Positions 1 through 29,462 of a stretch of 29,462 bases of DNA are shown piece after piece (the stretch's first letter is position 1; every line of letters starts with the position of its first letter). The notes below the pieces were generated by a model. The model was not told the DNA's origin and ran no database searches. It saw only the letters and a program-made list of their open reading frames with translations. The stretch is from a virus: positions 1 to 29,462 of IMG/VR virus record IMGVR_UViG_3300025282_000167; one strand, given 5' to 3'. The translations under genes were made by a program, and so were the position numbers.

Positions 1-4
1 TTTC

Positions 5-2359
5 ATGACAAAGTATGCTCTCAAAAATAATAAAGGAGATTTTGTTGAAAAAACACCTGATGATATGCACAAACGTCTTGCCAAAGAATTTGCAAGGATG
101 GAAGATAAATTTAAAGGACCAGGCAAATTATCCGAAAAGAAAATTTATGATTTCTTAAAGGATTTTAAATATATTGTACCGCAAGGTTCGCCTATGATGG
201 GTATCGGAAATGACCATGTAAATGTCTCTTTATCAAACTGTGTTGTAGTACAATCGCCTAAAGATAACATATCTTCTATCGTGGATGCGGGTAAAGAGTT
301 GGCAAATTTATTTAAGAGACGCTGCGGAGTTGGCCTAGATATATCTAATCTTCGTCCAGAAAATGCACTTGTTAATAATTCTGCTGGTACTACAACTGGT
401 GCCTGGTCTTTTGCTGATTTTTATTCTTATGTATGCAGGATGATTGGCCAGAATGGCCGCCGCGGCGCACTAATGATAACCATGGACATCCGCCACCCTG
501 ATATTGAAAAGTTTATTGAGATGAAGCATAATTTATCAAAGGTAACAGGAGCAAATGTTTCTGTCAAAATTACAGACGATTTTATGCGCGCAGTTGAAAG
601 TGATAGTAGTTATGCCTTGAGGTTTCCTGTAGATTGTTCGCCAATGGATTATAAAGTTGCTAGAGAAATTAAAGCTCGCGACCTATGGGAAAAAATCATA
701 AACTCTGCTGCAAAGACAGCTGAGCCCGGGATATTGATGTGGAATAATATAACAAAGTACTTACCAGCTGATTCTTATGCAGAGGATGGATTTAAAACCA
801 TCTCAACAAATCCATGTGCAGAAATTCCCTTATCGGCTTATGACAGTTGTAGGCTTATTTCTATTAATTTAAAGAATTTTGTAAAAGAAAAATTTACAGA
901 CAACGCATACTTTGACTTCGAACATTTTAGGACCGTTGCAAAGGCCGGTATGAGATTGTCGGACGACCTAGTGGAACTTGAAATAGAAAAGCTTGAAAAA
1001 ATTATTAAAGTTGCCGACATGCCCGATGAAAAAGAATTATGGGGTAAACTTTTATCTGCATGTAAGAAAGGAAGACGCACTGGATTAGGAACACATGGTT
1101 TGGCCGATGCTCTAGCTTGTCTTAATTTAGTTTATGATTCTGAAAAAGCTCTAGGTATTATTGATAATATATACTGCACGTTGAAAGACACTGCCTATGA
1201 AGAAAGTTGTAATCTTGCCAAAGAACGTGGGGCCTTTGAAATATTTAATTGGGAAACAGAAAAAGATAATCTTTTTATTAAAAGCCTAACACCAGCGTTA
1301 CAAAAATTGATCGCAAAATACGGCAGAAGAAATATTTCAATATTAACGAATGCCCCAACTGGATCCGTTTCAATTATGTCCCAGACAAGCTCTGGCTTAG
1401 AACCAGTATTTCGAAATTCGTACATCCGTCGCAGAAAGTTAAGTCACAATGAAGGTGATATCGAAGCTGATTTTATAGACGAGATGGGAGACAAATGGTT
1501 AGAGTATAAAGTTTACCATCACAATATACAAGAATGGATGGATATTCATAAAAATGATAAAATTCCAGATTTGTTTGTTACTAGCAATAATATTGATTGG
1601 AAACGCAGGGTAGAAATTCAATCCATCATCCAAAGACATATTGACCATGCCATTAGTTCTACAATAAATCTACCAAAAAATACTGCCCCGAGTCTTGTTG
1701 GAGAATTATATTTTAAAGGGTGGAAACTAGGGTTAAAGGGAATTACAGTTTACGTCGATGGATCTAGAAGTGGTGTTTTAATCGATAGAAAAGAGAAATC
1801 AAAAGACAATTTCCCACAGAATGGTGCATCGAAGCGCCCGGGCGACTTAAATTGTGATATACGACACACAACCATCAAGAGTGAAAAATGGACATTTTTG
1901 GTGGGTTTATATGACGATAAACCCTATGAAGTTTTGGGCGGTTTGTCTAACTTAATTGAGATTCCAAAAAAATATACCACTGGTATTTTAACTAAACATC
2001 AATTCAAAACAAAAACAAATCGTTATGATTTAAAATTTGGTGAGAACGGAGAAGAAGTTATTATTAGAGATGTTGTAAAGCTCTATGATAACCCTAATCA
2101 TTCAGCATTTACAAGAATGATTTCACTTGGCTTACGTCACGGCGCCCCAGCAAAATTATTAGTTGAACAGCTATTAAAAGACAAAGATCACGATATGTTT
2201 AGCTATGCAAGATGCATTGCCAGGATTCTTAAAAATTATATTAAAGATGGAGAAGAAGCACACTCCGACAAAGCATGTCCTGATTGTACGTCAGGTGGGC
2301 TAATCTACCAAGATGGTTGTGTGACTTGCTTAAACTGTGGCTGGGCAAAATGTGGTTAA
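5..2359 (+). CDS. nrdJ: Adenosylcobalamin-dependent (class II) ribonucleoside reductase
   Basis: Reduces ribonucleotides to deoxyribonucleotides for phage DNA synthesis, using adenosylcobalamin as radical source. The radical-site motif NPCAE lies at residues 269-273 with C271 as the likely thiyl cysteine. C79 (SNCVVV) and C282 (YDSCRL) fit the active-site disulfide pair. PTGSVSIMSQTSSGLEP and GLKGITVYVDGSRSGVL are typical of NrdJ. The C-terminal tail carries CPDC and CLNCGWAKCG, a zinc-ribbon or redox-shuttle cysteine cluster. No separate NrdB is needed and none is seen. Homologues usually have extra residues before the RY/KYALK segment, and the frame is open to the window edge (TTC at 2-4), so the true start probably lies upstream. 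The family call is firm; the N-terminus is not. Confidence 0.93.
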   Translation: MTKYALKNNKGDFVEKTPDDMHKRLAKEFARMEDKFKGPGKLSEKKIYDFLKDFKYIVPQGSPMMGIGNDHVNVSLSNCVVVQSPKDNISSIVDAGKELANLFKRRCGVGLDISNLRPENALVNNSAGTTTGAWSFADFYSYVCRMIGQNGRRGALMITMDIRHPDIEKFIEMKHNLSKVTGANVSVKITDDFMRAVESDSSYALRFPVDCSPMDYKVAREIKARDLWEKIINSAAKTAEPGILMWNNITKYLPADSYAEDGFKTISTNPCAEIPLSAYDSCRLISINLKNFVKEKFTDNAYFDFEHFRTVAKAGMRLSDDLVELEIEKLEKIIKVADMPDEKELWGKLLSACKKGRRTGLGTHGLADALACLNLVYDSEKALGIIDNIYCTLKDTAYEESCNLAKERGAFEIFNWETEKDNLFIKSLTPALQKLIAKYGRRNISILTNAPTGSVSIMSQTSSGLEPVFRNSYIRRRKLSHNEGDIEADFIDEMGDKWLEYKVYHHNIQEWMDIHKNDKIPDLFVTSNNIDWKRRVEIQSIIQRHIDHAISSTINLPKNTAPSLVGELYFKGWKLGLKGITVYVDGSRSGVLIDRKEKSKDNFPQNGASKRPGDLNCDIRHTTIKSEKWTFLVGLYDDKPYEVLGGLSNLIEIPKKYTTGILTKHQFKTKTNRYDLKFGENGEEVIIRDVVKLYDNPNHSAFTRMISLGLRHGAPAKLLVEQLLKDKDHDMFSYARCIARILKNYIKDGEEAHSDKACPDCTSGGLIYQDGCVTCLNCGWAKCG

Positions 2360-2384
2360 AAATAAAACACAAATTAGATATAAT
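2356..2384 (+). promoter_or_regulatory. Candidate promoter upstream of the GroES-like operon
   Basis: TTAAAA (2356-2361), a 17-base spacer and a perfect TATAAT (2379-2384) sit in the short gap after nrdJ. The -35 is weak. The arrangement resembles the candidate promoter before groEL (TTAAAA, 16 bases, TATAAT). No transcript evidence is available. Confidence 0.4.
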
Positions 2385-2403
2385 ACAATAAAAGGAGAAA
2401 TAT

Positions 2404-2709
2404 ATGTCTACTAATTTAAAACTATACAAAGAAGAAAATCAAGACGAAAGTCAAAAAGAAATTTCAAGAGAGGAATATGCTGTAAGTTATCTTAAGTCTA
2501 TGATTACCATTGAACAAGCCATGGAACCATACAAAGAACAAAAGAAAGAATTACGAAAAGAATATATTGAAAATGGCTGGCTTACCCGTCAAGATATCTG
2601 GAATGCAGTAAAGGCTCTTCGTTTATATGAACAAGATGCTGATATGGATGATTTGAATGACATGTTTGAAACAGTAGAAAAACAATTTGGAAGCAAGAAT
2701 GAGCTTTAA
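2404..2709 (+). CDS. Hypothetical helical protein upstream of the GroES-like gene
   Basis: A 101-residue charged protein of unknown function. It is rich in Glu, Lys and Gln and looks almost entirely alpha-helical. The central part (about residues 35-75) resembles helical phage hypotheticals with no assigned role. I see no membrane segment, cysteine cluster or catalytic motif. Translation is well supported: AAAGGAG lies about seven bases before the ATG, and a candidate promoter lies just upstream. Its last 11 bases overlap the GroES-like gene, so the two are probably translationally coupled. A chaperonin-related role is only an inference from position. Confidence 0.75.
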   Translation: MSTNLKLYKEENQDESQKEISREEYAVSYLKSMITIEQAMEPYKEQKKELRKEYIENGWLTRQDIWNAVKALRLYEQDADMDDLNDMFETVEKQFGSKNEL

Positions 2710-2983
2710 ACCTTTCAACAGGCATTTGCTCGTAGTGCCGGTAGAAAAAGAAGAATCTGAACAATCAACAACCATTCTTTTACCCGATGATTATACTAAA
2801 ATTAAAACTCCATATGAAATATATGAGATTGCAGACGTGGCTTCTGATTGTGAGAAAATTTGTGAGACAAATATCGGCCAACGAGCGCTTGTTAATAATT
2901 CGATGGTTGAAGAAGTTAAAGTTCGTGGACAAACATACTATTTACTTTTAGAGAATTACATCTATGGTGTATTTGGAGGATGA
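2699..2983 (+). CDS. GroES-like co-chaperonin
   Basis: A 94-residue protein with the size and layout of a GroES subunit. The N-terminus FKPFNRHLLVVPVEKEE matches the first strand of GroES (xxPLxDRVLVxxxE). The segment TTILLPDDY (24-32) sits where the mobile loop meets GroEL. The C-terminus YYLLLENYIYGVFGG matches the closing strands (the vLIMxExDILAIV region). It would cap a GroEL ring, probably the phage GroEL encoded at 16403, much as T4 gp31 replaces host GroES. The ATG at 2699 gives the best fit to the family N-terminus, and it overlaps the upstream gene by 11 bases. Sequence similarity to true GroES is low, so this is a fold-level call. Confidence 0.65.
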   Translation: MSFKPFNRHLLVVPVEKEESEQSTTILLPDDYTKIKTPYEIYEIADVASDCEKICETNIGQRALVNNSMVEEVKVRGQTYYLLLENYIYGVFGG

Positions 2984-2986
2984 ACA

Positions 2987-3679
2987 ATGGCAAAATTGAC
3001 TCTAAAAGAATTAAAAGGCTTGATTCATGAAGCTGACGATGGTAAAATATTTTTAACGGAATCATCATACAATAGAATTCGAAGCCATATTGAGGAAGGC
3101 GCCGCCTTTGTTATCATGACGTCTGATCGACATGAACGAAGCGGAAAAGAAAATAGATTAATGTACCAACAACTGAAACAAGACTTTAAAAATGCTGGGT
3201 ACCCTTTTACTGAAATAAAGGGCGGCTTCAAAGAAACAACAAAAACAGTTCAAGATCCTGAAACGGGTGAAACAAAACAAGTTGCTTTAGAAGAGCCGAT
3301 TCAAGTCACGGAAGATACCATTTTGGTGACAATTGATTTTAGACCAGATATTGGCATTGAAACAACTGGCGCCGATCTCTTAAGTTTTGCTGCAGAAATG
3401 TCTCAAAAATATAACCAAGAAGCTTTTATTTTTGGAGAACCAGTTACTACTTCGTCTGGTAAACAATTTCAGTACATCCGCGCTTATGATCAAAGTGGAA
3501 ATACAATCAATGAACCGTGGGCTGGCCCATGGAGTTCTGTTGAAACAGTAGAAGGAGATGCAGATTTTTGGTCAAGAGTCAAAGGCAAACATTTCCAACT
3601 CAAAGAACGAAAGAAAACTTCTCAACCACGCTCTTGGATAGAAGCACTGAAGAAAAGTAGATCAGGCGAAACTTGGTAG
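2987..3679 (+). CDS. Hypothetical phage protein, 230 residues
   Basis: Function unknown. The N-terminal part (residues 1-30) looks helical. Residues 35-75 contain FVIMTSDRHERSGKENRLMY followed by GYPFTEIKGGF, a pattern recalling DUF3293-type phage and bacterial proteins, where an asparagine-containing segment and a GG(F/Y) turn are conserved. The rest is mixed alpha/beta, and the C-terminus is Lys/Arg-rich. There is no signal peptide or membrane segment. The gene starts three bases after the GroES-like stop, with GGAGG within TTTGGAGGATGAACA, so it is cotranscribed. The DUF3293 resemblance is tentative. Confidence 0.7.
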   Translation: MAKLTLKELKGLIHEADDGKIFLTESSYNRIRSHIEEGAAFVIMTSDRHERSGKENRLMYQQLKQDFKNAGYPFTEIKGGFKETTKTVQDPETGETKQVALEEPIQVTEDTILVTIDFRPDIGIETTGADLLSFAAEMSQKYNQEAFIFGEPVTTSSGKQFQYIRAYDQSGNTINEPWAGPWSSVETVEGDADFWSRVKGKHFQLKERKKTSQPRSWIEALKKSRSGETW

Positions 3680-3696
3680 AAAGGAGAATAAAACAA

Positions 3697-4548
3697 ATGC
3701 ATAATTATACACTAAGAAAAGGAAATGAAGGCCAAGAAGTAAAAAGACTTCAGAAACGTCTTTTAACGCGGTCAATCGATGGTAAGTTCGGCCCAAAAAC
3801 AGAAAAAGCCGTCAAAGATTGCCAACAACACAACAACTTAGCAGTCGACGGTATAGCTGGCCCACAAACATTAGGCCATCTAGGGATCGAAGTACTTTAC
3901 GGTCTCGATGTTAGTGCATGGAATGGCAGCAGAATTAATTGGGCAAAAGTAAGCAAAACAAATGTTAAATTTTGCTGGGTTAAAGTTTCAGAAGGACAAA
4001 CACATGTGAATCGTGGGTTTGCTGATAAATTTCAAGGTGCAAGAGACAATGGTTTAGCTGTTGGGGGTTATCATTTTGGTCGACCAGATCATAATAAGTA
4101 TGACGATCCCCTTGTTGATGCAGAAAAAGAAGCGACTCATTTTTTAAAGACGGTTTCCAAAGTTGGTGTACAGTCTGGCGATCTTTTACCTGTCTTAGAC
4201 GTTGAAAAAGGCATGAAAACCGATGACCAATACAATGTGGATTGGTGCTTAAAATGGCTTGAAGAGGTCGAGAAAGAGCTTGGTGTTAAGCCTGTTGTTT
4301 ATAGCGCTAAATGGGCATGGGATCTTTATCTAAGAAAAGCAAACAAGGCGGACTTAGAAAAGTTAACAGAATATCCAATTTGGTGGGCTTCCTACAATAA
4401 AGGTGTCGAGCCAAAAAGAAATGTTCGAGGCTGGACAGAATGGGATGTTTGGCAGCATGGAAGTAAAGGAGTTGTATCTGGAATTCCAGGAAAAGTTGAC
4501 GTAAACTGGATGGCAGGTGGTCAATTATCAAACTTAACAGTGCCCTAA
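3697..4548 (+). CDS. Endolysin: peptidoglycan-binding domain plus GH25 lysozyme
   Basis: Cell-wall hydrolase for host lysis, 283 residues. Residues 1-62 form a peptidoglycan-binding type 1 domain (LRKGNEGQEVKRLQKRL, then SIDGKFGPKTEKAVKDCQ and DGIAGPQTL). From residue 68 comes a glycoside hydrolase family 25 (N-acetylmuramidase) domain. GLDVSAWNG places the first Asp at 71, and LPVLDVEKG gives D168 and E170 as the catalytic acidic pair. GGYHFGRP and VDVNW near the C-terminus are also typical. There is no signal peptide, so a holin is expected to release it. The start is ATG 3697 with AAAGGAG upstream; an earlier in-frame TTG has no SD. Confidence 0.93.
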   Translation: MHNYTLRKGNEGQEVKRLQKRLLTRSIDGKFGPKTEKAVKDCQQHNNLAVDGIAGPQTLGHLGIEVLYGLDVSAWNGSRINWAKVSKTNVKFCWVKVSEGQTHVNRGFADKFQGARDNGLAVGGYHFGRPDHNKYDDPLVDAEKEATHFLKTVSKVGVQSGDLLPVLDVEKGMKTDDQYNVDWCLKWLEEVEKELGVKPVVYSAKWAWDLYLRKANKADLEKLTEYPIWWASYNKGVEPKRNVRGWTEWDVWQHGSKGVVSGIPGKVDVNWMAGGQLSNLTVP

Positions 4549-4555
4549 AGATTTT

Positions 4556-5350
4556 ATGAAAGATTGTTTTTATTTCGATAAGATCATCGTTGGCGGCACC
4601 TTGAATGCTTTTTTCTACAGCTATAAAAACAATTTGCCTTTGATAATTAACAAATTATGTCCGCCACATCGTTTTAGGCCAGAGGAAAAACAAGTTTGGA
4701 ATAAATTATATTTTTTATTATCCCTTGCAGGACTCAATACACTAGGTGATAAAGTTGATTCTATACGAATTGATGAAAAACAACTAGTAATAACAACGAA
4801 TGAACTTAAAGTAATTAAAATACAGTTTAATGAACTTATAGTGTTCGACGATCAGTCAATATCTGGTCTCCCATTGCCACTAAAAGAAGAAAATGAATAC
4901 ATGGTTTTAGATTGGATGATTGCTAAACCATGTGCTGAACACAGTAAAGAACATATATCTACCGATGATAAGTTTGTAAAAGATATATATTTTTACCCAA
5001 CAGACAGATTAGACGGTAATCACGCAAGCATAAAAGATTTGGTGGCAGTTTCTTACCTGACAAAAGAACAATTAAAGGATTTTGATTACTCAGATACTTA
5101 TGCTAGATTTAAGACGGAAAAAATCTTAAAAGAAGAAGGTTTAACCGGCAGGAAAAATGGATTTCAAAACGGCAAACAAGTAACTTACGCGTTGCGACTT
5201 GAAGTTAAAAAAAGAGAAATAAGAAAATTAAAAATGCATTTATATGAAAATACAAGCAATATAAAATTTAAATATAAAGATGAGTTAAAAAATAAAGTTT
5301 CTCTTTGTTCTTACACGAACACACTTAACAATGTATTAAACGTTTTATAA
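4556..5350 (+). CDS. Hypothetical protein with a Rossmann-like N-terminus
   Basis: A 264-residue protein of unknown function. The first 30 residues, FDKIIVGGTLNAFFYSY and LPLIIN, look like a beta-strand, glycine turn and helix, as in a nucleotide- or flavin-binding Rossmann fold, but the glycine pattern is incomplete. The middle is mixed and the C-terminal third is Lys-rich and helical. The gene starts seven bases after the endolysin and ends with a one-base TAATG overlap with the GT-A-like gene. That coupling suggests the two proteins act together. No function can be assigned. Confidence 0.65.
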   Translation: MKDCFYFDKIIVGGTLNAFFYSYKNNLPLIINKLCPPHRFRPEEKQVWNKLYFLLSLAGLNTLGDKVDSIRIDEKQLVITTNELKVIKIQFNELIVFDDQSISGLPLPLKEENEYMVLDWMIAKPCAEHSKEHISTDDKFVKDIYFYPTDRLDGNHASIKDLVAVSYLTKEQLKDFDYSDTYARFKTEKILKEEGLTGRKNGFQNGKQVTYALRLEVKKREIRKLKMHLYENTSNIKFKYKDELKNKVSLCSYTNTLNNVLNVL

Positions 5351-6234
5351 TGGAAAAAGGTTCACAAAACTCACATTCTTTTCATTTGGCTGGAATTGTC
5401 CCAGTTGCTGGCCAAAAATTAGATTTTAATTTTCCCTGGCACGATTGTTTGCAGCCAATTGGTAAAAATTATTTAGCAATCGAAAGAGCAGTTTTAGAGT
5501 GTGCATATGCAGGATGTGAAACGATATGGGTTGTTTGTCATGATGACATGCAGCCATTAATTAAATATCGCTTAGGAGAATATATATTAGATCCTGTCTT
5601 TTTACAAAGAAAAAGATTTAGTTCCGATGGCGAACAATATGAAATTCCGATACATTATGTACCAATACATCCAAAAGATAGAGATAAAAGAGATTGTTTA
5701 GGTTGGAGCGTCTTGTATGGCGCTTTGACTGCTTATTGGTTAAGTAAAACAATTAGCAAGTGGCTTATACCGGATAGATTTTATGCAGCTTTTCCCTATG
5801 GAATATATGATCCAAAATTAATACAACCTTACAGAAAACAAATATCTAGCAAAACTCCATTTTATATTGAATACTCCAATCAAAATATTAAAGACAATCA
5901 GTATCTAGGATTTACATTTGATGGAGAAGATTTTAAAAAATGCCGCGGATATTTAAGGAAAGAGGGCACGGGAGAGTTTTTTGGGTACGATACCGATAGA
6001 ATACCCATTGAAGAAAGATGGTCCGCTCGCTTTTTTGAGCTTGACAAAGTTTTTAAACATGTTAATATAGATGGTGCCAATGCATTAAAGGTGCCTTGGT
6101 ATTACAAGATCGATAGCTGGGAGGGTCTTTGTGATTTTTTTGGTTCTAAAGAGTGTAAAACACTTGACAAACCCTATGAGATGGGATATCATAGATTTAA
6201 CCCAGTTGGAATAGACAACTATGAAGAAAACTAA
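5350..6234 (+). CDS. Putative GT-A-fold nucleotidyltransferase-like protein
   Basis: A 294-residue protein whose first 75 residues resemble sugar-phosphate nucleotidyltransferases. LAGIVPVAGQKLDFNFPWHD (13-32) takes the place of the usual nucleotide-binding loop, followed by LQPIGKNYLAIERAVLECAY and a strand ETIWVVCHDDM (57-67). This is the typical order strand, loop, helix, then strand with acidic residues. The classic GxGTRxxP signature is not present, so activity is uncertain and it may be a divergent or non-catalytic member. It overlaps the upstream gene by one base and dnaE by 14 bases, placing it in the same operon. Substrate and pathway are unknown. Confidence 0.55.
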   Translation: MEKGSQNSHSFHLAGIVPVAGQKLDFNFPWHDCLQPIGKNYLAIERAVLECAYAGCETIWVVCHDDMQPLIKYRLGEYILDPVFLQRKRFSSDGEQYEIPIHYVPIHPKDRDKRDCLGWSVLYGALTAYWLSKTISKWLIPDRFYAAFPYGIYDPKLIQPYRKQISSKTPFYIEYSNQNIKDNQYLGFTFDGEDFKKCRGYLRKEGTGEFFGYDTDRIPIEERWSARFFELDKVFKHVNIDGANALKVPWYYKIDSWEGLCDFFGSKECKTLDKPYEMGYHRFNPVGIDNYEEN

Positions 6235-9200
6235 TATACCTTTTGTTAATCTACACGCACACAGCGTAGCTGGGTCGCCATTTGACGGCTTAGGATATCC
6301 GCAAGAACACATGGATTTTGCTTATGAAAATGGCTGTGATGCACTAGCTTTAACAGATCATGGTAATATGAATGGCATGGCCTATCAAGTATTGCATGCT
6401 AAAAAAATGCAGAAAGAAGGCAAGAACTTTAAACCCATTTTTGGTGTCGAAGCATATTTTTTGCCTAGTTTAGATAAGTGGAGAAAAGAGCGCGACAAAG
6501 CAAAAGCTGATAAAAAGAATAAGATTAAAGAAGATGCCCAATCAGGCATAACGATTGAAGATGAAGCTTCATCTAAAAAGGCTCTAAAAAATATTCTTAA
6601 CCGTCGTAGACATATTATTCTTTTGGCCCAAAATCAAACTGGTTTAAAAAACATTTTTCAACTGGTATCAAAATCTTTTTTAAAGGAAAACTTTTACAGG
6701 TTCCCTAGAGTTGACTATCGACTACTTAAAGAACACAACGAAGGCGTAATCGCTGCCTCTGCATGCCTAGGCGGCGTGTACGCCGGAAATTATTGGGAGA
6801 ATAAAGAATACGGTGAAGATGCTGTCATCGAAGTTATGCGAGAAACCACTCGTAAAATGCTGGAAATTTTCAAAGATCGTTGGTATGGAGAGCTTCAATG
6901 GAATAATATCCCAGATCAACACAGGTTAAATAAATATATAATTCAACTTCATTATGAATTTGGTATACCTTTAATCTCAACTGCTGATAGCCATTATCCT
7001 AATCCAAACGCCTGGAAAGATCGAGAACTATATAGGAAATTGGGGTGGCTTGGCAAGGGCGCTTTACCTGATTGGGCAACAACAGAATTGCCCGAGGGTA
7101 TAGAAGAAATCGGGTATGAACTATATCCTAAAAACGGCGACGAAATGTGGGAGTCATATAAATCATACTCTAAGAAATGTGGTGTAAAGTATAATGATGA
7201 GCTAATCAGACAGTCTATCGAAGAAACATACAATATTGCTCATAATAGAATAGAAGATTTCTCACCAGATAATAAAGTTAGACTACCAGATTTTGTTGTA
7301 CCGGCTGGAATGACAGCAACTCAGGCATTGACTAGAATTTGTATTGATCAGCTAAGAGCGAAAGAGCTTCATCACAATGAAGAATATATTGTCCGCTTGA
7401 AAGAAGAATTAGAAGTCATCGATGATCGAGGTTTTAGTAAATATTTTCTTACAATGAATGCAATTGCCGACAAGGCGAACAAAATTCAATTGACCGGTCC
7501 AGGTCGCGGATCGGCTGCTGGATCGTTAGTTGCGTACGTCCTTGGAATTACACAAATAAATCCAATTAAGTATAACCTTCTTTTTTCAAGATTTCTTCGG
7601 AGAGATACAGAAGACTATCCAGACATTGATTATGATGTTTCGGATCCAATGGAGCTGAAAGAATTATTAATTGAAGAATGGGGCCCGGGCACTGTGGTTC
7701 CAATTTCTAACTTTAATACTTTGCAGCTCCGTTCTTTGATTAAAGATATTTCAAAACTTTATGGAGTGCCGTTTACAGAAGTTAATCCTGTAACATCGCG
7801 AATGATGAAAGAGGCGATGCCGCTGGCAAAAAAGAAACACGAAATAAAATCAGGAGTTTATGTACCAACATTCGAAGAAGTGATGGAATATTCAGATTCA
7901 CTTAAGAAATTCTTGGCCAAATATCCGCAGATTGCGAACCATATTAATGTTTTATATGGGCAAACACGCTCTGTGTCTAGACATGCAGGCGGAGTTGTGA
8001 TTGGAGAAGATCTTGATAAGTATATGCCTTTGATTAATAGTGGAGGAGTTACACAAACTCCTTGGTCCGAAGGACAAAACGTTCGACAGCTAGAGCCTAT
8101 GGGCTTTATTAAATTTGATATTCTTGGATTATCTACCCTCAAGATGATCGAAGGTGCTATTAGTCACATATTAAAACGACATCATGGCATTGTAAATCCG
8201 ACATTTGAAGAAATACAAGAGTATTATGATAATAACTTACATCCAGATAAGATTGATTTAAAAGATCAAAAGGTATACACAAACGTATTCCACAAAGGTA
8301 AGTGGGCAGGAATATTCCAGTTTACAGAAGCGGGAGCACAAAAGTTTTGTCAAAAAGCAGAACCAAAGAATATAATTAATATTGCTGCCATCACTGCTAT
8401 TTATCGCCCGGGCCCTTTAAGTGCTGATGTGGATAAATTATATGTTGAGGCCAAGAATAGCCCAGGCAAGATAAAATATGGCAATGACATTGTAAAGGAT
8501 ATTACAAAAGAAACATATGGTTTTCTCATTTTTCAGGAACAAATTGCCTTGTTGGCACATAAGCTTGGTAAAGATTTTAGTTTAGATGAGGGCAACAAAC
8601 TTCGCAAACTTTTAACTAAAAAAGGAACTGGTGAAGTTGTAGAACAGAAGAACAAATTAAAAGTTAAGTTTGTTGAAGGTTGCACTGAAAAAGGCCTATC
8701 TAAAAGTTGGGCAAACAAAATGTGGCAAAAGTTTGAGTTCTTTTCAGGGTACGGTTTCAACAAGTCGCATGCAGTATCTTATTCAATTATTTCGTATCAA
8801 TGTGCTTGGTTATTTAATTATTATCCTGCTGAGTGGATAGCCGCATTCCTGGATAAAGAACCAGAAAGTAGAAAAGAAAAGGCAATTAGTTTAGCAGAGA
8901 GATTTGGTTTTAAAATTCAACGGGTTGATATTAATAATTCTGGGGTAGTGTGGGAAATCGACCAAGATAATAAAACTCTTATACAACCGTTAACTTCGTT
9001 AAAAGGTTTGGGAAGTAAAGCGATTGAACAGATTATTAACAATCGCCCTTTTAACACAATAGAAGAGCTTTTATTTAATGAAGAGATTATTTATTCTAAA
9101 TTAAACAAAAAAGCTCTTGATGCTCTAACAAGAAGCGGTGCTGTTGGTAGCCTAGTCGACGAACGCTTTTCTGGCCTCAAACACTTTTGGTCAGCCGTTG

Positions 9201-9655
9201 TCGTTGATAGGCCAAAAAGCCTCAAAAAGCTCAATGAAAATGTTGAGCTTTTTAAACCAGAGGGAAACTTCTCTAGTGAAGAAATGATTGAAAACTTGGT
9301 ATCATTAACTGGAGTGTTTCCAATGAACCTAGTGCTAAATGAAAGTGTCGTACAACAATTAAATGAATATTATATACCGCCTTTGGGAGAATGGGACAAT
9401 GATCTTGGGGTTGCTTGGTTCGTCCCAAGAGAAGTGATTGAAAAGAAAACCAAAAATGGCAGTACCTACTGGATAGTGAGAGTTATCGATGACACTTCAG
9501 CAACCAACAGTATTAAATGTTGGGGGGTCAACTCAAAGAAAGATAAAATACACCTAAATCAGCCGTATATGGCTAGATTAGATTACGATCAAAATTGGGG
9601 CTTCAGTACGAGGTCAATTAAACACAATTTTAGACTTTTAAATCAAGGAGGATAA
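6221..9655 (+). CDS. dnaE: DNA polymerase III alpha subunit (DnaE type)
   Basis: Replicative family C DNA polymerase, 1144 residues, near the usual DnaE length. The PHP domain opens the protein: LHAHS (11-15), TDHGNM (45-50), GVEAYF (75-80). The palm carries the catalytic aspartates in PDIDYD (467-472) and KFDILGL (D633). GRGSAAGSLVAYVLG and YRPGPL are further family signatures. A helix-hairpin-helix (LKGLGSKAIEQIINNRPF) follows the fingers, and the last 80 residues (YWIVRVIDDTS...IKCWG) look like an OB-fold. No DnaQ-type exonuclease is seen, so proofreading, if any, would come from the PHP domain or another protein. It starts inside the previous gene and dut follows after one base. Confidence 0.96.
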   Translation: MKKTNIPFVNLHAHSVAGSPFDGLGYPQEHMDFAYENGCDALALTDHGNMNGMAYQVLHAKKMQKEGKNFKPIFGVEAYFLPSLDKWRKERDKAKADKKNKIKEDAQSGITIEDEASSKKALKNILNRRRHIILLAQNQTGLKNIFQLVSKSFLKENFYRFPRVDYRLLKEHNEGVIAASACLGGVYAGNYWENKEYGEDAVIEVMRETTRKMLEIFKDRWYGELQWNNIPDQHRLNKYIIQLHYEFGIPLISTADSHYPNPNAWKDRELYRKLGWLGKGALPDWATTELPEGIEEIGYELYPKNGDEMWESYKSYSKKCGVKYNDELIRQSIEETYNIAHNRIEDFSPDNKVRLPDFVVPAGMTATQALTRICIDQLRAKELHHNEEYIVRLKEELEVIDDRGFSKYFLTMNAIADKANKIQLTGPGRGSAAGSLVAYVLGITQINPIKYNLLFSRFLRRDTEDYPDIDYDVSDPMELKELLIEEWGPGTVVPISNFNTLQLRSLIKDISKLYGVPFTEVNPVTSRMMKEAMPLAKKKHEIKSGVYVPTFEEVMEYSDSLKKFLAKYPQIANHINVLYGQTRSVSRHAGGVVIGEDLDKYMPLINSGGVTQTPWSEGQNVRQLEPMGFIKFDILGLSTLKMIEGAISHILKRHHGIVNPTFEEIQEYYDNNLHPDKIDLKDQKVYTNVFHKGKWAGIFQFTEAGAQKFCQKAEPKNIINIAAITAIYRPGPLSADVDKLYVEAKNSPGKIKYGNDIVKDITKETYGFLIFQEQIALLAHKLGKDFSLDEGNKLRKLLTKKGTGEVVEQKNKLKVKFVEGCTEKGLSKSWANKMWQKFEFFSGYGFNKSHAVSYSIISYQCAWLFNYYPAEWIAAFLDKEPESRKEKAISLAERFGFKIQRVDINNSGVVWEIDQDNKTLIQPLTSLKGLGSKAIEQIINNRPFNTIEELLFNEEIIYSKLNKKALDALTRSGAVGSLVDERFSGLKHFWSAVVVDRPKSLKKLNENVELFKPEGNFSSEEMIENLVSLTGVFPMNLVLNESVVQQLNEYYIPPLGEWDNDLGVAWFVPREVIEKKTKNGSTYWIVRVIDDTSATNSIKCWGVNSKKDKIHLNQPYMARLDYDQNWGFSTRSIKHNFRLLNQGG

Positions 9656-9656
9656 G

Positions 9657-10124
9657 ATGAACATCAAAGTTTTTAGGATTAGAAAAGAGGCCAAACTGCC
9701 CACTAGAGCATATAATTCTGACGCGGGGATGGATTTGTATTATTGTCCAAACGGAGACAAAAAACTATATAATTGGACACAAAATTATCACATGCCGCCG
9801 CACTCTTCACGATTAATACCTACAGGAATAAAAGTAGAAGTACCTTATGGACACATGCTAGAGGTTAAAAATAAATCTGGGATTGCTTCTAAACGTCAAT
9901 TAATTGTTGGCGCCTGCGTAATAGATCCGGGATACAATGGCGAAGTATATATCAATCTGCACAATATTGGGCAGAAGACACAAGTAGTTAAACCCGGCGA
10001 CAAAATCGCGCAGGCCGTTTTGATTCCCATTGTGCACTGTGGAATTATGGAAGTGACCGAAGATAATTTGAACGAAGACACACTTCGAGGTACCGGCGCC
10101 TTCGGGTCCACGGGGAACAGATAA
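9657..10124 (+). CDS. dut: Deoxyuridine 5'-triphosphate nucleotidohydrolase (dUTPase)
   Basis: Hydrolyses dUTP to dUMP, keeping uracil out of DNA and feeding dTMP synthesis. All five trimeric dUTPase motifs are present: DAGMDLYY (22-29), KNKSGIA (71-77, where PRSGLA is usual), GACVIDPGYNGEV (85-97) with D90 and Y93, KPGDKIAQAVLIPI (112-125), and RGTGAFGSTG (144-153). The length of 155 residues is typical; an insertion near residues 32-45 is slightly unusual. AAGGAGGATAAG gives a strong SD. The gene follows dnaE immediately and ends in TAATG with the next small gene, fitting a nucleotide and replication operon. Confidence 0.95.
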   Translation: MNIKVFRIRKEAKLPTRAYNSDAGMDLYYCPNGDKKLYNWTQNYHMPPHSSRLIPTGIKVEVPYGHMLEVKNKSGIASKRQLIVGACVIDPGYNGEVYINLHNIGQKTQVVKPGDKIAQAVLIPIVHCGIMEVTEDNLNEDTLRGTGAFGSTGNR

Positions 10125-10219
10125 TGACCCCTTCTTGTTCCTGGTTGCAAACAAAAATATTCATAATTTCTAGCTTGATATTCATGCTTGTATATTACAT
10201 GATAGGAGACGAAAAATAA
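10124..10219 (+). CDS. Small single-pass membrane peptide
   Basis: A 31-residue open frame starting in the TAATG overlap with dut and ending one base before the next gene. Residues 11-27 (KIFIISSLIFMLVYYMI) form one hydrophobic segment long enough to span a membrane, followed by the charged tail GDEK. The SD of the next gene (ATAGGAGAC) lies inside its last codons, so translation of the two may be linked. Function unknown. It could be a holin or spanin accessory or an envelope-targeted effector, but nothing in the sequence decides this. Confidence 0.5.
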   Translation: MTPSCSWLQTKIFIISSLIFMLVYYMIGDEK

Positions 10220-10220
10220 T

Positions 10221-10505
10221 ATGTCATCGTTAAAAAGAAAATTATCTAGAAAAAAAGTAAGCAAGGCAAAAAAAGAAGCTGAAAAAGAAATGGCAGCTAA
10301 AGTTGCATTATTTGGAAAACTTCCTGATAAATGCTTGACTTGCAGCGAATTATTTGATAAAACTAATAAAGAAATGGTTACGACGTGGAGCGTTGTCGTA
10401 CGTCAAAAAGAAGATATAGTGCGGTTGTATTGTCCAACCTGTTGGAAAAAGGCTCTTCAAATCATTGAAGACTTTAAAGAGCATCTTAAGGAAAAAAATG
10501 AATGA
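10221..10505 (+). CDS. Small zinc-ribbon-like protein
   Basis: A 94-residue protein with a very basic, helical N-terminus (residues 1-28, many Lys), followed by two cysteine pairs: CLTC at 38-41 and CPTC at 71-74. The spacing fits a four-cysteine zinc ribbon. Between them lies a beta-rich stretch (VTTWSVVVRQKEDIVRLY). This architecture is common in small phage proteins that bind nucleic acid or RNA polymerase, but no specific role can be read. The last eight bases overlap the DUF3310 gene. Confidence 0.7.
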   Translation: MSSLKRKLSRKKVSKAKKEAEKEMAAKVALFGKLPDKCLTCSELFDKTNKEMVTTWSVVVRQKEDIVRLYCPTCWKKALQIIEDFKEHLKEKNE

Positions 10506-10728
10506 TGATAACATAAACCACCCGAAACATTATAATATTAATTGGCAAGGTGAAAAAGCAATAGAAACGTATGATTATATTAATTCATGGAGAATGGGAT
10601 ACGCCGAGGGAAATATCATTAAATATGTTTCTAGACACAAATATAAAGGCAAAGCTTTGCAAGATTTAAAAAAAGCACGTTGGTACATTGATAAACTTAT
10701 TGAAGAATTAGAAAATGAAAATCGGTGA
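10498..10728 (+). CDS. DUF3310 family protein
   Basis: A 76-residue protein matching the DUF3310 pattern of phages. The N-terminal INHPKHYN (6-13) is followed by IETYDYI and then GNIIKYVSRHKYKGKALQDL and KKARWYIDKLIEEL. These match the family consensus of an HPxHY motif, a GxxIKYxxRxxxKG core and a KAxWYLxxL helix. Some phage annotations call the family SaV-like or associate it with nucleotide kinases, but no activity is proven here. The ATG at 10498 starts exactly at the conserved N-terminus. The gene ends in a 14-base overlap with a tiny MKIGDK frame. Confidence 0.85.
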   Translation: MNDDNINHPKHYNINWQGEKAIETYDYINSWRMGYAEGNIIKYVSRHKYKGKALQDLKKARWYIDKLIEELENENR

Positions 10729-10735
10729 TAAATGA
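10715..10735 (+). pseudogene. Relic start of a VGDLV-family gene (MKIGDK)
   Basis: A six-codon frame, MKIGDK then TGA, overlaps the DUF3310 gene by 14 bases in the same phase as the intact VGDLV-family junctions (ATG AAA ATC GGT GA). Its stop overlaps the ATG of the next gene as ATGA. It looks like a cassette gene reduced to its N-terminal joint, or a coupling leader that carries ribosomes into the next gene. Both readings are inference. Confidence 0.45.
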
Positions 10736-10941
10736 GCGTTATATTGCGACACATGAAATTTCCTTTTATGATTATATATAAAGACCCCCAAAAGAATTGG
10801 GATAATATCGTGAAGGATCACCTTATTGAAGAAATAAAAAATGATGGGTTTGATAACTTTACAGTGCTAGACTGGAAAAAAGCTACTTCCTTTTTGGGAA
10901 TTTCCACCCCCAAAAAGAAAAAAAGAGGAAAGAAGATATGA
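10732..10941 (+). CDS. Hypothetical basic protein, 69 residues
   Basis: Function unknown. The protein is compact, with an aromatic and hydrophobic first half (HMKFPFMIIYKDPQKNWDNI) and a very basic C-terminus (PKKKKRGKKI). The basic tail suggests nucleic acid contact, but no domain is recognised. The ATG overlaps the stop of the six-codon relic (ATGA), and there is no clear SD, so translation probably depends on reinitiation. A seven-codon frame (MMGRDNQ, 10938-10961) bridges from its end to the next gene by a further four-base overlap. Confidence 0.6.
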   Translation: MSVILRHMKFPFMIIYKDPQKNWDNIVKDHLIEEIKNDGFDNFTVLDWKKATSFLGISTPKKKKRGKKI

Positions 10942-10957
10942 TGGGCCGCGACAATCA

Positions 10958-11140
10958 ATGAAAATCGGTGATTTGATAAAACATAAGAAAGTTGGAAGGA
11001 CCGGCATGATAGTGGACATTTTTACGTTTGATCACCGGTGGGAAAAATATGCAAAAGTTTTATTTTCAGGTGAGTTGACTACATCAACAGCACCCCTTAA
11101 AATATTAAAAGAGAATTGGGAGGTTATTAGTGAGATTTAA
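10958..11140 (+). CDS. VGDLV-family small protein (SH3/KOW-like)
   Basis: A 60-residue member of the family that dominates the right end of the window. The N-terminus MKIGDLIKHKK is followed by the turn GRTGMIVDIF, a strand EKYAKVLFSGE and the C-terminal motif WEVISEI. The pattern KxGDLV, GxxGIVV, then a V-x-W/F strand suggests a small beta barrel of the SH3 or KOW type, which commonly binds RNA, DNA or protein. GGGAGG inside the WEV codons is the SD for the next gene, which starts at GTG 11130 and overlaps by 11 bases. The function is unknown. Confidence 0.7.
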   Translation: MKIGDLIKHKKVGRTGMIVDIFTFDHRWEKYAKVLFSGELTTSTAPLKILKENWEVISEI

Positions 11141-12176
11141 AGAAGTTTTAACATACGACGATGTGTTATTGGTGCCTCAATACTCAGATATTGAAAGCAG
11201 GAGAGAAGTTGATATTGGAAATGAACTACACGAAAAAATATATTTAGAGTTGCCAATCATTTCTTCCCCCATGGACACAGTTACAGAATCAACCATGGCT
11301 TTGGCCATGAACGATGCAGGTGGCCTAGGAATAATTCATCGATATAATTCAATTGAAGAACAGGTAGGACAAGTAAAAAAAATAAAGAAAACACTAGGTG
11401 GCTGGGCAAGTGAGAAATCCTTTTTCTTGGCTGCAGCAGTTGGAATGACTGGTGATTATCGCGAACGAGCATCGGAATTAATTTCTTACGGCGCAAAAGT
11501 AATTTGCATTGATGTTGCACATGGACACCATATATTAATGAAAAAGGCAATACAAACTTTAAAAAAAGATTATGAAAAAGATATTCATATTATGGCTGGC
11601 AACATAGCAACGCTACAGGGATTTAATGATTTGGCAGATTGGGGGGCCGATAGCATACGTTGCAACATCGGCGGCGGCTCAATCTGTTCTACCAGGGTTC
11701 AAACTGGCCACGGTATTCCTGGTTTACAAACTATTCTTGAGTGTTCGAGGTCAGACCGCAACGCGAAAATCATTGCCGATGGCGGCATCCGTTTTTCTGG
11801 TGATATTGTTAAAGCAATTGCAGCAGGAGCCGATTTCGTAATGCTTGGTTCGTTGTTGGCAGGAACAGATGAATCTCCTGGAAATACAATTGTTAGCAAA
11901 TTAAGTATAAAAAGAAAAGTTTATAGAGGAATGGCTAGCAAAGAAGCACAATTTGATTGGAAAGGAGAACACTCTTCAAATGAGGGCATATCCACAACGG
12001 TTCCATACAGAGGCCGAGTTAAAAATGTCTTAAAGGATCTTAGAGATGGAATTGTTTCTGGATTTTCTTATTCCGGAGCACGGACGATCGAAGAATTGCA
12101 GGCAACTGCTAAGTTCATTAGGCAAACGAATGCGGGCCTGGATGAAGGCAAAACTCATATATTGAGGCGGCATTAA
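11130..12176 (+). CDS. IMP dehydrogenase / GMP reductase family enzyme
   Basis: A TIM-barrel purine enzyme of 348 residues without the CBS pair normally inserted in bacterial IMPDH (the chain runs straight from [10 protein letters not shown] to [10 protein letters not shown]). [14 protein letters not shown] (8-21) and SSPMDTVTE are family signatures. GGGSICSTR (181-189) carries the catalytic cysteine C186. [20 protein letters not shown] is the phosphate-binding region. The length and the absent IMPDH flap Arg-Tyr pair fit GMP reductase somewhat better, so the reaction (IMP to XMP, or GMP to IMP) is open. It starts at GTG 11130, chosen because GGGAGG precedes it and the family N-terminus begins there. 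It would rebalance guanine nucleotides during infection. Confidence 0.88.
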
Positions 12177-12499
12177 TGCCAGAATATGGAAATATAACAA
12201 AACAAATTTGTTTTGACAGCTTAGATAAAACTCATGCAGATTTAAAAATACGTTTGCACTATGATGATATTAAAATAAAAGAATTTTTTAATAAAATTGT
12301 AACTGGATACTTAGAAAAAAATGAATACATTATGAATTTTATTGAAGAACTCAAAGAAAAAAAGCAATTATCACAAAAGAAGCGAAATAAAATTAATCGC
12401 TCAAGCGCAAAGGCAAAAGAGACCGAAAGAAAATTTGCGCTAGATAAATCTGAGATCGAAAATATATTTGATATAATAGAAAAGGAGCAAGGTGTATGA
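12176..12499 (+). CDS. Hypothetical helical protein, 107 residues
   Basis: Function unknown. The ATG overlaps the last base of the IMPDH/GMPR stop (TAATG). The first 30 residues contain FDSLDKTHADLKIRLHYDDI, then a helix (EFFNKIVTGYLEKNEYIMNF) and a strongly charged helical tail rich in Lys and Glu. The shape resembles small DNA-binding ribbon-helix-helix or coiled-coil proteins, but no motif is firm. It ends in an ATGA overlap with the sigma-like gene, whose SD (GGAG) lies in its last codons. Confidence 0.65.
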   Translation: MPEYGNITKQICFDSLDKTHADLKIRLHYDDIKIKEFFNKIVTGYLEKNEYIMNFIEELKEKKQLSQKKRNKINRSSAKAKETERKFALDKSEIENIFDIIEKEQGV

Positions 12500-12735
12500 A
12501 TAAGTGTGCTATGGAGTGTATTATGAACAACAATCAGTGCAGCGAGGAGGGTTGTCGCATGTGGATTGAATATAAAGAAGACTTAAATTGTACTTTGATA
12601 GCGGTGCACAACAACAAAGGCTCCATGAGTTTAGAGGAAGTTTCTAAAAGGTTTGGCTTAAGCATTGTGAGAATTAAACAGATACAAGATAAAGCTTTAC
12701 AAAAATTAAGAAAAAATAATCCGTTATTGAAATGA
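12496..12735 (+). CDS. Sigma-region-4-like small protein
   Basis: A 79-residue protein in two parts. Residues 4-32 contain five cysteines (C4, C8, C15, C20, C32), including CSEEGCRMWIEYKEDLNC, which could bind a metal. Residues 43-72 (SMSLEEVSKRFGLSIVRIKQ then KALQKLRK) match the helix-turn-helix of sigma70 region 4, which reads -35 elements. There is no region 2, so it cannot be a full sigma factor. It may contact RNA polymerase or DNA as a transcription modulator of later phage genes. GGAGCAAGGTGT precedes the ATG. The role is inferred from the HTH only. Confidence 0.75.
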   Translation: MNKCAMECIMNNNQCSEEGCRMWIEYKEDLNCTLIAVHNNKGSMSLEEVSKRFGLSIVRIKQIQDKALQKLRKNNPLLK

Positions 12736-12781
12736 AATACTATTTAATAATGTAGAAACGCCTATTTTAAGGAGAGGTATA

Positions 12782-13378
12782 ATGAGTGATAACAAAAAGC
12801 AACTTTTAAATGAATCAACAGTGCGTCGTTTTATGGGTTTGGCAGGCATTGGTGCACTGTCCAATAACTTTGTTGATGAAAAACGACTTACCGAGGAAAC
12901 GATAGAGATACCCGATGTCCCCGATGTCGAGGACGCTACAGATGTTGAGCCCGTCATGACCGAGCAAGAAGAAGATGAGATGCCGCCGATGCCAGGCGAA
13001 ATGGCGGAACCCGGCCTTGAAGATGAAATGCCTTTGCCAGATGAAGAAATGGAAATGGAAGAAGAAGGGGAAGTGGAAGACGTTGATCTCTCCATGGAAG
13101 AGGCTGAAGTACTTATTTCTCTCGGTAGAAAACTAGAAGGCGAGTTAGAGGGCGAAGAAGCTGAACTAGAAGGAGAAGAACTGATGCCCCCAGAAGCCGA
13201 AGCTGCCGAAGCGGGATTGCCACCTAGTCCTGAAACTGCCATGGCCGAAGCTCTTATCAAAAAACTTACCTCGCGAGTTTCTAATCGAATAAAAAAAGAA
13301 TATGTTGTCAACGAGGTAATGAAACGAGTTGCTGGTCGCCTTAAAGGGGCAACAAGTGCAAAAAGAAGAAAGAAATAA
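12782..13378 (+). CDS. Acidic low-complexity protein, scaffold-like
   Basis: A 198-residue protein with three zones. The N-terminus has the hydrophobic segment ESTVRRFMGLAGIGALSNNF (about 11-30), a motif I associate with uncultured marine phage proteins. Residues 38-150 are extremely acidic and rich in Glu, Pro and Met (EEDEMPPMPGEMAEP and similar). The C-terminal 50 residues are basic and helical (KKLTSRVSNRIKKEY...KRRKK). Acidic cores with basic tails occur in phage scaffold or prohead core proteins, but no capsid genes are in view. TTAAGGAGAGG is a strong SD. The Ser-rich frame on the opposite strand is its mirror, not a gene. Confidence 0.7.
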   Translation: MSDNKKQLLNESTVRRFMGLAGIGALSNNFVDEKRLTEETIEIPDVPDVEDATDVEPVMTEQEEDEMPPMPGEMAEPGLEDEMPLPDEEMEMEEEGEVEDVDLSMEEAEVLISLGRKLEGELEGEEAELEGEELMPPEAEAAEAGLPPSPETAMAEALIKKLTSRVSNRIKKEYVVNEVMKRVAGRLKGATSAKRRKK

Positions 13379-13517
13379 AAAAAGTTTTAAGTTTAAACTT
13401 CTTAACGTACAACCAACTCGGCCATTGTCGCAATGGGCATGTCCACTACAAGAAAATCAAGAAAAAATAGTTGACAAAGTAACAGATATTCTGATAAAAT
13501 ATTTATCAGATAGATGA
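13356..13517 (+). CDS. Hypothetical small protein, 53 residues
   Basis: Starts at GTG 13356 inside the last codons of the acidic protein, preceded by AAAGGGGC as SD; an earlier in-frame TTG has no SD. It contains a basic N-terminus (QKEERNKKSFKFKLLNVQ), the segment PLSQWACPLQENQEKIV and a short helix to the end. No domain is recognised. A promoter-like sequence and an inverted repeat lie within its last 50 bases, so this gene may end under the control region of the next one. Confidence 0.5.
   Translation: MQKEERNKKSFKFKLLNVQPTRPLSQWACPLQENQEKIVDKVTDILIKYLSDR
13471..13509 (+). promoter_or_regulatory. Candidate promoter with an overlapping palindrome
   Basis: TTGACA (13471-13476) is followed after 16 bases by GATAAA (13493-13498). 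CTGATAAA (13491-13498) and TTTATCAG (13502-13509) form an 8-base inverted repeat with a 3-base spacer over the -10. This could be an operator or an RNA hairpin at the start of the transcript. The gene at 13540 lies just downstream. Confidence 0.45.
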
Positions 13518-13539
13518 TAAAACAACAATAGGAGTTTTC

Positions 13540-13905
13540 ATGGCTGAATTATTATGGTTTCTAGGCGGCGCTCTGGTCTATCAAATGTTGATTAAAGTGC
13601 TTAGAATTTCTCAACTCTATGTGCTTTTTCAAGAAATCCACGCACACACATTGCTGATGCTCGACAGCGCTTCTCAAGATTTGGAAACCGCAGTGCAATT
13701 AAAAATGGAAACATTAGAAGCTTCTGCTGTTGAACAAGACCAAGTTAAATTAATTAACCATGCAGATAAACAAGCTGTCGAAACTTGGCGCACCACAACA
13801 GTTATTAAAATACAACAATTTGTTCCAAACGTTTTTAAATCTGCAATTAAATATGATAATTGGAATGAAATGAAAAAGTATCTTCGTGATATACTTAAAT
13901 CATGA
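13540..13905 (+). CDS. Membrane-anchored hypothetical protein
   Basis: A 121-residue protein. The N-terminus MAELLWFLGGALVYQMLIKV is hydrophobic with a GG turn, long enough for one membrane segment. The rest is helical, with a tryptophan-containing stretch (AVETWRTTTVIKIQQFVPNV) and a charged C-terminus. This layout recurs in phage hypotheticals, but no role is known to me. AATAGGAGTTTTC gives a clear SD, and the upstream promoter candidate fits. The stop overlaps the next start as ATGA, so the two are coupled. Confidence 0.65.
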   Translation: MAELLWFLGGALVYQMLIKVLRISQLYVLFQEIHAHTLLMLDSASQDLETAVQLKMETLEASAVEQDQVKLINHADKQAVETWRTTTVIKIQQFVPNVFKSAIKYDNWNEMKKYLRDILKS

Positions 13906-14183
13906 AGGAAAGTAACAAAGCGATCTTAGATTGGTTAAAAGATGAAGGCGCCATATCTATAGACGACAATCTAATCATAGCAGAAAAAGCATTTTTTGTA
14001 AATTCAGTTGTCAAATGGTCCAAGGAACAAGTCGAAGGAGGAACGATGAAAAAACCACAGATTGACAACTGCATGTTTATTTTAAGAAGATTTTTAAAAG
14101 GAAAGCTTGACCTTTGCTGGGATAATGGTATAATTAAAGTACAGGAAATCTCTTCCAAAAGGAGCAAAAAATGCAAGCAATAG
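13902..14183 (+). CDS. Hypothetical protein, 93 residues
   Basis: Function unknown. It starts in an ATGA overlap. The sequence is mixed, with a helical N-terminus (SNKAILDWLKDEGAISIDD), a middle rich in Val and Lys (FFVNSVVKWSKEQVEGG) and a basic C-terminus ending in SSKRSKKCKQ. No cysteine cluster or membrane segment is seen. AAAAGGAGC, the SD of the next gene, is embedded in its last codons, and the two genes overlap by 13 bases. Confidence 0.6.
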   Translation: MKESNKAILDWLKDEGAISIDDNLIIAEKAFFVNSVVKWSKEQVEGGTMKKPQIDNCMFILRRFLKGKLDLCWDNGIIKVQEISSKRSKKCKQ

Positions 14184-14497
14184 CATGGCGAGTACAAACC
14201 GAAGATAAAGAAAAATTTAGTTATCGACTTCAAATCGATGGCATCAGGGGAATTCGGGCACAGAATCGAATCCTAAAAATCGTAGAACAATGGAATCCTT
14301 CGGGCGAAGGGTATTGTCCTAGAAACAATGAAGCTATACTATTTTTTACACGGACTTTTGAAACGGTTCAATCTTGGATAAAGTGGGCAAAACAATATCC
14401 TTATGAGCTTATAGAGATAAAAAAAGATGGTACACCAAAGCCCATTAAATTAGGTGCAGCGGCGCGCAAGCGGAAAAAAGGCACAAAAAGATCTTAA
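14171..14497 (+). CDS. Hypothetical basic protein, 108 residues
   Basis: Function unknown. It starts at ATG 14171 with AAAAGGAGC just upstream. The body is alpha/beta (YRLQIDGIRGIRAQNRILKI, later FFTRTFETVQSWIKWAKQY), and the last 25 residues are strongly basic (AAARKRKKGTKRS), suggesting contact with nucleic acid or a negatively charged virion component. No catalytic motif is visible. It belongs to a run of small genes between the acidic protein and the nuclease-like protein. Confidence 0.6.
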   Translation: MQAIAWRVQTEDKEKFSYRLQIDGIRGIRAQNRILKIVEQWNPSGEGYCPRNNEAILFFTRTFETVQSWIKWAKQYPYELIEIKKDGTPKPIKLGAAARKRKKGTKRS

Positions 14498-14509
14498 AAG
14501 GATTTTAAA

Positions 14510-14731
14510 ATGTTCAATTGGCTTTTGACCATAATTAATAAACGTTTATCGAAAAAATATGGTTGGCAGCCGATATGGTTTTTAAGAAAAAGATTTGATA
14601 AAGTTTTAATTAAAAGAATTAAAGCATTTCAAAGAAAGAACAAACTATTTCCAAGCGGGATTTGTGGGAAAAAAACATATCGCCTTGTCTTATTAAAAGT
14701 CTTGCTGGGTATTAAACAAAGAAAACACTAA
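14510..14731 (+). CDS. Small peptidoglycan-binding-like protein
   Basis: A 73-residue, very basic protein. Residues 28-58 (FDKVLIKRIKAFQRKNKLFP then SGICGKKTYRLVL) follow the peptidoglycan-binding type 1 pattern (helix with AxxxFQxxxGL, then DGxxGxxTxxxL). The usual Asp of DG is replaced by Ser. It stands alone, without a catalytic domain or signal peptide, unlike the endolysin at 3697. It could be a detached wall-binding module or a virion component. AAAAGGATTTTAAA serves as SD. Confidence 0.55.
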   Translation: MFNWLLTIINKRLSKKYGWQPIWFLRKRFDKVLIKRIKAFQRKNKLFPSGICGKKTYRLVLLKVLLGIKQRKH

Positions 14732-14738
14732 TTATGAC

Positions 14739-16352
14739 ATGGTAGATATAAACAAATTAATTTCAAAGCATTATGTGAATTCAAGCACTTTTCTAAAAAT
14801 GATTCAAGAGCAACTTCATGATACAAGGGAGCGTTTGTTTGAAAAAGCTGCTCCACCCGAAACAGAAGTTGAGGAAGAAATAGGGCGTGATATTGTTTTA
14901 AAATTTACGCGATTGAGGCTTTCAGAAAAGATGTGGGGCAAAGAAGGTACAGAAGATCGAGCTATTATAGAAAACATAATGTCTAAAATTATAGCTAAAG
15001 GTGACACTTTAAAAGATAAAATACGCATTCTTAGCAATTTTATTGATAGCCCCCCACAAACAAATGATATATCTGAAATTTTAAGTCACATTGTTTTCCT
15101 TGACACACTGACCAATATCATGGTCCACTTTAATGCATCTGCTGCTGGTTTTACTTTTGAAGGTTTTTTGGCTGCTTTGTTGGGAGGTAGACAAATCGGT
15201 GTTGCTGAAGGTGCTGGAGTCCAAGACCTTATCAATAATGATAAAATGCCAATTAGTTTGAAACTTCTTACGGGCGAAGGTGGAGAAGGCAAGGCTTCTG
15301 TTGAGGGTAGCTTTAGAGATTTGTGTGATCATTTCATTGATCCAGGCGGGCTTAGACAAGATCCAGAAAGCGGACATTATCTTGGGGGAACTGCTGGTGC
15401 AGACGGTCATATGACTTATGTGGTGGCCTTAAAATCATTCAGGGAGAAAGAAGTTCAACAAGCCCTAGAGGGTGAAGAAGCTCAAATAATAAACTTTTAT
15501 CAATTTGATTTTAATGCTTATAATTTCTTGGATTCAATGCGATCCAATCCAAATAACATGAAATTGCTTTTACTACCAGAAGATTTAGCTAATGACCCTC
15601 GAAATGATGCCCCAACGACCGAGGTAGAAGCTGGAGAGCAAGATTTATTGAATCTCATTAATGCTGACGATTATGATGCGTTAAAAGCCCCAGATAAACA
15701 GAAACTTATGATTCTTATTAACAAATATGATGCTGACACTGTGACGGATCTTTTTTCAAAAATGGACTTTGAAATTGATCCTAAAAACACAAAGTACAAA
15801 ACTTTAGTTTGGAAAGATACAAGAAAAGGATTTGATAGACCAAGAACAGACGCAAAGAAACAATTACCATGGGAACCACAAAAAGGTTCTGAAAAGTTAA
15901 AAGCTGTTGGCCCTATAAAACATGACACATATTTGGACGTTGCAACTTCTATTGGAATGTTAGAACAAGCATTGGCAGAAAGCCCAGAGAAATTTTGGGG
16001 TTACATTGCACGAACATTAGGCTATGTTCAAGGTGCTAGCGGTGTAACACAGTTTCATATAGCCCGAGCGTATTATTCTAGAAAAAGCTATGATACACAC
16101 GGTATGGGCTGGATTGGTGGAATTCCTATTGGTCGAGCAGCAGTTAACACACTGGCTCAAGCATATGTTGATGTACTTAATCAAGAAATCTTTGATTTAT
16201 TTGAAAAAGTTGAAACTTTAACTAATCAAATTAATGGATATTTTGTTGGCGGAGACAAGACACAAGGTCTTGCAGCCGCTGGAACTGCTAATGAAATTGA
16301 AACAGGTACACGAGAGTACGTTGAAAAAGCTGAAGAAATTGAAAATCCCTAG
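14739..16352 (+). CDS. Putative PD-(D/E)XK nuclease-like phage protein
   Basis: A 537-residue protein. Residues 138-180 carry FTFEGFLAALLGG, VQDLINND and PISLKLL. E141 in a helix, D163 and K175 after a strand fit the restriction-endonuclease-like fold, with S173 where the second acidic residue of (D/E)XK normally stands. A long alpha/beta region follows (GSFRDLCDHF, YVVALKSF, then a helical C-terminal half). The family recurs in marine phage sequences, usually unannotated, so a virion or packaging role is equally possible. I see no convincing SD before ATG 14739. The gene ends about 50 bases before groEL. The nuclease call is fold-level and untested. Confidence 0.5.
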   Translation: MVDINKLISKHYVNSSTFLKMIQEQLHDTRERLFEKAAPPETEVEEEIGRDIVLKFTRLRLSEKMWGKEGTEDRAIIENIMSKIIAKGDTLKDKIRILSNFIDSPPQTNDISEILSHIVFLDTLTNIMVHFNASAAGFTFEGFLAALLGGRQIGVAEGAGVQDLINNDKMPISLKLLTGEGGEGKASVEGSFRDLCDHFIDPGGLRQDPESGHYLGGTAGADGHMTYVVALKSFREKEVQQALEGEEAQIINFYQFDFNAYNFLDSMRSNPNNMKLLLLPEDLANDPRNDAPTTEVEAGEQDLLNLINADDYDALKAPDKQKLMILINKYDADTVTDLFSKMDFEIDPKNTKYKTLVWKDTRKGFDRPRTDAKKQLPWEPQKGSEKLKAVGPIKHDTYLDVATSIGMLEQALAESPEKFWGYIARTLGYVQGASGVTQFHIARAYYSRKSYDTHGMGWIGGIPIGRAAVNTLAQAYVDVLNQEIFDLFEKVETLTNQINGYFVGGDKTQGLAAAGTANEIETGTREYVEKAEEIENP

Positions 16353-16380
16353 TTAAAATATTAAATTTAAATGTTATAAT
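16353..16380 (+). promoter_or_regulatory. Candidate extended -10 promoter of groEL
   Basis: TTAAAA (16353-16358), 16 bases, then TATAAT (16375-16380) with TGT immediately before it (extended -10). It lies in the only real gap before groEL and resembles the candidate at 2356 upstream of the GroES-like gene. AAAGAGG at 16390-16396 is the SD for GTG 16403. Confidence 0.55.
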
Positions 16381-16402
16381 ATAATCAAACAAAGAGGTTA
16401 AT

Positions 16403-17971
16403 GTGAGCAAAAAATATGAATCTAATTTAGAACTTCACAATAAAATTCTTAAAGGTGTAAAAACACTCACTGACAATGTAGCATCAACATTAGGCCCAAG
16501 AGGTAGAAACGTTATCCTTTGTAAAAAAGGCCAAAGACCTGTCGTCACTAAAGACGGGGTATCAGTTGCTAAATTTATAGAATTTGATGATCCATTTGAA
16601 AATGTTGGCGCGCAAATTATCAAACAAGCTGCTGCAAAAACTAATGCAGAAACAGGAGATGGCACAACGACATCTACTGTACTGGCAAACGCCATATTTG
16701 AAAAAGCACAAAAGTATTTAATTGCTGGCGCGCCACCAATAGAATTAAAAAGAGGAATTGATAAGGCAGTAATTGAAATTGTTAAAAATTTAAAGGAAAT
16801 GTCAAAACCAATTTCTTCTGAAGAAGACATTGCACATATTGCTACAATTTCTGCCAATGGCGATAAAACAATTGGAAAGCTCATCGCAACGGCAGTTGAT
16901 CTAGCTGGAAAAGATGGCTCAATTACCATTGAAGAGGCTCGCTCAATTGAAACCAGCTTAGACATTGTAGAAGGCTTTCGCTTCGATTCTGGCTATTTAG
17001 CCTCCGCTTTTATCACAGATGAAAAACGTGGCGCTGTAAAATATGAAGATCCTTTGATTTTAGTAACGGACGAAAAGATTGAAACTGTTGATGAAATGAT
17101 GCCAGTCTTGGAATTGATTTCTAGAGAAACAAGACCGGCCATTATTGTTGCAGATAACATTGACGGACAAGCACTTGCAGCACTCATTATGAATGCCGTT
17201 CGCGGTACGCTCCGTATTGCAGCGGTAAAAGCTCCTCGCTATGGAGAAGAAAGAAGAAATATTTTAAGGGATTTGGCACTCTCTGTCGGCGCAACTTTCA
17301 TTACACGATCTGATGACTTAAGATTGCGAGACATGAAATTAACAGATTTTGGCACAGCAAAAACATTTGAATGTTCTAAAAACGAAACAACAATAGCCGG
17401 TGGCCGCGGAAAGTTAGAAGATGTTGAAAAAAGAATTGAAGCTTTAAAAGTTGAATTAGAACAAACTGAAGATATGTACGAGTGCGAGAAGATCCAAGAC
17501 AGAATTACACGATTGGCTAGTGGCATCGCAGTAATCAGAGTTGGCGCAGCAACAGAAATTGAAATGATAGAGAAGAGACACCGAATTGAAGATGCGCTAG
17601 AAGCAGTTAAGGCAGCACAACAAGAAGGAGTTGTACCAGGTGGAGGTGTTGCTTTAATCCGCGCAAGTAAAAACCTAAGTGTTGAGACAGACAATGAAGA
17701 TCAAAAACTAGGAGTTAAAATAGTTTTAGAAGCAGTAAAAGCACCACTGCAACAAATGACCGTTAACGCAGGAGAATCACCAGATTTAATTTTATCTACT
17801 GTGGAAAATCAAGAAAATTCTTTTGGCGTGGATTTCATCTCTGGTGATGAAATTAACATGCTAGAACAGGGAGTTATAGATCCGGTAAAGGTGACGCGAT
17901 GTGCTTTACAAAACGCAGCATCGGTTGCGTCAATTTTAATTACGACAAACCATGCTGTTATTGAAGTTTAG
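16403..17971 (+). CDS. groEL: GroEL-type chaperonin (Cpn60)
   Basis: Double-ring ATP-dependent chaperonin subunit, 522 residues against about 545 for bacterial GroEL. TLGPRGRN (29-36), KDGVSVAK (50-57) and GDGTTTSTV (85-93) form the nucleotide site. D397 in DALEAVKAAQQEG is the hydrolytic aspartate, followed by VVPGGGVAL. The end, ASVASILITTNHAVIEV, lacks the GGM-rich tail of host GroEL. The start is GTG 16403 with AGAGG upstream; no ATG fits the family N-terminus. It is divergent along its length, as expected for phage-encoded chaperonins, which are known in Pseudomonas phage EL. It probably folds a phage protein such as the capsid or polymerase, with the GroES-like protein at 2699. Confidence 0.97.
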   Translation: MSKKYESNLELHNKILKGVKTLTDNVASTLGPRGRNVILCKKGQRPVVTKDGVSVAKFIEFDDPFENVGAQIIKQAAAKTNAETGDGTTTSTVLANAIFEKAQKYLIAGAPPIELKRGIDKAVIEIVKNLKEMSKPISSEEDIAHIATISANGDKTIGKLIATAVDLAGKDGSITIEEARSIETSLDIVEGFRFDSGYLASAFITDEKRGAVKYEDPLILVTDEKIETVDEMMPVLELISRETRPAIIVADNIDGQALAALIMNAVRGTLRIAAVKAPRYGEERRNILRDLALSVGATFITRSDDLRLRDMKLTDFGTAKTFECSKNETTIAGGRGKLEDVEKRIEALKVELEQTEDMYECEKIQDRITRLASGIAVIRVGAATEIEMIEKRHRIEDALEAVKAAQQEGVVPGGGVALIRASKNLSVETDNEDQKLGVKIVLEAVKAPLQQMTVNAGESPDLILSTVENQENSFGVDFISGDEINMLEQGVIDPVKVTRCALQNAASVASILITTNHAVIEV

Positions 17972-18006
17972 TCACTATTTATAAGTGAACGGGGGGGGAG
18001 CTTTCG

Positions 18007-18276
18007 ATGCCTGAAAATTCTGCAGTTGCATTCGCTGAGATGTCCGGAAAGTTTGATCAAATAATGGATAAAATAGAAACAGTCAAAGAAAAACAAGATG
18101 AGATGGCTGCGGACATTGGGCAAATTAAAGAGGCGGTCTATAATCCAGACCAAGGATTATATGCTAGACTTCGTGAATTAGAATCTTGGAAAGACACCTC
18201 TTCTCGACTTATTTGGATTATCATCACTGCCATTGTTGGCTTAACTTCTGCTACAGTATATAAAATAATTTTTTAA
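18007..18276 (+). CDS. Holin-like or XhlA-like membrane protein
   Basis: An 89-residue protein: a long helical, charged N-terminal part with coiled-coil character (about residues 15-45, KFDQIMDKIETVKEKQDEMA) and a single C-terminal membrane segment (SRLIWIIITAIVGLTSATVY) followed by KIIF. This order, coiled coil then membrane helix, is seen in XhlA-type proteins that act with holins. It may help release the endolysin, which lies about 14 kb upstream. A run of eight G followed by AG (17991-18000) provides the SD. A small hairpin (TCACT/AGTGA, 17972-17988) separates it from groEL. Lysis function is inferred. Confidence 0.6.
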   Translation: MPENSAVAFAEMSGKFDQIMDKIETVKEKQDEMAADIGQIKEAVYNPDQGLYARLRELESWKDTSSRLIWIIITAIVGLTSATVYKIIF

Positions 18277-18283
18277 AAAAGTG

Positions 18284-18312
18284 TTGACAAGGGCAATTCT
18301 TTGTGTTAGTCT
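18284..18312 (+). promoter_or_regulatory. Possible promoter before the 18.3 kb small-gene operon
   Basis: A perfect TTGACA (18284-18289) is followed after 17 bases by TAGTCT (18307-18312), a weak -10; a better TATACT (18312-18317) is 22 bases away, too far. AGAGGAATTTT is the SD of the following gene. The element is plausible because it sits in a gap between genes. Confidence 0.4.
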
Positions 18313-18329
18313 ATACTTAGAGGAATTTT

Positions 18330-18632
18330 ATGAATGAAAACAGAGTCAGCATTACCCATTCGGTTGAATTTACAAAAGTACCAGAGGCGGTAAGCGATTT
18401 AATAAATAAAGTATACAATTCAGATTATCTTTCATTGTCTAAAGATTTCGATGAGCTATTAGCCTATTTAAATAAGCAAAATGAAAAACGAGCTATTGAA
18501 AAAATCGAAGGCATACGAAAAAAACTAATGAATATTGACTTTTGTATGAGTGATAGTAGCGGTATACTTTCATCGTACCAAGCGTATCTAATTGGAACCA
18601 AAGAGGATGATGATGGCACCAAATCCGTATGA
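18330..18632 (+). CDS. Hypothetical helical protein, 100 residues
   Basis: Function unknown. The N-terminus (VSITHSVEFTKVPEAVSDLI) suggests two strands and a helix. The centre has a helix-rich stretch of Lys and Glu (DELLAYLNKQNEKRAIEKIE). The protein ends in GTKEDDDGTKSV. It has a good SD (AGAGG) and overlaps the next gene by 20 bases. It is the first gene after the possible promoter and probably heads the operon running to about 20.1 kb. Confidence 0.6.
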   Translation: MNENRVSITHSVEFTKVPEAVSDLINKVYNSDYLSLSKDFDELLAYLNKQNEKRAIEKIEGIRKKLMNIDFCMSDSSGILSSYQAYLIGTKEDDDGTKSV

Positions 18633-18846
18633 TTTAGTTTATTATCCAGCCGGAACAATGCTGATACAATACAACAAAGAAGTTGAGGATATTGAAATTG
18701 ATCCTCGAAAAACATATATTGGACCTTCTCCGATAAAGTATAAGAAATTAGAAAAGCCTATAAATGTTATTATACTAGAAAAAGTTTCTAGGGATAACTA
18801 TTCAAAAATTTGGTTTGAAGGAGAAGAATGGTATGTTAAGGAGTAA
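18613..18846 (+). CDS. Hypothetical small beta-rich protein
   Basis: A 77-residue protein. I chose ATG 18613 because AAAGAGG lies six bases upstream; two in-frame ATGs just before it are too close to that SD. The sequence opens APNPYDLVYYPAGTMLIQY and continues with TYIGPSP, INVIILEKVS and KIWFEGEEWYVKE. The alternation of hydrophobic and charged residues and the aromatic finish resemble a small beta barrel, possibly distantly related to the VGDLV proteins. Function unknown. Confidence 0.55.
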   Translation: MAPNPYDLVYYPAGTMLIQYNKEVEDIEIDPRKTYIGPSPIKYKKLEKPINVIILEKVSRDNYSKIWFEGEEWYVKE

Positions 18847-18851
18847 AAAAT

Positions 18852-19148
18852 ATGATTAAGTTAGTTGAAATTTGTGAATCGCTAAATGCTGCGGTCGCCT
18901 CACAGAAATCTTATATTTTAAGAGAAATATATGTAAACCCAAAGCACATAATTTCGCTGAGAGAAGAAAACTCTTATAAACAAAAATTAGCTGAAGGTAA
19001 ACTACCAAACAATCTAGATTCAAGGCAATGTTTTACAAGAGTCACTTTGGACAAAGGTCATACTGGTCTAGACGTTGTAGTAGTTGGCGCGCCAAGTCTC
19101 ATTGAATCTAAGCTTAGTGAAGGGAAAAGAGAGTTACTACATGGATGA
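18852..19148 (+). CDS. Hypothetical protein, 98 residues
   Basis: Function unknown. AAGGAGTAAAAAATATG is a clear translation start. SYILREIYVNPKHIISLREE (about 20-39) is a segment I have met in phage hypotheticals. The rest is charged, with a beta stretch GLDVVVVGAPSLIESKL. No cysteine or metal motif is visible. Its last eight bases overlap the glutaredoxin gene, so the two are coupled. Confidence 0.6.
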   Translation: MIKLVEICESLNAAVASQKSYILREIYVNPKHIISLREENSYKQKLAEGKLPNNLDSRQCFTRVTLDKGHTGLDVVVVGAPSLIESKLSEGKRELLHG

Positions 19149-19395
19149 GCACTACACAATCTGGATTAAAACTGATTGTCCTTTTTGTGTTAGTGCAAAA
19201 GACGAACTTTTTAGACAAAAAGTCGACCACACCATCAACATTATGGATACAAAACCAGAAGCCCTTGATAAATTAAAAAAATTATGGACCCACTCCACAG
19301 TCCCAATTATTGTTTACCGCGATAAGGTAGTAGAAGCTTTAATTGGCGGCTCCACCGACTTAAAAAAATGGTTTGATGAGAGAAACAATGATTGA
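19141..19395 (+). CDS. Glutaredoxin
   Basis: A thioredoxin-fold redox protein of 84 residues, typical for phage glutaredoxins. The active site is CPFC (13-16), the cis-proline motif STVPII (52-57) and the glutathione-contacting IGGSTDLKKW (68-77). It could reduce disulfides in the class II ribonucleotide reductase encoded at the left edge, whose C-terminal cysteine tail needs a dithiol donor. The start at 19141 overlaps the previous gene by eight bases. An SD is not obvious beyond GAGAG. Confidence 0.88.
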   Translation: MDEHYTIWIKTDCPFCVSAKDELFRQKVDHTINIMDTKPEALDKLKKLWTHSTVPIIVYRDKVVEALIGGSTDLKKWFDERNND

Positions 19396-19795
19396 ATGTA
19401 CTTTAGCGAATATGGAAAGATCCTTTTTAAACACAAATAAAACAAAAAATGGTCTATACTCCAGTTGTATGTTTTATGGGGTCAAGGGATTTGGCAGTAA
19501 GGTGTGGGTTGTTATAGTTAATATTGATTTAGATTATGACAAGCATGACTCGGAAGGAAAAAGCCTAGAAGAAATTGCAAAGGAATGTGTAGAATATTTG
19601 AACACTCCACCTAAAAGCAAATATGGTAAACGAAGAAAGCGAAAGCCCACATATGGCTCATTTCACGATGAACCATATAGAGCCTATTTAAAAGAGAAAA
19701 ACAGTAAAAAATATATACAGGCCCTGTTGCTTGTCAGCGACAGAAAAAGAAGTTGTTTTTGGGGTGCAGGCGAAAAGTTGTCTCTAAAAAGATGA
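19388..19795 (+). CDS. Hypothetical protein, 135 residues
   Basis: Function unknown. The ATG at 19388 is chosen because GAGAG lies five bases upstream; an earlier in-frame ATG at 19376 is possible. The protein mixes beta segments (SKVWVVIVNIDLDYD) with a basic loop (PPKSKYGKRRKRKPTYGS) and the segment YRAYLKEKNSKKYIQALLLV. The basic loop may bind nucleic acid. No catalytic motif is visible. Its final codons overlap the next start. Confidence 0.55.
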   Translation: MIECTLANMERSFLNTNKTKNGLYSSCMFYGVKGFGSKVWVVIVNIDLDYDKHDSEGKSLEEIAKECVEYLNTPPKSKYGKRRKRKPTYGSFHDEPYRAYLKEKNSKKYIQALLLVSDRKRSCFWGAGEKLSLKR

Positions 19796-20127
19796 GCAAT
19801 AAAGAAATTGCATATTCGATTTCTGAAAATGAATATATTGACTACATGAACAAACTTTATCTGGACCAGCAGGCTGTCAATAATTTGCTTTTCGATGAGC
19901 CTTCTTCGTCTGGCAATGTGACCACTAAAGCTTTACTGTGTGAACACTACACTACTTGTTATTATTTTGACCGATTCTTAGAGGAGCTAGAAGATACTTT
20001 TGTCGCTGAAGATGGAATGTTTTACTTAGATGACAAGCAAGCCATACGTGTTACATTTTTATTATTTACTCTGGCACAGACTAAGGAAGAGTTGCTAAAA
20101 AATACGGTTTCATTATCTTTCCACTAA
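19792..20127 (+). CDS. Hypothetical acidic protein, 111 residues
   Basis: Function unknown. It starts at ATG 19792 in an ATGA overlap; no SD is evident except a purine run (TCTAAAAAG), so coupling with the upstream gene is likely. It is acidic, with SISENEYIDYMNKLYLDQQA near the N-terminus, a His/Cys segment (LLCEHYTTCYYFDRF) and a hydrophobic helix toward the end (IRVTFLLFTLAQTKEELL). No domain is recognised. Confidence 0.55.
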   Translation: MSNKEIAYSISENEYIDYMNKLYLDQQAVNNLLFDEPSSSGNVTTKALLCEHYTTCYYFDRFLEELEDTFVAEDGMFYLDDKQAIRVTFLLFTLAQTKEELLKNTVSLSFH

Positions 20128-20149
20128 TTAATTTTAGGGGGACAAAGGA

Positions 20150-20395
20150 ATGAAAATGTTTTTAACCTTAATTATTTTTATTTTATTTTCTAGCATGGCC
20201 TTTGCCAAACCACCAAGCGAAAAACGCTCAAAATTCTACGACTTCAATGAACAACTTATCAATGGCGAAATAAAAAAACCAACTGCGTTGTACACTAGTG
20301 CACGCGAAAAAGTAAGATTTGATCGTCTGCTGAGTTTGAAAAAATCTTTCTTGTCTAACCTCTTTAGGACACACAAGATGAAGATTTTTAAGTGA
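20150..20395 (+). CDS. Secreted or periplasmic small protein
   Basis: An 81-residue protein with a clear signal peptide: positive start (MK), hydrophobic core (FLTLIIFILFSSM) and AFA before the likely cleavage, leaving KPPSEKRSKFYDF. The mature part contains NGEIKKPTALYTSAREKVRF and DRLLSLKKSFL, a motif of phage proteins sometimes found beside structural genes, though I cannot name the family. AGGGGGACAAAGG gives a strong SD. Export suggests a role at the host envelope. The function is unknown. Confidence 0.65.
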   Translation: MKMFLTLIIFILFSSMAFAKPPSEKRSKFYDFNEQLINGEIKKPTALYTSAREKVRFDRLLSLKKSFLSNLFRTHKMKIFK

Positions 20396-20552
20396 TTATT
20401 ATTAAATAAAATATATTTTTTTTCTTTTTTAAATATTTGAACCATATGTATTAATAGAGGTGCGTAATTCAATGCGCACTTTACCAAAAAATTAAAGCAA
20501 TTTAAGACTTGGAGCACCATTTACTGGATTAGTTTACGCGGAGAAGAAGTAA
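20396..20552. other. Non-coding gap of 157 bases
   Basis: No convincing gene on either strand. It starts very AT-rich, with a T-rich run (20415-20430) that could weakly stop transcription but has no GC stem before it. GTGCG (20460-20464) and CGCAC (20475-20479) could form a five-pair hairpin with a ten-base loop. GGAGAAGAAG just before 20553 is the SD of the next gene. Confidence 0.5.
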
Positions 20553-21176
20553 GTGTCGAATGGGACAAAAGCCAAATATCTCACCTTTTTTATTTTTTTT
20601 AATTTCATATCATATTTCAGCATTCAACTACTTTTCACGGCCAGTAAATATAATTTTATAACAAGCTTTGATCACGTAATCCCATTCATTCCAGAGTTCG
20701 TTTGGATTTATCACACTCTAATTCCAGTGATTCTCATAACAATGTTCAGCCTCATAAGTAAGAAAAAAGTATTTTTATCTGCATTTGCAGCCTTTATGAT
20801 TGCTACAATCACACTAAGTGTATTTTATGTTCTACTTCCTTCTTTTTATCCACGCGAATCTTTTGTTGACCTTTCATCCGTTTCTGGCTGGCTGCTTGAA
20901 TTGACTCGAACCGTCGATGGGGCAAATAATACTTTTCCATCCGGCCACGTAACATTTTCATGGCTTCTAGCTTTTGTTGTTAGTTTGACACAATATGCAA
21001 AAAGCCGACCGTGGATTAAGACAGCTTATTATATTTGGGCAATTTTAATTACTATTTCAACGCTAGCTCTGAAACAACATTTTATAGTAGATGTTCTATC
21101 TGGTGTGTTGTTGGCTACTACGTGTTATTATTTGTCTAAAAAAATTACCTTTAAACGACTGCTAATAGCTAATTAG
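20553..21176 (+). CDS. PAP2-family membrane phosphatase
   Basis: An integral membrane protein of 207 residues with about six hydrophobic segments. The phosphatase core is visible: FPSGHVTFSW (PSGH at 129-132) on one loop and KQHFIVDVLSG (H176, D180) on the next. These provide the histidine nucleophile and base of the PAP2 family. The usual Arg of the third motif is Lys174. YPRESF (99-104) may supply the first motif. Substrates in this family are lipid phosphates, undecaprenyl diphosphate or sugar phosphates, and none can be chosen here. It starts at GTG 20553 after GGAGAAGAAG. A phage lipid phosphatase might modify the host envelope or recycle wall carrier lipid. Confidence 0.85.
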   Translation: MSNGTKAKYLTFFIFFNFISYFSIQLLFTASKYNFITSFDHVIPFIPEFVWIYHTLIPVILITMFSLISKKKVFLSAFAAFMIATITLSVFYVLLPSFYPRESFVDLSSVSGWLLELTRTVDGANNTFPSGHVTFSWLLAFVVSLTQYAKSRPWIKTAYYIWAILITISTLALKQHFIVDVLSGVLLATTCYYLSKKITFKRLLIAN

Positions 21177-21179
21177 TAT

Positions 21180-21800
21180 ATGACCTTGACATACCCCGAG
21201 GAAATAAAACTCAACGACAACAAACGTATAATCAACAAGGTATTAAAAAAAAGAATCTCCCTAAAAATAAATAATTTTTCTTTACAAGAAGACTTTGTAA
21301 ATGACTGTTCTTGCGTGTCTTTTGTGTTAAAATGCAACGGCAATAAAGAACAGCAAACACTTGATATTTCTAATAAAGGCTCTGGGGTGATTGATGCCGT
21401 GTACACGGGAGTATTAGAAAAGTTTAAGGACAGGTACATTTCATTGCAAGAGGTGGTGTTGCATGATTTTATAGTTACAGTTGACTTTAAGGGAAGCAAA
21501 ACAATATTAAATACCGATGCTCCGGTAGAAGTAAAAATTGCGTTGTTAGGTACTTCATCGGCAAGAAATAAATTATATTTTAAGGCAAAGTCTAATTCTC
21601 TTGTAAAGTCTGGTATAATGGCGGTTTGTAAAGCTATGGAATACTTAATTAATTCAGAATTAGCAGCCATACAATTATACAAAGACATACAATCTGCAAA
21701 CAAACGACAAAGAACAGACTTACAAGACGTTTATGTCTCTCAGCTTTCAGCATTAGTAGAATTCGTTTCATATGCGGAAGTCATAGAAAGGAGCAAATAA
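21180..21800 (+). CDS. Stand-alone LeuA regulatory (dimerization) domain-like protein
   Basis: A 206-residue protein whose residues about 45-160 follow the C-terminal allosteric domain of 2-isopropylmalate synthase. GSGVIDAVYTGVL aligns with GNGPVDAAYKAI. NTDAPVEVKIAL aligns with the GxDAxGEVxVxL strand. SNSLVKSGIMAVCKAMEYLI aligns with the TDxVEASxxAYLNAL helix. The TIM-barrel catalytic domain is absent, so it cannot make isopropylmalate. It could bind small molecules such as branched-chain amino acids, or act as a protein interaction module. It starts four bases after the PAP2 gene, with no clear SD, which suggests coupling. The resemblance is by eye; the role is open. Confidence 0.6.
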   Translation: MTLTYPEEIKLNDNKRIINKVLKKRISLKINNFSLQEDFVNDCSCVSFVLKCNGNKEQQTLDISNKGSGVIDAVYTGVLEKFKDRYISLQEVVLHDFIVTVDFKGSKTILNTDAPVEVKIALLGTSSARNKLYFKAKSNSLVKSGIMAVCKAMEYLINSELAAIQLYKDIQSANKRQRTDLQDVYVSQLSALVEFVSYAEVIERSK

Positions 21801-21813
21801 ATTATTTTTTTTA

Positions 21814-21842
21814 TTGACAAAGTGGTTAAAATAGGTTACATT
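21814..21842 (+). promoter_or_regulatory. Weak promoter candidate
   Basis: TTGACA (21814-21819), 17 bases, TACATT (21837-21842). It lies upstream of a better candidate at 21879, in a gene-free stretch of 134 bases. It may be an auxiliary start site or a chance match. Confidence 0.3.
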
Positions 21843-21878
21843 GGTTATGTGAAAAGTGCTAGTTTTATCAAAAAAGGC

Positions 21879-21907
21879 TTGACAAGTTAAGCCCAATATA
21901 CTATAAT
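21879..21907 (+). promoter_or_regulatory. Strong sigma70-type promoter
   Basis: TTGACA (21879-21884), 17 bases, TATAAT (21902-21907): consensus at both elements with ideal spacing. Transcription would start near 21914, giving a leader of about 20 bases with GGAG before ATG 21935. It opens the promoter-rich right-hand region. Confidence 0.8.
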
Positions 21908-21934
21908 ACGAATAGGATAGTGATGGAGAACAAA

Positions 21935-22102
21935 ATGGTTGACAAAATTATTCAATATGAAAATGGCGAGATGAATGACGAAGAAGTAATATCATTTTTT
22001 CAAGAACTTATTGATTCTGATTTAGCATGGAAGCTTCAAGGTCACTATGGTCGTACTGCAAAATTTCTTATAGAAGAGGGACAATGTGTGCCGCGTCGGT
22101 GA
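21935..22102 (+). CDS. Small phage protein (DUF7417-like)
   Basis: A 55-residue protein. I chose ATG 21935 because ATGGAG gives an SD six bases before it and the predicted transcript starts near 21914; in-frame GTG and ATG codons at 21920-21925 would have almost no leader. VDKIIQYENGEMNDEEVISF, then QLIDSDLAW-like text and LQGHYGRTAKFLIEEG form a pattern seen in many small phage proteins. Function is unknown. Its end overlaps the next gene by 17 bases, and GAGGG in its final codons is the SD of that gene. Confidence 0.65.
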   Translation: MVDKIIQYENGEMNDEEVISFFQELIDSDLAWKLQGHYGRTAKFLIEEGQCVPRR

Positions 22103-22253
22103 TATAGTCAGTTATGATGGAAATATATGGGACGATGTTATTGGCATCGTGTTAGAAATCAAAGGGCGAAAATGGGTAAAAGTACGATGGGCAGATGGTG
22201 TTATCCACGATGAACACATAAAGGACTTAAAAATAGTTTCGAGAAGTCGATAA
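22086..22253 (+). CDS. VGDLV-family small protein with GTG start
   Basis: A 55-residue family member starting at GTG 22086: MCRVGDIVSYDG, then IGIVLEIKGRKWVKVRWADG and DLKIVSRSR. The spacing of VGDIV, GIVLEI and VRW is that of the family at 28.4-29.3 kb. GAAGAGGGACAAT precedes the GTG. The overlap with the previous gene is 17 bases, with the upstream stop TGA inside the Gly-Asp codons. Predicted as a small SH3/KOW-like beta barrel, function unknown. Confidence 0.65.
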   Translation: MCRVGDIVSYDGNIWDDVIGIVLEIKGRKWVKVRWADGVIHDEHIKDLKIVSRSR

Positions 22254-22381
22254 TTTACATAACATTGATTAAACCTTCAATGATGCTCCTGAAGAAAAAT
22301 AAATTTTAGTTAAAAGGCATCTGGTAATGTGGCGCGACGAGGACAGCGGCTCGACTTCTCTAATTTCAACATAAGGAAAAT
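22254..22381. other. 128-base gap with a possible micro-ORF
   Basis: There is no clear gene. A 15-codon frame (22327-22374) reads MWRDEDSGSTSLIST and is open upstream to 22303. It resembles the end of a protein and may be a C-terminal remnant of a lost small gene. AAGGAAAAT at the right edge is the SD of the next gene. No promoter is evident. Confidence 0.35.
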
Positions 22382-22693
22382 ATGAAAAAACACAATGATA
22401 AAATTGTTTGTAAAGATGGATTTGTAATGAGCGTACAAGCAAACGAAGGCGCATATTGCAGTCCACGAGTTGACGACGCAGCAGAATATACCGCAGTCGA
22501 AGTTGGTTATCCAAGCGAGTGCGAATCTTTATTACTGGAATGGGCCGAGGATGCAACTGCTCCAACGGATACAGTTTACGGGTGGGTGCCTGCTTCAAGA
22601 ATCTCTTTGGTGTGTGCTAAACACGGCGGTGTTATTTCTGGCGAATTGCCACCAGGCATCCCCTTACTTGAGGTGGACAATGAAAGTCGGTGA
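22382..22693 (+). CDS. Hypothetical conserved phage protein (paralogue at the right edge)
   Basis: A 103-residue protein with KIVCKDGFVMSVQANEGAYC and SPRVDDAAEYTAVEVGYPSE near the N-terminus, then TDTVYGWVPASRI and AKHGGVISGELPPGIPLLEV. This is a recurring phage hypothetical with no known function. Cysteines near the N-terminus could bind metal, but the pattern is not a standard motif. A second copy starts at 29307 and is cut by the window edge. It ends in a 14-base overlap with a VGDLV-family gene, and GAGGTGG in its last codons supplies that gene's SD. Confidence 0.75.
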   Translation: MKKHNDKIVCKDGFVMSVQANEGAYCSPRVDDAAEYTAVEVGYPSECESLLLEWAEDATAPTDTVYGWVPASRISLVCAKHGGVISGELPPGIPLLEVDNESR

Positions 22694-22883
22694 CATGGTT
22701 GAACTTTCTGCTGCTGGGCGAAATACAATGTATTGTCGGAGCATGCGAGGAAAAACCGGGATAGTTGTTGAGATACGCTCGAAAAAAAAGTACATGTATC
22801 CTATTGTTGTAAACTGGATTGGCGTGGGAAATGTAGGACTGTTAAGAAATAGTTTAAAATTCGTTTCTAAGGCTCAACGATGA
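22680..22883 (+). CDS. VGDLV-family small protein
   Basis: A 67-residue family member: MKVGDMVELSAAG, GKTGIVVEIRSKKKY, PIVVNWIGVGN and a C-terminal KFVSKAQR. The pattern suggests a small SH3/KOW-like barrel. It starts inside the previous gene (14-base overlap, ATG AAA GTC GGT GA) and ends with an ATGA overlap with a membrane peptide. The SD GAGGTGG lies in the previous gene's coding sequence. Function unknown. Confidence 0.7.
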   Translation: MKVGDMVELSAAGRNTMYCRSMRGKTGIVVEIRSKKKYMYPIVVNWIGVGNVGLLRNSLKFVSKAQR

Positions 22884-22978
22884 AAATACGACTCAAGAAA
22901 AAAAGACTAATTATTTCAATAATTTGGGTCGTAACCGCTTTTGCCTGTGCTCACTTTCTTGCCAAATTATTTCTATAA
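22880..22978 (+). CDS. Small single-pass membrane peptide
   Basis: A 32-residue frame beginning in an ATGA overlap: a strongly basic start (MKIRLKKKR) then a hydrophobic helix (LIISIIWVVTAFACAHFLA) and KLFL. The charge pattern predicts an N-in single membrane pass. A cysteine in the helix is not in a standard lipobox. It ends eight bases before the -35 of the next promoter. It could be an envelope-targeted early protein. Support comes from overlap and composition only. Confidence 0.5.
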   Translation: MKIRLKKKRLIISIIWVVTAFACAHFLAKLFL

Positions 22979-22985
22979 AAAGTTC

Positions 22986-23014
22986 TTGACAAGTAGCTTC
23001 AAATTTGAGATAAT
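22986..23014 (+). promoter_or_regulatory. Repeated early-type promoter, copy 1
   Basis: TTGACA (22986-22991), 17 bases, GATAAT (23009-23014) within AAATTTGAGATAAT; TGA before the -10 is an extended element. It is the first of six near-identical promoters. The start should be near 23020, so ATG 23023 would have no leader, favouring ATG 23044. Confidence 0.85.
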
Positions 23015-23043
23015 AGTTATAGATGATGGACAAGGGAAAAAAT

Positions 23044-23685
23044 ATGCTCAAAAGGTTTGAAAGCGCAAATCGCAACGGGAGTCTTCTTTCCCAATGGGAA
23101 AAAGGTTTTATTGAAAGCTTGACTGAGCAGTTTAATAAACGTGGTCGTCTTTCACCCAAACAGATTGAAATATTTGAGCGCATTGAAACGCAAAAACTAT
23201 CCAAGACGGCACAAGAAGCTAGCCAGAAATGGGCTGCAAGCTACGATGATGAAAAACGACGGATTGCTTTAATTTGCGCGAAATATTACCTCACAGCCGG
23301 ATACTTTACTGCTCTGGCAATGAACATCGTCGAGGATGCGTCTTTTGTGCCTTCCGAGAAGGCATGGAAGAAAATGTGCCAAAACAAGTACGCCTTGAAA
23401 GTTGTCGCAGCTTACGACGCTGCTCCTAAGTATGCTGTCGGCTCTGTTGTAAGATTCCGTGCAACTGCCGATTGGGTCATGAAAATTAAAGCTAACGATA
23501 TGCCGTGCGTAGTCATATCTTCTGGTGGGTATGTTCTTAACGCTGCTAAGGGCGCGAAACCATACAAAGTTTTACCATACGGCTCAGTTCAAATGATTGA
23601 ATGTGAAGAACGTCATATTAAAAAGGGTAAGAAAAACCTAAAGAAAACAAAGAAAACGGACACTTACGATGACGTCCCATTCTAA
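23044..23685 (+). CDS. Hypothetical early protein with a C-terminal barrel-like segment
   Basis: A 213-residue protein. I chose ATG 23044 because AAGGG lies about seven bases before it and the predicted transcript starts near 23020; the ATGs at 23023 and 23026 have no leader. The N-terminal part has LSQWEKGFIESLTEQFNKRG and LSPKQIEIFERIE, a helical pattern recurring in phage proteins. The C-terminal half contains PKYAVGSVVRFRATADWVMK and PCVVISSGGYV, recalling the VG(D/S)xV pattern of the small family nearby. The tail is Lys-rich. It overlaps the next gene by 17 bases. Function unknown. Confidence 0.65.
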   Translation: MLKRFESANRNGSLLSQWEKGFIESLTEQFNKRGRLSPKQIEIFERIETQKLSKTAQEASQKWAASYDDEKRRIALICAKYYLTAGYFTALAMNIVEDASFVPSEKAWKKMCQNKYALKVVAAYDAAPKYAVGSVVRFRATADWVMKIKANDMPCVVISSGGYVLNAAKGAKPYKVLPYGSVQMIECEERHIKKGKKNLKKTKKTDTYDDVPF

Positions 23686-23857
23686 AGCGCCAAAAGTGGG
23701 CGACTTAGTTTCCTGGGTCGAAGACGTTGGAATTGTTGAAGAAACTCGCGGCACAGATATAAAAGTACTCTGGCAAGTACCTATCAAAAACGGATTCGAT
23801 GACATTAAAATCTGTTGGGTGGCGTGTCGCAGCGTAGAAATACTTTCGAGAGCATAA
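23669..23857 (+). CDS. VGDLV-family protein with an N-terminal extension
   Basis: A 62-residue family member. Seven residues (MTSHSKA) precede PKVGDLVSWVED, followed by VGIVEETRGTDIKVLWQVP and a C-terminal VEILSRA. The core pattern of KVGDLV, GIVEE and VLW is kept. It starts in a 17-base overlap inside the previous gene (GAT GAC GTC against ATG ACG TCC). No clear SD is seen, so reinitiation is likely. Function unknown. Confidence 0.65.
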   Translation: MTSHSKAPKVGDLVSWVEDVGIVEETRGTDIKVLWQVPIKNGFDDIKICWVACRSVEILSRA

Positions 23858-23905
23858 AAAAACAAAATACTTCTTGACATTTCTGTCAAAATTTGAGATA
23901 ATATA
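23854..23905 (+). repeat. 52-base direct repeat, copy 1 (promoter region)
   Basis: This segment, from ATAAAAAAACAAAATAC through the promoter to ATATA, is identical to 24614-24665. It holds TTGACATTTCTGTCAA, a 6-base palindrome over the -35, followed by the extended -10. Copies of a whole promoter imply recent duplication or strong selection on the control region. Confidence 0.9.
23874..23902 (+). promoter_or_regulatory. Repeated early-type promoter, copy 2
   Basis: TTGACA (23874-23879), 17 bases, GATAAT (23897-23902) with extended TGA. TTGACA and TGTCAA form an inverted repeat with a TTTC spacer, a possible operator. It drives the zinc-knuckle gene after a leader of about 25 bases with an AAAAGGAAG SD. 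Confidence 0.88.
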
Positions 23906-23933
23906 ATAGAACCTAGTCGAAAAGGAAGAAAAA

Positions 23934-24614
23934 ATGAGTTGGGATGGAACTGTTAGGTGTTCGCATTGTTACACTAAGGGTCACAACCGTGCAAGTTGTC
24001 CAGAATTGAAAGAACGTATGGAGTCACGCCTCAAAGATAATCCAGACGACTGGCGCGCCAAAGAATATTTTGAAAAGAAAAGTCGCCGCAGTAACCGCAC
24101 GTGCGGCTATTGTAAAAGAACTGGTCACAACCGCAAAACGTGTTCCGAGACAAAGAAAGATAAACAACGGTTCATTGAAAAAAATGTGGAAATTCGCGAA
24201 GAAGCATTAAGTTGGCTCAAAGAGGCTGGACTTGGCGTTGGTACACTTGTCAAATATAGTTACTGGTCTCGTGTACACTACGAGACACGGCAAGCCCTTG
24301 GACTAGTAAAAAATATTCGATGGGATAACATTAAGGCGCAAATTGGTCGTCCTGACAGCACATTTTCTAATTCGACTATATCATTTTTGGATTGTGTACC
24401 AGTGGATTCTATGGACATAAACGAACTTAGCACCCACTACACCGCTGCGTTGGAAATTGTAAGCACTATTCCAAGTCAGTTAGTTACAGCACAAGTGCCA
24501 CATGGTTGGTTAGCCAGTACTGATGAACCAACTTTGAAAAATATTGAAGAGACGCTGAAAGAAGACGATATGCGATACACTCGCGAGTGTATTCTAGGAA
24601 TCAGCGCTTATTAA
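23934..24614 (+). CDS. Two-zinc-knuckle (CCHC) protein
   Basis: A 226-residue protein. Two perfect CX2CX4HX4C zinc knuckles stand near the N-terminus: C9, C12, H17, C22 (CSHCYTKGHNRASC) and C57, C60, H65, C70 (CGYCKRTGHNRKTC). Such knuckles bind single-stranded RNA or DNA and are commoner in eukaryotic and retroviral proteins than in phages. The rest includes GVGTLVKYSYWS and ALGLVKNIRWDNI, reminiscent of the VGDLV barrel pattern, and an acidic C-terminus. It has its own promoter, nearly identical to that of the AAA+ gene that follows, suggesting joint expression. The binding role is inferred from the motif. Confidence 0.85.
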   Translation: MSWDGTVRCSHCYTKGHNRASCPELKERMESRLKDNPDDWRAKEYFEKKSRRSNRTCGYCKRTGHNRKTCSETKKDKQRFIEKNVEIREEALSWLKEAGLGVGTLVKYSYWSRVHYETRQALGLVKNIRWDNIKAQIGRPDSTFSNSTISFLDCVPVDSMDINELSTHYTAALEIVSTIPSQLVTAQVPHGWLASTDEPTLKNIEETLKEDDMRYTRECILGISAY

Positions 24615-24665
24615 TAAAAAAACAAAATACTTCTTGACATTTCTGTCAAAATTTGAGATAATATA
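24614..24665 (+). repeat. 52-base direct repeat, copy 2 (promoter region)
   Basis: Identical to 23854-23905. It spans the -35 palindrome and extended -10 that drive the MoxR-like gene. The sequence diverges after ATATA, each copy keeping its own leader and SD. Confidence 0.9.
24634..24662 (+). promoter_or_regulatory. Repeated early-type promoter, copy 3
   Basis: TTGACA (24634-24639), 17 bases, GATAAT (24657-24662), extended TGA. It is identical in core and spacer to the promoter at 23874. The start is expected near 24669, leaving a leader of about 29 bases before ATG 24698. Confidence 0.88.
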
Positions 24666-24697
24666 TATAGAAACAATCGAAAAGGGATAGTTATAGT

Positions 24698-25777
24698 ATG
24701 GCAATCGATTTTAAAAGCTTTCTTCAGTGCGCTCCTCACGTCATTAACGTTCGCAAACCTATTCTGATTCGCGGTCGTCATGGCGTTGGCAAGAGCGAGG
24801 TTGTTTACCAGATTGCCGAGCAAATGCAATTGCCCGTCGTCGAACGACGAGCATCTCAGATGACTGAAGGCGACCTCCTTGGCATGCCTTCGCCTGAAAT
24901 GGTTGAGATTAACGGTGAACAAGCATCTGTTTTTCGACCGTTTTCGTGGTTCCTTCAAGCATGCACCGAGCCTGTAGTCTTATTCTTGGATGAGGTCGAT
25001 CGTGCTACTACTGAGGTACGCCAAGGCATCTTCGAGTTGACTGATTCACGTAAGCTTGCAGGATGGTCCTTGCATGCTGGCACTATTGTTGTTGCTGCTG
25101 TCAATGGTGGTGAGCATGGCGACCAATACCAAGTTAATGAAATGGACCCTGCGGAGCTTGACCGTTATACTGTGTTTGACGTAGAACCTTCTGTCGAAGA
25201 TTGGTTGGGTTGGGCAAAAGACAACGTTGAAGGTATTATTTGGGACTTCATTAGTCATAACCGTGCCCATTTGGAGCATGCGAGTGATTACGAACCCAAC
25301 AAGATTTATCCATCTCGTCGTTCTTGGAAACGTCTAAACGATTGTCTCGTTGCTGCTTGTTTGTTGGAAGAGGCTTCTCCGGTTCTTTTCAACCTCGCAA
25401 CGGCATTCGTCGGTTTTGAGGCAGCGGTTTCGTTAAATGATTTTATAAAGAATTACGAACGTCAAGTAACGGTCGAAGATATTCTCGTTAAAGGCGACAT
25501 TGACAAGACTAACACCTTTGACATTAACGAACACAATGCTTTGGTTGAAAAAATGGAGGCCACTGAAATTTTCAGCGAGGTACTAGAGGCCGCGCAGATT
25601 CAGAACCTTGCTAACTACTTCGTCTCGTTGCCTAGTGAGTGCGCTATGAAATTGTGGACGGTTCTGGGAACGGGTGCCTTGGATAATACTACTGCGCTTC
25701 ACCAGTCTTCGTCTCAAGACGGCAAGACAATTGCTAGTCACATGGTTGAGCTTCTCACTGGGAATGTAGCAGAATAA
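24698..25777 (+). CDS. MoxR-like AAA+ ATPase
   Basis: A 359-residue ATPase. Walker A is GRHGVGKS (26-33), Walker B VVLFLDE (93-99), sensor 1 is likely N136 in VVAAVNGG, and ELDRY (153-157) supplies a probable arginine finger. The layout matches MoxR-type chaperones, which typically pair with a von Willebrand factor A (VWA) protein to remodel or load metal into a client. The next gene encodes such a VWA protein, so the pair very likely works together. AAAGGGATAG serves as SD. Base composition is clearly more GC-rich than in the left part of the window. The client is unknown. A virus precedent is the MoxR/VWA pair of Acidianus two-tailed virus. Confidence 0.88.
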   Translation: MAIDFKSFLQCAPHVINVRKPILIRGRHGVGKSEVVYQIAEQMQLPVVERRASQMTEGDLLGMPSPEMVEINGEQASVFRPFSWFLQACTEPVVLFLDEVDRATTEVRQGIFELTDSRKLAGWSLHAGTIVVAAVNGGEHGDQYQVNEMDPAELDRYTVFDVEPSVEDWLGWAKDNVEGIIWDFISHNRAHLEHASDYEPNKIYPSRRSWKRLNDCLVAACLLEEASPVLFNLATAFVGFEAAVSLNDFIKNYERQVTVEDILVKGDIDKTNTFDINEHNALVEKMEATEIFSEVLEAAQIQNLANYFVSLPSECAMKLWTVLGTGALDNTTALHQSSSQDGKTIASHMVELLTGNVAE

Positions 25778-25796
25778 ACATTATTCTGGAGACAAA

Positions 25797-25826
25797 AGAT
25801 GGAACAACAAAAAAGTTGTTCCATCT
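25797..25826 (+). terminator. Rho-independent terminator after the MoxR-like gene
   Basis: AGATGGAACAAC (25797-25808) pairs fully with GTTGTTCCATCT (25815-25826) around a six-A loop: 12 pairs. The downstream sequence is T-rich (TTTTCTTCTT, 25831-25840). It separates the AAA+ gene from the promoter of the next gene. A 25-codon frame also crosses it (see the rejected items). Confidence 0.75.
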
Positions 25827-25837
25827 CCATTTTCTTC

Positions 25838-25866
25838 TTGACAAATCGCGCGCTATATGAGATAAT
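25838..25866 (+). promoter_or_regulatory. Repeated early-type promoter, copy 4
   Basis: TTGACA (25838-25843), 17 bases, GATAAT (25861-25866), extended TGA. The expected start, about seven bases after the -10, coincides with ATG 25873, so the mRNA from this promoter would be leaderless. Confidence 0.85.
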
Positions 25867-25872
25867 ATACCT

Positions 25873-27117
25873 ATGATTGAGACAAAGAAAACTTTCGACT
25901 TGAACATGCACGTTGCGCGACTCCTTATGGATGAGCCCTTCTTTGCGGCTCTTTCACGTCGCATTAACAAGGTGTCGTCCACCTTGTTGCCAACTGCTGG
26001 TGTACGTGTCAATCCTGATACAGCACAATTCGAGATGCTCTACAATCCTGAATTCTTTTTGAAGCTGAACGATGCTGCGCGGAAAGATGTTCTAAAGCAC
26101 GAGTTTTATCACTTGGTCTTTGAGCATGTTACTAGCCGCAAACCAGAAGGCATTAACCCGCTTACTTGGAATTTCGCCACAGACCTTGCAATTAATTCGC
26201 ACCTGAAGAATCTTCCTGGAGGTTGCCTAAAGCCAGGGCAAGCCCCCTTTGCTGATTTTCAATCAGGTCTTTCCGCTGAAGCATATTTGAGCCTTCTTCA
26301 GAAAAAACAGGAAGACGAAGACAAAGGAAAAGATAATAATTCTGACGATGGCGAGAAAAGCGACGAAAAAGATGGTGGTTCTGGTAATAGTGCAGAAGGC
26401 AACGAAAATGGAGAGGGTTTTGACAACGGTCAATTTGATTCTCATGAAGGTTGGGGCACTGCTGATTCTACCACTGAGGAGATTGCAAAAGAGCGCCTGA
26501 AGGAATTTATTAAAAAAGCAGCAGAAGAAGCAAACAAAAGTAATAATGGTTGGGGCAGCATACCTGCTAATTGTCGGCGCAACATTATTGACCGATTGAA
26601 AACCCACGTAGACTGGAAAAAGGTTTTGCGATATTTTGTTAAGACAAGTACGCGCGCCAATAAGCGAAACACTGTCAAGCGTTTGAATAAACGCTATGCT
26701 TACATTCATGCTGGCAGCAAAGTGACTCGCCGCGCCAATATTGCTATTAGTATTGACCAGTCTGGCTCCGTTGACGACGAGATGCTGAAGGCGTTTTTCA
26801 GCGAGTTGAATAAGCTTGCAAAGCTTGCCTCTTTCACTGTCATTCCTTTCGACACACGAGTCGATGAATCTCTTGTTTATGAATGGAAACACGGTCAGAA
26901 CCACAAAACAGAGCGTGTTATGTGCGGTGGAACGTGCTTCAATGCTCCGACTGAATACGTAAACAAACACGGTTTCGATGGTCACCTAATCTTGACAGAC
27001 CTCATGGCACCGAAGCCCAAAGCATCGAAATGCCAACGCATGTGGATGACTACGAAGTACTATGCAAAACACCCGTACTTTAAAACCAATGAGCGTGTTT
27101 TGGCAATTGACGTGTAA
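25873..27117 (+). CDS. Metallopeptidase-like / VWA-domain protein (DUF2201-like)
   Basis: A 414-residue protein in three parts. The N-terminal domain carries HEFYH (H76, E77, H80), a zinc HExxH motif, followed by FATDLAINSHL as in DUF2201 proteins. Residues about 140-200 form an acidic, Gly/Asn-rich linker. The C-terminal VWA-like domain has the metal-site residues DQSGS (D295, S297, S299), T354 in GGTCFN and D376 in LTDL. Proteins of this design are usual partners of MoxR ATPases. Peptidase activity is possible but often unproven in the family. The start at 25873 has no SD, and the upstream promoter predicts a leaderless mRNA. It is separated from the AAA+ gene by a terminator. Confidence 0.85.
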   Translation: MIETKKTFDLNMHVARLLMDEPFFAALSRRINKVSSTLLPTAGVRVNPDTAQFEMLYNPEFFLKLNDAARKDVLKHEFYHLVFEHVTSRKPEGINPLTWNFATDLAINSHLKNLPGGCLKPGQAPFADFQSGLSAEAYLSLLQKKQEDEDKGKDNNSDDGEKSDEKDGGSGNSAEGNENGEGFDNGQFDSHEGWGTADSTTEEIAKERLKEFIKKAAEEANKSNNGWGSIPANCRRNIIDRLKTHVDWKKVLRYFVKTSTRANKRNTVKRLNKRYAYIHAGSKVTRRANIAISIDQSGSVDDEMLKAFFSELNKLAKLASFTVIPFDTRVDESLVYEWKHGQNHKTERVMCGGTCFNAPTEYVNKHGFDGHLILTDLMAPKPKASKCQRMWMTTKYYAKHPYFKTNERVLAIDV

Positions 27118-27162
27118 AGAATGAAAATAATGTTTGACAAACACCTTAATATATGAGGAAAC

Positions 27163-27273
27163 ATGAACGATAGTACAAAAGATTGGTTGACAGCTATAAC
27201 AATTGTGACAGGTGTTTACGGCGTAGTCATTGTTTTGCTGGCAATCGGCGCATTTTATTTGCTGCCGTATTAA
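27163..27273 (+). CDS. Small single-pass membrane peptide
   Basis: A 36-residue frame with a short polar start (MNDSTKDW) and one long hydrophobic helix (AITIVTGVYGVVIVLLAIGA) ending FYLLPY. The SD is ATGAGGAAAC. Upstream, TTGACA (27134) with ATATGA keeps the spacing of the repeated promoters, but the -10 is GGAAAC instead of GATAAT, so the promoter looks decayed or rebuilt as an SD. Function unknown; a membrane-active early peptide is plausible. Confidence 0.55.
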   Translation: MNDSTKDWLTAITIVTGVYGVVIVLLAIGAFYLLPY

Positions 27274-27281
27274 AAAACTTC

Positions 27282-27310
27282 TTGACAAATCCCCCAAAAT
27301 TTGAGATAAT
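27282..27310 (+). promoter_or_regulatory. Repeated early-type promoter, copy 5 (drives the RNA)
   Basis: TTGACA (27282-27287), 17 bases, GATAAT (27305-27310), with AAAATTTGAGATAATATATATAG as in other copies when read in parts. No coding gene follows within 240 bases. Transcription should start near 27317 and run into the structured RNA. Confidence 0.87.
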
Positions 27311-27316
27311 ATATAT

Positions 27317-27530
27317 AGTGGAGATGGAGGTTTAGCGACTTTCCTGACCCGCTCTTTGAAAATCCGCGAGTACCAGACTGGCATGTTCAGAATATACGCC
27401 GTAGGACTGAACCGGGTTGATACCCTGTTATTTAGTCAGAGCAGAATCGGTGGGAGTGGTATCCTACTGCGTGAGTGCAACTCTCACTACGGATGAAAGG
27501 CTCATGCTGACCTCGCGGATTTTCTTTTCT
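27317..27530 (+). ncRNA. Structured non-coding RNA of unknown class
   Basis: Transcribed from a consensus promoter, about 210 nt, with no SD-supported frame. A perfect 13-pair helix closes it: 27358-27370 with 27512-27524. Inside are GCAUG/CAUGC (27381-27385 with 27503-27507), UUCAG/CUGAA (27386-27390 with 27407-27411), GGGU/ACCC (27414-27417 with 27422-27425), an eight-pair hairpin (27448-27455 with 27462-27469) and GUGAG/CUCAC (27471-27475 with 27483-27487). CCGUAG in a loop (27399-27404) could pair with CUACGG (27487-27492), a pseudoknot. A U-rich tail (27520-27529) follows the closing helix and may end transcription. I cannot match it to tRNA, tmRNA, 6S, RNase P, group I intron or known riboswitches. 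Confidence 0.65.
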
Positions 27531-27557
27531 ATTATCTACTGGAGTTAAAAACTTGGG

Positions 27558-27788
27558 ATACAAGACTTAAAGATTGGCGACAAAGTTTTTGATAAAGACA
27601 CACAACAGTGGGGAATCGTTACGGATATTCGCCCAACAACGTTTTGGGTGCTTTGGTCTGTGACCGGGAAAGTAATGGCAACTCCCTGGTTTTTGGCTGA
27701 AGAGGCATTAAGGACCGGTGACTGGAAAGTCAGCCCGCATCAAGAAATAACTTTAATCGACCCAAGAAAAAAACGAAAAACCTCTTGA
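27558..27788 (+). CDS. VGDLV-family protein with a non-standard or missing start
   Basis: The frame encodes a family member: DLKIGDKVFDKDTQQWGIVT, then TTFWVLWSVTGKV and a basic end RKKRKTS. No ATG, GTG or TTG in frame precedes the KIGD motif. The frame opens after TAA at 27546-27548, and the earliest plausible starts are ATA 27558 or ATT 27573. GGAG (27541-27544) would serve TTG 27553 in a different frame, which stops after five codons. The gene may use a rare start, be joined to the RNA upstream by processing, or be broken at its 5' end. Its TGA overlaps the -35 of the next promoter. Confidence 0.45.
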   Translation: MQDLKIGDKVFDKDTQQWGIVTDIRPTTFWVLWSVTGKVMATPWFLAEEALRTGDWKVSPHQEITLIDPRKKRKTS

Positions 27789-27813
27789 CAAACTCTCAAA
27801 TATATGAGATAAT
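27785..27813 (+). promoter_or_regulatory. Repeated early-type promoter, copy 6
   Basis: TTGACA (27785-27790), 17 bases, GATAAT (27808-27813), extended TGA. Its -35 overlaps the stop codon of the gene before it. The start near 27820 gives a leader of about 24 bases with AAAGGAGCC before ATG 27844. It heads the cassette array running to the window edge. Confidence 0.87.
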
Positions 27814-27843
27814 ATATATAGAATAATGGCAAAAGGAGCCAAA

Positions 27844-27924
27844 ATGATTGCAATTGTTGTATCTGTATTTTCTGCTACGCTGCTTAGTGCAAGCGTATTT
27901 ACTAACAAATCGACGTGGTGCTAA
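27844..27924 (+). CDS. Small membrane leader peptide
   Basis: A 26-residue frame directly after a strong SD (AAAAGGAGCC): MIAIVVSVFSATLLSASVF then TNKSTWC. The first 19 residues form a membrane helix or signal-like sequence. It ends one base before the ATG of the next gene, so it may be a translated leader that couples to the 164-residue protein. Its independent function is unknown. Confidence 0.55.
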   Translation: MIAIVVSVFSATLLSASVFTNKSTWC

Positions 27925-27925
27925 A

Positions 27926-28420
27926 ATGAAACAAAACGATGTCCTAATGAAAAAGTGGTGTTTTGGTACAGGTCGAAGTAAAGTCCGTGAAGAAGCGGTT
28001 ATGAACGAAAACGGCGAACTTCAAACCTACCGAACTTATCCCAAATACCGTACCATTGTTTTCAAAGTCGAGAAAGCCACAAAAAAAGACAACCAATGGC
28101 ATGTCGAAGGTAAACAATATTCTTCTTTGAATGGCAAACCCAAGACAACCAAACTAGTTCTTAACGAAAAAGCTGGATTGTATCGGGTTGACGGTCAGAA
28201 GCGTCCATTTCTTCAAATTGAAAATCCCGGTCAGTTGACCGAAGAAGGTCTGCCGCCTGTTGGAAGTCTTATTACAGTAAACAAAAAACATGCTATCGTT
28301 ACCGCAGTCGGACGAAATGAGTTGACCGTATTTGTCAACAACAAGATTCAAAAAATTGCTTGTCGTCCTGGCACAATTAAATGGCACTCCGACAAGATTC
28401 TCGCCAGCGCAGTAAAATGA
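27926..28420 (+). CDS. Hypothetical protein with a C-terminal barrel-like segment
   Basis: A 164-residue basic protein. The N-terminal part has MKKWCFGTGRSKVREEAVMN and YRTIVFKVEKATKKDNQWHV. The C-terminal third, PVGSLITVNKKHAIVTAVGR and ELTVFVNNKIQKI, echoes the VGDLV pattern and may be a divergent barrel. ATG 27926 is the first methionine codon; an earlier in-frame TTG would read through the leader peptide in another frame. No SD stands before it, so coupling with the leader peptide is likely. It ends in an ATGA overlap with the first gene of the array. Function unknown. Confidence 0.6.
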   Translation: MKQNDVLMKKWCFGTGRSKVREEAVMNENGELQTYRTYPKYRTIVFKVEKATKKDNQWHVEGKQYSSLNGKPKTTKLVLNEKAGLYRVDGQKRPFLQIENPGQLTEEGLPPVGSLITVNKKHAIVTAVGRNELTVFVNNKIQKIACRPGTIKWHSDKILASAVK

Positions 28421-28617
28421 AGGTAGGCGACTTGGTAAAAATCATAAAAGCAAGAATAGGCGTCCCCGCTGACTCAGTTGGGTTGATAATCGATTCTTTT
28501 CTGAGCGCACCCCGAAAGTGGCTGATTTACGAAATACAACTTTGTGGTGGCAAGCGTAACGGCAAAATAGTCAGACGCCTCGCAGAAGACTTGGAGACAA
28601 TCAGTGCAAGTCGGTGA
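28417..28617 (+). CDS. VGDLV-family cassette 1
   Basis: A 66-residue protein: MKVGDLVKIIKARIGVPADS, VGLIIDSFLSAPRKWLIY, EIQLCGGKRNG and a C-terminal ETISASR. It opens the tandem array. The ATG overlaps the preceding stop as ATGA; an upstream in-frame ATG (28381) lies deep inside the previous gene and would disrupt the family N-terminus. The last 14 bases overlap cassette 2, and TTGGAGACAATC in its ETI region holds that gene's SD. Probably a small SH3/KOW-like barrel. Confidence 0.72.
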   Translation: MKVGDLVKIIKARIGVPADSVGLIIDSFLSAPRKWLIYEIQLCGGKRNGKIVRRLAEDLETISASR

Positions 28618-28795
28618 TTTAGTGCAGCTTTTAGACGTGCACGGAAAACCAGAACCGTTAACAGGGATTATTACAGGGTTCACAAACGGCGGATTCAGAA
28701 AAGGACTAGTCAAAGTGCACTGGTCTAATGGGTTCAACCACCGCGATGCTGCATGGCAGTGGGGGCGATTGAAGGTGATAAATGCAAGTCGGTGA
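28604..28795 (+). CDS. VGDLV-family cassette 2
   Basis: A 63-residue protein starting at GTG 28604: MQVGDLVQLLDVHGKPEPLT, GIITGFTNGGFRKGLVKVHW, then WGRLKVINASR. A G-rich loop (TNGGFRKG) lies between the barrel strands. GGAG seven to eight bases before GTG lies in the previous gene's codons. The 14-base overlap with cassette 3 again places TGA inside Gly-Asp. GAAGGTGATAA at its end is the SD for cassette 3. Confidence 0.72.
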   Translation: MQVGDLVQLLDVHGKPEPLTGIITGFTNGGFRKGLVKVHWSNGFNHRDAAWQWGRLKVINASR

Positions 28796-28946
28796 TTTAG
28801 TGAAATATTCCTACCACAAAAAAGTAGGCACAGGTATTATTGTGGGCTTTGATAAAGAAAATGACCCCATAGTCAGGGATAATGCCTCTGGAGTTGTTTG
28901 TGCGTCATGGCGCAAAAAGGTGGAGGTTATCAGTGCAAGTCGGTGA
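28782..28946 (+). CDS. VGDLV-family cassette 3
   Basis: A 54-residue protein, the only member of the dense array with an ATG at the joint: MQVGDLVKYSYHKKVGTGII, VGFDKENDPIVRD, then VCASWRKKVEVISASR. It is the shortest member. AAGGTG before the ATG and GGAGG at its own end (28922-28926, for the next GTG) lie in coding sequence. The overlap with each neighbour is 14 bases. Confidence 0.7.
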   Translation: MQVGDLVKYSYHKKVGTGIIVGFDKENDPIVRDNASGVVCASWRKKVEVISASR

Positions 28947-29112
28947 CCTAGTAACTTGGACGCAGCGTAACGAGCGACAAATTGGTATTATCGTTGCTGA
29001 CCCAGATTTCGGGCACAAGGGTGCACAATCACAATGCTGGAGTGTGGTCCACAATGGAGAAATGACAATCGCACGAGAAGAATGGCTGAAGGTGATAAGT
29101 GCAAGTCGGTGA
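28933..29112 (+). CDS. VGDLV-family cassette 4
   Basis: A 59-residue protein from GTG 28933: MQVGDLVTWTQRNERQIGII, VADPDFGHKG, QCWSVVHNGEM and EEWLKVISASR. GGAGG in the previous gene's EVIS codons is six bases from the GTG. An upstream in-frame ATG (28882) would add 17 residues from the previous gene's territory and is not preferred. It overlaps cassette 5 by 14 bases. Confidence 0.72.
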   Translation: MQVGDLVTWTQRNERQIGIIVADPDFGHKGAQSQCWSVVHNGEMTIAREEWLKVISASR

Positions 29113-29320
29113 TTTAGTTAAGTTGATTAACAACCCGTGCCAGCCGTTTGCCTCCGCGACCGGACACCCAAAAGACTTCGAGCGCGTTGGCCTAGTAATA
29201 AAGTTTACATGCCACGGCGAAAATGGACCGTTGGCCTCTGGTTGGGTCCAGTGGGCTGGCAACATGGATTGGGATTGCGAATTCATAGAGGATTTGGAGG
29301 TTATCAGTGCAACTAAATAA
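29099..29320 (+). CDS. VGDLV-family cassette 5
   Basis: A 73-residue protein from GTG 29099: MQVGDLVKLINNPCQPFASA, RVGLVIKFTCHGENG, SGWVQWAG and FIEDLEVISATK. It is the longest dense-array member, with an insertion between the first two strands. AAGGTG precedes the GTG. Its end (GTGCAACTAAATAA) overlaps the next gene by 14 bases, although that gene belongs to another family. Confidence 0.72.
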   Translation: MQVGDLVKLINNPCQPFASATGHPKDFERVGLVIKFTCHGENGPLASGWVQWAGNMDWDCEFIEDLEVISATK

Positions 29321-29462
29321 ACAAATCGTTTGTAAGGATGGATTTTCTATGAGCGTACAAGCAAACCAAGGCGCGTATTGCTCACCGCGCGTCGATAGTG
29401 CTGAAAGATACACCGCAGTTGAAATTGGATATCCTAGCGAAAAAGAACCCTTATTGATACAC
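29307..29462 (+). CDS. Partial paralogue of the 22382 gene, cut by the window edge
   Basis: Fifty-two codons from GTG 29307 to the edge: MQLNKQIVCKDGFSMSVQAN, GAYCSPRVDSAERYTAVEIG and YPSEKEPLLIH. It matches the first half of the protein at 22382 (KDGFxMSVQANxGAYCSPR, TAVExGYPSE). GGAGG in the previous gene's EVIS codons is its SD. This shows that the 14-base joint is not limited to VGDLV genes. The function is unknown for both copies. Confidence 0.75.
   Translation, partial: MQLNKQIVCKDGFSMSVQANQGAYCSPRVDSAERYTAVEIGYPSEKEPLLIH

Follow-up and report, generated by a model that had tools for sequence, protein, structure and literature searches.

In bacteriophage lambda, boxB lies 3′ of boxA. 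In the rRNA (rrn) operon leader of Escherichia coli, the order is boxB hairpin, boxA, boxC and then a leader-trailer helix; boxA is both necessary and sufficient to recruit the antitermination factors, and the leader-trailer helix is essential (PMC10250234). The gamma-proteobacterial boxA consensus is GYTCTTTAANA (PMC5725501). Structured noncoding RNAs, some of them linked to phages, include GOLLD and ROOL, whose function is given as unknown (PMC12286853). Noncoding RNAs of phages are poorly catalogued, and for most of them the discovery came with no clue to how they are made. No report of boxA-led phage RNAs was found in the literature searched, most subscription journals lying outside the scope of that search.

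The window analysed here is a 29,462-base IMG/VR fragment of a large uncultured phage, and includes an element that resembles a bacterial rRNA operon leader in the order of its parts: promoter, hairpin, the same 12-mer boxA, and a long terminal helix that encloses a folded, probably untranslated RNA. Unlike the rRNA operon, the phage element has a core of ~150 nt that is not ribosomal, its helix is 13 bp rather than the 25–40 of rRNA, and no boxC was recognised. The element is also like lambda nut, a phage RNA with a boxA-type element near the promoter, and HK022 put, a structured RNA near the promoter, but its hairpin is 5′ of boxA, unlike that of lambda, and its conserved core is far larger.

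An rRNA-type boxA downstream of a phage promoter

A sigma-70-type promoter (TTGACA-N17-GATAAT; coordinates 27282–27310, plus strand) was found to match the consensus at 11 of 12 positions and to belong to a repeated phage set, with near-copies both upstream and downstream; the same type recurs in the related phage contig L003. It is followed by ~250 bases without a supported gene, in agreement with the promoter and gene-poor stretch described in an earlier sequence-only reading of this DNA, and transcription would be expected to start near position 27317. The U-rich tail described in that reading (TTTTCTTTT; 27520–27530, plus strand) is likewise present and, judged from its composition, may be a 3′ end or a weak terminator; it was not called as an intrinsic terminator in a scan of the window.

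An exact rRNA boxA (CGCTCTTTGAAAA; 27350–27362, plus strand), the NusB/S10 binding motif of rRNA operons, is located 40 nt after the -10 box, between a 5′ hairpin (P0) and the terminal helix (P1), and is identical in L003. It had been overlooked in the earlier reading. The motif, near the expected 5′ end of the RNA, is of the GYTCTTTRANA-like type and is one position (A to G) off the gamma-proteobacterial consensus, and its 12-mer precedes bacterial 16S and 23S. The 14-mer GYTCTTTGAAAACT was found 87–224 nt upstream of the 16S 5′ end at 8 loci in 7 Paenibacillaceae genomes; in one more genome of this family it precedes 23S by 173 nt (8 genomes in all). In 10 mixed genomes boxA had no rRNA nearby, the link to rRNA being seen in the second sample, made up of Paenibacillaceae.

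The exact 12-mer occurs four times in 1.02 Mb comprising the window and related phage loci. Three of the four (window, L003 and contig L041) follow a promoter matching at least 11 of 12 positions at a distance of no more than 60 nt, where 0.04 would be expected (P = 4e-6), and these three precede structured noncoding RNA; the fourth is intragenic. As the window and L003 are homologous, the three cases represent two independent origins. An account of boxA as a genome-wide enriched motif was rejected, since 41 related phage records contained 5 matches compared with 15 for the reversed control, indicating that position rather than number matters and that most of the 41 phages are without boxA.

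A homologue in a second phage contig

Related phage contigs were found by searching with the neighbouring VWA/metallopeptidase protein, and the sole full homologue was identified in L003, a 186,398-base phage contig in which the element likewise lies downstream of the VWA gene, under a promoter of the same type. Over the stretch from boxA through the end of P1 the window and L003 share 163 of 177 bases (92%), whereas the VWA genes of the two share 68% identity in DNA and 71% in protein. A covariance model run against 82 related phage records and ~1.85 Mb of loci recovered L003 only, blast against phages and plasmids returned nothing or chance promoter-like matches only, and the boxA pattern led to no further homologue of the window RNA in viral contigs. 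Searches of viral contigs or genomes with five further DNA patterns were also set aside, as the matches outside the L003 contig were due to chance, mostly in coding sequence, and were ruled out by inspection and the covariance model.

The two sequences differ at 14 of 170 aligned core bases; all differences are transitions, and the helices of the consensus model contain 11 of them. All 49 pairs are retained (3.4 broken pairs expected under the null, P = 0.008) and two-sided changes occur in three pairs (P = 0.001), both values being optimistic, with the model chosen with both sequences in view. Compensatory change, which the earlier reading had proposed to look for among homologues, is thus seen in the one homologue available. 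The signal was destroyed when helices were slid by 1–3 columns, and a column-shuffle control was weak, with the observed covariation reached in 72 of 500 shuffles. The covariation rests on the 14 substitutions, and every structural claim is limited by n = 2 full sequences.

Predicted fold of the RNA

The fold energy of 27355–27528 has a z-score of -4.00, with none of 200 dinucleotide shuffles folding as well, and that of the L003 homologue is -4.30; for the longer span 27317–27535 the value is -2.26. The minus strand of the element gives z = -3.7 because the terminal helix is palindromic. The perfect 13-pair terminal helix recognised in the earlier reading, P1, was recovered (5′ strand 27358–27370, 3′ strand 27512–27524, plus strand as for all helices given here) with a pair probability of 0.99–1.00 in both the window and L003. 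The leader hairpin P0 (27317–27353) occupies the position of the rrn boxB and is kept in L003 with one compensatory, two-sided change and wobble changes; the first bases of boxA fall within its outer 5 bp.

Inside P1, the RNAalifold model includes P2 (27379–27385 with 27503–27509), which has a low pair probability in single-sequence folds and contains a G-U in the window that is G-C in L003, and P3, in which CCGUA (27399–27403) is paired with its nested partner UACGG (27488–27492) and is invariant. Three hairpins complete the core: P4 (27405–27437), with three one-sided changes that preserve the pairs; P5 (27448–27469), with one compensatory change from U-A to C-G; and P6 (27471–27487), with 5 bp, a T-loop-like 7-nt loop (UGCAACU) and two compensatory changes, G-C to A-U and A-U to G-C. 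A local UGGC/GCCG hairpin competes with P2 and P3 and is preferred in single-sequence folding, P5 and P6 together compete with one long hairpin, and neither P5/P6 nor P2/P3 is present in the minimum-energy fold of either sequence. P1 is a firm prediction of these models, the inner fold a more tentative one. The pseudoknot between CCGUAG and CUACGG put forward in the earlier reading was not upheld, as in the comparative model these segments form the nested helix P3, which is invariant and shows no covariation. That pseudoknot and the local UGGC/GCCG hairpin cannot coexist because some bases are common to both.

In L003, a degenerate repeat of the two ends of the RNA was also found in tandem, just downstream (L003 coordinates 10146–10207), and retains most of the terminal helix. 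Judged by eye and also on folding, this repeat can again form P1, with one compensatory change and the loss of two end pairs.

Comparison with known RNA families

No Rfam family was matched at the gathering cut-off, nor at E ≤ 10 for 27200–27620, consistent with the earlier statement that the RNA belongs to no known class. It is smaller than GOLLD and ROOL, with no Rfam match. P6 resembles a T-arm, yet ARAGORN and Rfam detected no tRNA or tmRNA, and the tRNA likeness is noted as a resemblance only. The terminal stem, multi-arm tRNA-like junction and T-loop-like hairpin also resemble, by eye, the YrlA bacterial Y RNA (RF02553), but RF02553 was not matched and no Ro60 (TROVE) gene was found in 21 related records, the window record being a fragment, hence a Y RNA reading was not retained. 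No reverse transcriptase gene, which would adjoin a retron msr-msd RNA, was evident among the Pfam- and PHROG-annotated neighbours. The proposal of a structured, promoter-driven RNA outside Rfam is supported, without its pseudoknot and also without the suggested likeness to ribozymes, for which no evidence was found.

Genes flanking the element

The neighbouring gene (25873–27117) encodes a protein with a Pfam DUF2201 metallopeptidase domain and a VWA-like domain. PHROG phrog_1314 and several GenBank phage records label this protein "HNH endonuclease", which looks wrong given the Pfam domains. On the 3′ side of the RNA in the window is a KIGDKV-type open frame (27563–27787) that has ATA at the position of the ATG or GTG of similar genes in the window, possibly reflecting a sequence error or an unusual start. 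Further downstream (28381–29320), small "MxVGDLVxL" proteins form a tandem family with a repeated GCAAGTCGGTGA common to their starts. In L003 the gene 3′ of the RNA is a different one, and a second RNA and then a strong terminator lie between it and the RNA.

Proposed function and alternatives

The explanation favoured here, which is considered somewhat better than even, is that a stable, untranslated structured RNA of ~180–210 nt is encoded here by a phage gene that has the layout of a miniature rRNA operon and uses host NusB/S10 antitermination. The copy of boxA in the leader suggests that the phage may borrow the rRNA-making machinery of its host for this RNA, which is probably untranslated, and we infer both Nus-factor antitermination and a stable, trans-acting product. 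Given the promoter match, host RNA polymerase would start at the predicted site, and the nascent boxA, identical to the rRNA motif, would bind host NusB and S10 (NusE) to form a Rho-resistant elongation complex, without which a transcript lacking ribosome cover would be stopped by Rho. The leader, tethered to polymerase, would help the distant 3′ strand of P1, a helix evident in the DNA itself, to pair with the 5′ strand in the manner of the pre-rRNA leader and trailer, and the core would then fold and be protected. More speculatively, the folded core would act in trans, most likely by binding a protein or the ribosome, and be made alongside tRNA-like stable RNAs. Counted against this explanation is the pairing of part of boxA in the outer helix of P0 in the window.

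An alternative is that the region encodes, or leads, a small phage protein of 37–46 residues (LKIREYQTGMFRIYAVGLNR...NSHYG) and that the fold is incidental or regulates translation. The frame (27356–27496, plus strand; 46 codons from TTG, or 37 from ATG at 27383) is open in both the window and L003, and 8 of its 12 substitutions are synonymous and 4 non-synonymous, a mild bias (p = 0.026, uncorrected for the frames examined). Conserved coding in this frame was what the earlier reading had named as telling against an RNA, and the open frame and its bias are on that side, while the lack of a start signal and a stop in the middle of the element are on the other. No ribosome-binding site (Shine-Dalgarno) is present at TTG or ATG, the upstream start is not conserved (GTG in L003, none in the window), and tblastn, PHROGs, Pfam and viral contigs gave no relatives beyond L003. 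The stop precedes the end of P1 by 28 bases, both P1 and the conservation extend beyond it, and two of the non-synonymous changes are exact compensating partners in P6. In addition, 25% of 4-fold sites differ, compared with 62% in the VWA gene (p = 0.007), as expected if the RNA sequence itself is constrained. A small protein is thus considered unlikely.

The remaining alternatives accept the RNA but assign it another role. That the gene downstream differs between the window and L003 argues against a simple cis leader, and bears on two of them. A cis-acting role in processive antitermination, like that of lambda nut or HK022 put, giving read-through into downstream early genes, would account for the promoter-proximal hairpin and boxA, which have the rrn layout and are parts also used by lambda nut (PMC10250234), and for the lack of a strong terminator directly 3′ of the element in the window. 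However, the downstream gene is not conserved, a new promoter is present at 27785, the L003 transcript is closed by the strong terminator after its second RNA, and boxA by itself would be enough, so that the conserved core would have no explanation, making this role quite unlikely. A cis-regulatory leader or riboswitch for the KIGDKV-type gene (about 27563) is improbable: that gene is within ~35 nt and the alternative core folds (P5 and P6 or one long hairpin) could act as a switch, but the gene has no clear start codon, no Rfam riboswitch was matched, and the order in L003 places the second RNA, the terminator and a different gene after the RNA. It is very improbable that the RNA serves as a decoy, titrating NusB/S10 via boxA and lowering host rRNA synthesis in infection. 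Although a strong promoter drives an exact rRNA-type motif, the short motif would be enough for a decoy, the core is conserved beyond that need, and boxA shares bases with P1 and P0 and could be hidden once the RNA has folded.

BoxA and structured RNAs at other phage loci

An exact host boxA ahead of a probably untranslated phage RNA points to a rule that can be tested, namely that a promoter followed by boxA marks stable-RNA transcripts, and use of rRNA antitermination by phages for their own RNAs becomes directly testable. Applied to other phages, this rule led to tRNA arrays and to an RNA array of five modules. In L041, boxA is 6 nt after a promoter matching at 12 of 12 positions and leads ~600 nt (7575–8170) containing five structured modules, each closed by a strong long helix (z = -5.43), for which no Rfam match was found. 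Viral contigs were scanned for promoter-like DNA with CGCTCTTTGAAAA, and the matches were mostly due to chance, in genes. Among the noncoding matches, some lead tRNA arrays, in L153 (boxA at 6222, with a tRNA 32 nt on), L171 (boxA at 3996, leading ~20 tRNAs and a tmRNA) and L193 (boxA at 6440). In L162 (boxA at ~2797, minus strand) and L172, promoter and boxA are followed by long structured regions, and in L161 and L173 they instead precede small genes. An rRNA-type boxA may be a general signal of phage stable-RNA operons. More tentatively, and with less confidence than doubt, large uncultured phages could carry a class of "mini-rrn" operons that have captured rRNA antitermination, with promoter, hairpin and host boxA leading modular folded, stable RNAs outside known families; its members, which would accompany or replace tRNA arrays, would be one RNA in the window and L003, five in L041 and several in L162/L172.

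Two further RNA families were observed at related loci. One, distinct from the window RNA and without an Rfam match, is found in L003 (10207–10372), L049 (3503–3612), L029 (10096–10200), L038 (2890–3000) and L052 (5543–5684), and is marked by the conserved sequence GTTGCGTAAGCG and by a terminator hairpin whose loop is AAGNTGGGAA, compensatory change being seen in 14 of 22 pairs across the five sequences. The other is promoter-driven and also has no Rfam match, and is found in L022 (3433–3555), L025 (3429–3553), L030 (3608–3758) and L020 (about 2190–2365). It has a terminal helix formed by GGGGGGTC and GACCCCCC, in which one pair changes with compensation, and a highly conserved core.
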